64,000 bases of DNA from assembly GCF_010672525.1 (NCBI RefSeq), contig NZ_JAAHGH010000005.1, forward strand, positions 1-64,000. Direction: 5' to 3'. Below, in pieces: positions 1 through 64,000 of the stretch. The stretch comes from Okeania sp. SIO2B3. GTDB lineage: Bacteria > Cyanobacteriota > Cyanobacteriia > Cyanobacteriales > Microcoleaceae. The notes under the pieces were generated by a model. It ran no database searches and was not told the origin of the DNA. It saw only the letters and a list, made by a program, of their open reading frames with translations. A program made the position numbers and the translations under genes. Each line of letters begins with the position of its first letter. Position 1 is the stretch's first letter.

Positions 1-163
1 CAACTAATCTAGATAATACTGCCGCAACTTTCTGAGGAGCTACATAGTTACAATCATTTACTAATTCTTGGTCATAGTCTTTAGCCCATGTGCTATAGTT
101 CTCTAGTAATTCTTGATGATTTTGAGAACTATATAGCTTGTTTTGTCGATTTTCTATGCTCAT
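1..163 (-). CDS. SAM-dependent methyltransferase, N-terminal part (runs off the window)
   Basis: The minus strand reads from an ATG at 163 without a stop to base 1 and gives about 54 residues beginning MSIENRQNKLYSSQNHQELL and continuing with YSTWAKDYDQEL. The pattern of a short helix, then Y..WA..YDQEL, is typical of the first helix of small class I (UbiE/Methyltransf_11-like) methyltransferases, just before the glycine-rich SAM motif. That motif lies outside the window, so substrate and family stay open. It is transcribed divergently from the DUF427 gene. Confidence 0.55.
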   Translation of the reverse strand, partial: MSIENRQNKLYSSQNHQELLENYSTWAKDYDQELVNDCNYVAPQKVAAVLSRLV

Positions 164-287
164 ATTTTTTGTTTCAGATAATCATAGACTTTGTTATGCT
201 ATTGTGAAAAATCTTATTTCTCAAAGCTAATCAAAAATCTCACTAGAATATAATATAAAATATTTTAATGAAAGTAAATTATTAATT

Positions 288-782
288 ATGAAACCTAATC
301 CAATTCCTCCAAAACCCGGTCAAGAATCAGTTTGGGATTATCCTCGTCCAGCTATTTTGCAAGATACTGATAAACATTTGAAAATAATTTGTAATGATAT
401 TGTTTTAGCAGAAACAAATAGAGGTAAAAGAGTATTAGAAACAAGTCATCCTCCTACCTATTATTTTCCCCCCGAAGATATTAAATTAGAACATTTAATC
501 GAAACACCCAAACAACTTTTGTGTGAATGGAAAGGCAGATATCAATATTATGATATTCGCATCGGCGATAGGTATATAAAATATGGCGCTTGGCGATATA
601 TTGAACCGACTCCTAATTTTGTCACTATTCAAACATATTATAGTTTTGCGGCTGGTTTAATGGATGCTTGTTATGTTAATGATGAATTAGTTAAGCCTCA
701 AGCTGGAGATTTTTATGGGGGATGGATTACTGCTGATATTGTCGGACCATTTAAAGGCGAACCAGGCACGAGAGGGTGGTAA
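288..782 (+). CDS. DUF427 domain protein
   Basis: This 164-residue protein has the features of the DUF427 family: an N-terminal ESVWDYPRPA segment, the core HLKIICNDIVLAETNRGKR with a conserved R/L..SH..TYYFP continuation, and the later CEWKG..QYYDI and AWRYIEPTP motifs. Family members are small cytoplasmic beta-rich proteins of unknown function, and this length is usual for cyanobacterial ones. The ATG at 288 is the only reasonable start. No clear Shine-Dalgarno sequence is seen, and the upstream 120 bases are very AT-rich. Two R1 elements follow directly, so it is probably monocistronic. The family is confident; the function is unknown. Confidence 0.85.
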   Translation: MKPNPIPPKPGQESVWDYPRPAILQDTDKHLKIICNDIVLAETNRGKRVLETSHPPTYYFPPEDIKLEHLIETPKQLLCEWKGRYQYYDIRIGDRYIKYGAWRYIEPTPNFVTIQTYYSFAAGLMDACYVNDELVKPQAGDFYGGWITADIVGPFKGEPGTRGW

Positions 783-835
783 ATAATTAATAATTAATAA
801 TTAATTATTAATTATTAATAATTGATAATTGATAA

Positions 836-1251
836 TTAGGGTTTGCTGAAAAAGTATTATGGGTGAGGGTAGGAGTCAGGAATCATAATAGCCTAAAATT
901 ACAGAAGATTTAGTCGGAACAATTGTCCCTCCATTTTTCCGCTGTTGTCTGCTCAAAATCCTAACTTTGAGATTTAATCAGCAAGCCCTAATTAGAGCTT
1001 GCTGATTAAATCTCAAAGCATTGAAACATAAAGGTTTTAGCTTTTTTAGGTACTAATAAAGTACCAACTTTTGGGTATCTCAGGTTGATGCTAGGAGCGC
1101 ATTTTGAGCAAGATAGGGGCAAAAAACCAAGAGAGGACTACCTACTCTATAACTCCGATTCCTGATGACTTCCCCTCCACCGGAGAGGCCCGCGGGTGGG
1201 TTAACTCCTGACTCCTTCCCCCTACTAAAAGACTTTTTCAGCAAGCCCTAA
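836..1251. mobile_element. Two head-to-head R1 MITE-like elements
   Basis: The first element (about 836-991) begins TTAGGGTTTGCTGAAAAAG and ends TTAATCAGCAAGCCCTAA. The second (about 992-1251) is inverted, starting with GCTTGCTGATTAAATC and ending TTTTTCAGCAAGCCCTAA. The abutting ends form a palindrome of about 40 bp around 972-1014. Neither encodes a protein. The terminal inverted repeats and lack of coding capacity indicate MITEs. Related copies lie near 4176, 30889, 35012 and 36360. The spacer before 836 is only taattatt tracts. Confidence 0.7.
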
Positions 1252-1325
1252 TTAGAGATAGTTTTCATTATTCATCATCCATTACCAATTATCCATTATC
1301 AATTAATTAAAAGGAGATAGATTCC

Positions 1326-2681
1326 GTGAAAATAGAAGTAATTAAAGTAGATGATGTGACAATTCACGAACATCATCTAAATATTAGTTATAGTGCCGAT
1401 AAATTTCAATTCTCGACAAAAATTTTTTATCACGATATATCTTTTTCTTCCCTACAACAAAAATACTCTCAAGAATTTATCGAAAAAATAGCAAGTTATA
1501 TTGCTTTATTTGAAGGGATGAAATTATGTTCGTTATTTCCAAAATATTACGATATTTCTAGAATAGCTGCACATTTAGAAGAGTCAGTTTTAGAACTTTT
1601 TGTCAAAATATACCAAGGGGTTTTTTGTCAGCATTGGTATGAAAATAATGTCACAGATTATCAACAACCAGAATTTATTTATGCACAAAATTTAGGAGAG
1701 GCTAATCCTGTATCAATATTAGGAGATAATCGTACTATTCTGACAGGTTGTGGCGGTGGTAAAGATAGTATTGTTACTATGAAAATGTTAGAAGAAGCAA
1801 ATATTCCTTTTGCCTCCATGCAATATTCTCATGGTGTTTATGGAAAAGCAGATTTACAACATAATTTAATTGCTGGAGTAGTAGCAGAGGTGAATCCAGT
1901 TAAAAGTCATAAAATCTCTATTTTTGATGATTTTGTTGACTTTCCTCTTTTTCAATTATATTTCCCAGAAAATTCAGGAATTACTGCTCCAGAAACTCCG
2001 GTGTCTGTCTTTGAATCATTATTTTTAATGTTGGATAAAGGATACAATTACTTATGTTTGGCTCACGAAAAAAGTGCTAATACTGGAAATATGTTTTGGG
2101 AAGAAATAGGCAGAGAAGTTAACCATCAATGGGGAAAAGGTCTAGAAGCAGAACAACTTTTAGACCAATTTGTTCGGGATAATCTTTTATCTAACTTTAA
2201 ATACTTTAGTATCCTCCAACCTATTTACGACCTTCGTATTTTTCAAAATTTGAGTAAATATCCTGAAGTTATTCCGAAAATTCATTCCTGTAATATTAAA
2301 AAACCTTGGTGTAAAAAATGCCCGAAATGTGCCTATGTTTGGTTAGGATTAATGGCTTTTTGTCAGACAGATATTGTTGATGAAGTTTTTCAGGTAAATT
2401 TATTTGATGATGAAGATTTACTGCCAATTTTTCAAGCAATGATAGGTTTATCAACCCATACTCCCTTTGAATGTATTGGTGAAATTGATGAAAGTCGTTT
2501 GATGATGAAAAAATGTCTGGAAAAAGGTTTATCTGGTAAAGCATTAGATATCTTTACTGAAGAAGTTTTATCAAATACTAAAATTGACTGGGAAAAAATA
2601 GAATATAAATATAATTCTGTGTATGAAAAAGAACACGCTATTCCAGGCTGGTTATTTGAAAAGACTAAGGAAAAATTGTAA
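1326..2681 (+). CDS. PP-loop ATP pyrophosphatase-like protein, MurL-like
   Basis: This 451-residue protein carries a central PP-loop, TGCGGGKDSIVTMKML (about residues 139-154), the ATP-binding signature of N-type ATP pyrophosphatases. Near the C-terminus is a cysteine cluster, CNIKKPWCKKCPKCAYVWL. The combination of a roughly 130-residue N-terminal domain, GGGKDS and the W-C-x2-CPKC cluster resembles MurL, the UDP-MurNAc-L-Ala-L-Glu epimerase, and its uncharacterised relatives. This assignment rests on recall, and a generic PP-loop enzyme is the alternative. The GTG start at 1326 is preceded by a good AAAGGAGAT Shine-Dalgarno sequence at about 1309-1317. The gene stands alone, between R1 elements and a strong hairpin at 2716-2753. 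Confidence 0.6.
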   Translation: MKIEVIKVDDVTIHEHHLNISYSADKFQFSTKIFYHDISFSSLQQKYSQEFIEKIASYIALFEGMKLCSLFPKYYDISRIAAHLEESVLELFVKIYQGVFCQHWYENNVTDYQQPEFIYAQNLGEANPVSILGDNRTILTGCGGGKDSIVTMKMLEEANIPFASMQYSHGVYGKADLQHNLIAGVVAEVNPVKSHKISIFDDFVDFPLFQLYFPENSGITAPETPVSVFESLFLMLDKGYNYLCLAHEKSANTGNMFWEEIGREVNHQWGKGLEAEQLLDQFVRDNLLSNFKYFSILQPIYDLRIFQNLSKYPEVIPKIHSCNIKKPWCKKCPKCAYVWLGLMAFCQTDIVDEVFQVNLFDDEDLLPIFQAMIGLSTHTPFECIGEIDESRLMMKKCLEKGLSGKALDIFTEEVLSNTKIDWEKIEYKYNSVYEKEHAIPGWLFEKTKEKL

Positions 2682-2715
2682 ATATTAAGAATAAGAATAA
2701 GAAAAAACAGGAAAA

Positions 2716-2753
2716 AATTTTGTAAGCATTCTGCAGGAAATGCTTACAAAATT
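2716..2753. repeat. Perfect 15-bp stem hairpin, minimal R6-like element
   Basis: AATTTTGTAAGCATT (2716-2730) pairs perfectly with AATGCTTACAAAATT (2739-2753) around an 8-base loop. The core GTAAGCATT/AATGCTTAC equals the ends of the R6 element at 27866-28038, so this looks like an R6 copy reduced to its two ends. It lies 35 bases after the MurL-like gene and could also work as a terminator, although no U-run follows. A second palindrome, AATTCTATCAT/ATGATAGAATT, lies at 2785-2812. Confidence 0.6.
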
Positions 2754-2854
2754 ATTGGTAGTCCTGTATATGTAGTGATAAGTGAATTCTATCATTAATT
2801 TATGATAGAATTGTCCTCAATATTAAATGTTTGATTGCAGTTTAGGGGGGAGTG

Positions 2855-3110
2855 ATGACAGTGGAAGTTTGTATTATCGGTTTTGGACACAGCGTAGTCC
2901 CTTTGATTCGTGAGTTAGAGCGCACTCAGACCGAGTTTCAAATTATTTCTGATAAAAGCAACAATATTTGGGATGATCTTAGTGAAAGAGAACGCTTAGA
3001 CTTTGATTTAGTTTCAACTTATGTGACAACATTTTATTAGTTTGATTTCGTGAAGGATTTTGAAAAAGACTATGTCCCTACAGCTAAACAATATTAAATG
3101 AACAAGAGAT
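2855..3110 (+). pseudogene. N-terminal relic of a Rossmann-fold (FAD/NAD) monooxygenase-like gene
   Basis: From the ATG at 2855, preceded by GGGGGGAG, the frame reads TVEVCIIGFGHSVVPLIREL. This is a beta-alpha-beta dinucleotide-binding start (GxGxxxxP) followed by an ERTQTEF..ISDKSNNIW segment. A TAG stops it at 3038-3040, but the same frame continues sensibly (FDFVKDFEKDYVPTAKQY) to a second stop near 3095. The residues after the first stop look like the conserved F..DF..D..PT....Y segment of flavin-dependent monooxygenases, so this is a decayed 5' end rather than a 62-residue gene. The rest of the gene is absent. Confidence 0.55.
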
Positions 3111-3188
3111 GATTATTGACGTATAGTTGAGTCGATACAAAAATATAAGTCTTCTCAATAATCAAAGCCAGAGGAAAAAAGAGAAAAA

Positions 3189-4477
<1,289 letters not shown>

Positions 4478-4481
4478 AGTT

Positions 4482-4598
4482 ATGAACGAGTGGAAAAAGA
4501 CGAAAATAGGATTAATTCAAGAAATTAATAATTTTCAAGAGATTATCAATTTGGAAGCAGATTTTAATGAGGGAAAATTTAAGCTATTAGTTAATTAA
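4482..4598 (+). other. 38-codon ORF of unknown origin
   Basis: An ATG at 4482 directly after the R3 end opens a short frame (MNEWKKTKIGLIQEINNFQE and 18 further residues) ending in TAA, which touches the 3' end of the convergent permease gene. It has a plausible helical composition and no recognisable motif. It may be the tail of a gene cut off by the R1/R3 insertion. No ribosome-binding site is seen and expression is doubtful. Confidence 0.2.
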
Positions 4599-5893
4599 TC
4601 TATTAATCTATGAATCAAACTATGCCAAATTAAACCAACAAGAATTAACCCTAAACCAACTAACCAAATTTGCTGCTCTACCCAAAAAGCTAAAAACAAA
4701 CAAGCAGCTAAACCTACCCAACCTAACCACTTAGGGTAAAGTCTTTCTTCTGGAGAAAGTTGGAGAGCAGCAAAATTAGTAATAGCATAATAAATCAGAA
4801 CATTAAAAGCACTAAAAGACCAAGTAGTTTTCACATCCCCAATTAAAACCAAAAAAGCGATCGCTACTCCCACAACTATCACAGCTATATAAGGAGTAGT
4901 TTGCTCACTATTCAATCTAGCAATAACTTTAGGTACATCTCGCCGACGCCCCATTGCCAACAAAACCCTGGACAAACCCAAAATTAAATTTAACAACACT
5001 CCCAACATTGCCGTAATAGCACCAACAGCAATTAACTTCGGAATTACAGGAACACCTAAACCTCCTACTCTAGCAATAACTTCTAGAGGAGCAGCTAAAC
5101 TAACATCTGCTTGAGACAATTTATTAATCACTTCCTGACCAACTACCACCGTAACCAAAGCGATCGATATATATAACAAACAGGTGACGAGCATCGTTAG
5201 AGCGATCGCTCTAGGAATAGTACGTCGTGGTTCCTTTACTTCCTCACCCAAAGTTGCAATACGACCGTAACCAGTATAAGCAACAAACATTAAAGCAGTA
5301 GCTTGAAGTAAAGATGCTATAGGTTTATCCCCAGGAAAAAAAGGCGTTAAAATTTCCCCAGCAGACGATACTACTTGAGGCACCCCTGCCAAGATAAACA
5401 CAACCAGAGAAAATAACGTTATCGAAACAATAATAATATTAGTAAAATTAGAACGACGAATTCCACTTAACACAACTATAGTTAATACAACCACAGCAGT
5501 TAAAGCAGTCAACACCAACCAAGTTTGATTATTCACACCAAAAGCATTCAGCAAATAACCAGCAAAACCCAAAGCAGCAGTAGCAGCAGAAGCACTTTTC
5601 GCCAACAGAAACATCCACCCCGCAATAAAACCCAACCAATGATTCAGATATTTATAACCATATTCATAAGTACCGCCACTCACAGGATGGTTTGCTGCTA
5701 ACTGAGCGCTATTAAAACCATTGCAGATAGCAACAACAGCACCTATTGCCACCGCAATAATTACCGATAGACCCGTAATACTAGCAGCAATACCAATACT
5801 GACAAATACTCCCGTACCCACAATTGAGCCTAAACCCATGAGGGTAGCGCCGAACACACCAATTTCTCGTCGAAGTAGAGGCCGAGAGGTCAT
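4595..5893 (-). CDS. APC-family amino acid permease
   Basis: This 432-residue inner-membrane protein has about 12 hydrophobic segments. The first helix carries the APC hallmark GSIVGTGVFVS (residues 22-32), where the broken GxG motif binds the substrate backbone, and PVSGGTYEYGYKYL follows near residue 71. Both fix the amino acid-polyamine-organocation superfamily (cationic transporter/YbaT-like branch). The substrate cannot be read from the sequence. The gene is monocistronic, convergent with decayed DNA at its 3' end, and a 540-bp repeat-containing spacer separates it from ctaB. The ATG at 5893 begins MTSRPLLRREIGVFGAT, the usual start of the family. Confidence 0.85.
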   Translation of the reverse strand: MTSRPLLRREIGVFGATLMGLGSIVGTGVFVSIGIAASITGLSVIIAVAIGAVVAICNGFNSAQLAANHPVSGGTYEYGYKYLNHWLGFIAGWMFLLAKSASAATAALGFAGYLLNAFGVNNQTWLVLTALTAVVVLTIVVLSGIRRSNFTNIIIVSITLFSLVVFILAGVPQVVSSAGEILTPFFPGDKPIASLLQATALMFVAYTGYGRIATLGEEVKEPRRTIPRAIALTMLVTCLLYISIALVTVVVGQEVINKLSQADVSLAAPLEVIARVGGLGVPVIPKLIAVGAITAMLGVLLNLILGLSRVLLAMGRRRDVPKVIARLNSEQTTPYIAVIVVGVAIAFLVLIGDVKTTWSFSAFNVLIYYAITNFAALQLSPEERLYPKWLGWVGLAACLFLAFWVEQQIWLVGLGLILVGLIWHSLIHRLID

Positions 5894-5941
5894 TAGATTT
5901 TTATCCTTAGTACACTTATCTTTTATAGTGTGATCTGAAAC

Positions 5942-6053
5942 AGGACTTACGCAGAGACTCTACTTATGGTGAGGACGCCATTCGGAGCTTTGCGGTACGC
6001 AAATGCCACTCACCCCTACAAATGTTGCTTTGAAAGTCAATTTGCGTAAGTCC
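5942..6053. mobile_element. R2 MITE-like element; rest of spacer 5894-6439
   Basis: AGGACTTACGC at 5942 and TTGCGTAAGTCC ending at 6053 are inverted terminal repeats around a non-coding core holding a palindrome of the GGAGCTTTGCGG type. The rest of the spacer has a GGGGAGTA repeat near 6145-6165, a ttgggttgaggg segment near 6178 (also found near 47130), and no gene that I can support. Confidence 0.6.
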
Positions 6054-6439
6054 GGATGAAATACTAAAATTTTTGCTACAGATACTTAGGCTATTTCAAG
6101 GAGTCAGGAGTTAGTGGACCGACACACCTTAAGTGGTGCATTAGGGAGTAGGGGAGTAGGGGAGAAAGATTGCTGTTGGGTTGAGGGACGAAACCAAACC
6201 TACAGTTATTGCACCATTTTAGCTGTGGTAGTAGCGTGTCTAGCTTTAGAATGTGGATAAAGCAATTGCCACAGAAGGCAGTAAATTCAATATTATCGGC
6301 CTGTGTTTACCTACAATTTTAGTCTAGACGAGCTACTACATTAGGTACTAAATTCTCGATATTTGTCAAACTACAAGTTGTCAAACTAAAAGGCAGGCAA
6401 AATGCCTACCTCAAACCAGATTTTATTGTTTAATTACAA

Positions 6440-7426
6440 CTAAGATAACATTGCGATCGCGCTGCTAATAAAGGTTTGCAAATTATCAGCTACAGCAGTA
6501 GTAATTCCACGAGTAAAAGGTAAACTGTCAATCACCATAACTAAACATAATAACATCATGTAGTATATGGAATACTTAAACAGCGACCGCGCTACATCTC
6601 TATTAGAAGGATCTTTTAATAATAGCCAAGCTTTCTGGAGAAAGACTGCACCTAGCAAAGTTGCTAATACTGCATAAACTGCTCCACTTGCGTGCAATGG
6701 ATAAACCAACAACAACGTCATCGGAATCAAAATTAGACTATAAACCCAAATCTGTTTAGCTGTTTCCTCATTTCCTTCAATTACAGGTAACATTGGCACA
6801 CCCACTTCCTTGTATTCATCACGAATATAGATTGCCAAAGCCCAAAAGTGAGGAGGAGTCCAGATAAAGATAATCGCAAATAGTAACCAAGCTGCCCAAC
6901 TCAATTCTCCTGTCACCGCAGCCCAACCTACTAATGGGGGAATAGCACCAGCAGCACCGCCAATTACAATATTTTGTACGCTATGACGTTTTAACCAGTG
7001 GGTGTAAATACCAACATAAAAAACTATTCCAGACATTGCCAACAATGCTGACAGTAAATTAGCAAAGACTGTGAGCAAAGTAAATGATGTAGCTGCTAGA
7101 ATGAATGCAAAAATTAAAGCATCGCGGGGTTTTACTCTCCCAGAAGGAATAGGACGCCAGCGGGTGCGCTCCATAATATAGTCAATATCGCTGTCGTAGA
7201 TGCAGTTAATAGCGTTAGCTGCACCAGAAGCTAATGCACCACCTATTAATGTCACGAATAGTAGAAGGGGAGAGACTTCTCCCTTTGCTCCCAACCACAT
7301 TCCGGCTGCAGTTGTAATTAATAGCAGTAGAATAATTCTAGGTTTTGTTAGTTGATAGTAGCTTTTGACTACTTGTAAAATATTATCATGGCGTCGTGGA
7401 AAACTATGAGAAATAACTTCTTGCAT
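6440..7426 (-). CDS. ctaB: Protoheme IX farnesyltransferase (heme O synthase)
   Basis: This 328-residue membrane protein of the UbiA prenyltransferase superfamily farnesylates heme b to heme O, the first step towards heme A for the oxidase encoded next door. The first aspartate-rich motif is [19 protein letters not shown] (about residues 93-111), matching N-x3-D-x2-D-x4-R-T-x-RP of CtaB. A second loop, [16 protein letters not shown], carries the other prenyl-diphosphate-binding acidic residues. About nine helices are visible. It lies 309 bp downstream of ctaA in the same direction, probably one transcription unit. The ATG at 7426 is chosen for the [14 protein letters not shown]-terminus; a start further in would remove only cytoplasmic residues. 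Confidence 0.95.
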
Positions 7427-7735
7427 GGATTCTAATTTGTTAATTTTCTGTTTAAGCTGGTTATTCTTTCCGTCATCTAATCTATTAAGTTTACGGGCAA
7501 TATCAAAACGGATATTAGTGACAGTTAATTTTTGATGTTAGCCAGTTTGAAAAATTTAGTCCGGTTGAATAGTTATAATTAGAGCTTCGTAGTAGGGGTT
7601 GAGCAATAAGATAGATAGGGCTTTAGCCCTGCTACAAACAAAAACTTTTTTATCGCTCTACAGTATAGCTAACCTTTCTATTTCTAATCTAATAACTCAC
7701 AAAAGAGGGGTATATTACTGTATCTATCTTAACAA
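7427..7735. other. ctaA-ctaB spacer
   Basis: This 309-bp stretch separates two co-oriented heme A biosynthesis genes. It contains a hairpin-forming repeat, atagggctttagccct (about 7615-7630), and no coding frame that I can support. Confidence 0.5.
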
Positions 7736-8650
7736 TTAAGCCTTTGCAACTTGTCGATCGCGTAAAGCAATAACAGTAAATGCTACTAAAGTTCCTAATA
7801 ATGCTGCTCCTACCGCTTGGTGAGATACGGTCAATAACTCAATTTGCAGGCGTAACCGGAAGGTCATAACCCCCAAACCAATCTGAGTTAATACTAATAA
7901 ACCAGACCAGTTTGCTAATTTTCGCAGCAGTGGATGTAAGGCAGAGGTGCGCCACGCTATAACTACCAATGCTAATGTTGCTAAAGTCGGAGGAACAACC
8001 CCAGCAATATGACTATTCATTATTTTACAAAGTTCCGCCAATCCAAAACATTGATGCAGCGCCCACTGAGAAGCAACTAACCCACCCAGTAAACTTTGTA
8101 AATAAACAAAAATTGCAGCAGTTAATCCTACCCAAGGTAGTTTACCAACATTGCCCGTACCTTTATATGGCATCATTGACAAACTTATAACTAATAGAGT
8201 CATAAAGTAAAGCAAAGCAGTACCAAGGTGAGCGGTGACAATATCAAAGCGTAATAATTCTGTGACAGTTAATCCACCCAGTACTCCTTGGAAAACTATT
8301 AGTCCCAGAGCAAAAGTCGATGCCCAAGGTAGCCAGGTTGGCAATTCTCGTCTATGCCACCATGATAAACCCATCAGAGCGATCGTGCCAAAGCCGATTA
8401 AACTTGCATCTAATCGGTGAAACCACTCTAAAAATACTTGCAGATTCATCTGTGCCATTGGTACTAATTTACCATAACACAACGGCCAGTCAGGACAGGC
8501 TAAACCTGCATTCATAACTCTGGTAGCACTACCGATAGCCATCAGTAGTAGGGTAGCTATACATAGTTTCCAAACCAAACCACGAATGCGTTCCCGTGCT
8601 GGAGACTGAGAGCAAATAATTGTATTGTTATTTAAAACAGAATTGGCCAT
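7736..8650 (-). CDS. ctaA: Heme A synthase (COX15/CtaA)
   Basis: This 304-residue protein has eight predicted membrane spans arranged as two four-helix repeats. It converts heme O to heme A. Family signs are ATRVMNAGLACPDWPLCYGK (residues about 42-61, with the conserved N-AG-L-CPDWP block), EWFHRLDASLIG (a heme-binding His after the E-x2-HR motif), TAHLGTALL, and the C-terminal SHQAVGAALLG with the last histidine. It faces away from ctaC, with a 528-bp divergent promoter region between them. The ATG at 8650 gives the expected short cytoplasmic N-terminus. Confidence 0.95.
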   Translation of the reverse strand: MANSVLNNNTIICSQSPARERIRGLVWKLCIATLLLMAIGSATRVMNAGLACPDWPLCYGKLVPMAQMNLQVFLEWFHRLDASLIGFGTIALMGLSWWHRRELPTWLPWASTFALGLIVFQGVLGGLTVTELLRFDIVTAHLGTALLYFMTLLVISLSMMPYKGTGNVGKLPWVGLTAAIFVYLQSLLGGLVASQWALHQCFGLAELCKIMNSHIAGVVPPTLATLALVVIAWRTSALHPLLRKLANWSGLLVLTQIGLGVMTFRLRLQIELLTVSHQAVGAALLGTLVAFTVIALRDRQVAKA

Positions 8651-9178
8651 AAGATTTTTATTAGCTGTAATCTAAAATCTTGCTAAATTAACAACATACT
8701 GAATCTTAAATTCAGAAATAATCATCACATCTGACAATTATTAATGTGTTTAAGTTCTTGTTACTATAAGGGATACTATCTGAAGATTTGTTCTGCTTTA
8801 GAAAGTTTTCTGATTTGAATTTTCTTTACAGTTTACTGTTATATGTGTTACTGATTTCCCCAAAAAAATATTTTTAACTTTTTCTTTAATTTCTAATAAA
8901 TTAATCAATCAAAGTATGCAATTTAAGAGTACATATTTAATTTAACTTTGTTTATACAAACTGTGGGGTAATTTTTGAGTGCAATAGTTAAAATAATATA
9001 AACTCTCTGGAGAGAAATCTATGAAAAACTAAGATAATCTATAATTTTGATAAATAGTAACAATTATATCTAGTTTATAAGTAGATGCTTAGTTTAACCT
9101 ATGTAATTGAGTATGACAAAAAGTCAAAGACTCCTCTACCTAGGCTAGGGGGAGGAAGACTAATTAAAGAGGTAATAT
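8651..9178. promoter_or_regulatory. Divergent ctaA / ctaCDE control region
   Basis: The two heme A and oxidase operons are transcribed away from this 528-bp AT-rich spacer, so both promoters should lie here (inference). A GAGGTAATAT Shine-Dalgarno-like sequence at about 9169-9178 precedes the ctaC ATG. I found no repeat element, regulator site or small gene that I can name with confidence. Confidence 0.45.
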
Positions 9179-10198
9179 ATGGAAGAAAAAGAAAAAATAC
9201 CAGTCTCAGTAATCACCCTAGTAGTTGGTATAATAGTCACCATAATTAGCGTGTGGTTAGGTCAAAATCATGGTCTATTACCAGAGCAAGCATCAGTACA
9301 AGCTCCTCTGGTGGACGGTTTTTTTGACATCATGTTTACTATAGCAGCAGCTTTATTTCTAGTGGTAGAAGGAACAATCGTCTTCTGCGCAATTAAATTT
9401 CGTAGACGTCAAGGAGACGATGGTGATGGCGCTGCCTTTAGGGAAAATTTACCATTAGAAATATTTTGGACGGCAATTCCATCCATAATTGTGATTGGTC
9501 TTGGTATCTACAGTGTAGATGTATATAGACAGATGGGTGGGTTCGATCCAGCAGGAACAAAAGTAGCTCATGTTTCTTCATCCGATCGGCAAACAGTGCA
9601 ACCAGGAACAGCTCTGGCAGCTCCCCTAATAGCAGATGCTGAAGGAATGGAGTCAGAAGAAGTAGCTACAAAAGAAGTGAGCAAATATGGCTTTGGAGCA
9701 GCTCCTGAAGCAGGAGTAAACCCAGCAGATGTAGTTGTTGACATTACAGGAATTCAGTATGGATGGCTGATGACCTATCCCGAAAGTGGTGTTTTAGCAG
9801 GGGAACTCCATATTCCTGTCAACAAGGATATACAAATCAATCTTTCTGCTCAAGATGTTATTCATGCTTTCTGGATACCTGCTTTCCGTTTGAAGCAAGA
9901 TGCAATTCCTGGTAAAGATACCCAACTCCGGTTCGTAGCTACTAAAACTGGAGAATATCCAGTATATTGTGCAGAACTTTGCGGTGCTTACCACGGAGCA
10001 ATGAGAACACAAGTAATTGTTGAAACTCAAGAAGAGTATGAAGCTTGGATAGAAGAAAATACTTTTGCCGAGCAACCACAGTTGAATCAAGCTGTAGCAG
10101 TAAACACTGCTGATTTATCAGAATCGGAGTATCTTAGCCCTTATGCTAATGAAATGGGTATCGATTCCGAAACATTAAATCAAATTCATCCAAACTAG
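9179..10198 (+). CDS. ctaC: Cytochrome c oxidase subunit II
   Basis: This 339-residue protein has two N-terminal membrane helices (roughly residues 8-28 and 45-75) and an exposed cupredoxin domain. It takes electrons from cytochrome c or plastocyanin at the binuclear CuA centre. All CuA ligands are visible: the His in DVIHAFWIPAF, then C264-A-E266-L-C268 ... H272 ... M275. A linker with several Ala/Val/Glu repeats (about residues 128-175) is longer than in proteobacterial homologues. It begins the ctaC-ctaD-ctaE operon, 155 bp before ctaD. Confidence 0.96.
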   Translation: MEEKEKIPVSVITLVVGIIVTIISVWLGQNHGLLPEQASVQAPLVDGFFDIMFTIAAALFLVVEGTIVFCAIKFRRRQGDDGDGAAFRENLPLEIFWTAIPSIIVIGLGIYSVDVYRQMGGFDPAGTKVAHVSSSDRQTVQPGTALAAPLIADAEGMESEEVATKEVSKYGFGAAPEAGVNPADVVVDITGIQYGWLMTYPESGVLAGELHIPVNKDIQINLSAQDVIHAFWIPAFRLKQDAIPGKDTQLRFVATKTGEYPVYCAELCGAYHGAMRTQVIVETQEEYEAWIEENTFAEQPQLNQAVAVNTADLSESEYLSPYANEMGIDSETLNQIHPN

Positions 10199-10353
10199 AC
10201 TAGAACTACTAGCAGCTCATACTTCCCCACAGGAGAATTCAAAAATCCCTATTCTTACAGGGGAAGATTTGGGGAGGAGTCAGCTCCAAAGGTAAAAAAA
10301 ATGAGTTCAACCTCCCCAACTAACTAATTCGTAATTGTCAAAATAATTTACAG

Positions 10354-12093
10354 ATGACACAAACACAAATTCCTTTAGAAACCAAACCAGAACCGGAAAA
10401 AGCACATCCGGAGGCATGGAAATGGTATCACTACTTCGGCTATAACATAGACCACAAGGTAATCGGCATTCAATATCTGGTTACTGCCTTCATCTTTTAT
10501 CTCGTCGGTGGTCTCATGGCCATGGCTATGCGTGCAGAACTCTACACGCCAGATGCAGACTTTCTCGACCCAAATGTTTACAACTCTTTCCTGACAAATC
10601 ATGGCACGATTATGATTTTCCTGTGGATCGTGCCTGCTGCCATTGGAGGTTTTGGTAACTATCTGGTCCCCCTAATGGTGGGAGCTAGAGACATGGCATT
10701 TCCTAACCTGAATGCGATCGCCTTCTGGCTCAACCCAGTTGCTGGAGCATTCTTAATTGCTAGTTTAGCTTTTGGTGGAGCACAAAGCGGGTGGACAGCT
10801 TATCCACCACTCAGCCTTATTACTAATAACATCGGACAAACTTTATGGATTCTCTGTATTGTATTAGTGGGAACTTCCTCCATCATGGGTGCGCTAAACT
10901 TTATCGTCACCATCCTCAAAATGAAAGTTCCTAGTATGAAGTGGGAACAACTACCTCTATTCTGCTGGGCAATCTTAGCTACTTCCGTTTTGGCACTATG
11001 CTCAACTCCTGTCTTAGCAGCAGGTTTAGTACTGTTATTATTTGATATCAACTTTGGCACCGGCTTCTTTAAACCAGAGATGGGCGGTGATGTGGTCATC
11101 TACCAGCACTTATTCTGGTTCTATTCTCACCCCGCAGTTTATCTGATGATTCTGCCAATTTTTGGCATTCTCTCAGAGGTCATTCCCGTTCATGCTCGCA
11201 AAGGGATATTTGGTTATAAAGCGATCGCTTACTCCAGTCTTGCTATTTGCCTAGTAGGTTTGTTCGTGTGGGTACACCATATGTTCACCAGTGGAACTCC
11301 TCCCTGGATGCGGATGTTCTTCACCATCTCTACTCTAATTGTTGCAGTTCCCACCGGAGTCAAAATTTTTAGTTGGGTAGCTACCCTCTGGGGCGGAAAA
11401 ATCCGTTATACAAGTGGGATGCTTTTTGCCATTGGTCTATTAGCAATGTTTGTTATGGGTGGACTAAGTGGCGTAACTATGGGAACAGCTCCATTCGACG
11501 TTCACGTCCATGACAGTTATTATGTCGTAGCTCACTTCCATTACGTTTTATTTGGTGGTTCAGTGTTTGGTCTGTATGCAGGTATCTATCACTGGTTCCC
11601 CAAAATGACAGGTCGGATGTACAACGAAACCTGGGGTCGGATTCATTTTGTTCTGACTTTAATTGGTACTAACCTCACTTTCTTACCCATGCACCAATTG
11701 GGTTTACAAGGAATGCCACGTCGTATTGCTATGTATGACCCTCAGTTTGAAGCTATTAACCATATCTGTACTTATGGGTCAATTATTCTAGGTTTGTCTG
11801 TAATTCCATTCTTCATCAACATGGTTTGGAGTTGGATGTATGGACCAAAAGCTGATGATAATCCTTGGGGTGGTTTATCCTTGGAGTGGACAACTAGCTC
11901 ACCTCCGATCATTGAAAACTGGGAAGTGTTGCCAGTAGTTACTTATGGTCCTTATGATTTTGGCTCTAAGAAGACTCTTGGTATTCGAGAGCGCTTCAAG
12001 CTAATTTCAAAAGGAAGTTTCAAGACGAAGGAAACAGGCGTGCCTTTATCTGAAGCTCAGTCTTCATCTTTTGATGATGATTCTCAGAACTAA
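10354..12093 (+). CDS. ctaD: Cytochrome c oxidase subunit I (A2-type)
   Basis: This 579-residue, 12-helix catalytic subunit binds heme a and the heme a3-CuB centre. Visible ligands are the heme a His in LTNHGTIMIF, the CuB/Tyr segment FWFYSHPAVYLMILP, the CuB pair in WVHHMFTSG and the heme pair in HDSYYVVAHFHYVLFGG. Instead of the HPEVY glutamate of A1-type oxidases the sequence has YSHPAV, the signature of A2-type heme-copper oxidases, where a Tyr-Ser pair replaces the D-channel glutamate. The start MTQTQIPLETKPEPEK gives a short cytoplasmic tail. It lies between ctaC and ctaE in one operon. Confidence 0.97.
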   Translation: MTQTQIPLETKPEPEKAHPEAWKWYHYFGYNIDHKVIGIQYLVTAFIFYLVGGLMAMAMRAELYTPDADFLDPNVYNSFLTNHGTIMIFLWIVPAAIGGFGNYLVPLMVGARDMAFPNLNAIAFWLNPVAGAFLIASLAFGGAQSGWTAYPPLSLITNNIGQTLWILCIVLVGTSSIMGALNFIVTILKMKVPSMKWEQLPLFCWAILATSVLALCSTPVLAAGLVLLLFDINFGTGFFKPEMGGDVVIYQHLFWFYSHPAVYLMILPIFGILSEVIPVHARKGIFGYKAIAYSSLAICLVGLFVWVHHMFTSGTPPWMRMFFTISTLIVAVPTGVKIFSWVATLWGGKIRYTSGMLFAIGLLAMFVMGGLSGVTMGTAPFDVHVHDSYYVVAHFHYVLFGGSVFGLYAGIYHWFPKMTGRMYNETWGRIHFVLTLIGTNLTFLPMHQLGLQGMPRRIAMYDPQFEAINHICTYGSIILGLSVIPFFINMVWSWMYGPKADDNPWGGLSLEWTTSSPPIIENWEVLPVVTYGPYDFGSKKTLGIRERFKLISKGSFKTKETGVPLSEAQSSSFDDDSQN

Positions 12094-12240
12094 TTTTCCA
12101 GAGAACAATTAGAATGGTATCTAGTTTGTTCTGTATGTAGAAATTCAGTAGTTAGAGTAGTTAGTGGTTGTATAGACTGCTAACTACTTTAGATATCAAC
12201 TTTCAGAAATTATTTTTGTTTATTTTAGGTACAGGAAATT

Positions 12241-12876
12241 ATGCAAGGTTCAACAATTGATACAACTAATAATTTAGTTGATACTTCTGTCCAATCTGGG
12301 TCAGTAGAAGCAGGCCATCACGAAGAACATCAGGATTTACGAGTTTTTGGATTAATCACATTTCTTGCTTCCGAGTCTTTAATGTTTGGAGGACTATTTG
12401 CTGCTTATTTAATTTACCGAGCAAATGCCGGGGTTTGGCCTCCTGAAGAAACAGAGGTAGAGTTGTTATTGCCAACCATAAACACTATTATTCTGGTTTC
12501 TAGTAGTTTTGTGATTCACAAAGGCGATACTGCAATTAAAAAGAACAATCTCTCAGGAATGCGTCTATGGTATATAGTTACGGCAATCATGGGTATTATC
12601 TTTTTGGGTGGTCAGGTTTATGAGTACATGACTCTAGGTTATGGTCTGACTACTAATGTGTTTTCCAATTGTTTTTATGTAATGACTGGTTTCCACGGTC
12701 TGCACGTTTTTGTTGGCGTGCTACTTATCCTGGGTGTCTTGTGGCGTTCTCGTCGTGCTGGTCATTACAATGAAGGCAAACACGTTGGTATTGAAATGGC
12801 AGAAATATATTGGCACTTTGTTGATATTATCTGGATTGTTTTATTCACTTTGCTTTACATTTTGACTCAGATTTAA
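12241..12876 (+). CDS. ctaE: Cytochrome c oxidase subunit III
   Basis: This 211-residue membrane protein has about five helices, typical of the short cyanobacterial subunit III. Conserved segments include FLASESLMFGGLFAAYLIYR (with the buried Glu), GFHGLHVFVGVLLI and EIYWHFVDIIWIVLF near the C-terminus. It completes the aa3 oxidase complex with ctaC and ctaD, 147 bp upstream. No terminator hairpin is obvious directly after the stop. Confidence 0.95.
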   Translation: MQGSTIDTTNNLVDTSVQSGSVEAGHHEEHQDLRVFGLITFLASESLMFGGLFAAYLIYRANAGVWPPEETEVELLLPTINTIILVSSSFVIHKGDTAIKKNNLSGMRLWYIVTAIMGIIFLGGQVYEYMTLGYGLTTNVFSNCFYVMTGFHGLHVFVGVLLILGVLWRSRRAGHYNEGKHVGIEMAEIYWHFVDIIWIVLFTLLYILTQI

Positions 12877-13304
12877 TTTGTACGCAAAGGCATTTATATA
12901 TGTTCAAAATCAAGATGTTAGGACATTGGTAAATCTTCAAACTCAGTCAGGAATTACTTCTGTACGGGCGTTTTGCTAGGGCACAACTACGTTAACGCTC
13001 CGCGACATATAAAGCGGAGCTTTGCGGAACGCAAACTGCCGAAAGCTTGCACATAACTATCGTTAATGCTCCTACTGACTTCTGATATCATGTCCGGATA
13101 ATTAGTGATAAAAAACTTTCTCCTTCTTCTCCTGTTCTTCTTCTTCCTTTCCTCCTGACTCCTGACTTCCCCTCCCCTCCTGGGAGGGGTTAGGGGTGGG
13201 TTGGGAGGGGAAGGGGCGAGGGGTGGGTTGACTCCTGAGGACTCCGTCGTTATTTATTTATAACTGTTCAACCGGACATGATATGACTTGCACGTAGCGC
13301 TATA
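12877..13304. mobile_element. R3 element (13085-13284) in ctaE 3' spacer
   Basis: ATATCATGTCCGG at 13085 and CCGGACATGATAT ending at 13284 are perfect 13-bp inverted ends. The core holds ccttcttctcctg-type tracts, GGGAGGGG-rich sequence and ends near cgtcgttatttat. The element is almost the inverse of the one at 22211-22394. The part before 13085 contains a GGAGCTTTGCGG-type palindrome (about 13016-13045) shared with several other spacers. No gene is seen. Confidence 0.65.
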
Positions 13305-13967
13305 TCACCCACTAGTAACTGTCACGGAATAATTAAATTTAAAAGGCTGAAAACTTTTTCCATCTTTGGCACTCCCAATAATTTCTAAATCATAAACACC
13401 AGCTTTTGGAAAAGTAATTTCTGCCCCTGGTATCTCTTGATATTGTTCAGTATCAATACCTTTTAATTCTGGATTCATTATCGGTTTACTTTCAGCATTA
13501 CGAGGTTGAGAATAAACATTTAATTGACAATCACATTCACTAAAAGGAAGACTTTTTCCGCCCTTACGAGTAAGAGCAAACCAAGCTAAAGAAGGTTTGC
13601 CTACCTTGGGATTATGATTAGGAGTAATGTGAAAAGTACAAGCCACATCTTCAGAAACTTCGACATTATGAGCTTGAAATTTGAAAAATGAATGAACTGG
13701 TTTGGTCAGTTTTTGAGACTCTAGAATAGACTCTTTATTTTTTACATAAGCCAACTGGAAGTAATTTATTTTTTGACTGTCTGTAGATAAAAATATCGGC
13801 TCTAAATCATCTTTTTTTTGATGATTATCAATTAATTCTGACGAAAAATTATTGTTAAGTTTGGTAGTTTCTCCACCAAAAGAAGAAATCAAAATTAGCA
13901 AAGAAACATTCAGACTAATTTTTAATAAAAAAAACATTTTTTTACCTCCTCCTAAGTTTATTATCAA
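13305..13967 (-). CDS. Secreted protein of unknown function
   Basis: This 220-residue protein has a hydrophobic N-terminal stretch (MFFLLKISLNVSLLILISSF after an 11-residue lead) that reads as a signal peptide. The true start may be the ATG at residue 11. The mature part has a beta-rich C-terminal half (FTITPNHNPK-like, GKSLPFSECDCQLNVYS, PGAEITFPKAGVYDLEIIG), suggesting an Ig-like or CARDB-like periplasmic domain with four cysteines in all. It lies 108 bp downstream of the SafE-like membrane protein in the same direction, so the pair may act together, perhaps in metal or redox handling near the oxidase (inference). I do not recognise the family. Confidence 0.6.
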   Translation of the reverse strand: MIINLGGGKKMFFLLKISLNVSLLILISSFGGETTKLNNNFSSELIDNHQKKDDLEPIFLSTDSQKINYFQLAYVKNKESILESQKLTKPVHSFFKFQAHNVEVSEDVACTFHITPNHNPKVGKPSLAWFALTRKGGKSLPFSECDCQLNVYSQPRNAESKPIMNPELKGIDTEQYQEIPGAEITFPKAGVYDLEIIGSAKDGKSFQPFKFNYSVTVTSG

Positions 13968-13992
13968 ATAGTATTATTGGCTATATTTAGGT

Positions 13993-14075
13993 AAGCATTT
14001 CCTACAGAACCCTGCGCAAACATAATTTTGAATTATTCTTCTAAGATAATAAGTTGATAGCTAATAGCTAAATGC
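13993..14075. repeat. R6-type element between the secreted protein and SafE-like genes
   Basis: GTAAGCATTTCCTACAG at 13993 and gctaaatgcttac ending at about 14080 are R6-type ends, with gcgcaaac in the core. The right end just enters the last codons of the next gene, so its C-terminal residues may derive from the element. Confidence 0.45.
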
Positions 14076-15419
14076 TTACGAATTATGCACCTGCTTTTTA
14101 ATTTTAACTTGTTCCAGTGGTGGTACATAATATTTGCCTATAGAAAATAAAGACCAAAACTGATATGAACGTATAATCAAAACAACTAATATTGTCACAC
14201 CCAAAAAAACAGCACGCAACTGATTTCCTAAACTCCATTCCAACGCACCCAAATAGTGGGAACCCACCGCCACCACATGAACTCCACATAACAAAAATGC
14301 CGGAACACTCAACAAATGCAACCTTCGCCACCACTTACCTAAATATTTCACCGCCCCATCAAAACTCGTCAGCGCTAACGGTAACATTAACCCCAAACCA
14401 AAAATACCTGCCCATATTCCTATCTGATGCAGAGGCAACATAAACGATACTGCCTGCATATTCCAATTTAAACTGTGGTCTAACATTTTTCCTGTATGCG
14501 CCACTGACAAAACAAATGCTCCCATTCCTATTGCTCGTCGATAACGTAGAGGTTGACTCCAAAACCGACTTAGGGGTCGCGCTACCAAGGCTAACATTAA
14601 ACATAATATTGCAGCAGAACCACTGTAGTCAACCATCTCACCATTGCGCATGACTACCATGATGCCAGTAAAAATACTCACCCATCCTGCCATTTGAAAT
14701 AGTTGACTACGTTTGTCTGCACTCAAAAAAGATGTCAACATTCCTACGCCTAACATTGAGGGTAATGTTCCCAACCCAAACGCCAACATAGTTGCTCCAC
14801 CTAACCAGATATTGCTAGTTTCTGCCGCTTTAATTTGAGCAGCATAGAGAAAACCACATGGCATCAAACCCCAAACTAAGCCTAGGAAAGCAGGAGTCCA
14901 CCATTTGTTTTCCATGGAGAGGTGAACCATGACTGTACTGAGGCGGTTATGTAGGTTATTTTTTTTCAAAGGATGGAATATTGGTAGTTTGGGTAATAGT
15001 TGTGGTTGCACTTTTGCCAGACCAAACCAAATTAGCATTAATCCTGTGAGTATTGCTAACCACCGTCGCAAGTCACTGTCGATGCCAGCTAAATGACCAC
15101 TTGCTACTAATACTGAACCTAATGCACCAATACCAGCGCCAGTTAAGGTGTAGCTACAGAGGCGGCCGAGGTTAAGCAGGGTATGAAATTTAAATTGATG
15201 CCATTTGTTAGGAGAAGTTGAGGATAGAACATCCGTTCCGCTTCGCGACCGGACATCGGTTCCGTTCTGCGATAGAACATCCGTTCCGCTCCGCGAACGC
15301 GTAGAAAGAGAGAAAGTTGCAGTCAATGGTCCGCACATTCCGACGCAGTGACCGAAACTGCCAAGAAATCCTAAAGTTGTTAATAGTAATAGGTCTAATA
15401 GCACGTTTTTATAAATCAA
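14076..15419 (-). CDS. SafE/UreH-like membrane protein fused to a ferric-reductase-like domain
   Basis: This 447-residue membrane protein begins with the UreH_2/SafE (cytochrome c biogenesis/heavy-metal exporter-like) hallmark SFGHCVGMCGPLTA (about residues 21-34) and the matching LVWGLMPCGFLYAA later. The last 150 residues hold WWRRLHLLSVPAFLLCGVHV, resembling a ferric-reductase-like transmembrane domain with spaced histidines. The substrate is unknown; metal ions or sulfur compounds are possible. Residues about 41-66 (RSRSGTDVLSQNGTDVRSRS) are three tandem copies of GTDV encoded by a repeat at 15222-15304, inserted in frame right after the first motif. It follows the oxidase operon in reverse orientation. 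Confidence 0.7.
   Translation of the reverse strand: MIYKNVLLDLLLLTTLGFLGSFGHCVGMCGPLTATFSLSTRSRSGTDVLSQNGTDVRSRSGTDVLSSTSPNKWHQFKFHTLLNLGRLCSYTLTGAGIGALGSVLVASGHLAGIDSDLRRWLAILTGLMLIWFGLAKVQPQLLPKLPIFHPLKKNNLHNRLSTVMVHLSMENKWWTPAFLGLVWGLMPCGFLYAAQIKAAETSNIWLGGATMLAFGLGTLPSMLGVGMLTSFLSADKRSQLFQMAGWVSIFTGIMVVMRNGEMVDYSGSAAILCLMLALVARPLSRFWSQPLRYRRAIGMGAFVLSVAHTGKMLDHSLNWNMQAVSFMLPLHQIGIWAGIFGLGLMLPLALTSFDGAVKYLGKWWRRLHLLSVPAFLLCGVHVVAVGSHYLGALEWSLGNQLRAVFLGVTILVVLIIRSYQFWSLFSIGKYYVPPLEQVKIKKQVHNS
15222..15304. repeat. In-frame REP-like repeat inside the SafE-like gene
   Basis: Three imperfect copies of a unit containing GATAGAACATCCGTTCCGCT and TCGCGA lie within the reading frame. They are more GC-rich than the surroundings and resemble dispersed intergenic palindromes elsewhere in the window. 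Their insertion keeps the frame and adds about 26 residues. Confidence 0.6.
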
Positions 15420-15427
15420 TAAAATAC

Positions 15428-15850
15428 TTATAACTCATCAGGAATAATTACATCAATTACTTCTGTTTGATTTTTCCGGTAAATGCGAAAATCACTATCT
15501 AAAGTTAACAAACTACTGCCAGGAATTAATTCACTCATTCGTACTAAACAAGCATCTGCAAAAGACATAGGAACAGATTTGTATTTTTTCATCAAGTTTC
15601 CCACTGCCTCTACTTCTTCGGTTAAGGCAAATGAAATTTGGATAACGCCCGCTTTTACTAAAGAAATTACCGCGTCCTCTCCGCCATAGGTATTTTGTAG
15701 CAAAAAACAGGTTTCAGAAATCACAGCTTCACAGGTATACAATGGCAAACTAATGGTTTTCCACATCTCTGTTGTCCAATTATGAAAGCGATCGCCTTTA
15801 TCTATCAAGGCAACTAATGGACTTGTGTCTAAAATTACGTTTAATTTCAT
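15428..15850 (-). CDS. PIN-domain toxin (VapC-like)
   Basis: This 140-residue protein fits the PIN ribonuclease fold: an N-terminal VILDTSPLVALID with the first catalytic Asp, an acidic AVISETCFLL in the middle, SFADACLVRMSE with the third acidic residue, and LLTLDSDFRIYR near the end. Such proteins cleave RNA when released from their antitoxin. The ATG overlaps the stop of the upstream antitoxin gene by four bases (15847-15850), the usual translational coupling of toxin-antitoxin pairs. It ends nine bases before the SafE-like gene starts. Confidence 0.85.
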   Translation of the reverse strand: MKLNVILDTSPLVALIDKGDRFHNWTTEMWKTISLPLYTCEAVISETCFLLQNTYGGEDAVISLVKAGVIQISFALTEEVEAVGNLMKKYKSVPMSFADACLVRMSELIPGSSLLTLDSDFRIYRKNQTEVIDVIIPDEL

Positions 15851-16098
15851 TTAGCTGAAGGTCTCTCAAGGTACTTTTTATTATAGGATAAATCCCCAAT
15901 GCCACTATCAACACAACCAACCCATTGTTTAGCAGCTTCATAAGCAGATATCGGTTTTTTTTCAGGGGGAGGAGTTTCTATATTTTGGTTTTTACTATGC
16001 AAAAATTCAATAAAATCTAAAACTTCTTGCTGTTGTTGAGGAGTTAATTTTTTCACGTTTTCTAAAATTATTTGTTCGTAACTAATTGCTTGAGTCAT
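15847..16098 (-). CDS. DUF2281-like antitoxin of the VapBC-type pair
   Basis: This 83-residue protein begins with SYEQIILENVKKLTPQQQQE and continues VLDFIEFL, the helical pattern of DUF2281-type antitoxins that pair with PIN toxins in cyanobacteria. The C-terminal half (KPISAYEAAKQWVGCVDSGI) would wrap the toxin. It is translationally coupled to the toxin gene and probably autoregulates the operon (family knowledge). The promoter should lie in the 108-bp spacer shared with the divergent HTH gene. Confidence 0.75.
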   Translation of the reverse strand: MTQAISYEQIILENVKKLTPQQQQEVLDFIEFLHSKNQNIETPPPEKKPISAYEAAKQWVGCVDSGIGDLSYNKKYLERPSAK

Positions 16099-16206
16099 TT
16101 GTTTATTTTTCTCTTAAATTGAACGATTTTTTTTACATCTTAACAGATTTTTGATGTGACACATAGTCCGTAGACTGATAATCCACAAATTATCAAAATC
16201 TAAGGT

Positions 16207-16455
16207 ATGGATAAATCAAAAAGTCAGATTCTGACTGCCCTTGGTCGTTTGATTAAACAACGCCGGATTAAATTGGGAATTTCTCAAGAAGAGCTTGGAT
16301 TTAGATCTAACTTAGATCGTACCTATATATCTGGACTAGAACGTGGTGTGAGAAATCCTTCTCTAACTGCTCTTGTTAATTTAGCTGGCGGAATGGGTAT
16401 TAGCGTATCAGAACTTCTTGATAATTTAGAGGCAGAAGCTAATAATATAGAGTGA
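16207..16455 (+). CDS. XRE-family HTH regulator, likely restriction-modification controller protein
   Basis: This 82-residue protein is almost entirely a helix-turn-helix domain: LGRLIKQRRIKLGISQEELG, then LDRTYISGLERGVRNPSLT, the classical XRE/C-protein recognition helix, and LVNLAGGMGISVSELL. Size and sequence match controller (C) proteins of type II restriction-modification systems, which switch on their own and the endonuclease gene. The next gene starts within its stop codon (GTGA at 16452-16455), which supports this role. The gene itself looks intact although the system it served is dead. Confidence 0.8.
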   Translation: MDKSKSQILTALGRLIKQRRIKLGISQEELGFRSNLDRTYISGLERGVRNPSLTALVNLAGGMGISVSELLDNLEAEANNIE

Positions 16456-16961
16456 GCAATCAAGACTTAGTAGAAAAGTTAAAATCTACATTTAGAAAAA
16501 ACTCAACTCAATTAAAAGTATTTAATCTTTTATCAGATAGAGAATGGCATTGTCGTAGTTGTGAAGGTAAAAACGTAGCATCAGAACAATATGCAGGTGG
16601 AGGTGGTATTCAAGGATTACAAAGAGGCACAAAAATTCGTCCTGGTTTAGAAATTAACACGGAAAGAAAGTTCTGCAATACTTGTCAAAAACAAACAACA
16701 TGGGATTGTTGGACAGGAAAAATCAAAGCAGCAAATGCTCCTGCTAATATTCCCTCAGAATTAGTCGAAAAAATATTATCTGTCTATTCGTATGTAGATG
16801 TGATTGAACAAAGACAACGACCGCGACATGAAATTATTATTGACCATCGCTTTCCAATGGAAAGATGGGGAAATGTTGAAGAAACTCATAACTTAAATAT
16901 GAGTGAAACTGAGATTAAACAGAAATTTCAATTGCTTAAAAAAGATAGTGGAGGTAATCTT

Positions 16962-17088
16962 AACGAAGTCAGAAGTTAGAAGTCAGAAGTCAGAAGTTAG
17001 AAGTTATTTTTGTAACGGGGATGCGTGAGCAACTCTCCAAAAATATTGCGCCTTAAAAGGCGGGGTTGCGCGACCCTTATGATTTTGA
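16962..17088. mobile_element. R4 element, 127 bp, with 7-bp target duplication
   Basis: It starts aacgaagtcagaagtt, continues with gaagtcag-type repeats, and contains ttatttttgtaacgggg, ccaaaaatattgcgcct and aaaaggcgggg. It is bounded by TAATCTT on both sides. A second, expanded copy lies at about 61711-61930 and a fragment at 37796-37850. No coding capacity or obvious inverted ends are seen. Confidence 0.65.
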
Positions 17089-17176
17089 TAATCTTTTAAA
17101 ATCAAGAAGCTGTGAATTTTGTATCAAAACTGGTAAAAGGGGTACACCATTAGGCATTAAATTCTGGTATCAAGGT

Positions 17177-17433
17177 CATTTAAGTTATCAGTTATCAGTT
17201 ATCAGTACCTCTGCAATAGGGAGGCAAGAAAATACGGAATTATACCATTTTGAAAAAAGAATGTTACAAATAAACTGGCTAGTAAATAACTAATAATCCA
17301 CCTAAAACCTAAAACTTAGCACCTAGTACCTACCACCTACCACCTAGAAAATTATTTGTAGCAAACATTTATCAAATTGGTATTATATTTTTTTTATCCC
17401 CTTAAAAGGGGAGGCGCATACCCACAATTTCTC
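17177..17433. mobile_element. Second insertion in the restriction endonuclease gene (R5-like)
   Basis: About 257 bp between two GGT triplets (17174-17176, 17434-17436) interrupts the frame. It holds agttatcagttatcagt repeats, a tract of acctaaaacctaaaac and tacctaccacctacc repeats, and ends with an R5-type hairpin, ccccttaaaaggggagg. It may be more than one element. Removing it restores the frame exactly. Confidence 0.6.
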
Positions 17434-17577
17434 GGTAATGAAAATTGGCCTCGTAATATACCTCAAGTTGGAAAAGATGCTGAGACTGGGTGTATTGGAT
17501 GTGGTTGGTATAATTTTGAGATTTGGCGAAATACTCTTAATCAAAAACTAACTGAGTTTAAATAAAATAATTAACTA

Positions 17578-17664
17578 TTATTTACTTTGATTTTCTAGGG
17601 CAATTTTATTTAAAAAAGGAATCAATGCATAACCTATACATTCTGCTAAACGAGGAGGTACAGC
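17578..17664 (-). pseudogene. C-terminal remnant of a DNA (cytosine-5) methyltransferase
   Basis: The minus strand from about 17664 down to TAA at 17578-17580 reads AVPPRLAECIGYALIPFLNK plus eight residues. This matches motif X of C5 DNA methyltransferases (GNAVPP-x-LA-x2-IG-x-A). Upstream of the Ala the sequence turns to poly-A and R5-type repeat, so the rest of the gene is gone. The position, convergent and 12 bases from the endonuclease end, marks it as the cognate methylase of the dead restriction system. Confidence 0.6.
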
Positions 17665-17665
17665 T

Positions 17666-17844
17666 TTTTTTGTGCTTAATTAAATGTTAAAATATCCCTC
17701 TCTCACCGAATAATTAAAGTGGAAGTCTCTGAGTTAAAGAAAAAATAAATCTAACAAATTATTTTAGTCAATCCTTTTCTTTTAAGAATAGGTAATTATT
17801 AATTTTTAAAACCCTAAACCTAACACCCACAATTTTCGTTTTTC
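17666..17844. repeat. R5-like repeat that replaced the methyltransferase gene
   Basis: The stretch contains caccgaataattaaag, ttcttttaagaataggta and a taattattaatt tract. These are the same blocks found beside the Rpn pseudogene (27770-27830) and near 36258 and 48230. No gene is present. Confidence 0.45.
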
Positions 17845-19212
17845 TTATCTCTTTCTTCTTCCTTCACTAATAAGTTTTAAACACAACTCCCGAAAATGTT
17901 CTCCTCGTTGTTCAAAATTTGGATATTGGTCGAAACTTGCACAAGCAGGAGACAATAATACAACTTTTGCATCATATTTTTTTGCCAATGCTGCACCTCT
18001 AATTACTGCTCGCTCCATTCCTCCTACTATTTCATAATTATGAAAATTAATTTTTTGTAGTCTCTTGGCAAAAGTCTCAGCGGCATCACCAATTAATAAA
18101 ACAGCAGCAACTTTTTCCTTAATTCGTCGCAACCAGTCGTTATCATTACCCTGTTTAGCTTCACCACCAGCAATTAATAACACAGGTCCTGGTACAGCAC
18201 TTAAACCAACTGCTGCTGCATCATAATTTGTTGCTTTACTATCATTGACAAAATCTACTCCATTCCAAGTGCAAATATATTCTAAGCGATGAGGTACGCC
18301 AGGAAATGTTTTCACTGCTTCAGCGATCGCCTCTTTTTCTATTCCTGCCAATTTTGCTACTCCCACTGCCATCAATAAATTTTGTTGATTATGATTTCCC
18401 AACATTCGCAGGGACTCCACAGAAACTATTTTTTCCCCTAACGCTACTACCCACCCATCCTCAATGTAAATTCCTTTGGCAGTATCTCCCATTAAGTTAG
18501 TTTTACCTTTGATACTTGTCCAGTGAGCATTATGTCCAAGGTTAATTGCATTTTGACGTATATACGAGTCGTCACTATTGAAAACTTGTATTTGAGAGCG
18601 ATTTAATAAAGATGCTTTAATATTAAAATAATTTTCGATTGTATGGTGGCGACTCAGATGATCGGGGGTCAAAGTAGTCCAAACACCAATTTGAGGTCCA
18701 AGGGTACTAGATGATTCTATTTGATAGCTACTAATTTCTGCAATTACCCAATCTGGCGAAGTTTCTGATAAAGCTAATTCGCAAGCAGCATAGCCAATGT
18801 TACCACAGGCAGGAGCGTTTAATCCTGCGGTATGAAAAATTGCAGCAACTAAAGCAGTGGTAGTAGTTTTGCCATTAGTACCAGTTATCCCTACCCAAGG
18901 AGAAGACTTGAGATATCGCCATGCTAATTCCATTTCTCCAATAGTTTCAATTCCACTTTCTCTGGCACGTTGGAGTGGGGGTATATCCCAAGGTACACCG
19001 GGACTAACAACGACTAAATCTAAAGATGTTTCCGGTTCAAATGAATAACCTAACTTAACAGTAATACCTTCTTGAGTTAATTTTTGTTGCTGTTGTTCAA
19101 GAGAGTCGGATGTGTTGCGATCGCTCAGTTCCACTTCCCAACCATTTTTCTTTAGCAGTCGCGCAGCAGCAACACCTGATTTTCCTAGACCAATAATATG
19201 AGTTTTTGGCAT
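17845..19212 (-). CDS. murD: UDP-N-acetylmuramoylalanine--D-glutamate ligase
   Basis: This 455-residue cytoplasmic ligase adds D-Glu to UDP-MurNAc-L-Ala in peptidoglycan synthesis. It has the N-terminal Rossmann part ([16 protein letters not shown]), the ATP-binding loop [15 protein letters not shown] (about residues 109-123), the Mur-family [10 protein letters not shown] block, [11 protein letters not shown], then HRLEYI and [14 protein letters not shown] in the C-terminal domain. The length is normal. It stands alone, with 650 bp of repeat-rich DNA between it and glyS. Confidence 0.97.
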
Positions 19213-19860
19213 AATAAATATTTTTTGGTAGATATTTTGGTAAATTTACAAATTACCAAATGATAGTCATTTGGATTTTACAGCAGAGTGTGCTAAAAAG
19301 CTTTTGTCGGGATGGCTTTTTTCAGCATTAAAAACTGACAATTTTAACTTTCAGAACTTCAACAAAAGCACTATTTATAGGGGCAACTATAGAGGTATTT
19401 CCTGATCAAAAAACTCAAAATAATTGTCCCAAATTATCACTTAATTAGCAGTAGTGGATTGTTTCACCTAAAATAGTGCATTAGCTTTTTTCGTCACCCC
19501 ATCCCCCCATCACCCCATTTTCTAATGCAACATTTAAGATGAAACAGTCCAGTAGGGTGCGTTAATGAAATGTAACGCACCGAATTAGTATTTCCTTAAG
19601 TAATATTACTAGACCTACATATCTAACATAGTGTCGTGCGACGGATTGTTAAATACTTTTGATAGCATATATTTTAGCCGTAATAGCACACTCTACAATT
19701 ATGAACTATAGGTCTAGGAATAATTCACCTACTGTCACAAAAAATTCTATCCGTGCGCCCCTAGTGCAGGATGGCAGAAATAACTAACCAGTTACAAAAT
19801 CCTAAAAGCCTTACTAATCAATACTTTTGATTTTTGATTTTTGACTTCCGCGTAGCGCCC
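19213..19860. mobile_element. murD-glyS spacer with a long-TIR MITE (about 19453-19551)
   Basis: GGATTGTTTCACCTAAAAT leading to gtgcattag (19455-19483) is matched in inverse by ctaatgcaacatttaagatg leading to aaacagtcc (about 19522-19551). These 28-30 bp imperfect inverted ends surround about 40 bp of C-rich sequence. It is followed by agtagggtgcgttaatg, a block also seen near 47270. The remaining spacer holds no gene that I can support. Confidence 0.5.
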
Positions 19861-22020
19861 CTAACTTTTAACTATTTCTCCAAAATCTGCCAATACTCGT
19901 GCATTATTACGGAGTAAGCCTAATAAATTTAATCGATTCTGTTTAATTTTCGGGTCTGGGTCCATTACTAAAACACTTTCCGGCCCATCAAAGAAATTAC
20001 TTACAGTTGGGGCAATTTTTGCCAAACCATCTACTAATTGTTGATAATTTCTGGTTTTTTGAGATATTTTTGTTTGGGGAACTAAGTCAACTAAAGCATT
20101 ATAAAATGCTAATTCTGATTGACTTTTAAATAAGTTTAAATCCACATTTTTTTCAGGTGCAAGTTGTATTTTATCCAACTCACCTTGAGCAGCTAAACGA
20201 GTTGAACGGTTTACGGTTTCATAGATTTGGTCAAGCAGACCATTTTGCCGAATATTTTGCAAGAAAATTGCACGGTTCCGTACATCTAATAAATCTTTTA
20301 ATGCTCGTTCGGTATATTCAGAATCATTATTTCCTAACACCGCATTTACCAAATCATAATCAATATTTTTTTCCTCTTGTAAAATTGTTTTAATTCGCTG
20401 CAAAAAGAAGTCATATAATTGTGGCAATAACTCTGATTCTGCTTCTGGATAAAATTTCGTAAAATCTACAGCAATTTTTTCTAATAACTGATGTAAATTT
20501 ATCGACAAATCTGCTGACCAAGTAATATTAACCACCGCATTTGCTGCCCGACGTAAAGCGAAAGGGTCGGAGGAACCTGTGGGTAACATTCCTAGTCCAA
20601 AAATACTTACCAAAGTATCAAGTTTATCTGCCAAACTCACAACTTGACCGCTAATACTTTCCGGTAAAATATCTCCAGCACCTCTAGGCAAATAATGTTC
20701 AAAAATTGCCATTGCTACAGCTTCATTTTCCCCACAAGCACGAGCATATTTTTCTCCCATTATTCCCTGGAGTTCAGGAAATTCATAAACCATTTGAGTT
20801 ACTAAGTCAGCTTTGCAAAGTAGGGCTGCTCTTTCTATATTTTTGCTTTCTTCTTGACTTACTTTTAACTGTTCAGCTATTAACTTAGCTATATTAACAA
20901 TGCGTTCTACTTTTTTCCGCACCGAACCTAATTTAGCTTGGAATGTTACAGCTTCCAATTCAGGTAAATAACTTTCTAATGGTTGAGCTAAATCTGCCTT
21001 ATAGAAAAATTGTCCGTCAGCTAATCTAGCTCTAATTACTCGTTCGTTTCCTTTAGCAATAATCTCTGACTTTTCCGGGTCGCCATTAGAAATAGTAATA
21101 AAATATGGCAGTAATTCAACTTTGGATTTAGCAGTTTTTGTTGACTTCAAAACAGGAAAGTAACGTTGATGTGTAACCATAACCGTTGTTGTTACTTCCG
21201 AGGGCAAAATTAAAAACTCTTCATCAATTTTACCAACTACTGCTGTCGGCCATTCCACTAAATTTGTAACTTCTGCTAATAATTCGGTCGAAACTTCTGC
21301 TGTCCCTTTAACTTTTTTTGCTACAGTTTGTATTTGTTGTTCAATTTGACTCTTTCTTTGTTGAAAATCTACTTCTATATAAGCTTTTTTCAAGACTTCT
21401 ACATAATCTTTTGCCCGGTCAATTTCTATAGATTCAGGATGTAAAACTCGATGTCCGTATGATATACGACCAGAGGTAATTATCTCAGAGCCATTTTCTA
21501 AATTTATCGGCAATATTTCCCCATCTAATAATGTTACTAACCATCGAATAGGACGAGGAAATTTAATATCTCCATCTGCCCAACGCATGAATCTTTTACC
21601 TTCAAGTTTACTAATCCATTCAGGTACTAATTTGATGATAATTTCTGCTGTTTTTTTACCCTGAATTTTTTTATTGACGAAGACAAAATCACCTTTTTCA
21701 GTTGGGCGTATTTCTAGGTCTTTTAGTTCTATTTCTTGTTTTTTAGCAAAGCCTTCTGCTGCCTTTGTAGGTTTACCATCTTTAAAAGCTGCTTTTGCCG
21801 GAGGACCTTTAATTTCTTCTTCTCGGTCTGGTTGTTGAGTAGGTAAATTGTTGATAATAACAGCTAAACGTCTGGGTGTGGCATATATTTTAATCCCATC
21901 ATTTGTTAAGTATACCTCACTCAAAGCGGTAGGGATAAGTTTTTCCCACTGTGATATAGCTTCAGAGACAAAAGTTGCGGGTAATTCTTCTGTACCAATT
22001 TCTAATAAAAATGTCGGCAT
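19861..22020 (-). CDS. glyS: Glycyl-tRNA synthetase beta subunit
   Basis: This 719-residue subunit of the bacterial alpha2-beta2 glycyl-tRNA synthetase recognises tRNA-Gly. The N-terminus [18 protein letters not shown] is the family signature, and [40 protein letters not shown] and HQRYFPVL follow. The HD-like central part shows [20 protein letters not shown] and [13 protein letters not shown]. The anticodon-binding-like region is at the end. No glyQ gene is in the window, which is common where the two genes are unlinked. The start at 22020 is set by the conserved MPTFLLEIG. Confidence 0.97.
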
Positions 22021-23110
22021 AGCAAAATATTGAAAGATTTGGATATTATCAGTTAATTACAACAGTTTACCTAAAAATTGGGTTTAAAGCTTTCCCCCTC
22101 TAATACCATCTCTCAAAAACTTTTCTACATTTTCTTGAGTAGGGGAGTAGGGGAGTTAGCGGAGCTTTGCGGAACGCAAACGGCTGTTTGCTTGCGCATA
22201 ACGATCATTAATATCATGTCCGGTTGAACAGTTATAAATAACGACACGACTGAGTTCTCAGGAGTCAACCCACCCGCGCGCCCCTCCCAAGAGGGGAGGG
22301 GAACGACCAAGTCAGGAGAAAAGAAACAAGAAAGAAGAAGGAAGAGGAGAAGAAGGAGAAAGTTTTTTTATCACTAATTATCCGGACATGATATAACACC
22401 CGTACAGAGAAGTAAACATAAGAATAATTAACATTAACTGGAGTGCTTAATTATCACCATGCGTCTGTGTTAATTAGTTAATAATTGAAGTGTCACTTAA
22501 GTTAAGCATTCTTTTTTCACGCTTGGTATAACACCAAATATCACACATCAAATTTAATTAATATCTGCTATTGTTTATACCATAATTAATATTCTACTAT
22601 AAGTTCGCAAATATGTTACATTGAGTTTAGTTAAGCTAATAATAAATAACTTATTAATCCAGCATATTCCTCTGGTAAAAATCAAAATTAAATCTTGTTT
22701 CTTTCTAAATATTTATCTTTCCGATCTTCCATTACTTATTCAGCGACTGTGGTAAGAGATTGAACTATTTTGTGTCTTAAGAGACAGACTTCTAACTTTA
22801 ACTTGACTCATCAATATTCATAACTCATATTTTTGAAGCCAAACACGGAACAATCCGAAATTGAATCAGGCAAACATGAAGAAGATACTCAAAGACTCAA
22901 ATATGTAGCTTCTACCTATTTAAAGAGTTTATTCTAATTCAATTCTCAGCAAATATTATCTACTCATTTAATTTTATCTCTTACTTTAGGGCTTATTAGG
23001 CTAAAATAAAATTTTATGACACTATCACTATATAGAGTTTCTCTTCAGGTGAAAGGCCATGATATTTGAATTACTCACTCAGATGTAACTTAAATTTTCC
23101 GATCATAAAT
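22021..23110. mobile_element. Long spacer with an R3 element (22211-22394)
   Basis: The R3 copy has perfect ATATCATGTCCGG and CCGGACATGATAT ends and the uninterrupted junction cactaattatccgg used to date the nested insertion at 4176. Before it lie an R5 fragment (ttgggtttaaagctttcccc, 22078-22097) and a GGAGCTTTGCGG palindrome (22161-22190). Between 22400 and 23110 the DNA is very AT-rich and I see no gene, RNA or ordered repeat. Confidence 0.55.
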
Positions 23111-23415
23111 GTTGAAAAAGGACTCCCATTATAATCGCACTTATTTAACGTTGAGACAGGGCGTATAAACTGCGCGGGAAACCGAGACAGATAGCCCATT
23201 ATAATTTCAAATAGAAAAATAATTGAGCAATACGCGCGCGCATTTTTGGCGTTATAATCATATCAATAGCCGTGTGCCCCACGGCAAAAGAAAAAGCTTG
23301 TGGAGATGGTCTGACGGGGGTGCAACTCAGTTTATTTGATTTGTTATCTAGTTAAGAATCTGTGAAACAAGAATCTCCCGTTATAATCACGATATTTAAC
23401 GGTGAGAGTGTCAAA
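23110..23415 (+). mobile_element. IS200/IS605-type right-end relics, possible guide-RNA region without tnpB
   Basis: Two similar terminal hairpin blocks occur: ctcccattataatcgcac followed by tatttaacgttgagac (about 23122-23157), and ctcccgttataatcacgat followed by atttaacggtgagagtgtca (about 23373-23411). The second ends in the GAG..GTGTCAA pattern seen at the other IS200/IS605 right ends in this window. About 215 bp of structured, more GC-rich sequence lies between. No TnpB or TnpA frame is attached. The assignment is by analogy with the ends at 26475, 26746 and 33571. Confidence 0.4.
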
Positions 23416-23556
23416 GAGATTCAATTATAATTATGTCCAAAGCCAAAAATTGGGTAACCTAAAGACATTCGTAATAATAATGCTTGCATAAGCAAAAATT
23501 ACCAGAGGTATATTCCTCTACCCCCGAAATACTCTAGCTTACTATAAAGTCACACT

Positions 23557-24342
23557 ATGACCACTTTCAATATGTACATGGCTGCCGCAACCAAAACTAA
23601 AAGCACTGATGTCTGCACTTATAGAGAGATTGCTAAATTGAACACATCAGCAATTATGGCTTGTGGGTTGACAATGACCTACCAATCTGGAAAACAGTCA
23701 TACCAGGTACTGAAGAATATTGACTTGACAGTAAACAAAGGTGATGTCCAGTTATTGATGGGACCATCTGGTTCTGGTAAAACTACTTTACTGTCAATCT
23801 TAGCAGGATTGTTAACACCTACATCTGGTAGAGTCTGTATACTGGGACAAGAAATTACGAAAATGTCCAGAAGCCAACTAGCCAAGTTTAGACTTAAGAA
23901 TATCGGCTTTATTTTTCAGGGGTTTAACTTGTTCCCTGCATTGACGGCGAGAGAAAATATAGAAGTGGCTCTTAATATGAAGGGTATCAAGGGTAAGGCC
24001 GCAAAACATGAAGCTCAGGTACTTTTAGAGCAAGTAGGACTAGCGCCCCAGGCCAAGTTACATCCAAGAGATTTGTCTGGTGGCCAAAAACAAAGAGTGG
24101 CGATCGCCCGCGCACTATGTGGCAGTCCTAGAGTTATTATGGCCGATGAACCAACAGCAGCATTAGATTCCCACAGTGGTCATACAGTTATTGAGTTACT
24201 GCGTCGTCTTGCTAAAGAAGGTGGTTGTACAGTATTAATGGTAACTCACGATCCTAGAATAGTAAGTTCTGCTGATAGAGTAGTTTATCTTGAAGATGGG
24301 GTTGTGCAGGAAAACAAACAACTATCAGATAATATTTTGTAA
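23557..24342 (+). CDS. ABC transporter ATP-binding protein (DevA/MacB-LolD type)
   Basis: This 261-residue ATPase has Walker A GPSGSGKTTLL (about residues 69-79), Q-loop FIFQGFNLFP, signature LSGGQKQRVAIARAL, Walker B VIMADEPTAALD and the H-loop VTHD. The sequence type (NIGFIFQGFNLFPALTARENIE) is that of MacB/LolD/DevA exporters of lipids, glycolipids or peptides. The N-terminal 33 residues before MACGLTMTYQSGKQ look non-conserved, and an internal start at 23656 is possible. No permease or membrane-fusion partner lies nearby, so it is an orphan whose partners must be elsewhere. A good terminator follows. Confidence 0.9.
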   Translation: MTTFNMYMAAATKTKSTDVCTYREIAKLNTSAIMACGLTMTYQSGKQSYQVLKNIDLTVNKGDVQLLMGPSGSGKTTLLSILAGLLTPTSGRVCILGQEITKMSRSQLAKFRLKNIGFIFQGFNLFPALTARENIEVALNMKGIKGKAAKHEAQVLLEQVGLAPQAKLHPRDLSGGQKQRVAIARALCGSPRVIMADEPTAALDSHSGHTVIELLRRLAKEGGCTVLMVTHDPRIVSSADRVVYLEDGVVQENKQLSDNIL

Positions 24343-24378
24343 TTTTAGTAATATGTTTACATCTAAAATTTTTGTAAC

Positions 24379-24420
24379 TTCCCAGATATTAATCTAAGTC
24401 TGGGAATTTATTTTTTTTTG
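24379..24420 (+). terminator. Rho-independent terminator of the ABC ATPase gene
   Basis: TTCCCAGA (24379-24386) pairs with TCTGGGAA (24399-24406) around a 12-base loop and is followed by tttatttttttttg. It lies 36 bases after the stop codon. Confidence 0.75.
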
Positions 24421-24467
24421 TTTACCTTTCTTTTTCTTTGTTTTTATTGGCTACTTCTGTATTGTTT

Positions 24468-25511
24468 TTATTTAATTGTAAAATTTGTTCCTCGATAACA
24501 CCCTTGAAAAGAAGTTAAATTAGTATTAGTAAATTGCTCAAGCTTAGTTACTAATGAAGCAGTACTAGGATGATGGTGAAATTTATCCCATTGATAAGCA
24601 AATTTACCAAGATAACGACCTGTCCCTTGATAACTAAACTCTTCTATAGGTATCTCAGAAATACCGGAAATTTCTTGGTCATGGTACCCATTAATAATTA
24701 CTTTCTCTAATTTAACTTCTTTAGCCAAACTAACATTCCAATTTACAGGTTCGTAGGAAGAGAGAACTAAAATTACAGGTTTATTTTTTCGTTCTATTTT
24801 GACATTAATAGTGCCTGTAGGATGATATCCACCACGATGATCTGAGCGTGCTTCATAGACACCTACTAGGTGTAACTCCTTCTCTCCATTAGAGGTATTA
24901 AAAAAAGATGAAAAATCATTACTACCTCCAACACCACAAGCAACGCTATTAACTACTGTTGTAGAAACTTTATTTTGATTAGCTTGCGGTTGAAATCTTG
25001 ACCTCATTAATAACCAGCTACCAAAAGTAATACTAGCTATTAAAACACTGGCAGTTATAACAATTAAAGATTTAATATTTTGGTCAAATAAATTTATTCT
25101 CAGTCGTGTCTTTGGAGAATAATTAAAATTTTGACTAAAGTCAGAAACTATATCTACTTTTTCATCTAGACAAGCTAATAAATTTAAACTTTCTGGTTGT
25201 TCTAACATAGTAGAAACAATTTTTGCTGTTCCTATATATAGATTTCTATTTTTTCTATCTAAAATTAACCAATATTTATCAGTTTCATTTAACTGATAAT
25301 CTTTTACTTCAGAATTTACCAGAGGATGCTGAATAAAAATTTGCCAAGCAACACTAATACCAGCACCGATATTTTTACCGTCACTATACATAACTTGGTC
25401 AATTTCTGGTTCCCAGTGAAAAGCTACCCAGGGATGGTTAGAGTCATATCCTAATGACTTTTCTAACTGTGGGTGGGCTGTAAAATTTAAGAGTTTCACT
25501 AGATTAGACAT
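24468..25511 (-). CDS. Single-pass membrane protein of unknown function
   Basis: This 347-residue protein has a cytoplasmic-type N-terminal part of about 145 residues (MSNLVKLLNFTAHPQLEKSL, with HPWVAFHWEPEIDQVMY), one membrane helix (about SLIVITASVLIASITFGSWL) and an exposed C-terminal part of about 175 residues. That part contains KELHLVGVYEARSDHRGGYH, PVILVLSSYEPVNW and a final CYRGTNFTIK. I do not recognise it as a named family. The C-terminal part, with a GVYE start and LSSYEPVNW core, looks like a beta-sandwich domain. It is convergent with the ABC ATPase and sits at the edge of the decayed 25.5-29 kb region. Confidence 0.6.
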   Translation of the reverse strand: MSNLVKLLNFTAHPQLEKSLGYDSNHPWVAFHWEPEIDQVMYSDGKNIGAGISVAWQIFIQHPLVNSEVKDYQLNETDKYWLILDRKNRNLYIGTAKIVSTMLEQPESLNLLACLDEKVDIVSDFSQNFNYSPKTRLRINLFDQNIKSLIVITASVLIASITFGSWLLMRSRFQPQANQNKVSTTVVNSVACGVGGSNDFSSFFNTSNGEKELHLVGVYEARSDHRGGYHPTGTINVKIERKNKPVILVLSSYEPVNWNVSLAKEVKLEKVIINGYHDQEISGISEIPIEEFSYQGTGRYLGKFAYQWDKFHHHPSTASLVTKLEQFTNTNLTSFQGCYRGTNFTIK

Positions 25512-25696
25512 ACATCAGTTTCCAACTTGATGAACTAAAGTTCTTATTTATTTTGGTTGAGGGAGTAGGGAGTAGGAGAATAATTTAGCCACTTTAGTCT
25601 ATATATTCGATAAAACCTTTCTATTGGCCCACGCTCTTTCCCCATGAGCTTGTCTTGCCATTTTAGGACGTTCTGGGCTGGCTGGCATCATCGATG

Positions 25697-25787
25697 TCCA
25701 TTACCTTTGATTATTGATGATTTTCCAGAACTGACAGAAGAAGATATTAGAGGTAAAGTTTCTCTAAATTTTGGGCAAAAAAAATAA
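25697..25787 (+). pseudogene. C-terminal scrap resembling a DUF433 antitoxin
   Basis: In frame with a TAA at 25785-25787 the sequence reads PLPLIIDDFPELTEEDIRGK and nine more residues. DDFPELTEEDI resembles the last helix of DUF433-type antitoxins. Nothing upstream keeps the frame. The assignment rests on one short motif. Confidence 0.3.
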
Positions 25788-25850
25788 ATCATAAATTTAC
25801 TTCTCTAAGCGTCTAATTAATGGAACCAAAAAAATAAAAGGAGAAATACA

Positions 25851-26003
25851 ATGCCAATACAGCATTTTATTGGAAGCCCAAATTACCGTGGGGCAATGCC
25901 TTGGAAAACACTCCTCTTCGTAAGAAGAGGGCGACAAAACTTTTTTTCAACAAGGAAAGGAGAAGGCGGTTCAAATTTTGCCAGTAGCAAACGCCTTCCC
26001 TGA
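25851..26003 (+). other. 50-codon ORF with a good ribosome-binding site
   Basis: AAAGGAGAAATACA precedes the ATG at 25851, and the frame (MPIQHFIGSPNYRGAMPWKT, then 30 residues) ends at TGA 26001-26003. The last 20 codons lie in a gagaaggcg repeat that also occurs after the gene at 28742, so the C-terminus is repeat-derived. It may be the remnant of a longer gene. Function unknown. Confidence 0.3.
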
Positions 26004-26004
26004 A

Positions 26005-26475
26005 TTTTCTCAATTAAAACAGACTAATATTTAATTTACCGAAAAATTGGGTTTAAAGCCTCCCCCTAAAAGGGGGACTTTATGTTATTATGGAAACAGC
26101 GGAAAGGTATTCAACCGCTCTAAAAACCTATAGCTACTTAACTGTAGCGTTTGCACCTTGAAAAGTAGAGTTATGGAGTTTTGTACATTAATGCTTGTAC
26201 ATAGAAAAACTCTAAGCAACAAGTATCAGAGAACCAAAGTTTTTTTTAAGGTTTGAACTGTACCGTAGGGCATACGGGAACGGGATCTTGATAGCGCAGC
26301 TCCTCTGAAAGAGGCAATAGAGCAAACGCGCAGGCGTGAGAACCATCTCTGGACTAGATGCTGCAAGGTGTTTAGTTTAAGTGGACTCATTGTTGGCGTA
26401 GCCTTGCGGAGCGCAAACCAAGAATCCTGGTTTCAGGAGAATCTCCGCGCCTTTAGGCCGGAGAGTATGTCAAAG
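26005..26475 (+). mobile_element. IS200/IS605 right-end relic with possible guide-RNA scaffold
   Basis: About 26230-26475 is a GC-richer, hairpin-rich stretch ending in ctccgcgcctttaggccgga and gagtatgtcaaa, the usual form of a cyanobacterial IS605-family right end that in intact elements closes the TnpB guide RNA. No TnpB codons are recognisable upstream. An R5 block (gaaaaattgggtttaaagcc, about 26041-26060) precedes it. The element interrupts a copy of the ispH 3' flank: the homologous flank is at 26004-26038 and continues at 26477. Confidence 0.5.
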
Positions 26476-26476
26476 T

Positions 26477-26745
26477 AACTAACTTCATCTCCAAAATTTT
26501 ATTACAGCGGTTTTCAAGTTGATGAACCACATCTTCACAAACAAAACCTTGTAGGGACGTTCCATGGAACGTCCCTACTGTGGTCTACCCAAATGAAAAC
26601 CGCTGTAATAGTATCTTCAACGGCTTTATATGGAGTCGAAGCACTAGAAGTCACACTAACAACTACCTGACTTTCAGGCAACCAACCCTGTGATATTTTT
26701 ACCTCACTTCCTAAAGGTTTATGTTCAATTCTATACTTATTTGAC
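26477..26745 (-). pseudogene. Duplicated 3' end of ispH, interrupted by a MITE
   Basis: The minus strand reads [20 protein letters not shown] and LPESQVVVSVTSSASTPYKA, then VEDTI. This is about 75 percent identical by eye to the end of the intact ispH at 29465. After VEDTI a 105-bp MITE is inserted, and the remainder [10 protein letters not shown] follows in 26477-26502. Only about 50 codons survive. Both sides are bounded by IS605-type right ends facing each other. Confidence 0.8.
26503..26607. mobile_element. 105-bp MITE with TACAGCGGTTTTCA ends and a central palindrome
   Basis: TACAGCGGTTTTCA at 26503 is inverted as TGAAAACCGCTGTA ending at 26607. The middle holds a perfect palindrome, gtagggacgttcca/tggaacgtccctac. 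Comparison with the intact ispH shows that the element sits between VEDT and NKIL codons. The TA at each edge suggests IS630/Tc1-type mobilisation (inference). Confidence 0.65.
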
Positions 26746-26950
26746 ATCCTCTCCGGCCTAAAGGCACGGAGGTTCCTACTGAGTCGTAGCTCTTCGGCGG
26801 GTTGACGCTTCTTAGGCTGCTGCTACTTTGACAGTAGTCTTATGCTTGCCTCCACGTCCGCGCACGAGTTTCCGCAATTCGTAGCTCCTCCGGAGGAGGC
26901 GTGCCCCCGGCAACTTTTAGTACTATAGCATATATTCAATTTACTTGCAA
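26746..26950 (-). mobile_element. IS200/IS605 right end with the last codons of tnpB
   Basis: The minus strand from about 26880 reads LRKLVRGRGGKHKTTVKVAA and stops at TAA 26812-26814. This is typical of the tail of cyanobacterial TnpB proteins. It is followed by the right-end hairpin (cctccgtgcctttaggccgg, agaggatgtca) up to 26746. The body of tnpB is missing, and a palindromic ctcctccggaggag repeat stands at about 26893-26906. The element points into the ispH fragment. Confidence 0.6.
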
Positions 26951-27088
26951 ATAAAAAGTCGCCCGCTTATGGGCGAGGCTTTAAACCCAATTTTTCGGTA
27001 AAGAAACCTGATTTTTAGGACAAATGGTTGTTTTGATAACAGATATCTAGGAAAAAACCGGGTTTCTGGGTTTGTCCGCTAAGATTAT

Positions 27089-28350
27089 CTATTTATGAGG
27101 TAAAAGGTTGGCAAAACTTTCCAAAGAATCAATTAAAACTGCTGTTTTAGTTAACTGTTTGAGTGACTGAATATTATCAATTTGATTAACAGCATCCACA
27201 ATATTTGTAGGTACATTTTCAAACCTAGTTTCTAACACTGTGATGATTGATTCTCTTGTAGATTTGAGTTCTCCTTTCTCTATACCAATTTATTCAATAC
27301 TGGTAATATAAGGCATCTTTTTTTCCTCCTCATAGTTATATACTTCTGTTTGAAATTGTCTTTTCAATTCCTCTGGTAAAATCATCATCCAGTCTATTAA
27401 TCTGAACAACTGAATCACCATTTCTCTACTATAATCCCTCTCATATAGTAAACGCACTAAAGTCAATTTACTTTCCAATCTAATGAGAGGAGCTTTCCGA
27501 GTTTCCTTGCTTTTTAAGTAAGCCATAATAACCACAGAAAAAGGATTATTACTTTCAGCTAATAATTCCCAATTTTTCTCATAGTTTAATAATTTAACCA
27601 TAGGAAATTTCAATTTTAATTGACAACCCCAACGACTATAACTATGTTTTCTAGGTCGCCATTTTTTCTTTTCATCTCCCAACACAGCTAAACTCACCAA
27701 AAAATAAAGGTTGAAAGCCTCTCCTTTCAAGGATAAAAAAAGAAAAAAATTACTTTTAAGCAATCCTCTTCTTTTTAAGAATAGGTAATGATTAATTATT
27801 AATGATTAATTATTAATTATTGAAGACTTCTGTATTTTTCAACCGATATTTATCATAGATGCGGTGTAAGCATTCAGCTATTAGCTGTCAGCTCTCAGCT
27901 CTGATGAGGAGGTTTAAATGAATATAGACTTTACAGCCGACTTTGGTAGTAAGTATAAATTCTGTCTAAATTAGTAAAGCTTTTATCTAAAACTAAAAGC
28001 AATAGCTGATAGCCGATAGCTGACGGCTGAATGCTTACGATTCGGTAATGATAAACATACATTCTTTCAGCAAAATTACTTTCATATTGCCCTTGTATTT
28101 CTGTGTGAATCAAAATCACAGTTTCTTGACTATTTTTTAGCCATACCTTAACTAATTTATCAGCTAAACGTTTGCCTAAATTAGCATCTTGAACAATTTG
28201 TTGAAACTCTTTATCCAAAGTTTCATAACCTTTTTCCCAATCAATTTCTTGATAAGTATGAGGAAAAAAGAAAGCCATAAATTATGGAAAGTAAACATCT
28301 AATGCTTCTTTCCAAGGACTATCATATTCTCCTTGAGTTTGGTGTTCCAT
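27089..28350 (-). pseudogene. Rpn/PD-(D/E)XK nuclease-family (transposase-like) gene, decayed
   Basis: From the ATG at 28350 the frame reads MEHQTQGEYDSPWKEALDVY, meets an in-frame TAA, then FMAFFFPHTYQEIDWEKGYE, LADKLVKVW and TVILIHTEIQGQYESNFAER. An R6 element (27866-28038) interrupts it after HYRI. IYDKYR resumes, an R5/AT-rich insertion follows, and the gene continues with SLAVLGDEKKKWRPRKHSYS to SIE. A second in-frame TAA at 27290 separates the last 66 codons (IGIEKGELKSTRESIITVLE to LLPHK, stop at 27089). The content is that of the Rpn recombination-promoting nuclease family, often broken in cyanobacteria. It is clearly non-functional. Confidence 0.75.
27866..28038. mobile_element. R6 element, 173 bp, with an 8-bp target duplication
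   Basis: GTAAGCATTCAGCTATTAGC at 27866 is inverted at the other end as ggctgaatgcttac, ending at 28038. It is flanked by gatgcggt (27858-27865) and gattcggt (28039-28046), one mismatch. Removing it restores HYRIYDKY codons of the Rpn gene. Related ends are at 2716-2753, 13993-14080 and 47951-48003. Confidence 0.7.
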
Positions 28351-28351
28351 A

Positions 28352-28573
28352 TCAAAATAAAAATTGTAGTTTTAAGCTACTCATCAACTCTGCAATAATG
28401 AGAAGATTTTTCCTAGTTTCCTGACTTTTTAAATAACCCATAATAATAACAGGAAAGAGATTATTATTTTCTGCCAATAATCCCCAATTTTCCTCATAGT
28501 CTAATAATTTAACCACAGGAAATTCTGAAGTATAAGGAGCAGATTCAGATGGAAAGTACAAAGGAATTGACAT
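28352..28573 (-). pseudogene. Middle fragment of a second Rpn-family gene
   Basis: The 73-residue frame contains FPVVKLLDYEENWGLLAENN followed by LFPVIIMGYLKSQETRKN. This is homologous to FPMVKLLNYEKNWELLAESN ... VVIMAYLKSKETRK in the neighbouring pseudogene. Neither end of the gene is present, so it is the remnant of a paralogue lying head to tail with the first. Confidence 0.65.
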
Positions 28574-28741
28574 TTATCGGTAATTTGTGGTATATGTAGC
28601 GCCATACAGAATATTGTACTGCAACTGCAAGACAATTCTAAGTTGGACCTCACTTGTTCTAACCTACATTAACTTGCCCTCAAGTGAAAAGATGGCTGAG
28701 TTAAAGCCTAGTCAACTTAAACATTCCTCAAGGAGTAAAAA

Positions 28742-29206
28742 ATGATACGTGCAATAATTATTTTTCTTGTTTCAATATTGTTAATTTCCTCTCCCGTGAG
28801 AGCGGCCGAGACTAATGCTGCGGATATTAGTGGTGAGTGGATAGGAACATGGACTAGCCTAAATTCACCCACTTATAATGGTGTAATAGAAATGTACATT
28901 AATAATGAAGGAAACAATGTGGACGGCATCTCGGTGATAGGCAACACAAAGTGTTTCCCGGAGCGAGTTTTCAAAGGTAATTTGTCAGGTAAATACAACA
29001 ACTTTATAGAGTTTAAATTAGCTCCTGTAGAAAACCCAGAAGATTCTTTTGCTGAAAACTGGGGAGCCATAAATAGGTCTCGCAATGCTATTAGTGTGGT
29101 CTATAGCTTTGACAAGCCTAACTCTGAATGTTATGGAGATGTTGGTACAATGTTCATCTCTAAGATTCAACCCTATTCTAGTATTCAGGGAATTACGAAG
29201 AAATAA
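28742..29206 (+). CDS. Small secreted protein of unknown function
   Basis: The 154-residue product has a clear signal peptide (MIRAIIIFLVSILLISSPVR, cut after AAE or nearby). The mature part begins with DISGEWIGTWTSLNSPTYNG and continues in alternating beta-type segments with VIEMYINNEG, GNTKCFPERVFKGNLSGKY and CYGDVGTMFISK. The SGEW.GTW start and two cysteines resemble small lipocalin-like or extracytoplasmic beta-barrel proteins, but I do not recognise the family. An AAGGAG sequence lies nine bases before the ATG. It is the only intact gene in the decayed 25.5-29.4 kb stretch. Confidence 0.7.
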   Translation: MIRAIIIFLVSILLISSPVRAAETNAADISGEWIGTWTSLNSPTYNGVIEMYINNEGNNVDGISVIGNTKCFPERVFKGNLSGKYNNFIEFKLAPVENPEDSFAENWGAINRSRNAISVVYSFDKPNSECYGDVGTMFISKIQPYSSIQGITKK

Positions 29207-29228
29207 TCATATCTCTGTTTTTTGCGAC

Positions 29229-29274
29229 GAGAAGGCGATGCAAATTTGGCGAGTGGCAAACGCCTTCTCTTTTG
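29229..29274 (+). terminator. Repeat-derived hairpin terminator
   Basis: GAGAAGGCG (29229-29237) pairs with CGCCTTCTC (29261-29269), followed by TTTTG. The loop is 23 bases. It lies 22 bases after the secreted-protein gene. A near copy of the whole block lies at about 25959-26000. Confidence 0.55.
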
Positions 29275-29464
29275 TCTAAAGTTTAGTGCAGCAGATAGGC
29301 AAGACAGTTAGGCTTTTTTGGAGAGATTTTTTCCGCTGCTGAGATTATAACGTTAGGCAAAGTTCTATTGCTCAATTCAGCAACGCCTAATTTTTTTCTA
29401 GTAGTGGTGAAGCTATCAAACTAAGCATCACCCCTAAATTTTCTCAATCAAAACAAAGTAATAT

Positions 29465-30670
29465 TTAATTCACAGCAACTAACTTCATCTCCAAAATTTT
29501 ATTCATAGTATCTTCAACAGCTTTATCTGGAGTTGAAGCACCAGAAGTCACACCCACAACCACCTTACCTTCAGGTAGCCAACCTTCAGATATTTTCACT
29601 TCATTTCCTAAAGGTTTATGCTCAATTCTATTCCCAGATAAAATCCTGTTAGCACCATCAATATGATAGGAAGGGATATTATTTTCTATTGCCATTTCCT
29701 GTAAATGAGTAGTATTAGAAGAATTAAAACCTCCTATTACTACCATTAAATCTAACTTTTCATCGAATAAACCCGCCATTGCATCTTGCCTTTCTTGAGT
29801 CGCGTCGCAGATAGTATTAAAGTGTTGATAATGTTCATTTAATTTATCTGGTCCGTACTTTTTCATCATTGTTCTTTCCAACAACTTTCCTATTTCTTCG
29901 GTTTCACTTTTCAGCATAGTAGTCTGATTAGCAATACCAATTTGTTCTAAATCTAAATCTGGATCAAAACCTTCAGAATAAGCATTTTTAAACTTATCCA
30001 TAAACTCATCACGGTTGCCACCATTGAGAATATAATTACAGACATATTCTGCCTGGGATTTATTCAGAACTATCAAATATTTATCAGCAAAAGAGCTAGT
30101 AGCTATAGTTTCTGCATGATTATATTTACCGTGAATAATAGAAGTAAATTTTTTCTTTTTCTGTTTTTCAACACTGTTCCAAACTTTAGAAACCCAAGGG
30201 CAAGTAGTATCAACAATTTGACAATTTTTTTCCTTTAATATCTGCATTTCCTGAATACTTGCACCAAAAGCTGGTAATATTACAACATCATTATCTCCCA
30301 CTACAGAAAAATCTTTTTTACCATCAATTACAGGGATAAATTTAACTTTCATATCCCTCATATCTTGATTAACAGAAGGATTATGAATTAGTTCATAAGT
30401 AATCCAAATTTGTTGGTTGGGAAAATGTTGACGAGTTTCATAAGCTATAGCTACTGACCTTTCAACACCCCAACAAAAACCAAAAGCTTTTGCGAGTTTG
30501 ATAGTAACATCACCTTTTTGCAGGGTATAATCATTATCTTTAATTTGTTGAATTAGGTTACTTTTATAAGCAGACTGCATAACTGTGGCGACTTCTTCAG
30601 CATGACCAAATCCTTTGCGGTTATAATTCTCAGATTTTTTTAGTGCTCTGGTAAAAGCTTTTGTATCCAT
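29465..30670 (-). CDS. ispH: 4-hydroxy-3-methylbut-2-enyl diphosphate reductase
   Basis: This 401-residue iron-sulfur enzyme makes IPP and DMAPP in the last step of the MEP pathway. The cluster cysteines stand in [25 protein letters not shown] and [12 protein letters not shown]. The family motifs [10 protein letters not shown] and [13 protein letters not shown] and the end [17 protein letters not shown] are all present. The longer N-terminus (residues 1-50) is normal for cyanobacterial and plant-type IspH. It is intact although a decayed copy of its 3' end lies 3 kb away. The ATG at 30670 is the natural start. Confidence 0.97.
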
Positions 30671-31090
30671 AGATTATTTTCAACCTTATGATTAAATTTC
30701 CTTCATCTTAATAGTTCACCAAGGATTAAAACCCTTGGCTAACAACTTAAATTATCTTATAGATTACTCTTGAGGAATATGCCATCTTTTTCATCTTTTT
30801 ATATTCTGGTTAATCAGTTCACAAAGTGATGAGTCAGGAGTCAGTCCTCAGGAGTCAGAAGAAATAGCTTTTATAGAATTTTTGATAATTAGCACTTGCT
30901 GATTTAAAGATAAAGGCATTGGCATATAAAGACAAGTGCCTTTTTGGGGCCTTTCAAAAGTGCCTGGTATCACCTCTAAAACGCTCATGCATGGCTCGTA
31001 TTTTAGGCTCATAGTTGGGCAGAAAAATCACGATAGATTCTTACTCCTGTCTCCTGTCTCCTGCATCCTTTCTCCTACTCCCCCACTCCC
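30671..31090. mobile_element. R1-related element (about 30889-31080) between ispH and the SGNH gene
   Basis: The stretch from ttagcacttgctgatttaa at about 30889 runs through acaagtgcctttttggggcc and cctgtctcctgtctcctg tracts, the inverse of the R1 copy at 4176-4459. The second terminal repeat is missing. Before it lie GGAGTCAG heptamer repeats. No gene is seen. Confidence 0.6.
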
Positions 31091-31954
31091 CTACTGAGGT
31101 TCTTCTAGTCTCATTTTGCTATACATTTGGATCGCCGTACTCCAAATTTGATAACCATTCTCATTGAGATGCAGACCATCAGTACTAAGATCGCCTCGCA
31201 GAAGACCTTGAGAATCTGTAAATAGTGGGTGAAGATTTAAAAAGAATGCTCCCTCAGCATCAGCTACAGCTTTTAGACTACGATTTATTCTTCTGATGCG
31301 ACTATTAGGTAGTTGTAAAAGATAATCCCGACCTTCCCAGATAGCCCTCTCTCCACTGTGGGGTAAAATAGATTGGATAACTATTTGACTCCCAGGATGA
31401 ATGGATCGTAATTGGTTAATAATTCTTTTTTGATTTGCTAAAATAACCCGATCGCTTTCTCCATGAATTAAATCATTAATACCAATCATCACAAAAATTG
31501 TTTCTGGCCTGGTACTATCAAATAAATAAAGTCGCTTCAATAGGCCAGACGAAGTTTCTCCAGAAATTCCTTGATTCAACCAGGTTCTATCTCTAGGGAG
31601 AAGTTGAGAGGGAAACCAAAGACTCAAAGAATCTCCCACCATAACAGTTAGACGATCAGGACGATTTTTAGCTGCAGCGATCGCCTCTCGCTGTAACTGT
31701 TCTACCCATTGTTCATAAGTCCATCTATGGTTTCTGCCAATAGCCAGAAGCTCTTTCCTAGCTTCCCCAAATAGTGGACTTGGTCTATTAGTTCTAATCC
31801 TATCAGTAGTATAGTTGATTGTAGCATTTGCTTGAGGCTCTTGTGACAATTTGTAGTCACTCGTAACTAGGGTGGCCACTGTTAATAACAGTAGCCCGTT
31901 AGCAGCTAAGGAACACCAAGCCCAAGTTGGAACATTTTTAGATAAAGTAAACAC
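31091..31954 (-). CDS. Membrane-anchored SGNH/GDSL hydrolase
   Basis: This 287-residue protein has an N-terminal membrane anchor (about residues 9-31, WAWCSLAANGLLLLTVATLV) and an SGNH esterase-type domain. Block I is VMVGDSLSLWF with the catalytic Ser, block II has NQGISGETSSGLL, block III is VMIGINDLIHG, and block V DGLHLNENGY carries the Asp-His pair. The substrate is unknown; cell-wall or polysaccharide acyl groups are likely targets for such anchored enzymes. It is co-oriented with amt and ispH but well spaced, so probably its own unit. Confidence 0.88.
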   Translation of the reverse strand: MFTLSKNVPTWAWCSLAANGLLLLTVATLVTSDYKLSQEPQANATINYTTDRIRTNRPSPLFGEARKELLAIGRNHRWTYEQWVEQLQREAIAAAKNRPDRLTVMVGDSLSLWFPSQLLPRDRTWLNQGISGETSSGLLKRLYLFDSTRPETIFVMIGINDLIHGESDRVILANQKRIINQLRSIHPGSQIVIQSILPHSGERAIWEGRDYLLQLPNSRIRRINRSLKAVADAEGAFFLNLHPLFTDSQGLLRGDLSTDGLHLNENGYQIWSTAIQMYSKMRLEEPQ

Positions 31955-32031
31955 CGTAGCTGAATTAAATTAGTCTCCGATACTGAAGTAACTGATTTAT
32001 GGCTATGGCTATTTTACCTAGAATTTTCCCA

Positions 32032-33516
32032 TTAGTGTTTTTGCAGACCTTGATCAATATCCATTCTATTTGACATACCAGTACCAAGAGCATCAGGTTC
32101 TTTCATAAACCCTGTATAAGCTTCCATACCATGTTCGGCAATATCCAAGCCTTCAAATTCTTGTTCTGTATGGACACGAATACCTGTAGTAGCTTTCAAA
32201 GCTAGCCAGAAGATAGCACTCATAATCACTGTGAATAGTCCCACTGAGATAATACCTATAGCCTGAACGAAGATATCAGCATCTTCAACAAAAATACCAA
32301 CGGCTAAAGTACCCCAGATTCCACAGACTAAGTGAACTGATGTGGCACCTACTGGGTCATCAACTTTCAACTTGTCAAACAAAGGTACAGAAAACACAAC
32401 AATGATGCCAGCAACAGCACCAATAATTACTGCCTCAAAATAAGAGACGCCATTACAACCTGCTGTAATACCGACCAGTCCAGCTAAAACACCGTTAATA
32501 ATCATTGAGAGGTCTGGCTTAGTATCTTTGAGCCAAGATGTAATAGTTGCTGTAGTCCCCCCTGCTGCTGCTGCTAAATTTGTGGTTACGGCAATATAAG
32601 CCACATTTTCGTTTGCAGCTAGTTCTGAACCAGGGTTAAAGCCAAACCAGCCGATCCAAAGAATTAAACAGCCCAAGGTAGCAAAACCCATATTATGACC
32701 AGGAATAGCTCTTGGTTGGTCATCGTCATCATATTTGCCCATCCTTGGCCCTAAAATATATGCTCCGACCAGTGCTGCCCAGCCACCGACTGAGTGGACT
32801 GCTGTTGAGCCAGCAAAATCACCGAAGCCCATTTCAGCTAGCCAACCACCACCCCATATCCAATGTCCGGTAATTGGGTATGAAATACCTGTGATTAACA
32901 AGCTAAAAAATAAAAAGGCACTAAATTCAATCCTTTCAGCTACAGCACCAGAAACAATAGTGGCTGCAGTAGCGGCAAAAGCTGCTTGGAATAGAAAAAA
33001 TACAGGCAATGGTAAACCTGAAGGAAATGGGTCTAGTCCGTAGCTAGTAGCTTCCCCAGTTAGGAAAAAACCACCCCCACCAATGAAGGGATGGTCTCCG
33101 GCAAACATTATGGAAAATCCTATAGACCAATAAACTAATGTAGCTAAGGCAAATACAATTAGGTTTTTTGCCAAAATATTAACTGCATTTTTATGACGAC
33201 AAAAGCCAGTTTCTAACATTCCGAAACCAGCATTCATAAAAATCACAAATATTGAAGCTACTAAAATCCATATTGAATCTAATACCCCTTTTACATACTC
33301 TGGGGTTAATTCTTGGTCTTGAGCTGTTGCAGCTCCTGCCCATAACGCAATAATTATGAATACTAGAGGTATACAGGCTAATGTCGCCGGGGTAAACCAT
33401 TTTGTCCGACGTAACCTGTTTATTAGTGCTGTCGGTTCTAAGAAACTGCTATATCTTGCTGATAATGACTGTTTCTTTTTTGTTCTATTGTTCTTGAACT
33501 TTACTTTAGATGTCAT
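32032..33516 (-). CDS. amt: Ammonium transporter (Amt family)
   Basis: This 494-residue membrane protein has an N-terminal hydrophobic lead and 11 helices of the Amt trimer fold, importing ammonium. Conserved parts include the [20 protein letters not shown] first helix, the GGGFFL loop, [15 protein letters not shown] (first pore histidine), [12 protein letters not shown] and [17 protein letters not shown] (second pore histidine). The C-terminal cytoplasmic tail ([17 protein letters not shown]) is the segment that PII-family proteins contact. The glnB of this genome lies 8 kb away, not adjacent as in many bacteria. In cyanobacteria such genes are usually under NtcA control, but I did not find a clear site. 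Confidence 0.95.
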
Positions 33517-33570
33517 TGTGAGAACTAATTAATAGTTTACAAGTCAAAATAGCGCACCAATTCTTGTTTG

Positions 33571-33973
33571 ACATCCTCTCCCGTTAAATCAAAGATTATA
33601 ATGAGAGACTCCCAAACCTCACGATTTAGGTTTACTGCTTGAGTGGCACTTATCTAGATTGTTTCCAACCCCCGACAGTACGCCTACACAGTCAATTTTT
33701 TGAACCACGATCTGCCCGACCGCAGCAACACCTCTATGACAAATCACTTTTGCCACTGCCACATCACGGTTGATTTAGTAGTGACATTCACACAGAGCAT
33801 TTATGAATACGCTCAGACAAATCTTTCTTGCCTGTATGTGCTCCACAGTTCGGACAAATTTGACTGGTATATCTGTAGTCTACCTGGCCAAAATAAACCC
33901 CTCGTTTCCTGCATACCCAAGCCAAGATATTGAAAAACTGACCGAACCCTGAATCTAAAAGTATGTTTACCAA
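33571..33973 (-). pseudogene. tnpB: IS200/IS605 tnpB C-terminal relic with right end
   Basis: The minus strand from 33973 reads FGQFFNILAWVCRKRGVYFG, then the TnpB zinc-finger start YTSQICPNCGAHTGKKDLSE and RIHKCSV. After a frameshift and a stop the other frame continues INRDVAVAKVICHRGVAAVG, the usual TnpB ending. The right-end hairpin (tttaacgggagaggatgtca) closes it at 33571. The catalytic RuvC part upstream is gone, cut by the R5-type repeat starting at 33975. Not functional. Confidence 0.8.
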
Positions 33974-33974
33974 T

Positions 33975-34379
33975 GGATAATTGATAATTGAAAATTGATA
34001 ATTAATCGAATCTAGGTTTAAAGCCTCTCCTTTTCAGGAGAAAAAGCGGTCGTAGCGGAGCTTCCCGAAGGGTGGGACGGCGAGGAAACCTACGCCATAT
34101 CCAATCGACTCCTGTGAAGAAATCAGATTTCCTTGTATTCAATTCCGTAACGGTTTTAACCAGAGGTAATTATCTATTATCAATTAATGAACTAACATTC
34201 CTTTGGCCCAGGTTCTCAAGTCTAGGTATTCCACAAATATCATTCCAGCTTGGTCATATATTAATGATGAGCTAGCTTAAAGTGAAAGTATTTTCGGGTG
34301 TCTGAGATTTTTTAAAGTCTCTGCCTGTAAGAATACCAATTATTTGTCAGATTTTTGTTCTAAAATGTTTGCAATTTAA
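33975..34379. repeat. Long R5 repeat, inverse copy of 55490-55690
   Basis: A gataattgataattgaaaat tract, gtttaaagcctctccttttc, a gcggtcg block, cgccatatccaatcgac, ggttttaaccagaggtaatt and an AT tract follow in order. The same blocks occur in reverse order and orientation at 55490-55690. The rest to 34379 is without a recognisable gene. Confidence 0.55.
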
Positions 34380-34895
34380 TTAAATTTGTGTTAAATATTC
34401 CTGATATCCCATTTCCTCTAATCTAGTTTGTTTGTCCATTACTGATTCAGCTAGGGTCTGACGATATTTTTGGACTCGTTCTAATAGTTCTGGTTGGTGG
34501 GATGCTAATATCTGAATGGCTAATAAACCAGCATTTTTGGCATTGCCGATCGCTACTGTGGCTACTGGTATTCCTCTTGGCATTTGCACTATAGAGTATA
34601 GGGAGTCAATACCTTGTAATGTTCGAGTTTGTACGGGGACACCAATCACTGGGAGTGGCGTTAAAGATGCGACCATACCTGGTAAATGTGCTGCACCACC
34701 CGCTCCGGCAATTATGACTTTTAATCCTCTTTGATGGGCAGTTTGGGCATATTCAAACATTCTCTGGGGCGTGCGGTGGGCTGAGACAATGGCGACTTCT
34801 GAGGGGACTTCAAATTGTTCACAGATAGCGATCGCTTCTTTCATTGTGGGCAAGTCTGAGTCACTGCCCATAATAATTCCGATGATTGGATTCAT
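34380..34895 (-). CDS. purE: N5-carboxyaminoimidazole ribonucleotide mutase
   Basis: The 171-residue class I PurE converts N5-CAIR to CAIR in purine synthesis. The N-terminal [16 protein letters not shown], the [13 protein letters not shown] block with the catalytic His, [15 protein letters not shown] and [20 protein letters not shown] cover the active site of the octameric enzyme. Length and start ([14 protein letters not shown]) are typical. No purK is linked, and the surrounding DNA is repeat-filled. Confidence 0.97.
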
Positions 34896-34994
34896 AATCT
34901 ATAGGAGTTTTCATTAAAAATACAGAGATTTTGACTTAAAGGCAGAAGGCAGAGGGCAGAAGTTTTGTAGTCTACCTTTGTGAAAATTTTTATA

Positions 34995-35463
34995 ATATCA
35001 TATCGGGATAGTTAGAGTTTGCTGAAAAAGTCTGATGGTGATGATAGGGAATAGGGAATAGGGAACAGGGAACAGGGAACAGGGAACAGTTTAGACTATT
35101 TGTCACGGCCATATTTTCTAATAATTAGGGTCAAAATTTGATCATTTTGAGAGGACAACAGCCAAAAAATAGGTACTTTTTTCGACATAAAAAAGCTAAT
35201 ACCATATTGAAATGAAGCTGCATAGAATAATATTTCAAGCATAATTGACCGCAGATAGGAGTAGATAGAGATAGATCGATTTAATGAGTTTCATAATTCT
35301 ATGCAACCTCATATAAAACTGGTATAAAACCTTTATCTGTTAATGCTTTTATAATTAATCAGCAAGCCCTATTAGTGATCAAAAAACTTTCTCCTTTTCC
35401 CCTTCTTCTTTCTTTCCTCCTGACTCCTGACTCCTTCGTCGTTATTCCCAGAAACCAGATTTT
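34995..35463. mobile_element. R1 element inside a damaged R3 element (second composite)
   Basis: R3 begins at 34995 (atatcatatcgggatag). R1 starts at 35012 (TTAGAGTTTGCTGAAAAAG), carries GGGAACA heptamers, and ends at about 35371 (TTAATCAGCAAGCCCTA). R3 resumes with ttagtgatcaaaaaactttc and runs to cgtcgttatt near 35452, lacking its last end. The junctions are at the same internal R3 position as in the composite at 4093-4477. The rest of the spacer (34896-34994) shows no gene. Confidence 0.55.
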
Positions 35464-35464
35464 T

Positions 35465-36163
35465 TTAATCATGTTTAGAGGCTTTTCCTAATCCTAAACC
35501 ACTTAATATAAATAATCCGAATAATACCGAAGGTTCAGGAACTGATTCAATACGATTAAAGGTTATAGGTGTGCCAAATAACAGATTACCATTACCATCA
35601 AAAATACGATCTAAAGAGTCAATACTATTAGACTTAATCACAATATCAGAAACAACTTTACCCCCAGGAAAAGTCGTCGAACAACCTTCAGGGTCGTTAG
35701 TCCCTACATAGGTATTAGAAACAAAAGAAAGGTTTACTTCACAGTTAAAATCATCTAAATTTGTAGCATTAATAAACTGTTCAGATTCAGGGCGATCGCA
35801 TAAACCAAATAAAGAAGTTTCGTTGAGGAAACGACTAATACTAATAGTAATTTGAGAGTCATTATTACTAAAAAAAGAATACAAGCGCACCCGAAAAGGA
35901 AATCCTCCTGTTGTTTGTTCTAAATAAACAGTTTCTGTATTTTCCATCAGGTCACTGCCAATAAGTTTAACCGGACAATTTGACATTGTAACCTGAGGAA
36001 TCATAGGATTATCAGCAACCTGTTTAGTATTATCAAATAAGCCAGTGAACCATTGTGATACCTGTTCCACTTGAAATAAAGTTGCAGCATGACTTTTTTG
36101 AGCAAATGTTACACTTAGAAGTAGAGCGCTTAGAGTACAAAATTTAAGTTGATTTATCTGCAT
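35465..36163 (-). CDS. PEP-CTERM-type secreted protein
   Basis: This 232-residue protein has a signal peptide (about residues 8-26, FCTLSALLLSVTFAQKSHAA) and a C-terminal sorting tail: VPEPSVLFGLFILSGLGLGK followed by a basic ASKHD end. That arrangement (PEP motif, short hydrophobic span, basic tail) is the PEP-CTERM signal recognised by exosortase-type systems. The body has four or more cysteines (TMSNCPVKLIGSDL, LCDRPES, CEVNLSF, GCSTTF) and is beta-rich. No function can be named. Cyanobacterial members are often exported into sheath or outer envelope. Confidence 0.8.
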   Translation of the reverse strand: MQINQLKFCTLSALLLSVTFAQKSHAATLFQVEQVSQWFTGLFDNTKQVADNPMIPQVTMSNCPVKLIGSDLMENTETVYLEQTTGGFPFRVRLYSFFSNNDSQITISISRFLNETSLFGLCDRPESEQFINATNLDDFNCEVNLSFVSNTYVGTNDPEGCSTTFPGGKVVSDIVIKSNSIDSLDRIFDGNGNLLFGTPITFNRIESVPEPSVLFGLFILSGLGLGKASKHD

Positions 36164-36670
36164 TTTTCTACACTTCTTTTCATTAAAAATATCTGATTAA
36201 ATTGCCACCTAGTTTAACACCGATTCTCATATTTTCCTAACTCTAATTTTTATTCACTTACCGAATAATTAAGGTTTAAAGCCTCTCCTTTAAAGTAGAA
36301 ACAATAATTTTTTTCCTTTGAGTCAATACTATCCGTTTTCAAGGATAGATAATTATTAATTAGGGTTTGCTGAATAAGTATTTTGGTATGGGGTAGGAGT
36401 CAGGAATCAGGAGTCAGGAGTCAGGAGAAATGGGGAATTTAGAGGAGTTAGGAGCTAAGTTTTGTCCCTCAATTTTTCTGTCCGAAGGTTTGCCTTTTAT
36501 GCTAACTTTTTGAGAGTTTTAGACTAAAAAAAGCGCACTTTTTGGTAATCCAATAAGACTAAAACCTTTAGTTGTCAATGGTTTGAGAATTAATCAGCAG
36601 AGCAATAATTATTAATTATTAATTATTAATTGTTGAACACCTACCACCTTCTTCAATAAAATTTAAGCCC
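36164..36670. mobile_element. R5 block and R1 element before nagA
   Basis: An R5 block (ttaccgaataattaaggttt, aaagcctctcc) lies at about 36258-36360. An R1 element runs from TTAGGGTTTGCTGA at 36360 to about 36608 (attaatcagcagagcaataa), with GGAGTCA heptamer repeats and gctaactttttgagagtttt inside. Taattatt tracts separate it from nagA. No gene is seen. Confidence 0.6.
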
Positions 36671-37879
36671 GTGAATTTAACTACTAAAATTATTAACGCT
36701 AAAATCCCTGGTTATCAAGACCTACAGCAGATTTTAATCGACTCTACTGGCAATATTAAACAAATTATCTCTCAAACAGAGGAATTTTTGTCTACCGCAT
36801 CTACCACTATTGATGTTCAACAAGATTGGGTTTCTCTCGGTGGGTTTGATTTACAAATTAATGGTGCTTTAGGTTTAGCTTTTCCTGAAGTAGATGCAAA
36901 TTCTACTACTAAAATACAGGAAATTTGTCAGTATTTATGGCACCAAGGAATAGATGCTTTTTTACCCACTATTGTCACAACTTCTATAGATAATATTCAG
37001 CGATCGCTCCAAATATTCCACAATTTGGCCTCACAACCTCAAGACCCAGAAATGGCAAAAATTTGGGGTGTTCATTTAGAAGGTCCTTTTCTCAATCCTG
37101 AAAAGCGAGGCGCTCATCCATTAGAATATTTACTACCATTAACATTTAAAAATGTCAAAGAAGTTTTGGGAGAGTACGCTGAGATAGTTAAAATCATTAC
37201 TTTAGCTCCAGAATTAGACTCCACAGAAACAGTCATTCCCTACTTAAAAAATCTAGGAATTACAGTTAGTTTAGGGCATTCTCAAGCCACAGCAAATCAA
37301 GCAGAAAAAGCTTTTAAATTGGGAGCTTCAATGGTGACTCATGCTTTTAATGCGATGCCGAGTTTACATCATCGAAAACCTGGTTTATTAGGAGCAGCAA
37401 TTACAAATTCGGATGTTATGTGTGGTTTAATTACTGATGGTCAGCACGTCTGTTCAACAATGATAGAAATTTTGTTGAAAGCGAGTCAATATCAACAGGG
37501 AATATTTTTAGTTAGTGATGCTTTAGCACCCTTGGGATTAGGGAATGGAATTTATCCTTGGGATACTAGAGAAATAGAAGTTAAAAATGGTACGGCAAGA
37601 TTAAAAGATGGAACTTTATCAGGAACAACTTTACCTTTATTAGTTGGGGTTAATAATTTGGTGAAGTGGGGAATTTGTGATATTGAAACGGGAATTTATT
37701 TGGCGACTATTGCACCTCGGAAGGCATTAGGAATAGATAGTAAAATTATTGGTAAGTCTGGGAAAAATTTATTGAGATGGAGGGTGAGGAAGTCAGAAGT
37801 CAAAATTCAGAAGTCAGAAGTAGGAAGTCATTTTTGTAATGAGGATTTGAGTTGGCAGAGAATATTTAGAGTTTGCTGA
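36671..37879 (+). CDS. nagA: N-acetylglucosamine-6-phosphate deacetylase, repeat-altered C-terminus
   Basis: This 402-residue amidohydrolase-fold enzyme deacetylates GlcNAc-6-phosphate in amino-sugar recycling. The N-terminal GGFDLQINGALGLAF, the HLEGPFLNPEKRGAHP metal-site block, SLGHSQATANQAEKAF, VTHAFNAMPSLHHRKPG and LVSDALAPLGLGNG (catalytic Asp) are all present. The last 30 residues (RKSEVKIQKSEVGSHFCNED) come from gaagtcag-type R4 repeat sequence that replaced the natural end. The part up to KALGIDSKIIGKSGKNLL is probably complete enough for activity. The GTG start at 36671 has no strong Shine-Dalgarno sequence. Confidence 0.9.
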   Translation: MNLTTKIINAKIPGYQDLQQILIDSTGNIKQIISQTEEFLSTASTTIDVQQDWVSLGGFDLQINGALGLAFPEVDANSTTKIQEICQYLWHQGIDAFLPTIVTTSIDNIQRSLQIFHNLASQPQDPEMAKIWGVHLEGPFLNPEKRGAHPLEYLLPLTFKNVKEVLGEYAEIVKIITLAPELDSTETVIPYLKNLGITVSLGHSQATANQAEKAFKLGASMVTHAFNAMPSLHHRKPGLLGAAITNSDVMCGLITDGQHVCSTMIEILLKASQYQQGIFLVSDALAPLGLGNGIYPWDTREIEVKNGTARLKDGTLSGTTLPLLVGVNNLVKWGICDIETGIYLATIAPRKALGIDSKIIGKSGKNLLRWRVRKSEVKIQKSEVGSHFCNEDLSWQRIFRVC

Positions 37880-37918
37880 AAAAAGCAAAATGTGGGAAGT
37901 GTGGGGAGGGTGGAAAGA

Positions 37919-38850
37919 CAGAGAAAGTAGTCGGAAGAATTGTTCGGGAGACTTTTCTGTTCCGGAATACTTTTGGAACGAGATGCTACTCAAAGGTAAA
38001 CCAGAGCATCTCAAAAAAAAATCTGCAGGACTTACGCAAAGGCACTATTTATAGAGTAAATTAACTGTTGGAAAATAGTTTTGAGCGCTATATATAGCGT
38101 ATCTGCGTAAGTCCTAATCTGCTCAAAAATTTGGCAAGAGTGAGAAAGTAGTCGGAAGAATTGTTCGGGAGACTTTTTTGTTCCGGAATACTTTTGGAAA
38201 GGGATACTACCCAAAGGTAAACCACAGCATCTCAAAAAAAATCTGCTCAAAAATTTGGCAAGAGTGAGAAAGTAGTCGGAAGAATTGTTCGGAAGACTTT
38301 TCTGTTCCGGAATACTTTTGGAAAGGGATACTACCCAAAGGTAAACCACAGCATCTCAAAAAAAATCTGCTCAAAAATTTGGCAAGAGTGAGAAAGTAGT
38401 CGGAAGAATTGTTCGGGAGACTTTTCTGTTCCGGAATACTTTTGGAAAGGGATACTACCCAAAGGTAAACCACAGCATCTCAAAAAAAATCTGCTCAAAA
38501 ATTTGGCAAGAGTGAGAAAGTAGTCGGAAGAATTGTTCGGGAGACTTTTCTGTTCCGGAATACTTTTGGAAAGGGATACTACCCAAAGGTAAACCACAGC
38601 ATCTCAAAAAAAATCTGCTCAAAGCTGTTTGCGCAGCAGTCCGAGGAAAAGCTGAAAGCTGACCGCTGAGTGCTTCTTTAAAACTCAGACAAAGCAATAT
38701 TTTCCTTCTTCCCTCTTCCCTCTTCCCTCTTCCTTCTTCCTGAAGTAGTCGAAAGAATTGTTCGGGAGACTTTTCTGTTCCGGAATACTTTTGGAAAGGG
38801 ATACTACCCAAAGGTAAACCACAGCATCTCAAAAAAAAATCTGCTCAAAG
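37919..38850. repeat. Six-copy 124-bp tandem repeat array
   Basis: A unit starting gagaaagtagtcggaagaat, with ttccggaatacttttggaaa and aaggtaaaccacagcatctc inside and ending ttggcaagagt, recurs at about 37919, 38141, 38265, 38389, 38513 and 38742. The middle three spacings are exactly 124 bp. Units 3-5 are almost identical, unit 1 is diverged, and unit 6 is separated by an unrelated insert with cttccctcttccct tracts. Long minus-strand frames exist only because 124-bp copies are concatenated. I read the array as non-coding. Confidence 0.8.
38027..38115. mobile_element. R2 element, 89 bp, with 7-bp target duplication
   Basis: AGGACTTACGCAAAGGCACT at 38027 and ctgcgtaagtcct ending at 38115 are inverted ends. 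It is flanked by AATCTGC at 38020-38026 and again at 38116-38122. Removing it restores the array junction aaaaaatctgctcaaa seen in other repeat units. Confidence 0.8.
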
Positions 38851-39020
38851 CCATCTGTAGGGGGCGCAATTCGGAGCTTTGCCTTAGCAAATACCATTTG
38901 CTTCGCATAACTATCGTTAACGCCCCTACTAGATATGGCAGTTCTGCGTAAGCCTTGTTAGACAAAGCAATATTTTTCTTCTTCCTTCTTCCCTCTTCCT
39001 TCTTCCCTCTTCCTTCTCAA

Positions 39021-40859
39021 TTACAATTTAGTGCCACATTCAGAACAGAAATTATGAGTAACACTATTTTGTGCCCCACAATTACTACAAGTAATAAACT
39101 CCACAGCTTGTTCAAGTTGCTTACGAATAGGTAAACCAACCATTTGAGCATTACTCTTACCAGGGGCTACCATCGGATAACAATTCTCATCCTTAGTCAC
39201 ACGAACATCCATCAACACAGGTCCATCGTGAGTCAACATTTGAGCGATCGCCTCTTTGAGCTGGTCCCGACTAGAAATCATCATACCTTTAACTCCATAA
39301 GCCTGAGCCAACATCACAAAATCAGGCATTCCCATCTCCATGTTAGAAGAAGAGTAGCGCTCGCCAAAAAATGCCTGTTGCCATTGACGCACCATACCTT
39401 GCCAGCCATTATTAATAATCACAGTTTTAACATTAATGTCATACTGTGCCAGAGTCCCCAACTCCTGAATATTCATTTGAATACTTGCATCACCAGCAAT
39501 ACAAATCACTTCCCGGTTTGGCAGTGCCACCTTTGCCCCCATCGCAGCAGGCATCCCATAACCCATAGTCCCCAAACCTGCACTAGAGATCCATTGCCGA
39601 GGTCCATTTTTCAGAAATTGAGCTGCCCACATTTGATGCTGACCAACATCAGTTGTATAGTAAGCATCTGGAGCAATTTTACCGATTTCGTCAATTACCT
39701 CTTGTGGTGAAATACTATCTGAATATTGGGGGGCCACTAAAGGATAATCTTGTTTCCAGCGATTAATCTTTTCTAACCAAGGTTGAGTTTGATGAGGATT
39801 AACTAAATCTCCTATCTCTCGGCAATGACGTAGCAAGTCAATCAAAACTTGGCGTACATCTCCAACAATTGGAACATCAGGAATTCTGTTTTTACCTACT
39901 TCTGCCGGGTCAATATCAATATGAATTACTTTTGCATGACAAGCAAATTCGTCTAACTTTCCAGTTACTCGGTCATCAAAACGAGAACCAACAGCAATTA
40001 ATAAGTCGCACTCACTCACCGCAAAATTAGCATAAGCAGTACCATGCATTCCCAGCATTCCTACTGATAGGGGATGATGTTCATTAAAAGCACCTTTACC
40101 CATCAAAGTAGTAGTTGCAGGAATATTAAAATGTTCTGCTAATTCTTGAATTTCTGCATGAGCATCTGCGGAAATTGCACCACCACCTATATATAATAAA
40201 GGACGGCGTGCCTCTAGCATCAAATTTATAGCTTGGTTAATTTGCCGAGGGTTGCCTTTGACCGTCGGACGGTATCCAGGTAGTTTGATGGAACCAGGTT
40301 CCACTGGTTCATAGTCAAATTCTTCCAAACCTACATCTTTGGGTATGTCAATCAAGACTGGACCAGGACGACCTGTACTGGCAATATGAAATGCCTCAGC
40401 AATAATTCCGGCCATATCCCTTGGGTCTCGGACAACATAAGAATGTTTAACAATTGGTAGAGTAATGCCATAAATGTCTGTTTCTTGGAAGGCATCAGTA
40501 CCAATCATTTTTCGGCCTACTTGGCCTGTAATTACTACCATGGGAATTGAGTCCATTTGAGCAGTAGCTATGCCTGTTACGAGATTTGTAGCTCCGGGAC
40601 CTGATGTAGCAAAGCATACACCTACTTTACCAGTGGCACGGGCGTATCCATCAGCGGCATGAGCTGCTCCTTGTTCATGTCTGACTAAAATGTGCTTTAG
40701 GTCTCCTGCAGCTTCTGAACGGTAAAGTTCATCATAGATTGGTAATATCGCACCCCCTGGATAGCCAAATATGTGTTTGACTCCATGACGCTTAAGACTA
40801 TCCATTAGTGCAAAAGCACCCGTTGCTCGTTTTAGGGTAACTTTAGTCTGTAATTGCAC
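39021..40859 (-). CDS. ilvB: Acetolactate synthase large subunit with a C-terminal zinc ribbon
   Basis: This 612-residue ThDP- and FAD-dependent enzyme makes acetolactate for branched-chain amino acids. Seen are [14 protein letters not shown], the catalytic glutamate in [19 protein letters not shown], the PFX-type [13 protein letters not shown], and the ThDP-binding [14 protein letters not shown] followed by IINN. The last 25 residues carry CSNCGAQNS ... FCSECGTKL, a CxxC-CxxC zinc-ribbon signature not part of the standard fold. The total is about 50 residues longer than the E. coli enzyme. It is divergent from glnB across 270 bp, and repeats follow the stop codon. Confidence 0.95.
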
Positions 40860-41127
40860 AGGTAATTCCTCTCTAGATACTATTATGTATAGTTAAAAGT
40901 ATAATTTTAATCAAAAATGAGATGTAATAGAAAGTCTTTTTTTACATAATTTACACAAAACTTTAAGATTCTTTATTAGAGTCATTTTTTCGGTATTTTT
41001 AAGATTTTAGAAGCCTACTCAAAAAACTGCTGAGTAAATGTATTTTTCTTAACAAATAAGGCCCACTTGGCGACGATCTTAAAAGATGTCATCCTGATAA
41101 ACGAGTAAACTCAAAAATTAAGTGTAA

Positions 41128-41478
<351 letters not shown>

Positions 41479-41772
41479 TTTTAGAGATAGGTTTTGCCAT
41501 GTTAGGTGATAGGTAGTTATAAGTTACTTTGAGACTTCTGGCAAAGAAAAATTTATGATTTTTGTGTTGTCATTTATTTGATTTTAAATTTGCTTAAGAG
41601 GTCTAATAATGGAAGTGTCAAAACTTTTTTATACCTAAAAACCTATCCCTATCTCTATCTCTAAAAATATTTATTTGAGTTATATCCGTAGGTTTAATTG
41701 AGAGAACGTAACTTAAACAAATGTAGTTTTTTTTGTTGAGTTTTACTGCCGTTTAATTCTACCTACGGTATA

Positions 41773-42441
41773 TTAATAAATACCAATATCAATGGCAGAT
41801 TCTTTACTTATTTCTTTCAAACGCGCAGCATAATTTTCCAATATTTTCACTCTCTGTTCATTAGTCATCCGAACAGGTGCATATACAATTTCCGGTGCCA
41901 ATACATCAAAACCAACAAACTGCAACATTCCTCTATGAATAGGCCGTAAAATTCCATTAATATCGCCGTTGAAACCACCCTTAATATAAATATCTTCAGC
42001 ACCACCTGTCGTCAATGACAATAATGCTCGTTTTCCTCGAAAAGCTCCTGTTTCATATATTAGACCACCGCCATAGACCCGCCCCATAGCAAATACACGG
42101 TCAACCCACCCTTTGAAAACTGCGGGTAAACCAAACCACCACAACGGAAATTGCCAAATCATTAGGTCACACCACTCAATTTTCTCTATTTCTAAGTTGA
42201 TATCTTCGGAAAAACTATTCATTTCTGTGGCATATTTTTCTTCAAGTTGCAGTTTGAGATAATTTGGATCTTTGACAGTTTTGAAATTTTGTCTGCTGGA
42301 AACAGGATTGAAATTCATTTCATGTAAGTCTGAAGTTTTTACTTCATTTCCTGCATCTACTAGAGCTTCGCAAGCTTGACGAAACATCGCACCGTTAAAA
42401 CTTTGGGGTTCGGGATGCCAATACACAATTAATACTTTCAT
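41773..42441 (-). CDS. Flavodoxin-fold NAD(P)H dehydrogenase (quinone)-like protein
   Basis: This 222-residue protein has a flavodoxin-like fold of the NQO1/KefF/MdaB type. The FMN/FAD phosphate loop is VYWHPEPQSFNGAMFRQA near the N-terminus. DLMIWQFPLWWFGLPAVFKG is the conserved W-x-FP-WW-x-P block of the family, and SLTTGGAEDIY lies near the nicotinamide site. It probably reduces quinones by two electrons. It has no operon partner: 290 bp after glnB and 410 bp before the AAA-WD40 gene. Confidence 0.9.
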   Translation of the reverse strand: MKVLIVYWHPEPQSFNGAMFRQACEALVDAGNEVKTSDLHEMNFNPVSSRQNFKTVKDPNYLKLQLEEKYATEMNSFSEDINLEIEKIEWCDLMIWQFPLWWFGLPAVFKGWVDRVFAMGRVYGGGLIYETGAFRGKRALLSLTTGGAEDIYIKGGFNGDINGILRPIHRGMLQFVGFDVLAPEIVYAPVRMTNEQRVKILENYAARLKEISKESAIDIGIY

Positions 42442-42851
42442 TTTTTGGTTTTTCTATCCTGAGAATATTGTGAAAATGATTAACTTTTTAGTTAATTTAC
42501 AGTAACATTAATACTTTTAGTAACCAGCCAGATATAGTAATTTGTATCAAATGTCTCTGTTTGCTTCTAACTTTTCTATTAAGCGATCGCTACTGTTGCC
42601 TCTTGCTTGTTGCGTGTTCCCTGCTACATAACTAGATTTTTTGGATCGAGCTACAGGATAAAAGCTAAGAAAGTATAAATATTTCTTCAAAACATATCAT
42701 AAGCATAATTTACTAAAGATCAACCTGAGAAAAATTAATTCTGCAAATGTCTATCTCTATAAGTATTCATTTTTCAAAAGAAAATAAAAAATAAAAAGTG
42801 TAGCTTTGAGTTAATTGGGATTGGAAGCTTATATTTGATACAGTTGCTAGA
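42442..42851. other. Spacer before the AAA-WD40 gene
   Basis: This 410-bp AT-rich spacer lies between divergent genes and holds one GCGATCGC octamer (about 42583-42590). No repeat family, hairpin or gene that I can support is seen. Both promoters probably lie here. Confidence 0.35.
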
Positions 42852-45800
42852 GTGAGGATAGTCAAGATAAATATGAAAGTACAGAAGAATCAAGGATATA
42901 GCTATCAAGTAGGTAACTATTTAGCATTAGATCATCCCACTTATGTTAGGCGCTTGGCAGATAAAGAGCTATTTAATGCTTTGAAGAAAGGTGAATATTG
43001 TTATGTATTAAGTTCTCCACAAACGGGAAAATCAAGTTTACAAATTAGAACAATACAACTGTTGCAAGCAGAAAATATTATCTGTATTGCTTTAGATATG
43101 ACTAGAGTTAATAATAAACTTTTGACTCTAGAAGAATGGTATGAGCAAATAATTTTGACTTTAGAGAAGACTTTTTTATTTCCTCGGCATTTCCCGGAAT
43201 TATGGTGGGAGGAAATGGCAGATTTACCTGCGGATGAAAGATTATTTATTTTTATTGAAGAGGTGTTGCTAGTTAATACTCAAAATGAGAAAATAGTAAT
43301 TTTTATAGATGAAGTTAATGATGATAGTGTTGTTAATTCGGGCTTTAGTAGTTTAGGGGTATTAATTGATTATTGTCTTGAGGAAAGAACAAATAATCCA
43401 AAATTTAAACGCTTAACTTTTGCTTTATTAGGAACAACTATACCTGATAATTTAGTAGATAGGTGTAGATTTATTGAACTTAATAGTTTTGAAAAAAAAG
43501 AAGTAGCTCATTTAGCACAGCCATTTAAAGGCATAATCAAACAGCCACTACAAGTTATAGAAAAAATCTTATATTGGTCAGGCGGACAACCATTTTTAAC
43601 GCAAAAACTGTGTCAAATAGCGATTGATTATTTGGGAGAAAGAAAAGGAGAAGAAGATTATAATGATATAGCTTTAGTTGAAGATTTAGTTGGAATTTGT
43701 GTTATAGAAAACTGGGATTCACAAGACTATCCAATTCATTTAAATAAAATACAAAATCTTTTGCTGAAGAATATACAGAAATCTACAAGTCATTTAGAAA
43801 TATATCAACAACTATTAAAACATGGTAGATTAAGACCGCCTGGTCAAGATAATCAAAAATTTAAAAATGATGCGATCGCTAATAATAAATGGGAAATTAA
43901 AGAGTTATTGAGGTCTGGTGTAGCGAAAATAAATAATGGTTTTTTAGAGGTATACAGTCCGATATATGCAGAAATTTTTAATCAAGAATGGGTACAACAA
44001 TATTTACCAACAGTAACTAATTTTGCTCCTCAAACTAATCCTCAAATATTAGAATTAAATGACCAGGAAAAAATATCTCTAATGGTATCTGATTTCTCTA
44101 ATACTGAAGTCACAGAAACTAATCCAATAAATAGTAATGGTTTGATTAAGCCACAACAGAAACAAAAGGAGATACCAGTACAAAAAAATCAGAATCACAT
44201 TGAGGAAGGAAGAAGGAAGAAGGAAGAAGGAAGGAAGAAAAAGTTGTTGGGGTTTGAGTCCCTATCTAATTATCAACACCCTATAGACGGCGGGGTATTA
44301 AACCCAAAAGAAAAAGATAATAAAAATAATAATTCCAATGAAATTCAGGTTCAGCAACAACATGAATTAGGGGAAATAACAGCACAGAAAAATCAGAATA
44401 ATCCCAATAATATTCCACTTCAGTTACAACAGAAACAACAAGAGATACCAGCACAGAAAAATCAGAATAATCTCAATAATATTCCGCTTCAATTACAACA
44501 GAAACAACAGGAGATACCAGCACAGAAAAATCAGAATAATCTCAATAATATTCCGCTTCAATTACAACAGAAACAACAGGAGATACCAGTACAAAAAAAT
44601 CAGAATAAAGTTCAGAAAAAACAGGTAGTTCGGAAAAAAGTCAAAAAATCTTCAAATCAGCAGAATAAACTGAAATTAGGAGTGGCGGGTTTAGTTATAG
44701 TATCAATAACAGCAATGACAGTAGTTGCTTGGGCAACTAAACTTTTTCAAGATACACAAAATCAACTTCAAAGAACAGAATATCAGCTAGAAAAAGCACA
44801 GTATGAACTTCAAGAAGCACAAGAAGGTACAAAACTAGAACACAAAGGAATTAGTGCTTTAAGAAAATTTGAAATTGCAGAAATAGAAGCATTACTATCA
44901 GCAATGCAAGCTGGAAAAGAACTAAAAGAATTAGTTCGAGGCGATCGCCCACTTCAATATTATCCAGCTACAAGTCCCATATTTGCCCTGCAACAAATCC
45001 TCAATAATATTCACGAGAAAAATCAAATTCCCAACATCAAAAAAATTACCATGAGTCCTGATGGCCAACTACTCGCCACAGTTAACAATGATGGTACAGC
45101 CAAAATCCTCAAATTCTCAGGTCAGTCTGTAGCTCAATTAAGAGGACATCAGGGCAAAGTTTCTCACATTAAATTTTCACCAGAAGGAAATATTTTAGCT
45201 ACAGCAGGAGATGATAGTACAGTTAGAATCTGGGATTTTCTGGGTAAGCAACAAGTAGAACTAAAAGGCCATGAAGGTCAAATTTGGCAAATTACTTTCA
45301 GTCCTGATGGTAAATATATAGCTACTGCTGGAGAAGATGGCACTGCAAGAATTTGGGATATATCAGGCAAAAAAATAGCTACTCTCAAAAAACATCAAGG
45401 TCGAATTTTAGATATCACATTTAGCCCTGATGGTAGATATATAGCTACTGCTGGATGGGATGGGACTGCGAGAATTTGGAATCGAGCCGGGAGACAGTTG
45501 GCTAGACTCAGAGGACATCAAGGTAGCGTCGAAAAAGTAATATTTAGTCCAGATGGTCAACGTTTAGCCACTGCTGGATGGGATGGCACAATTAGGGTCT
45601 GGCGAGGTAGCTCCGGTAAACTGCTAACCAAACTTAAGGGAGGTGAAGGCGGGGTCTGGAATGTTAGCTTTAGTCCGGATGGCAAAAGTTTGGCTACAGC
45701 AGGAGAGGATGGAACAGCCTTGATATGGGATACTTCAGGTCAAGTATTATCAAAACTTCCTGGACATCAAGGAATTGTCACCAGTGTTAGTTTTAGTCCA

Positions 45801-46922
45801 GATGGCGAACGTTTAGCTACAGCGGGTAGTGACGGTAGTGTGAAAATTTGGAACAATAATGGTAATTTGTTAACCAATCTCAGAGGACATCAAGGCAGGG
45901 TTTGGGAAGTTAACTTTAGCGCTGATGGACAACGACTATTAACTTTAGGAGAAGATGGCACGGGTAGAACTTGGGAACTAGAAGATAATCACGAGGCAAC
46001 ACTCAAGGGAAACTCCGATATTTTTGGGTCAGTAAGTTTTAGTTCTAATAGTCAGAAATTGGCAACAGCGGCAGTTGATGGTACTGCCCGTATTTGGGAT
46101 ATTTCGGGAAAACCTTTAGCTAAATTCAATGGATATCTGGGAATGTTTGGCGATATGAGTTTTAGTCCAGATGGTCAACGTCTAGCTACTGCGGGAGATA
46201 GTGGTCAGGGGAGAATTTGGAAGATTTCAGGAGAAGAGTTGATAGAGCTAAAAGGTAAAAAGGGGAGAGCAAAGCAAATTGGTTTTAGTCCAGATGGACA
46301 ACGTTTAGCCACGGTGGGAGAAGATGGTGTTGCCCGTATCTGGAATAATTCTGGTCAACAGTTGGCTGAGTTAAAAGGGCATAATGGTCGTGTGTTGGAT
46401 GTGGTTTTTAGTCCAGACGGACAATATATTGGTACTGCTGGAGAGGATGGTATTGCCAAAATCTGGGATAGTTCTTTTCAGCTTGTGTCAGAATTGAAAA
46501 TTCTTTCGAGTTGGGTCGAGAGTATGGCTTTTAGTCCATCTGGAAAGTATATAGTGACGGGAGATAGCAATGGGGTAGTCAAAATTTGGGATTTTTCGGG
46601 CAATCAAATTGCGGATCTGAAGGGCAACATAAGTAGTGTGAATAATTTGACTTTTAGTGCTGATGGGGAGCAGGTGGCTAGTATGGGCAAAGATGGAATG
46701 GTAAGAATTTGGGATATTACTGGACGTCAATTAGCTCAATTTGAAAATGCTAAGGCTTTAAGTTTGGATGGTAAATATGTGGCAACTTTGGTGGATAATA
46801 ATTTACAGTTGTGGCGCGTGAAAGGATTAAATGATTTGTTGAAAGGTTCTTGTGATTGGCTTCAAGATTATTTTATTACTCATCCCAAGGTGAAGGAAGA
46901 TTTAGAAATTTGCGATATGTAA
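42852..46922 (+). CDS. AAA-like ATPase with membrane helix and two WD40 propellers
   Basis: This 1356-residue protein has a N-terminal AAA-like domain (about residues 10-370). It shows a variant P-loop SSPQTGKSSLQ (54-64) in which the first Gly is Ser, Walker B KIVIFIDEVND (147-157) and GGQPFLTQKLC. A linker of Gln-Asn-rich tandem repeats (about 430-600) follows, then one membrane helix (about 609-631), a coiled coil, and 14 WD40 repeats plus a partial one (about 725-1320), enough for two seven-blade propellers. The blade consensus is FSPDGQRLATAGEDGTARIW. Such proteins resemble STAND-type sensors. Repeat DNA has entered the linker. The start may be the GTG at 42852 or ATG at 42873. Confidence 0.85.
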   Translation: MRIVKINMKVQKNQGYSYQVGNYLALDHPTYVRRLADKELFNALKKGEYCYVLSSPQTGKSSLQIRTIQLLQAENIICIALDMTRVNNKLLTLEEWYEQIILTLEKTFLFPRHFPELWWEEMADLPADERLFIFIEEVLLVNTQNEKIVIFIDEVNDDSVVNSGFSSLGVLIDYCLEERTNNPKFKRLTFALLGTTIPDNLVDRCRFIELNSFEKKEVAHLAQPFKGIIKQPLQVIEKILYWSGGQPFLTQKLCQIAIDYLGERKGEEDYNDIALVEDLVGICVIENWDSQDYPIHLNKIQNLLLKNIQKSTSHLEIYQQLLKHGRLRPPGQDNQKFKNDAIANNKWEIKELLRSGVAKINNGFLEVYSPIYAEIFNQEWVQQYLPTVTNFAPQTNPQILELNDQEKISLMVSDFSNTEVTETNPINSNGLIKPQQKQKEIPVQKNQNHIEEGRRKKEEGRKKKLLGFESLSNYQHPIDGGVLNPKEKDNKNNNSNEIQVQQQHELGEITAQKNQNNPNNIPLQLQQKQQEIPAQKNQNNLNNIPLQLQQKQQEIPAQKNQNNLNNIPLQLQQKQQEIPVQKNQNKVQKKQVVRKKVKKSSNQQNKLKLGVAGLVIVSITAMTVVAWATKLFQDTQNQLQRTEYQLEKAQYELQEAQEGTKLEHKGISALRKFEIAEIEALLSAMQAGKELKELVRGDRPLQYYPATSPIFALQQILNNIHEKNQIPNIKKITMSPDGQLLATVNNDGTAKILKFSGQSVAQLRGHQGKVSHIKFSPEGNILATAGDDSTVRIWDFLGKQQVELKGHEGQIWQITFSPDGKYIATAGEDGTARIWDISGKKIATLKKHQGRILDITFSPDGRYIATAGWDGTARIWNRAGRQLARLRGHQGSVEKVIFSPDGQRLATAGWDGTIRVWRGSSGKLLTKLKGGEGGVWNVSFSPDGKSLATAGEDGTALIWDTSGQVLSKLPGHQGIVTSVSFSPDGERLATAGSDGSVKIWNNNGNLLTNLRGHQGRVWEVNFSADGQRLLTLGEDGTGRTWELEDNHEATLKGNSDIFGSVSFSSNSQKLATAAVDGTARIWDISGKPLAKFNGYLGMFGDMSFSPDGQRLATAGDSGQGRIWKISGEELIELKGKKGRAKQIGFSPDGQRLATVGEDGVARIWNNSGQQLAELKGHNGRVLDVVFSPDGQYIGTAGEDGIAKIWDSSFQLVSELKILSSWVESMAFSPSGKYIVTGDSNGVVKIWDFSGNQIADLKGNISSVNNLTFSADGEQVASMGKDGMVRIWDITGRQLAQFENAKALSLDGKYVATLVDNNLQLWRVKGLNDLLKGSCDWLQDYFITHPKVKEDLEICDM
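44170..44610 (+). repeat. In-gene tandem repeats of the AAA-WD40 linker
   Basis: A 69-bp unit encoding LQQKQQEIPAQKNQNNLNNI plus PLQ is repeated almost identically at about 44400, 44472 and 44541, with weaker copies on both sides. Just before, a gaaggaagaagg tract and a block with aattatcaacaccctataga and a ggtattaaacccaa end look like inserted intergenic repeat that stayed in frame (residues about 457-495). Confidence 0.7.
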
Positions 46923-47371
46923 TTAGGAGGGAAGAAGGAAGAAGGAAGAAGGAAGAAGAAAAATATTGTGTTGTCTGAATTTTAAGCTTTTAATCTATCC
47001 TAACCTTTCCTTCGACTGCTATACAATATGACCTATTACTCACCACATTATTAATTAATTAAACAGAACTTACGCACAGACTCTACTTATTGGGGAGGGC
47101 GAATACCATTCGCCCCTACAGATGATAGGCGTAGGTTGGGTTGAGGAACCGAAACCCAACAGTAAGGTTTTGTTGGGTTTATCCTACGGATAAGCTACGC
47201 TAACACTGCCGTACCGCTACTTGGTGTGCAAGCTACAACCCAACTTACATTTTTAGGTGTGTCAGTCCAGTAGGGTGTTCTAGCGGTAGTGTAACTGAGC
47301 GAAATTCTATATATATTGTCAGTGCGTAAGTCTTGATTAATTGAACTTAAAATCTACAACCTTTTTAAATT
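46923..47371. mobile_element. R2-bounded composite element (about 47065-47334)
   Basis: AGAACTTACGC at 47065 and AGTGCGTAAGTCTT ending at 47334 are R2-type inverted ends about 270 bp apart. Inside lie the ggttgggttgagg / aacccaac hairpin blocks common in cyanobacterial spacers and agtccagtagggtgt. This looks like an R2 copy that received another element. Before it is a gaagaaggaagaagg tract. No gene. Confidence 0.55.
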
Positions 47372-47950
47372 ATGCTAAATCCAATACAACAGTTTTCATG
47401 GCAAAAAATTCTCTCTACTTTATTGAGTTTTTTATTAGCAATATTCTTATTACTACTAATAGCTACTCCCACTGCTTTAGCAAGTCTAAATGATGATAGA
47501 TTTGATGGTAATATTTTTGCCCTTTATGCGGGTAATGGTTCTCTTGTTCCTGCTAGAGTAACATTAAACGAATCTCTCAAAAGTTCTAAACCTGCTCTAT
47601 TAGTCTTTTTTCTAGATGATAGTAAAGATTGTAAACAATTTTCTACTGTAGTTTCTCAACTTCAAGCATTCTATGGTCGTGCTGCTAGTTTTATTCCTGT
47701 TAATGTGGATGCTATTATTACTCCTGTTACTGATGATTCTACAAAATCAGCTTATTATTATGAAGGATTTGTACCTCAAACTGTTTTAATTGACCAAGAA
47801 GGAAAAGTTGTTTTAAATGCTAAAGGTCAAGTTGCATTTGAAAAAGTAGATGATGCTTTTCGAGAAGTTTTTGATTTATTACCTCGCTCTGAGTCTGTTG
47901 AACTTAAACGTAGAATGGTTAATGAGGTAAATGTTGAGTTGAGTAATTAG
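47372..47950 (+). CDS. Thylakoid membrane PSI accumulation factor-like thioredoxin-fold protein
   Basis: The 192-residue product has a long hydrophobic leader (about residues 13-36, cut after TALAS). The next part, LNDDRFDGNIFALYAGNGSL, and the thioredoxin-like core PALLVFFLDDSKDCKQFSTV, YYEGFVPQTVLID and EGKVVLN match cyanobacterial proteins annotated as thylakoid membrane photosystem I accumulation factor. Only one cysteine stands at the active-site position (SKDCKQ), so disulfide exchange is unlikely. The tail LLPRSESVELKRR is conserved in the family as I recall it. It probably acts on the lumenal side of the thylakoid. Confidence 0.75.
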   Translation: MLNPIQQFSWQKILSTLLSFLLAIFLLLLIATPTALASLNDDRFDGNIFALYAGNGSLVPARVTLNESLKSSKPALLVFFLDDSKDCKQFSTVVSQLQAFYGRAASFIPVNVDAIITPVTDDSTKSAYYYEGFVPQTVLIDQEGKVVLNAKGQVAFEKVDDAFREVFDLLPRSESVELKRRMVNEVNVELSN

Positions 47951-48284
47951 ATAAGCATTTCCTACGGACTGCTGCGCAAACAGCGGTCAGCGGTCAGCTA
48001 TCAGCTCTATTAATTAATTGCCTTTAATGTATTTTCCTCATTATATAAGGGCGAATGCCATTTCCTAACGGAATGCTCCGCAAACGCCCCTACATATGGC
48101 GTTTTCAAAGTCAATTTGTGTAAGTCCTGATTTAATTGTTAATATCTTTAGCTCATATACACTATATCCTTATCCTTGTGTTTGCTAATATTTAACCTCC
48201 TTTAAGGGGATAAAAATAAAAATTTTCCTTTTAGTTAATCCTCTCCTTTAAAAGAAGAGGTAATTATTAATTATTAATTATTCA
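47951..48284. repeat. R6, R2 and R5 fragments
   Basis: ataagcatttcctacggact with gcgcaaacagcggtcagc (47951-47995) is an R6-type end. aagtcaatttgtgtaagtcc ending near 48128 is a lone R2 right end. ctcctttaaggggataaaa and ctctcctttaaaagaagagg (about 48195-48260) are R5 blocks followed by a taattattaattatt tract. No gene is seen. Confidence 0.45.
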
Positions 48285-49181
48285 ATGCCAATGTATCCTG
48301 ATTTTTTACCAAAATTAACTGAAAGTCTAACGGAATCTACATCTATTTCTTTTGCTCAAAATATTCAGTATCAGTCAATTTATACTCCTCTAATTTCTCA
48401 AGCAATTAATACAAGTTTTGTCTCTCAAGGCAAAGATAATACCCCGATTTTATTACTGCATGGTTTTGATAGTTCTATTTTTGAATTTCGTCGCCTTTTA
48501 CCATTACTTGCTGCTCAAAATCAAACTTTTGCTGTTGATTTATTGGGGTTTGGTTTTACAGATAGATTGCCGAATTTAAAAATTAATCCAAAAGCGATCG
48601 CTACTCATCTTTATTATTTTTGGAAAAGTTGGATTAATCAACCTGTTATTTTAATAGGTGCTTCTATGGGTGGTGCTGCTGCTATTGATTTTACTCTTAC
48701 TTATCCAGAAGTTGTGAAAAAATTGGTACTAATTGATAGTGCTGGAATGCAAAATAATCCGATTATTAGTAAGTTTATTTTTCCCCCACTTGACTATTTC
48801 GCCACAGAATTTTTGCGTCGCCCCCAGGTACGAGCAAGTATTAGTCGTAGTGCTTATTTTGATAAAAGTTTTGCAACTTTAGATGCTAATATTTGTGCCA
48901 GATTACATCTAGAAATGCCTGGTTGGAATCAAGCTTTAATTTCCTTTACTAAAAGTGGAGGCTATGGTAATTTCAAACAAAAATTGCCTTCTTTGCAACA
49001 ACAAACATTAATCTTGTGGGGAGAAAATGACCGGATTTTAGGTACTGGTGATGCTGGTAAATTGGAGGGAGCGATCGCTAATTCTCAACTTATTTGGATT
49101 CCTAATTGTGGTCATGTTCCTCACTTGGAAAAATCTCAAGTTACTGCTAATTATATTCTTGATTTTATTAGAGAAAATTAA
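48285..49181 (+). CDS. Alpha/beta hydrolase
   Basis: This 298-residue protein has the alpha/beta hydrolase fold with the oxyanion block ILLLHGFDSSIFEFRRLLP, AVDLLGFGFTDRLPN, the nucleophile elbow LIGASMGGAAA, LILWGENDRILG with the acid, and IPNCGHVPHLEKS with the catalytic His. The family is that of MhpC/haloalkane-type esterases, and the substrate is unknown. The last 55 bp of the gene (from acttggaaaaatctcaag) are repeated at about 52677-52735, beyond the TcmP/DUF5131 pair. The ATG at 48285 has no clear Shine-Dalgarno sequence. Confidence 0.9.
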   Translation: MPMYPDFLPKLTESLTESTSISFAQNIQYQSIYTPLISQAINTSFVSQGKDNTPILLLHGFDSSIFEFRRLLPLLAAQNQTFAVDLLGFGFTDRLPNLKINPKAIATHLYYFWKSWINQPVILIGASMGGAAAIDFTLTYPEVVKKLVLIDSAGMQNNPIISKFIFPPLDYFATEFLRRPQVRASISRSAYFDKSFATLDANICARLHLEMPGWNQALISFTKSGGYGNFKQKLPSLQQQTLILWGENDRILGTGDAGKLEGAIANSQLIWIPNCGHVPHLEKSQVTANYILDFIREN

Positions 49182-49186
49182 TAATA
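49123..49186 (+). repeat. Left copy of a direct repeat flanking the TcmP/DUF5131 module
   Basis: This segment, the end of the hydrolase gene, includes acttggaaaaat, caagttactgct and cttgattttattagagaaaa. The same blocks recur at 52677-52735, with one 6-bp gap and a few mismatches. See the right copy. Confidence 0.7.
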
Positions 49187-49210
49187 GATTTTTTAAATAA
49201 TTATTCTTGA

Positions 49211-49453
49211 TTAGCTATTACTTTTTATCAAAATTGATTCACAGTTTTCAGCAAGATTTGGTTCAGCTTCAATACAACCAATAAAGTCAAGTTGACTAAA
49301 TTTTTCCAGATGGTTTTCAGAAGTATTCAAGAGTTGTTGATAGTAATACTCTAGAGCAGATAGTAAAATTTCATCTGTGCTTTGTTTAGTTTTTTCCTGG
49401 ATAAAGGCAAGTTTTTGCGCCTGTTATGGAGTGATTAGAGTAGCAATTTTCAT
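49211..49453 (-). pseudogene. Antitoxin-like small gene with an in-frame stop
   Basis: From ATG 49453 the minus strand reads MKIATLITP, a TAA, then QAQKLAFIQEKTKQSTDEIL and 50 more residues to TAA at 49211. Apart from the one stop the frame is clean for 81 codons. The short beta-like start and helical STDEILLSALEYYY segment resemble ribbon-helix-helix antitoxins. No toxin is next to it. Confidence 0.45.
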
Positions 49454-49605
49454 TTTTTATTAGAAGGGAGTTATGTGATTTATATTGCCCTTATTAAGGG
49501 TTTAAAGTTGAACATTATGCCAATTTTAGATATTTTCAAATTTCAAATCTTCCTGACTTGAATAACCTATTTTTTTATAATTCTATTATTTTCATAGGTT
49601 CTAAC

Positions 49606-50475
49606 TTATTTGCCCAGTATATCTTGTGCAATCTTAATTGCTGTTTTTGCTCCTTTCTTATTTGCTGCTGCAAAGCAAAGTAAGAATAGAGGACTGTTGC
49701 ATGAGTTGTATAGTAAAAGAGGATTTTCTGTCACACCTTCAAAAATAGTTTTTAGTCTGTCAATGAAGTATTGCCCAATTGATTTGCCATCTACTGTTTT
49801 TTCTGTAAAAGAATAGAATCCAAATAAATTTTGCTCTCCTCTTACTTGGTAAAAAGTCTCATACCAATCTGTTGTTCCAAATATTTCATTTAGTTTATTC
49901 CGATTTACTTCTTCTATATTTCCATCCTTTTTAAGTAATCTATTAACTCCCATAATAGGAAACAAATACCACAAATCAATTGCTTTAGTTTGGGCAATTA
50001 ATTCAACAGTATTCCATTTAACATCCATGCCAAAAGGGTCTAAAAAAAGTACCGCTCTATGGTACTTCCAATCTTTCAAACATAAATCTTTCAAATATTT
50101 ATTGGCTTCTTCATTAACAATAACAATGTCATTATTAAATTCTGGGAAATCTATTCTGAGTTGATTTAGCTCAGAAGCTTTACTTTCATTTTTTTCAATA
50201 AAAATATACTTATTAAACCTTGGTTTTACTTGTAGTGCTATTCGTGCAGAACCATCTAAAAATTTTTGTACTGCTATGTCTGAAAATTCTGGAAACAGTA
50301 ATGTATCTTTATCTTCTGTTTCTTTAATCTCTCGATATCCTGTACCAGCAAAAGCATCTATATAGGCATAGTAAAAATTATATTTATTCATAATCGTAGC
50401 ATAAGCACCTAAATATTTCCGTACTCGATTTAACTTATCTTCTGTCCAATTTCCGCCAAATACTTGCTTTGCCAT
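49606..50475 (-). CDS. tcmP: Three-Cys-motif partner protein TcmP
   Basis: This 289-residue protein begins FGGNWTEDKLNRVRKYLGAY and has YYAYIDAFAGTGYREI, HRAVLFLDPFGMDVKWNTVE and DLWYLFPIMGVNRLL, the features of TcmP. TcmP is found beside three-Cys-motif (Gp37/Gp68, DUF5131) proteins. DAFAGTG and LDPFGM resemble the SAM-binding and catalytic regions of Rossmann-fold methyltransferases, but the activity is unknown as far as I know. It is divergent from the DUF5131 gene across 150 bp, as expected for partners. The C-terminus (IAQDILGK) is shorter than some relatives, so the end may be trimmed. Confidence 0.85.
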   Translation of the reverse strand: MAKQVFGGNWTEDKLNRVRKYLGAYATIMNKYNFYYAYIDAFAGTGYREIKETEDKDTLLFPEFSDIAVQKFLDGSARIALQVKPRFNKYIFIEKNESKASELNQLRIDFPEFNNDIVIVNEEANKYLKDLCLKDWKYHRAVLFLDPFGMDVKWNTVELIAQTKAIDLWYLFPIMGVNRLLKKDGNIEEVNRNKLNEIFGTTDWYETFYQVRGEQNLFGFYSFTEKTVDGKSIGQYFIDRLKTIFEGVTENPLLLYNSCNSPLFLLCFAAANKKGAKTAIKIAQDILGK

Positions 50476-50626
50476 TATTTGTATCCTTTATTAATAATTA
50501 CTTATCAAAATATTATCTTTGAAATTCAAATCAACATACTAATAAATATGCTATATTTATTATATTATTTCCCCATAAAAATCCTAAAAAAAATAATACT
50601 TTTTATCAAAAATCAAGATATCTATA

Positions 50627-52585
50627 ATGTCTATTATTAAAGGCTCAGAAAAAATTGTTAATCCCCTTCAAGAAAGTGCCCTCAAAAAGAAAGGTTTATG
50701 TGATTATGTAATTAATATAGCATCTGGTTGTTTTCATGGATGCACCTTTTGCCTTGCCCCAGAAACCCTGATTCTTTATTCGGATCTTGTCTGGCGAAAA
50801 CTAGAAAACGCCAGGGTAGGAGACGAACTTCTAGGGTTTGATGAAAATGTGACTAGTCATGTTTATCGCTTTTTCCGCAAAACTACTATAGAAGCAATTC
50901 AATGGAGTAAAAAACCAGCATACAAAATTGTGACTGAAGTCGGAGAAGTAATTTCCACAGCAAATCATGGGTGGCTAAATTATCGTGGCAAGTGGTTGCC
51001 TACATCTGAATTAACAAGCTCTTCAGAAAACAGAAAAGATGGGTTTTCTACACTCAAAAGTATTGGACTTGCTAATTATTTTTTACCTTCAACTGATTAT
51101 AAACTTGGCTATATTGTAGGGATGACAGAAGGAGATGGAACCTTGAGATTCAATCCATCTGAGCTTTACAAAGGAGATTACACTCCATACTGGAGAGTTG
51201 CTCTTTGCGATATTGAACCCCTAGAAAGATTAGTTGAATACCTTTTAGAGTTTGAGATATCTGTTGATATTCGCCCTTATTACCAAGGTAATGAGAAACA
51301 TCGAGTCGTTCAAAAAGTAGAAACTCGCTCTCAAAGTCAATGCAGAAAGTTGTTTTTTTTAATAAATAAACTCTTGGATACTACTGAGTATCACAGAGGT
51401 TTTGTAGCAGGTTTTTTTGATGCGGAAGGTTCCTTTAATGGTTCCCTTCGATTTTCTCAAAAAACACTACCTGTACTCCACCAAGTGCAAAAATATGCTG
51501 AGTCTTTTGGCTTTACATTCAAGATAGAAAAATACAAAAATAGCTGTTTTAATCTTCGACTCATTGGCGGTTTTACAGAGGTGATTAGATTTTTTTCGAT
51601 TTTTTGTCCAGCGATAATCAGAAAATCAGATAAAATAATCGGAGGAGCTTTAAAAGGTATGAAATCTGCCAAAGTTATCGACAAAATTCCTCTTGGTATA
51701 GTTGATGTTATAGATATCCAAACTTCAACCCATACATTTTTCGCTAACGGACTAGCTACCCATAACTGTTATGTACCTTCTACTCCAGCAATTAGAACAA
51801 AGCAAAAGGAATTACAAGAAAAGGGTATTAGTAATCCTCAGATGGATTGGGGAAAATATTTATTAGTTCGAGAAAATATACCTCAGCAATTAGAAGAAAA
51901 ATTAAATCGTAAGAAAAAATGGCGCGAAACACCAGAAGGTAAAGGAGTCGTTTTATTATGTTCTGGAACCGACCCATATCAAAATTATCAAACAGCAAAA
52001 ATTACTCGTCAAACTGTCGAAATATTATCTAAAAATGAGAAAAGAGTAAGAATTTTAACTCGTAGTCCTTTATGGATAAATGATTTAGATATTCTTAATA
52101 AACCTAATATTACAGTTGGTATGAGTTTACCATTTTTAAATGATGAACTTAGTCTCAAAATTGAACCACAAGCACCCCCGCCTTCTAAACGTTATGAAGC
52201 TCTACAAAAAGGTCATCAAGTAGGATGTAGATTGTATGTAGCTATGGCTCCCACTCCTCCTATAATGACATTAGATGATTTTAAAATAAATTTAGAACAA
52301 ATTATGAAAATTGAGCCAGAAGTAATATTTTGGGAACCTATTAATGCTCGTGGAAGTAATGGTAAACGTATGATAGCGGCAGGTTTAGAATTTGCTCGTT
52401 CAATTATGACTAAAAAATCGTGGGCAGAAAATTTTATTAAGCAGTGGGAAGAGATGGAAGAAGCAGCTAAAAGTATTGGATGTTTAGATAAGCTTCATAT
52501 TTGGCCAGACCCAGAATTAAAAGGTTATGTAGCAGCAGAAAAATTAAATCATTGGTTATATATGCCGACCATAGAAAAATGGTAG
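50627..52585 (+). CDS. DUF5131 (phage Gp37/Gp68) radical-SAM-like protein containing an intein
   Basis: The 652-residue precursor has extein parts 1-41 and 381-652 (313 residues after splicing). The N-terminal part ends ASGCFHGCTF. Joined to the C-terminal CYVPSTPAIR it makes C-x3-C-x2-C, the radical-SAM-type iron-sulfur motif of the three-Cys-motif family. Later parts include VVLLCSGTDPYQNYQTAKIT, RVRILTRSPLWINDLDIL and VIFWEPINARGSNGKRM, all normal for DUF5131. The ATG at 50627 is natural. It stands head to head with tcmP. Such pairs are often carried by phages and mobile DNA. Reaction and substrate are unknown. Confidence 0.88.
   Translation: MSIIKGSEKIVNPLQESALKKKGLCDYVINIASGCFHGCTFCLAPETLILYSDLVWRKLENARVGDELLGFDENVTSHVYRFFRKTTIEAIQWSKKPAYKIVTEVGEVISTANHGWLNYRGKWLPTSELTSSSENRKDGFSTLKSIGLANYFLPSTDYKLGYIVGMTEGDGTLRFNPSELYKGDYTPYWRVALCDIEPLERLVEYLLEFEISVDIRPYYQGNEKHRVVQKVETRSQSQCRKLFFLINKLLDTTEYHRGFVAGFFDAEGSFNGSLRFSQKTLPVLHQVQKYAESFGFTFKIEKYKNSCFNLRLIGGFTEVIRFFSIFCPAIIRKSDKIIGGALKGMKSAKVIDKIPLGIVDVIDIQTSTHTFFANGLATHNCYVPSTPAIRTKQKELQEKGISNPQMDWGKYLLVRENIPQQLEEKLNRKKKWRETPEGKGVVLLCSGTDPYQNYQTAKITRQTVEILSKNEKRVRILTRSPLWINDLDILNKPNITVGMSLPFLNDELSLKIEPQAPPPSKRYEALQKGHQVGCRLYVAMAPTPPIMTLDDFKINLEQIMKIEPEVIFWEPINARGSNGKRMIAAGLEFARSIMTKKSWAENFIKQWEEMEEAAKSIGCLDKLHIWPDPELKGYVAAEKLNHWLYMPTIEKW
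50750..51766 (+). mobile_element. LAGLIDADG intein within the cluster motif
   Basis: The 339-residue insert starts with Cys (CLAPETLILYSDLVWRKLEN, block A) and has block B as STANHGWLNYRGKWL (TxxH). The homing endonuclease motifs are LGYIVGMTEGDGTLRF and HRGFVAGFFDAEGSFNG, both with the acidic residue kept. It ends with blocks F/G, VIDIQTSTHTFFANGLATHN, followed by +1 Cys. All splicing residues (Cys1, block-B His, penultimate His, final Asn, +1 Cys) are present, so it should be active. Codon boundaries are 50750-50752 (Cys1) and 51764-51766 (Asn). Confidence 0.93.
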
Positions 52586-52676
52586 TAGAAAGCATTTAGT
52601 TCTACAATAAATAAACGCTAAAATCACATAAAAAAATAGCTGTTTAATAAGTTTTAGTCTAAATTTACTTTTTACA

Positions 52677-52735
52677 AACTTGGAAAAATTACAAGTTACT
52701 GCTCTTCTTGATTTTATTAGAGAAAATTAATGATA
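52677..52735 (+). repeat. Right copy of the direct repeat (duplicated hydrolase 3' end)
   Basis: acttggaaaaattacaagtt, actgct, and cttgattttattagagaaaa followed by ttaatgata match the end of the hydrolase gene at 49123-49186. The start codon of the SBBP gene (ATG at 52730) lies inside this copy. Together the copies bracket the 3.5-kb TcmP/DUF5131 segment. Confidence 0.7.
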
Positions 52736-55447
52736 AATCTATCAGACAATCAATTAGTGGATTTCCCTTTAACTAATCTGCCTGAATTTGACATAAATAA
52801 TAATCAAAATATTGCTTCTAGTTCAGAAATTTTACCCCCAGAATTAGAAGTACAAAAACTTGAAACTCCGCCAACTGATTTATCCATAAATAATGACCCC
52901 CTAACAAACATTAGTTTTATCGAAAATGCAGGACAAGTTAATAATACTGAGGTTGAGTATTTAGCAAAAGCAAATAACTATGATTTATTATTTGCCCCAG
53001 ATGAAATTATCTTTGCTGCCGCTCAAAATATAGAAGGTAAAACTACCTCTGATGTAGTGAAATTAAATTTCCAAAATGCTAACCCTAACCCCAATATAAA
53101 TCCCCTAAATCAACTGCCAGGAGTTGCCAACTTTTTCCAAGGTAATAACTCTGATAATTCTTATAATTCATATACAAATATTCCGACTTATGCCGCGATT
53201 GAATATGAAAATTTATATCCTGGTATTGACCTAATATATAGTAGTATCGACGGCAACCTAAAAAGTGATTTTATTATTTCTCCCAACATCGACACTTCTC
53301 AAATTATTCTTAACTATAGTGGAATAGAAGAAATTAATATTCTTGCTGACGGTACTTTATCTATAGATACTAAATTAGGAGAATTAACTGAAGCACCCCC
53401 AATTGCTTATCAAGAAATAAATGGTCAGCAAATTGAAGTCGAAGTCGCCTATGAACTCCTCGAAAATAATCAAGTAGGATTCGACATTGGAGAATATAAT
53501 CCAAACTATGAATTAATTATCGACCCCACCGTAGAATATTCCACATTAATAGGAGGAAATGGTTTTGACCGTGGCAATGGTATTGCTGTAGATGTTGCTG
53601 GAAATGTTTATATAACAGGAGATACTACTTCCATTGATTTTCCCACAATAAATGCAATTCAATCAGACTTTAATGGTGGGGGAGTAGTCTTTAATAATGA
53701 TGCTTTTGTGACTAAACTCGACCAAAATGGAACTGTTCTTTGGTCTACTTATTTTGGAGGAAGTAATGATGAATTTGGTACAGATATTGCCGTAGATATT
53801 GCTGGCGGAGTTTACGTTACAGGCAATACTAATTCTCTAGATTTCCTAACAGTTAATGCCTTCCAAACTACTTATGGTGGAGGAAGTTTTAACGGCGATG
53901 CTTTTGTGACAAAACTTTCTAGTTTAGGCAATAGCGTACAATATTCTACTTACCTTGGCGGTCGAGACGAAGATATTAGTAGAGGTATTGCCGTAGATAA
54001 TAATGGCAATGCTTTTGTAACAGGAAGTACAGGTGGTTTTTCCCCATTTCCCGCAGAACCAATTCCTGGTTTTGCCGACTTTCCTACTACAGAAGATGCC
54101 TTTCAAACCGAAACTACTAATAATTTGAATCGCGATGCTTTTGTAACTAAATTATCCAGAAATGGCAAAACATTAGAATATTCTACTTTATTAGGTGGCA
54201 TAGATTTTGATTCAGCAATTGATATTGAAGTTGATAATAATAGTAATGCTTATATAACAGGTTCAACTAGGTCTTTTGACTTCCCCCTTGAGAACCCACT
54301 GCAAAATTTTTATGGGGGAGATAGCGATATTTTTATTACTAAATTAAATCCCGAAGGTAGCGACTTACTTTTCTCAACTTTTTATGGTCGGGGTGATGGT
54401 GATTCTGGTAGTGGTATTGCCATAGATTTAGCTGAAAATATTTATGTTTCTGGTACAACAGGAACTCGTATTCTTGAGGGAGATATTGCTACTTCTCCTG
54501 TGGGAGACTTTCCTGCTTTGAGTGGATTTCAAAATTTCTTTGGAGGTGGTAGTAGTGATGCTATTGTTATGAAAATTAATCGGGATAATAGTTTAGGATA
54601 TGCGAGTTTTTTAGGTGGAAATAGTAGTGAATTTGCTAATGATATTGCTGTAGATAATTTGGGTAATGCTTATGTAACAGGTAACACTGCTTCTGTGAAT
54701 TTTCCAATTATTAATGAGTTTCAAGAAGGGGTTGGTTTGGGATTACCGGATGATGTTTTTGTTAGTAAAGTTGCTAGTAGTGGATTATTTTTAGATTTTT
54801 CTGCAACTATTGGTGGTGTGGGAAATGAATCTGGAAATGGTATTGCTATAGACCCTGCTCAGAATACTTATGTAGTTGGTTTTTCTGATTCTATAAATTT
54901 TCCGGTTATTGATGCTTTAAATAATTTTGGTTTAGAATCTAATGCTTTTGTGGCTAAGATTATTTCAGATGTTACGCCACCTGAAATTTTCCAGAATTTT
55001 ATTCAGTATTTGACGGAACAACAAATTAATCCAATAGAGATATATTTTGATGAAGAATTTTATTTAGAAAATAACGTTGATGTAGCTAGGTTTGTGCAAA
55101 ATGGTTTGTTTACAAACGGTTTAGACCACTTTATTAATCAAGGTCAATTTCAAGGGCGCAACCCCAGTCTTTTATTTGATGAAACTACTTATTTAATTGA
55201 AAATCCAGGAGTGGCAGAAGCAGTAGATAATAATGTGTTTAATAGTGGATTCGATCATTTTATTAATGTTGGTTTTTTTGAAGGACGTGATGAAAATACA
55301 ACTGCATTTGATGAACGATTTTATTTAGCATCTAATCCTGTTGTAGCTTTAGCAGTAGAAAATGGTGTTTTTAACAGTGGGTTTGAACATTTTATATTGT
55401 TTGGTAAAGCTGAAGGGCGATCGGGAAATTCTCTAGGTAATAGGTAA
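52730..55447 (+). CDS. SBBP beta-propeller protein with C-terminal YL/EGR repeats
   Basis: This 905-residue protein has a DUF7948-type N-terminal domain (ENAGQVNNTEVEYLAKANNY, with YPGIDLIYSS). About eight SBBP repeats follow (roughly residues 270-750) of the form YSTLIGG..FD.GNGIAVD, GNVYITG, FPT, predicted to form a beta-propeller. The last 135 residues hold three copies of a 46-residue unit, FDE.FYL..NP.VA.AV and F.SG..HF...G..EGR, common at the ends of large cyanobacterial extracellular proteins. There is no obvious signal peptide; export may use the C-terminal repeats (type I-like, inference). The role is probably surface or matrix. Confidence 0.85.
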   Translation: MINLSDNQLVDFPLTNLPEFDINNNQNIASSSEILPPELEVQKLETPPTDLSINNDPLTNISFIENAGQVNNTEVEYLAKANNYDLLFAPDEIIFAAAQNIEGKTTSDVVKLNFQNANPNPNINPLNQLPGVANFFQGNNSDNSYNSYTNIPTYAAIEYENLYPGIDLIYSSIDGNLKSDFIISPNIDTSQIILNYSGIEEINILADGTLSIDTKLGELTEAPPIAYQEINGQQIEVEVAYELLENNQVGFDIGEYNPNYELIIDPTVEYSTLIGGNGFDRGNGIAVDVAGNVYITGDTTSIDFPTINAIQSDFNGGGVVFNNDAFVTKLDQNGTVLWSTYFGGSNDEFGTDIAVDIAGGVYVTGNTNSLDFLTVNAFQTTYGGGSFNGDAFVTKLSSLGNSVQYSTYLGGRDEDISRGIAVDNNGNAFVTGSTGGFSPFPAEPIPGFADFPTTEDAFQTETTNNLNRDAFVTKLSRNGKTLEYSTLLGGIDFDSAIDIEVDNNSNAYITGSTRSFDFPLENPLQNFYGGDSDIFITKLNPEGSDLLFSTFYGRGDGDSGSGIAIDLAENIYVSGTTGTRILEGDIATSPVGDFPALSGFQNFFGGGSSDAIVMKINRDNSLGYASFLGGNSSEFANDIAVDNLGNAYVTGNTASVNFPIINEFQEGVGLGLPDDVFVSKVASSGLFLDFSATIGGVGNESGNGIAIDPAQNTYVVGFSDSINFPVIDALNNFGLESNAFVAKIISDVTPPEIFQNFIQYLTEQQINPIEIYFDEEFYLENNVDVARFVQNGLFTNGLDHFINQGQFQGRNPSLLFDETTYLIENPGVAEAVDNNVFNSGFDHFINVGFFEGRDENTTAFDERFYLASNPVVALAVENGVFNSGFEHFILFGKAEGRSGNSLGNR

Positions 55448-55869
55448 TATCCTATCCGCTTAATCAAGTTCTTAGGTAGTAGATGTTCATTAATTGATAA
55501 TTGATAATGGATAATTGATAATTACCTCTGGTTAAAACCGAGAGGATTAAATATAAAGAAATATTATTTCTTCTCTTGGTCGATTGGATATGGTTAGGAA
55601 ACCCATCCATCCCTCGACCGCTTTTTTACCCTTAAAAGGGGAGGCTTTAAACCAGAATTATTTAATTATTAATAATTAATAATTCGGTAAGTCTTATTGT
55701 AAATGTAAATTCAAGAGGGAACACTTGATAAAAGTATAAATTGGGAATGTTTCTTCCACTGTTTCTGAAAATATACATTTTTGGCAAAGTTATAATTTGT
55801 ATGACCGATTAATTTGAGCCAAAAAACAGGTCAACTTTACCGAAATTAGGACAAAAGGATAAAAGCCAA
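55448..55869. repeat. Long R5 repeat, inverse of 33975-34190
   Basis: aattgataatggataattga tracts, aattacctctggttaaaacc, gtcgattggatatgg, ctcgaccgc and ccttaaaaggggaggcttta followed by taattattaataattaat tracts lie in this order to about 55690. They are the mirror image of the repeat at 33975-34190. Downstream to ovoA the DNA is unique and without a gene that I can support. Confidence 0.55.
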
Positions 55870-58170
55870 TTGACATTAACACGTAATCCAAATTTAGATC
55901 TAACAACACTCTTATCACTCGACCAGAAAGAGGAGAAAAACCCCGTAGATCCCCTGATTGGGCAGCGTCCAGATTGGTGGTGGACTGGGCTGCGACCTAC
56001 AGAAGTCCTGTATGCAATGCCAATTCCAAATCTAGCCACCTGCACGCGCCGTGAGGTTCTCGACTACTTCGATAACGGTTGGCTGATGACCGAAGTTTTG
56101 TTGTCAGCGCTACAGGGAGAACAGGCATTCCTCGACCCACCCTACCACCAACTTCGTCATCCTCTCATCTTCTATCTATGCCATCCTGCAGTACTCTACA
56201 TCAATAAGCTCCGGCTAGCTGGACTTATCGATGAGTCAATTAATCCATACTTCGAGCAATTGTTTGAAACTGGCGTTGACGAGATGTCCTGGGACGATAT
56301 ATCCAAGAATGAAATGGATTGGCCGTCAGTCCGTGAAGTCGTCGATTACAGACGCAGCACCTACAAGATTGTCCGAGAATTGATTGAAACCCTACCTGCC
56401 TTGGAAGACGGTCATCCACCGATCACGATGGATAATCCCACATGGGCACTATTCTTAGGATTTGAACACGAACGCATACACATCGAAACCTCCAGTGTCC
56501 TGTTGCGAGAGTTACCCCTGTCGGTTTTGCGTCAGCCTGAAGCATGGCAAAATCTGCACCCTTCCGCATTTGCAGAGAGTCAGACCGTTGAGAACGAGTT
56601 AATCGCCGTTTCCAGCAAGACTGTCACCTTGGGTAAGCCTTGGGAAGAACCCTGCTTTGGTTGGGACAACGAGTATGGTTCACGGCAGATAAGGGTTCGG
56701 AGTTTTCAAGCCAGTCAACACTTAGTCACAAATCGTGAATTTTACGAGTTTGTTGTTGCAGGCGGATACCAGGAACCGAAATATTGGACAGAAGAAGGTT
56801 GGACTTGGAAGCAAAATCGCAATACTAAATGGCCGACTTTCTGGGTGGCTGATGGACCAGCAGGACTGCATCAGTATCAACTGCGGACGATATTTGAGGT
56901 GGTAGAGATGCCTTGGTCTTGGCCTGCCGCTGTCAACTGGTATGAGGCGAAAGCCTACTGTGCCTGGAAGACCGAGCAGGATAATAGCCCCGTCCCTTAC
57001 AGACTCATAACCGAAGCCGAACATCATTGCTTGCGCGGGGGCAACCAGCCAGTTAATTTGAATTTAACTTGGGGTTCGGAAATCCCAGTGAATGCTTTAG
57101 CGCCTAACAAAACTGGATTTTACGATGTCTTCGGCAATGTTTGGCAGTGGTGTGAGGATGATTTCAATCCCTTGGAAGGGTTCCGCGTCCATCGGCTCTA
57201 TGATGACTTTAGTACCCCTTGCTTCGACGGTGAACATAAGATGATTCTCGGCGGTTCTTTCATAAGTACTGGTGATGAAGCGACCCAGTGGGCAAGGTTT
57301 CACTTTCGACCTCACTTCTTCCAGCACGCAGGATTCAGGCTAGTTCGAGCCGATGATGGCGACCCAACCTGCGATGCAGTACTAATTCGTCACAAAAGCA
57401 ATTGGGTTAAAGCTTATGAAGGTGAGAAAATTCTGGCAGAAAACCTGATGCTGCATTATGAGTCGGCTGATGAAGCAATGCCCTACAACTTCGGCCCCAA
57501 GGATGCCGTGGGATTTCCTCAAAGCATTGCCAAATTAACCTTGGAGACAGCCGATCACCTGGGAATAAAGAAGGATCGAGCAATAGATGTTGGCTGCTCC
57601 GTTGGCGGCTCAACCTTCGAGCTAGCCAGGGGATTCCAGTCAGTGTTAGGAATCGACCTCAGTGCTACCTTTATTGATGCTGCCAAGACCCTACATCGCG
57701 AAGGCAGACTAGCTTATAGTCGCCCCGATGAAGGGGAAAACACGAGCCAAGCGGAAGTTTGCTTGCCAGAAGACCCGGATCGTAGTCGGGTGACCTTCCG
57801 CCGTGGGGATGCTTGTGCCTTGCCCCCTGAACTGGTTGGGTTTGATGTGGTATTGGCTGCTAATCTTATTTGCCGTCTACCCAGTCCTAGAGCATTTCTT
57901 GGTCGGTTGTGCGGTGCGCGTGGGCTAGTACGACCGGGTGGATTACTGGTGCTAGCAACACCGTTTACTTGGGATGAGCGTTTCACACCACGGGATGCTT
58001 GGTTGGGTGGCCATGATGGCGAGGATTCCTTTACTGTATTGCAAGCAGAACTAAAGGGAGATTTTGAATTGCTCGAAACACAGGATATGCCCTTCCTAAT
58101 TCGGGAACACGCTCGTAAGTTCCAATATGTGGTTACTTTGGTCAGTTTGTGGAAACGGTGTAGGAACTAA
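55870..58170 (+). CDS. ovoA: 5-histidylcysteine sulfoxide synthase / methyltransferase (ovothiol synthesis)
   Basis: The 766-residue protein has the three-domain OvoA layout. A DinB-like domain (about residues 50-210) carries the iron-binding GFEHERIHIETS (H200, H204). An FGE-sulfatase-like domain (about 235-500) has GGYQEPKYWTEEGW and FGNVWQWCEDDFNPLEGF. A methyltransferase (about 555-766) has AIDVGCSVGGSTFELARG. It joins cysteine to histidine C5 and would methylate the imidazole of 5-thiohistidine. The TTG start at 55870 follows AAAGGAT by about ten bases. The gene is visibly more GC-rich than its neighbours, suggesting transfer. The C-S lyase gene (ovoB) is not in the window. Confidence 0.9.
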   Translation: MTLTRNPNLDLTTLLSLDQKEEKNPVDPLIGQRPDWWWTGLRPTEVLYAMPIPNLATCTRREVLDYFDNGWLMTEVLLSALQGEQAFLDPPYHQLRHPLIFYLCHPAVLYINKLRLAGLIDESINPYFEQLFETGVDEMSWDDISKNEMDWPSVREVVDYRRSTYKIVRELIETLPALEDGHPPITMDNPTWALFLGFEHERIHIETSSVLLRELPLSVLRQPEAWQNLHPSAFAESQTVENELIAVSSKTVTLGKPWEEPCFGWDNEYGSRQIRVRSFQASQHLVTNREFYEFVVAGGYQEPKYWTEEGWTWKQNRNTKWPTFWVADGPAGLHQYQLRTIFEVVEMPWSWPAAVNWYEAKAYCAWKTEQDNSPVPYRLITEAEHHCLRGGNQPVNLNLTWGSEIPVNALAPNKTGFYDVFGNVWQWCEDDFNPLEGFRVHRLYDDFSTPCFDGEHKMILGGSFISTGDEATQWARFHFRPHFFQHAGFRLVRADDGDPTCDAVLIRHKSNWVKAYEGEKILAENLMLHYESADEAMPYNFGPKDAVGFPQSIAKLTLETADHLGIKKDRAIDVGCSVGGSTFELARGFQSVLGIDLSATFIDAAKTLHREGRLAYSRPDEGENTSQAEVCLPEDPDRSRVTFRRGDACALPPELVGFDVVLAANLICRLPSPRAFLGRLCGARGLVRPGGLLVLATPFTWDERFTPRDAWLGGHDGEDSFTVLQAELKGDFELLETQDMPFLIREHARKFQYVVTLVSLWKRCRN

Positions 58171-58183
58171 ATATATATTATTC

Positions 58184-58272
58184 AGGACTTACGCAACGGC
58201 ACTAATTATATTGGTCATATCAGCAATTATGACCAAATCATGCACTATATGTAGCAGTACTGCGTAAGTCCT
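58184..58272. mobile_element. R2 element, 89 bp
   Basis: AGGACTTACGCAACGGCACT at 58184 and TACTGCGTAAGTCCT ending at 58272. It has the same length and ends as the copy at 38027-38115, though the cores differ. It lies between ovoA and the EF-hand miniprotein gene. No clear target duplication is seen. Confidence 0.75.
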
Positions 58273-58311
58273 GATAGTATATTTTGGCAAAATCCAGAGA
58301 TTCCTGAAACT

Positions 58312-58548
58312 ATGGAAGAGATACCCATCAATCATTTTCTTGATGATATTTTCACAGGTGTTTATGTCACAGAAAAACAAAGGGAGATGATTAGAAATTT
58401 GTTAAATGTTGACGGTAACGGTTATGTATCTTGGCAAGAGTTTGTCTTTCGTTTGAAATGGGCAATACAACAGAAGGGTCTACTTTACTACCCAACACCG
58501 GAAGCATTAATTTTGGGAACTTTTGAATTCATCTTAAAGCAATTTTAA
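58312..58548 (+). CDS. Small protein with one EF-hand-like loop
   Basis: The 78-residue frame has LLNVDGNGYVSWQEFVFRLK. Loop positions N1-D3-N5-G6-V8-E12 fit a single canonical EF-hand calcium site, flanked by helices EKQREMIRNLL and EFVFRLKWAI. The ATG at 58312 has no strong Shine-Dalgarno sequence. An R2 element separates it from ovoA, so a link with ovothiol synthesis is not implied. I do not recognise the family; a calcium-responsive small regulator is only a guess. Confidence 0.55.
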   Translation: MEEIPINHFLDDIFTGVYVTEKQREMIRNLLNVDGNGYVSWQEFVFRLKWAIQQKGLLYYPTPEALILGTFEFILKQF

Positions 58549-58896
58549 TAGGGATTATGTGATATCAAATCCGTTTAAACAGTTATAGATCGGTAGTCTT
58601 TAGGAATCATGAGTCAGGAGGAGAGGGAATCACTTTAGATTTAGTAGTTATGACGATTGGATATTTTTTTATGCCCAATCAAGTGGGTATGATATCACTT
58701 TTTCACAAGATCGGCAAGTTTTGTCAGTTGTATTATCAGTTAAGTGCCGATCCTTTTAATTGATATTCTAGCAGTAGAAGCAAAGGGCGCGGACATATCA
58801 AAAGCTGAAAACTCAGACAACGCCAGATTTTTCCTTGCTCCTTCTGCTATACATTAGCCATTATTAATTTGCCAATAATTCAATTTTTTTAGACTT
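58549..58896. other. Spacer between the EF-hand gene and the RYDRDYDYGRR gene
   Basis: This stretch of 348 bases contains a caggaggagaggg repeat scrap near 58615 and unique AT-rich DNA. I see no gene, hairpin terminator or complete mobile element. Confidence 0.35.
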
Positions 58897-59565
58897 TTAA
58901 TTACGGTTGGGATAGTATTTAAATCTAATGTTTCTTCTAATATTTCTAGGCCGATTTTCAAAGTAGTGACAATTGCCATAATAGTCACAATTTCTGTTAT
59001 AAGAATCATAATCCCGGTCATACCTGTCACGTCTTCGCCCATAATCATAGTCCCGGTCGTATCTGTCACGTTTTCGCCCATAATCATAGTCCCGGTCGTA
59101 TCTGCCACGTCTTCGACCATAATCATAGTCCCGGTCGTATCTGTCGCGTCTTCGCCGATAATCATAATCTCGGTCATATCTGTCGCCTCTTTTTCGTTCT
59201 CGATAATTTTCTAAAGTATTCCATTTGCGGTCAAGTCTGCGGTCTAGATCGTCGTGAGCTTCTTTAATAATTCTTTCTTTTTCTGCTTTAGGAAGACTTC
59301 GGTTATGAGGTTTATCCATCTCATGTTTAATCCTCTGATCGATTCTTTCATGGAATTCATGCCTTTTTCTTTGTCGGTACTCATCTTCCTTTTGACGCGC
59401 TCGAATGCGATATTTATCTTTGCGATCGGCTAATATAATTTGATTTTCCTCTAAGCTTTTTTGTTCAGTTTTGATGTTAGTCAAATTATTTAAGGCCATT
59501 GCTGGATAGGTACAACTAAGGCCAAAATATAAGGGAATAATAGCGAGCAAAAATTTGTTATTCAT
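58897..59565 (-). CDS. Secreted Arg/Tyr/Asp repeat protein
   Basis: Starting at ATG 59565 the 222-residue product has a signal peptide (MNNKFLLAIIPLYFGLSCTY, cut near AMA) and a charged helical middle (EYRQRKRHEFHERIDQRIKH). Five tandem copies of RDRYDRDYDYGRR follow (13 residues, 39-bp units at about 59010-59200). The tail is CDYYGNCHYFENRPRNIRRN. An earlier ATG at 59607 would hide the signal peptide. It is probably an extracytoplasmic, disordered, highly basic-acidic protein. The function is unknown, and the repeat number is probably variable. Confidence 0.65.
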   Translation of the reverse strand: MNNKFLLAIIPLYFGLSCTYPAMALNNLTNIKTEQKSLEENQIILADRKDKYRIRARQKEDEYRQRKRHEFHERIDQRIKHEMDKPHNRSLPKAEKERIIKEAHDDLDRRLDRKWNTLENYRERKRGDRYDRDYDYRRRRDRYDRDYDYGRRRGRYDRDYDYGRKRDRYDRDYDYGRRRDRYDRDYDSYNRNCDYYGNCHYFENRPRNIRRNIRFKYYPNRN

Positions 59566-59770
59566 AATCAAAACAATGGGATTGCACATTCTGGAATGAT
59601 ACTGCAAAAAATTGGTTTATACTTTGACTAAAAAAACCGAATATTAATCATTCTGCTGATTACTGAATTATAACAAAGCTTTCAGGAGATGTAGCCTGAT
59701 TTTACACGAACCCGTGCCCCGACTCGTAGTATTATGCTACTTGAAGCATTGTTTGGAAAAGCGAGGAATT

Positions 59771-60265
59771 ATGAACCCTGATACAGAGAAACTGATGCAG
59801 CAATTAGAACAGCCATACGAAGGGGCTGAAATGAAGTCTTTGTATACGGCTGTGGTCACTGTAACACCGGGACAAGAAGAACACGCCCGGATTTCAGGTC
59901 ATGCGGAAAGTGAGGATGGATTATTAGCCTTAGAACTGGCGATGCCTCAAGAGCTTGGTGGTCGGGGTCAAGGAACTAATCCAGAACAACTGTTTGCTGC
60001 TGGATACGCTGCCTGTTTTCATGGGGCACTGGCTTTGGTTGCCAGAAAGATGCGGGTCGATGCGTCTAAGACAACGGTGACATGTGCCGTCACTCTTGGC
60101 AGAGATCCAGCAGATGGTGGATATAAGCTTGCTGCTGAGTTAAAAGTGGAAATGCCCAACTCAGAGCGTGAAACATCCGAGCAGGTCGTTGCTCAAGCCC
60201 ATCAACTCTGTCCGTACTCAAAAGCGATTGCTGGTAATATTGACGTGAAAGTGGTGGTAGTTTAA
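59771..60265 (+). CDS. Ohr/OsmC-family organic hydroperoxide reductase
   Basis: This 164-residue protein has the Ohr signature: LYTAVVTVTPGQEEHARISG, then GGRGQGTNPEQLFAAGYAAC with the peroxidatic Cys, and the resolving Cys in HQLCPYSKAI. It reduces organic hydroperoxides with a thiol cofactor, usually lipoyl-based. The ATG at 59771 is chosen because GAGG lies seven bases before it; an upstream ATG at 59714 and an internal one at 59831 are alternatives. The base composition is more GC-rich than the neighbours, like ovoA 2 kb away, so both redox genes may have come in from outside (inference). Confidence 0.9.
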   Translation: MNPDTEKLMQQLEQPYEGAEMKSLYTAVVTVTPGQEEHARISGHAESEDGLLALELAMPQELGGRGQGTNPEQLFAAGYAACFHGALALVARKMRVDASKTTVTCAVTLGRDPADGGYKLAAELKVEMPNSERETSEQVVAQAHQLCPYSKAIAGNIDVKVVVV

Positions 60266-60550
60266 TTCTTGAGTTTTGAAGGTACTTTAACTGCTGTAGG
60301 TCTTGCTGCTAATGAGGCATAGACAAGATATGTAGAAAATAGGACATAATGTCAAGCTTTATTGCAGCGAACGCGAACAAAAAAAATAGCCCCTAAGTAT
60401 ATAGGGGCAACGCAACAAAACACACACAAACACATACAATAAATAAAAATAGAAGCTAGTTGATGCTTTTCTTTTTTTTGAGATTTAATCATCTTTACCC
60501 CATTTAGGTTGCCATTCTGTAATGCACTACCTAAATAACTGAATTTGATA

Positions 60551-61687
60551 TTACTCCTCATTGTCTGAATTAAAATATTGATTACAGCTTTTAGTAAGCT
60601 TTCGGTCTTCTTCAGAGAACTTCTTACAAAAATTCTCACTGTATATAGCTGCTTTCCAGTTATAGGCTCTCTTGACTTGTTCAGGGGTTAAGCCTTCAAC
60701 ATTTCTTAGGTCAGTTTTATTTAAGTTAGCACATTTTAGATTTTTCTGGTCGTTAAATTTTTCTGTTTCTGTGCAATTAGCATCACCAAATATAGCACCA
60801 GTTAAATTTGCTCCTGTTAGATTCGCACTACCTAATTTTGCTCCTTTAAATTCAGAAGCAATGAGGTCAGCTCCACTCAAGTTAGCATGATACAATACAG
60901 CTTCATTGAATGTAGCTTTAGCCAGTTTAGCTGAATGTTCTGTTCCTGTTTTTAAATCCAATCCAGTTAAATCTGCATTACTTAGATTCACTTGATTCAA
61001 TGAAGTGTTTAACTTATTCAGATTTTCAATTGCCTTTATTCTTCCCAAATTTTGTCTTTTTCCTTCATGTTTAATAATAATATTCCATCCTTTGTCGATC
61101 ACATCCATTTCTAACTGATTGTTCTGCATTTCTAACTGTTTATTCTGCATTTCTAATTGTTGTTTATATTGTTCTCTTTCCTCCTTTCCTTCATCATAAG
61201 CAAATTTTAATCCCCACATAGGAACTATCATTCCCACCATGATAGAAAAAAATCCTATATGACTTTCAAAATTTTTAAAATTAAGAAAAATAGGAGTCTG
61301 AAGAAAATTCCAAGTATCAATAAAATTATACTTCCAGCCTTGATAAAACTCTAGTATTGTTTTTTGCAGAAAATTACTATTTTGAAATTTTGTAGATTTT
61401 CTTAAATCTTGTAAATACTTGTCATAACAATAAGCCTTAAAAAGATTAGATAAATCTTCTGCTGGTATATCTATTTCTTTTGATAACTTACATAATTCGT
61501 ATCTAAAAAGAAATGAATTTGTTTGCTTTTTTTGATAGAATTTTTCAAAGAATCCCAAAACTTTATTGTTGAATTCAGGTTTTTCTAATATCTTTTCTAC
61601 ATTATCTAGTGAATTATCTAAACTTTGTGATAAATTTACTTTGCGACCTGTTAGATTTTGAGTCATAACTAATTTAACATCCTTCAT
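60551..61687 (-). CDS. Pentapeptide-repeat protein with one membrane span
   Basis: The 378-residue protein has an N-terminal helical domain of about 140 residues (MKDVKLVMTQNLTGRKVNLS start), a membrane span around IGFFSIMVGMIVPMWGLKFA, and a coiled linker with three QLEMQN repeats. A short pentapeptide-repeat domain follows: ANLSGADLIASEFKGAKLGS, ANLTGANLTGAIFGDAN. The A(D/N)LXX pattern forms a quadrilateral beta-helix, usually a protein-interaction surface. The C-terminus LTPEQVKRAYNWKAAIYSEN is typical of cyanobacterial members. No partner is visible nearby. Function unknown. Confidence 0.75.
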   Translation of the reverse strand: MKDVKLVMTQNLTGRKVNLSQSLDNSLDNVEKILEKPEFNNKVLGFFEKFYQKKQTNSFLFRYELCKLSKEIDIPAEDLSNLFKAYCYDKYLQDLRKSTKFQNSNFLQKTILEFYQGWKYNFIDTWNFLQTPIFLNFKNFESHIGFFSIMVGMIVPMWGLKFAYDEGKEEREQYKQQLEMQNKQLEMQNNQLEMDVIDKGWNIIIKHEGKRQNLGRIKAIENLNKLNTSLNQVNLSNADLTGLDLKTGTEHSAKLAKATFNEAVLYHANLSGADLIASEFKGAKLGSANLTGANLTGAIFGDANCTETEKFNDQKNLKCANLNKTDLRNVEGLTPEQVKRAYNWKAAIYSENFCKKFSEEDRKLTKSCNQYFNSDNEE

Positions 61688-61710
61688 TAAATGTTTGAAA
61701 TGAGAGCCTT

Positions 61711-61930
61711 AACGAAGTCAGAAGTCAGAAGTCAGAAGCGGTGCGACCCCGCGACGACGCCAGTCGCAAGCGGTCGGAACCCGCGACGACGCCAGTCGCA
61801 AGGGAACGCCGACCAAGAGAGGGAACGCGCACCAAGAGAGTCAGAAGTTATTTTTGTAACGGGGATTAGAGCAACGCTCCAAAAATATTGCGCCTTAAAA
61901 GGCGGGATTTTAGACCCATGTTATTTTGAT
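61711..61930. mobile_element. R4 element, expanded copy
   Basis: It starts aacgaagtcagaagtcagaa, has an inner GC-rich duplication (cgacgacgccagtcgcaag twice), and ends with ttatttttgtaacggggatt, ccaaaaatattgcgcct and a ggcgggattttagaccc block. Apart from the GC-rich expansion it matches 16962-17088. It follows the start of the pentapeptide-repeat gene, in the opposite sense. 61931-62177 holds no gene that I can support. Confidence 0.65.
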
Positions 61931-62177
61931 AAGCAGACAAAAGTAACCAAAGTTTATATTACGATTCAATCATCTCTAAGATTTTAGGTTTTAGCTGTGA
62001 GAAAAATCCTGAAACTCCGTGATAACCCGGTTGTTATATTGTGACTGCTAAGTTTAAACAGAGTAATATATGTCACATTAATCTGAAACCACTTTGCTTG
62101 GCAGACCTCAAGAGTACCCCCTAACTCTATAGTGGTAAAGAAACACACAGAACACATAAAGTATTAATTCTCTAGCA

Positions 62178-62339
62178 TTAGCCCAGATTCACACAACAAA
62201 GCCCAACAAAGCCATTATTCTGCTCAAAAATAAACTCACTGTAATCAGCTAAGTAATCAAGTCCTACTAAATTTAGCCAAATCTCTAAACTTAACCAGAG
62301 TGTTATTTTGACCAATAAAATTTTCCATCTAACTTGCAT
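62178..62339 (-). CDS. Small hydrophobic conserved-type protein
   Basis: The 53-residue frame begins MQVRWKILLVKITLWLSLEI at ATG 62339, nine bases after a GAGGAG Shine-Dalgarno sequence, and continues with WLNLVGLDYLADYSEFIFEQ. The amphipathic helix followed by GLD.LADYSEF resembles small uncharacterised proteins I recall from cyanobacteria. No function is known. An upstream ATG at 62363 is less likely given the Shine-Dalgarno position. Confidence 0.5.
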   Translation of the reverse strand: MQVRWKILLVKITLWLSLEIWLNLVGLDYLADYSEFIFEQNNGFVGLCCVNLG

Positions 62340-62433
62340 GGGAGTATTCTCCTCAAATCTCACTGTCTGAATAACTGAAGTCAGAAGTGGGAGCAGTAAA
62401 CTCCCACACTTGGATAATACAACCTAAAAATCG

Positions 62434-62877
62434 TTAGTCTTGAATCATAGTGCTCATCAGAGCATACCAAGTTAAAGGACCGACAATGCCATCAACTTCT
62501 AAGGTCGTATTTTTTTGGAATTCCTTGACAGCTGCTTCAGTGTTGGAACCAAAAATACCATCTACAACTAGAGAATAGCCCATTTCATTCAGGATCATTT
62601 GCAGACGTTTAACATCATCACCGCTGCTACCCCGACTGATAGTAGGAGGCACTAAAGCTCCCCAAGTTTGAGAACCAACTATACCATCCACTGTTAAATT
62701 TCGGTCTTTTTGGAACTGCTTAACTGTACTATCAGTGCGAACACCAAAGATACCATCTGCCACTAAAGAACCATAGCCAGCATCATTGAGAAGGCTTTGT
62801 ATCAGAGTCACATTATAACCGTTGCTTCCGTTGCGTAAAACTGGTAAAGAAAAAGAACTTGAAACACTTAAAGTCAT
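62434..62877 (-). CDS. Two-domain peptidoglycan-binding protein (copy 1)
   Basis: This 147-residue protein consists of two PG_binding_1 domains. Domain 1 has LRNGSNGYNVTLIQSLLNDA and DGIFGVRTDSTVKQFQKDRN; domain 2 has RGSSGDDVKRLQMILNEMGY and DGIFGSNTEAAVKEFQKNTT. Each ends with a DGIVG..TW.AL block. No catalytic domain and no clear signal peptide are seen, and the N-terminus MTLSVSSSFSLPVL is hydrophilic. It is nearly identical to the copy at 63176. It may bind cell-wall glycans with a partner enzyme; the gene upstream at 63758 is a relative. Confidence 0.85.
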   Translation of the reverse strand: MTLSVSSSFSLPVLRNGSNGYNVTLIQSLLNDAGYGSLVADGIFGVRTDSTVKQFQKDRNLTVDGIVGSQTWGALVPPTISRGSSGDDVKRLQMILNEMGYSLVVDGIFGSNTEAAVKEFQKNTTLEVDGIVGPLTWYALMSTMIQD

Positions 62878-63175
62878 TGTTAATTCTCCTGTATTAGGAT
62901 AGATGAGTATGAGAAATTATATTGATTTGGTCAGGAACCCCAGGACTAAAGTCCAAGAGTTTGTACATTCTTGTTGCGATCGCTTCAAGGAAAGAAGCCA
63001 ACACCTGACCAGCTTAAAATATTCTTTGTCTACATTATCGGTCAGGGTTAAAGTTCTGACTGCCACGCTCTCGCTCTCAATAACATTCTTGGGAATGCGA
63101 ACGCCAGTTCCATGAAGAACGAACCGGAAAGTTAAACACGGGAGCGTCGGTTAAGCCAGTACTTTCTAAAAATCG
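62878..63175. repeat. Duplicated leader plus unique insert between the two peptidoglycan-binding genes
   Basis: The first about 100 bp (62878-62978), with tgttaattctcctgtattag and aaccccaggactaaagtcca, repeat at 63620-63720 and are the leader of the gene. From gatcgcttcaaggaaaga at 62978 on the sequence is unrelated to the second copy. It holds no frame that I can support. Confidence 0.6.
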
Positions 63176-63619
63176 TTAGTCTTGAATCATAGTGCTCATC
63201 AGAGCATACCAAGTTAAAGGACCGACAATGCCATCAACTTCTAAGGTCGTATTTTTTTGGTATCCCTTGACAGCTGCTTCAGTGTTGGAACCAAAAATAC
63301 TATCTCTAACTAGAGAATAGCCCATTTCATTCAGGATACTTTGCAGACGTTTAACATCATCACCGCTGCTACCCCGAGCAATAGTAGGAGGCAGTAAAGC
63401 TTCCCAAGTTTGAGAACCAACTATACCATCCACTATTAAATTTCGGTCTTTTTGGAACTGCTTAACTGTACTATCAGTGCGAACACCAAAGATACCATCT
63501 TCCACTAAAGAACCATAGCCAGCATTATTGAGAAGGCGTTGTATCAGAGTCACATTATAACCGTTGCTTCCGTTGCGTAAAACTGGTAAAGATAAAGAAC
63601 TTGAAACACTTGAAGTCAT
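63176..63619 (-). CDS. Two-domain peptidoglycan-binding protein (copy 2)
   Basis: This 147-residue paralogue of the gene at 62434 differs at about a dozen residues. Examples are SLVEDGIFGVRTDS for SLVADGIFGVRTDS, LLPPTIARGSS for LVPPTISRGSS, and SLVRDSIFGSNTEA for SLVVDGIFGSNTEA; in the last the conserved Gly of DGIFG is Ser. The leader sequences are also alike, so the duplication took in gene and promoter. Differences are scattered, so both copies have evolved for some time. Its role is as for copy 1. Confidence 0.85.
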   Translation of the reverse strand: MTSSVSSSLSLPVLRNGSNGYNVTLIQRLLNNAGYGSLVEDGIFGVRTDSTVKQFQKDRNLIVDGIVGSQTWEALLPPTIARGSSGDDVKRLQSILNEMGYSLVRDSIFGSNTEAAVKGYQKNTTLEVDGIVGPLTWYALMSTMIQD

Positions 63620-63757
63620 TGTTAATTCTCCTGTATTAGGATAGATGAGTATGAGAAATTAGATCGATTTGGTCAGGAACCCCAGGACTAAAGTCCAAGA
63701 GTTTGTACATTCTTGTTGCTAAATATCTAGAGATGTAGCAACAAGAGTGTTTAAGTT

Positions 63758-64000
63758 TTAATAGGTGTATTTGAAGATAGCATCACCTAATGCTTTCCAT
63801 GTTTCAGGACCTACCACTCCATCTACTTTGATGTCAGGTGATGGAAAAGGAAAAGTAGCGTTATAATTTTCCTGAAACTCAGTTACTATTTGTTGGCATT
63901 GACTATCGTAGTTGGCATCAAATCTCACGTTACTTGTAATCAGAGATGGTCTACCTTGTTGGAGACCAAACCAATAGATTGAGGATAGTAACTGTTCAAG
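63758..64000 (-). CDS. Peptidoglycan-binding-domain protein, C-terminal part (runs off the window)
   Basis: The minus strand is open from base 64000 to TAA at 63758-63760 and reads LLSSIYWFGLQQGRPSLITS, CQQIVTEFQENYNATFPFPS and IKVDGVVGPETWKALGDAIF. The last part (VDGVVGPETWKAL) is the end of a PG_binding_1 domain, here with a longer variable middle than in the two downstream genes. The N-terminal domain lies beyond the window, so whether it is a cell-wall hydrolase is open. Confidence 0.7.
   Translation of the reverse strand, partial: LEQLLSSIYWFGLQQGRPSLITSNVRFDANYDSQCQQIVTEFQENYNATFPFPSPDIKVDGVVGPETWKALGDAIFKYTY

Follow-up and report, generated by a model that had tools for sequence, protein, structure and literature searches.

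The window, which is the whole stretch of 64,000 nucleotides of Okeania sp. SIO2B3 DNA analyzed here (contig NZ_JAAHGH010000005.1), carries a gene for a radical-SAM three-Cys protein that is interrupted by an intein, and a divergent gene for its TcmP partner. The features are as follows, each with the evidence for it where several kinds were available.

49606..50475, minus strand: TcmP, 289 aa, divergent partner gene, PADLOC PDC-M41A (TIGR04474, PADLOC)
50627-52585, plus strand: intein-bearing host open reading frame (ORF), 652 aa, open throughout
50627..50749, plus strand: N-extein, residues 1-41, which holds C35 and C39, C39 being position -3 to the intein
50750..51766, plus strand: intein, residues 42-380, 339 aa, from Cys1 to Asn339 (empty-site orthologues, LAGLIDADG_3, aligned relatives, omega)
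51107..51139, plus strand: first LAGLIDADG-type motif GYIVGMTEGDG, residues 161-171 (sequence and alignment)
51398..51430, plus strand: second LAGLIDADG-type motif GFVAGFFDAEG, residues 258-268 (LAGLIDADG_3, alignment)
51761..51769, plus strand: C-terminal splice junction His379-Asn380/Cys381 (sequence; THN/C in relatives)
51767..52585, plus strand: C-extein of the radical-SAM three-Cys protein, 272 aa plus stop

The intein at 50750..51766, with its length of 339 residues, had been proposed in an earlier note on this DNA, and its coordinates match exactly, with empty-site orthologues and LAGLIDADG_3 in agreement. From the sequence, Cys1, the block B motif TANH, the terminal His-Asn and Cys381 at position +1 can be read, and in the two LAGLIDADG-type motifs the acidic residues are kept in sequence and alignment. 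The note was likewise right in placing the insertion directly before the third Cys of C-x3-C-x2-C, which as Cys381 is the predicted +1 nucleophile, in its list of splicing residues and of both acidic residues, and in predicting a spliced product of 41 + 272 = 313 residues. Pfam LAGLIDADG_3 matches residues 254-308 of the window protein with 38.8 bits, above its cut-off, and NCBIfam intein_Cterm scores 15.5 bits for the whole protein (cut-off 15.6) and 17.6 bits in a fragment. The features of a class 1 LAGLIDADG intein (position 1, TxxH, His-Asn, +1 residue, two motifs, interrupted host) are all found in the window intein. Splicing residues are retained, and the THN/C junction is common, in the four full cyanobacterial inteins, in a natural mini-intein and in two inteins of DUF5131 proteins. 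A sequence search of the PDB with the intein profile gave a best E of 0.018.

That the intein is an insertion is proven by the clean empty site of relatives: intein-free orthologues, such as L035 from Okeania hirsuta (C-extein 94% identical) and L040 from Candidatus Paraprochloron terpiosi LD05, are gap-free at the site and read GCxHGCxF/CYV. The C-extein found matches at E<=0.001 in 44 of 388 genomes of the class, 24 of which hold a full-length C-extein with at least 57% identity; one of these, the window, has the intein and 23 are intein-free at the exact site. An alignment in which DUF5131 proteins normally carry the 339-residue segment was named in the earlier note as what would speak against an intein, and among the host orthologues the opposite was observed, 23 of 24 being continuous at the site. 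Among named genomes, 23 loci were identified, with full inteins at three (L034 in Okeania sp. SIO2F4, L036 in Microcoleaceae MO_207.B10 and L038 in Lyngbya aestuarii BL J), a 156-residue mini-intein without endonuclease at one (L056 in Ca. P. terpiosi SP5CPC1), 18 empty sites including L035 and L040, and one partial locus (L055). In a survey of 61 genomes of the family, four had the full intein allele and five a full-length C-extein without intein, and in the others there were only fragments or distant relatives, or no match; a genome of the window's own genus (L082) has an empty C-extein identical to that of O. hirsuta. Searches for copies of the intein in 375 other genomes of the class returned 23 weak matches, the best scoring 31 bits where the window's copy scores 778, and no close relative of the window intein or C-extein was confirmed in IMG/VR. 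Two of these alleles are damaged: the intein-free O. hirsuta allele (L035, 4001-4816) has a nonsense codon late in its C-extein, and the host gene around the natural mini-intein (L056, 2320-2787; 156 aa, endonuclease gone) has a frame-breaking 100-bp deletion.

The earlier note had assigned the host to DUF5131, and this assignment was rejected. PF07505 (DUF5131) gave no match at E<=0.01 in the window protein, L038 or L041, whereas PF04055 Radical_SAM matched the window protein with 30.7 bits (cut-off 29.5) and the orthologues L038 and L041 with 37.1 and 41.0 bits. By its PF04055 score above the cut-off and its C-x3-C-x2-C motif, which is invariant in 17 aligned sequences, 13 of them intein-free, the host is classified as a radical-SAM protein. 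Within the motif (CFHGC), the window has Phe36 (50732-50734) at a position occupied by Leu in the 16 other aligned sequences. The best NCBIfam models on the host, all below their own cut-offs, are also radical-SAM families: Rv2578c in its intein-containing and intein-free versions, PA0069 and mobile pair B. For L041, an orthologue without intein, the structure model (mean pLDDT 75.4, pTM 0.80) has a radical-SAM fold, with low confidence at residues 33-38 and 43-50 flanking the cysteines. When this model was ranked structurally by Z, spore photoproduct lyase came first (14.8; 251 residues, rmsd 3.7), tied with PFL activating enzyme (14.0) and SuiB (13.9). In Foldseek, SuiB and NifB lead by E-value and spore photoproduct lyase has the top TM-score (0.53) among 15 matches with E up to 0.001; PF20903, of the spore photoproduct lyase family, matches L041 weakly with 15.3 bits (cut-off 27). 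Such likeness of a predicted fold to radical-SAM enzymes is no demonstration of function. With the host profile, the best E in a PDB sequence search was 0.06. The sole PF07505 match of the window genome lies on another contig (L001, 1426-1863) in an intein-free ORF of 145 aa; it spans positions 1-125 of the 243 in the profile with C-x6-C-x2-C intact, the length of its open frame is 359 aa in the search output and 147 aa by direct reading, and the ORF is probably a fragment.

TcmP stands for 'three-Cys-motif partner', and that of the window scores 210 bits with TIGR04474 (cut-off 53) and matches PDC-M41A at 4.4e-116. With our own TcmP profiles, a TcmP frame was detected directly upstream (gap of 0-461 bp, or overlap) in 31 of 41 distinct orthologues, this set comprising loci with both extein parts and a long C-extein, with identical C-exteins merged and with L056 (broken host) and fragments left out. 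As 5 and 8 of the loci later counted had gone into building the two profiles, 13 of the 31 match by construction and the independent count is 18 of 28. TIGR04474 was passed by all ten tested upstream ORFs of relatives (10 of 13; L035, tested by PADLOC, L056 and L061 were left out), in the case of L042 marginally (53.3 bits against 53), and L042 had been missed by our own profiles yet lies above this cut-off. With PADLOC, the TcmP neighbours of relatives matched PDC-M30A in 8 of 8 tested, and no PADLOC model matched the cyanobacterial radical-SAM proteins of the window, L038 and L041. With TcmP upstream in 31 of 41 loci and TIGR04474 matches in 10 of 10, this radical-SAM protein regularly serves as the three-Cys member of a pair with TcmP, a role that a DUF5131 protein fills elsewhere (L057).

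The order hydrolase - TcmP - radical SAM - SBBP protein is common to the window (49199-50626) and L036 (1248-2860), and at this one locus the TcmP gene has been swapped, being divergent and of the PDC-M41A type in the window and co-directional and of the PDC-M30A type in L036; DNA homology between the two ends just past the hydrolase and restarts at the start codon of the radical-SAM gene. The match of the L035 TcmP neighbour to the TcmP of L036 begins only at residue 112, and at L034 (1843-2710) the TcmP beside the intein-bearing radical-SAM gene is broken into two frames. Another TcmP-radical-SAM pair (L060, 2913-8939) belongs to a Nostoc plasmid classed as conjugative; BREX genes (BrxA family, brxL, pglZ) are nearby, separated from it by one hypothetical gene. 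Further downstream, the window contains a 766-aa ORF (55870-58170) that presumably consists of an iron-dependent sulfoxide-synthase domain and a methyltransferase, as in ovothiol synthesis.

The intein and its host were compared codon by codon among alleles. Between the window and L056, dS is about 2.3 for the host (178 codons, saturated) and 0.43 for the intein, and the L056 host differs from that of intein-free L040 by a dS of 0.11. An intein dS far under that of the host, in a host close to an empty one, means that the intein moved between lineages, and comparison of these alleles establishes lateral movement for this one host pair. Between the window and L034, dS is 0.178 for the host, 0.072 for the intein and 0.034 for the endonuclease part. 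No such contrast was found between the window and L036 (intein 0.177, host 0.213) or between the window and L038, where both values are saturated. Omega is 0.07-0.31 in six pairs of full cyanobacterial inteins, indicating purifying selection at the codon level. As the second motif of L034 is FFDAES and omega of the endonuclease part is 0.48 between the window and L034, some copies may be inactive.

Co-conversion of the flanks is doubtful on the available alignments. Against the empty L035, 12 of the 41 differences of the window fall no more than 60 bp from the site (P 0.003), and the positions -48, -7, -4, +15, +28 and +30 separate the broken, empty L035 from all three intein-bearing alleles. 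Clustering of L035 differences near the site is absent for L034 (8 of 54, P 0.38) and L036 (9 of 60, P 0.36), the three pairs of intein-bearing alleles show no excess of differences there, and mutation in L035 would also explain the separating sites.

Patchy presence, the dS contrast and the motifs fit a homing element. Very probably, a class 1 self-splicing LAGLIDADG homing intein has invaded the third motif-Cys codon of a TcmP-paired radical-SAM protein, and the precursor self-splices to the 313-residue enzyme. In this mechanism, the precursor would splice by the standard Cys1/Asn/Cys+1 route, Cys381 would become the third ligand of a [4Fe-4S] cluster in the spliced host, and the endonuclease would cut empty alleles and copy the intein into them, for which the invariant Gly-Cys-x-Phe-Cys-Tyr stretch would offer a stable target. 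The best reading of the intein is that of a parasite on an invariant cluster codon. It could instead be a non-functional remnant that has lost splicing and left its host inactive, and sister alleles do decay, as seen from the nonsense codon of L035, the 100-bp host deletion of L056 and the TcmP in two frames at L034. The window ORF, however, is open throughout with its splicing residues retained, and host omega against the window is 0.15 for L034, 0.15 for L036 and 0.17 for L035, so that a remnant is extremely unlikely.

Whether splicing controls the enzyme is a separate matter from homing. The earlier note held that the cluster site cannot form without splicing; in the precursor, however, the intein Cys1 (C42) occupies the position of the third Cys and restores C-x3-C-x2-C (C35-x3-C39-x2-C42), and the sequence therefore does not imply a blocked cluster. 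The precursor is probably inactive, as most of the barrel lies C-terminal of the intein; in its structure model (mean pLDDT 48.5) the intein and the cysteine loop are uninterpretable. The view in the note that splicing acts as an on-switch found no sign of control in its favor. Scattered presence and horizontal movement are in keeping with a selfish homing element, and control through splicing is possible.

Two forms of such control were considered. In the window, C39-T-F-C42 puts a Cys at -3 to Cys1, which is the criterion of the MoaA-type redox-trapped intein. MoaA is a radical-SAM enzyme. The C39-T-F-C42 spacing equals that of the native Cys-3/Cys1 disulfide of the P. abyssi MoaA intein, which can control activity according to the available part of PMC3922620 and which stops splicing under oxidizing conditions according to that of PMC10663303. 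By analogy, an oxidized C39/Cys1 disulfide might hold the oxygen-sensitive radical-SAM enzyme as an inactive precursor until reduction frees Cys1 for splicing to the enzyme, and a Cys at -3 is also present in the DUF5131 inteins (CDN/C in L057, CRF/C in L109). However, C39 is invariant without intein too, so the host motif accounts for it and it gives no sign that control was selected for; no signs of domestication were found in the alleles compared, the sole endonuclease-free allele (L056) sitting in a host gene that has lost 100 bp. Evidence for physiologically relevant conditional splicing was lacking as of the 2014 review in its accessible portion (PMC4031507), and the case for it is argued in later literature, likewise available in part (PMC10663303, PMC6195587). 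Redox-gated splicing of this kind is thus a tentative and rather doubtful reading, and it is compatible with the homing-intein explanation, as both could hold. Alternatively, C35, C39 and C42 might bind an Fe-S cluster or metal that ties up the nucleophile, the third ligand passing to Cys381 upon splicing. The spacing intact in the precursor, with Cys1 replacing the third Cys, is consistent with this, but the same spacing is expected of any Cys1 intein inserted before a Cys, the loop may be misplaced with most of the radical-SAM barrel following the intein, and no such case was found in the available parts of PMC10663303, PMC4031507, PMC5874633, PMC6195587, PMC3922620 and PMC9957025. Gating by a cluster or metal is very unlikely.

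Although the DUF5131 assignment fails for the window protein, which is radical SAM, a third-Cys intein in DUF5131 proteins does hold elsewhere, and the inteins of two genuine members may be a new aspect. On a Streptomyces plasmid (NZ_CP129127.1; L057, 2962-4713), a 584-aa DUF5131 ORF (PF07505, 321 bits) that adjoins TcmP has an intein at the third Cys. The incomplete gene table of the plasmid lists the adjoining TcmP and has no gene over this ORF. Of 381 plasmid records matching the ORF, only its own covers at least 80% of the query, from which intein-free relatives appear to be the rule. On a 112-kb viral contig of IMG/VR (L109), a DUF5131 protein (PF07505, 236 bits) has an intein exactly at the third Cys, and no match to TcmP was obtained in its record. 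The two inteins share 58% identity, and their identity to the window intein is 34-35% over the full length. A tree of 17 inteins, which contains a very long helicase branch, groups them with the four full cyanobacterial inteins at a moderate support of 81/80 that was not starred by the program. This tree includes 11 of 16 IMG/VR rows (L113, L114, L115, L117, L122 and the mini-intein were left out), and its host labels beyond L057, L109, L110 and L058 come from reading of the sequences. Provided that this grouping is right, a single intein lineage occupies the third motif Cys of both host families.

Other hosts were encountered in the same searches. Virus Rctr197k (L058, 1870-5139) was rejected as a same-site case; its host part matches SNF2 weakly (21.7 bits, cut-off 24.9), and its label 'radical SAM protein-like' therefore probably derives from intein similarity. 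Among the best 20 of the 145 matches of that search, 18 are phage proteins annotated as terminases, and these were discarded as other hosts. A viral 1294-aa ORF with uracil-DNA-glycosylase and family A polymerase matches (L110, 3605-7486) carries a related intein immediately ahead of its glycosylase-matching part.

A broader idea, which we consider quite unlikely, is that one intein lineage has specialized on the third motif Cys across radical-SAM proteins of cyanobacteria and the DUF5131 proteins encoded by a viral contig and a Streptomyces plasmid, in most cases next to TcmP, with splicing gated by the redox or cluster state of C35/C39/Cys1. If true, a candidate phage-defence module would have its oxygen-sensitive enzymes completed only in a reducing cell. 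For the question whether active-site inteins are sensors or parasites, the loci offer a compact natural system: closely related radical-SAM hosts that either carry or lack the intein, a mini-intein of natural origin, and sister inteins at the corresponding Cys of a second family. All of these inteins have the Cys-3/Cys1 pair known to form a redox trap. The radical-SAM protein also stands out as a regular partner of TcmP, which is listed by PADLOC in candidate defence systems.

As to known systems, the earlier note had presented the position of the intein as new, which does not stand, as NCBIfam NF038136 (intein-containing Rv2578c family radical SAM protein) covers the aligned place and the MoaA Cys-3/Cys1 disulfide is treated in the accessible part of a review (PMC3922620). 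Residues 26-118 of the window protein align with positions 60-150 of NF038136, nearly gap-free over the N-junction, and a fragment around the C-junction aligns with positions 281-391. The Rv2578c inteins thus lie at, or very near, the window site, and as far as profile coordinates tell the insertion site is already catalogued. Literature searches found none joining an intein with Rv2578c and none combining any two of DUF5131, the three-Cys motif, phage Gp37 and radical SAM, and no paper on such an intein was among the matches listed. In both NF038136 and the window, a radical-SAM host carries its intein at the aligned position, but the window protein scores 139.2 bits, far under the curated cut-off of 700, and the cyanobacterial host is another family. 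The likeness to the P. abyssi MoaA intein lies in a radical-SAM host and in a Cys at -3 that is able to pair with Cys1. With the mycobacterial SufB and DnaB inteins, described as oxidative stress sensors in the available part of PMC6195587, a Cys-based redox effect on splicing would be shared, but these have other hosts and other sites, and the effect was measured there whereas the window is known from sequence. The inteins of the DUF5131 (phage Gp37/Gp68) proteins L057 and L109 resemble the window intein in third-Cys insertion and in their relatedness, and L057 also in its TcmP neighbour, but their host is PF07505 with the motif C-x6-C-x2-C, and L109 has no TcmP match in its record. Finally, the PADLOC candidate systems PDC-M41 and PDC-M30 share their TcmP with the loci described here, the window TcmP being PDC-M41A and that of relatives matching PDC-M30A, whereas their B component is DUF5131-like, as L057 matches both PDC-M41B and M30B, and its counterpart in cyanobacteria is a radical-SAM protein.
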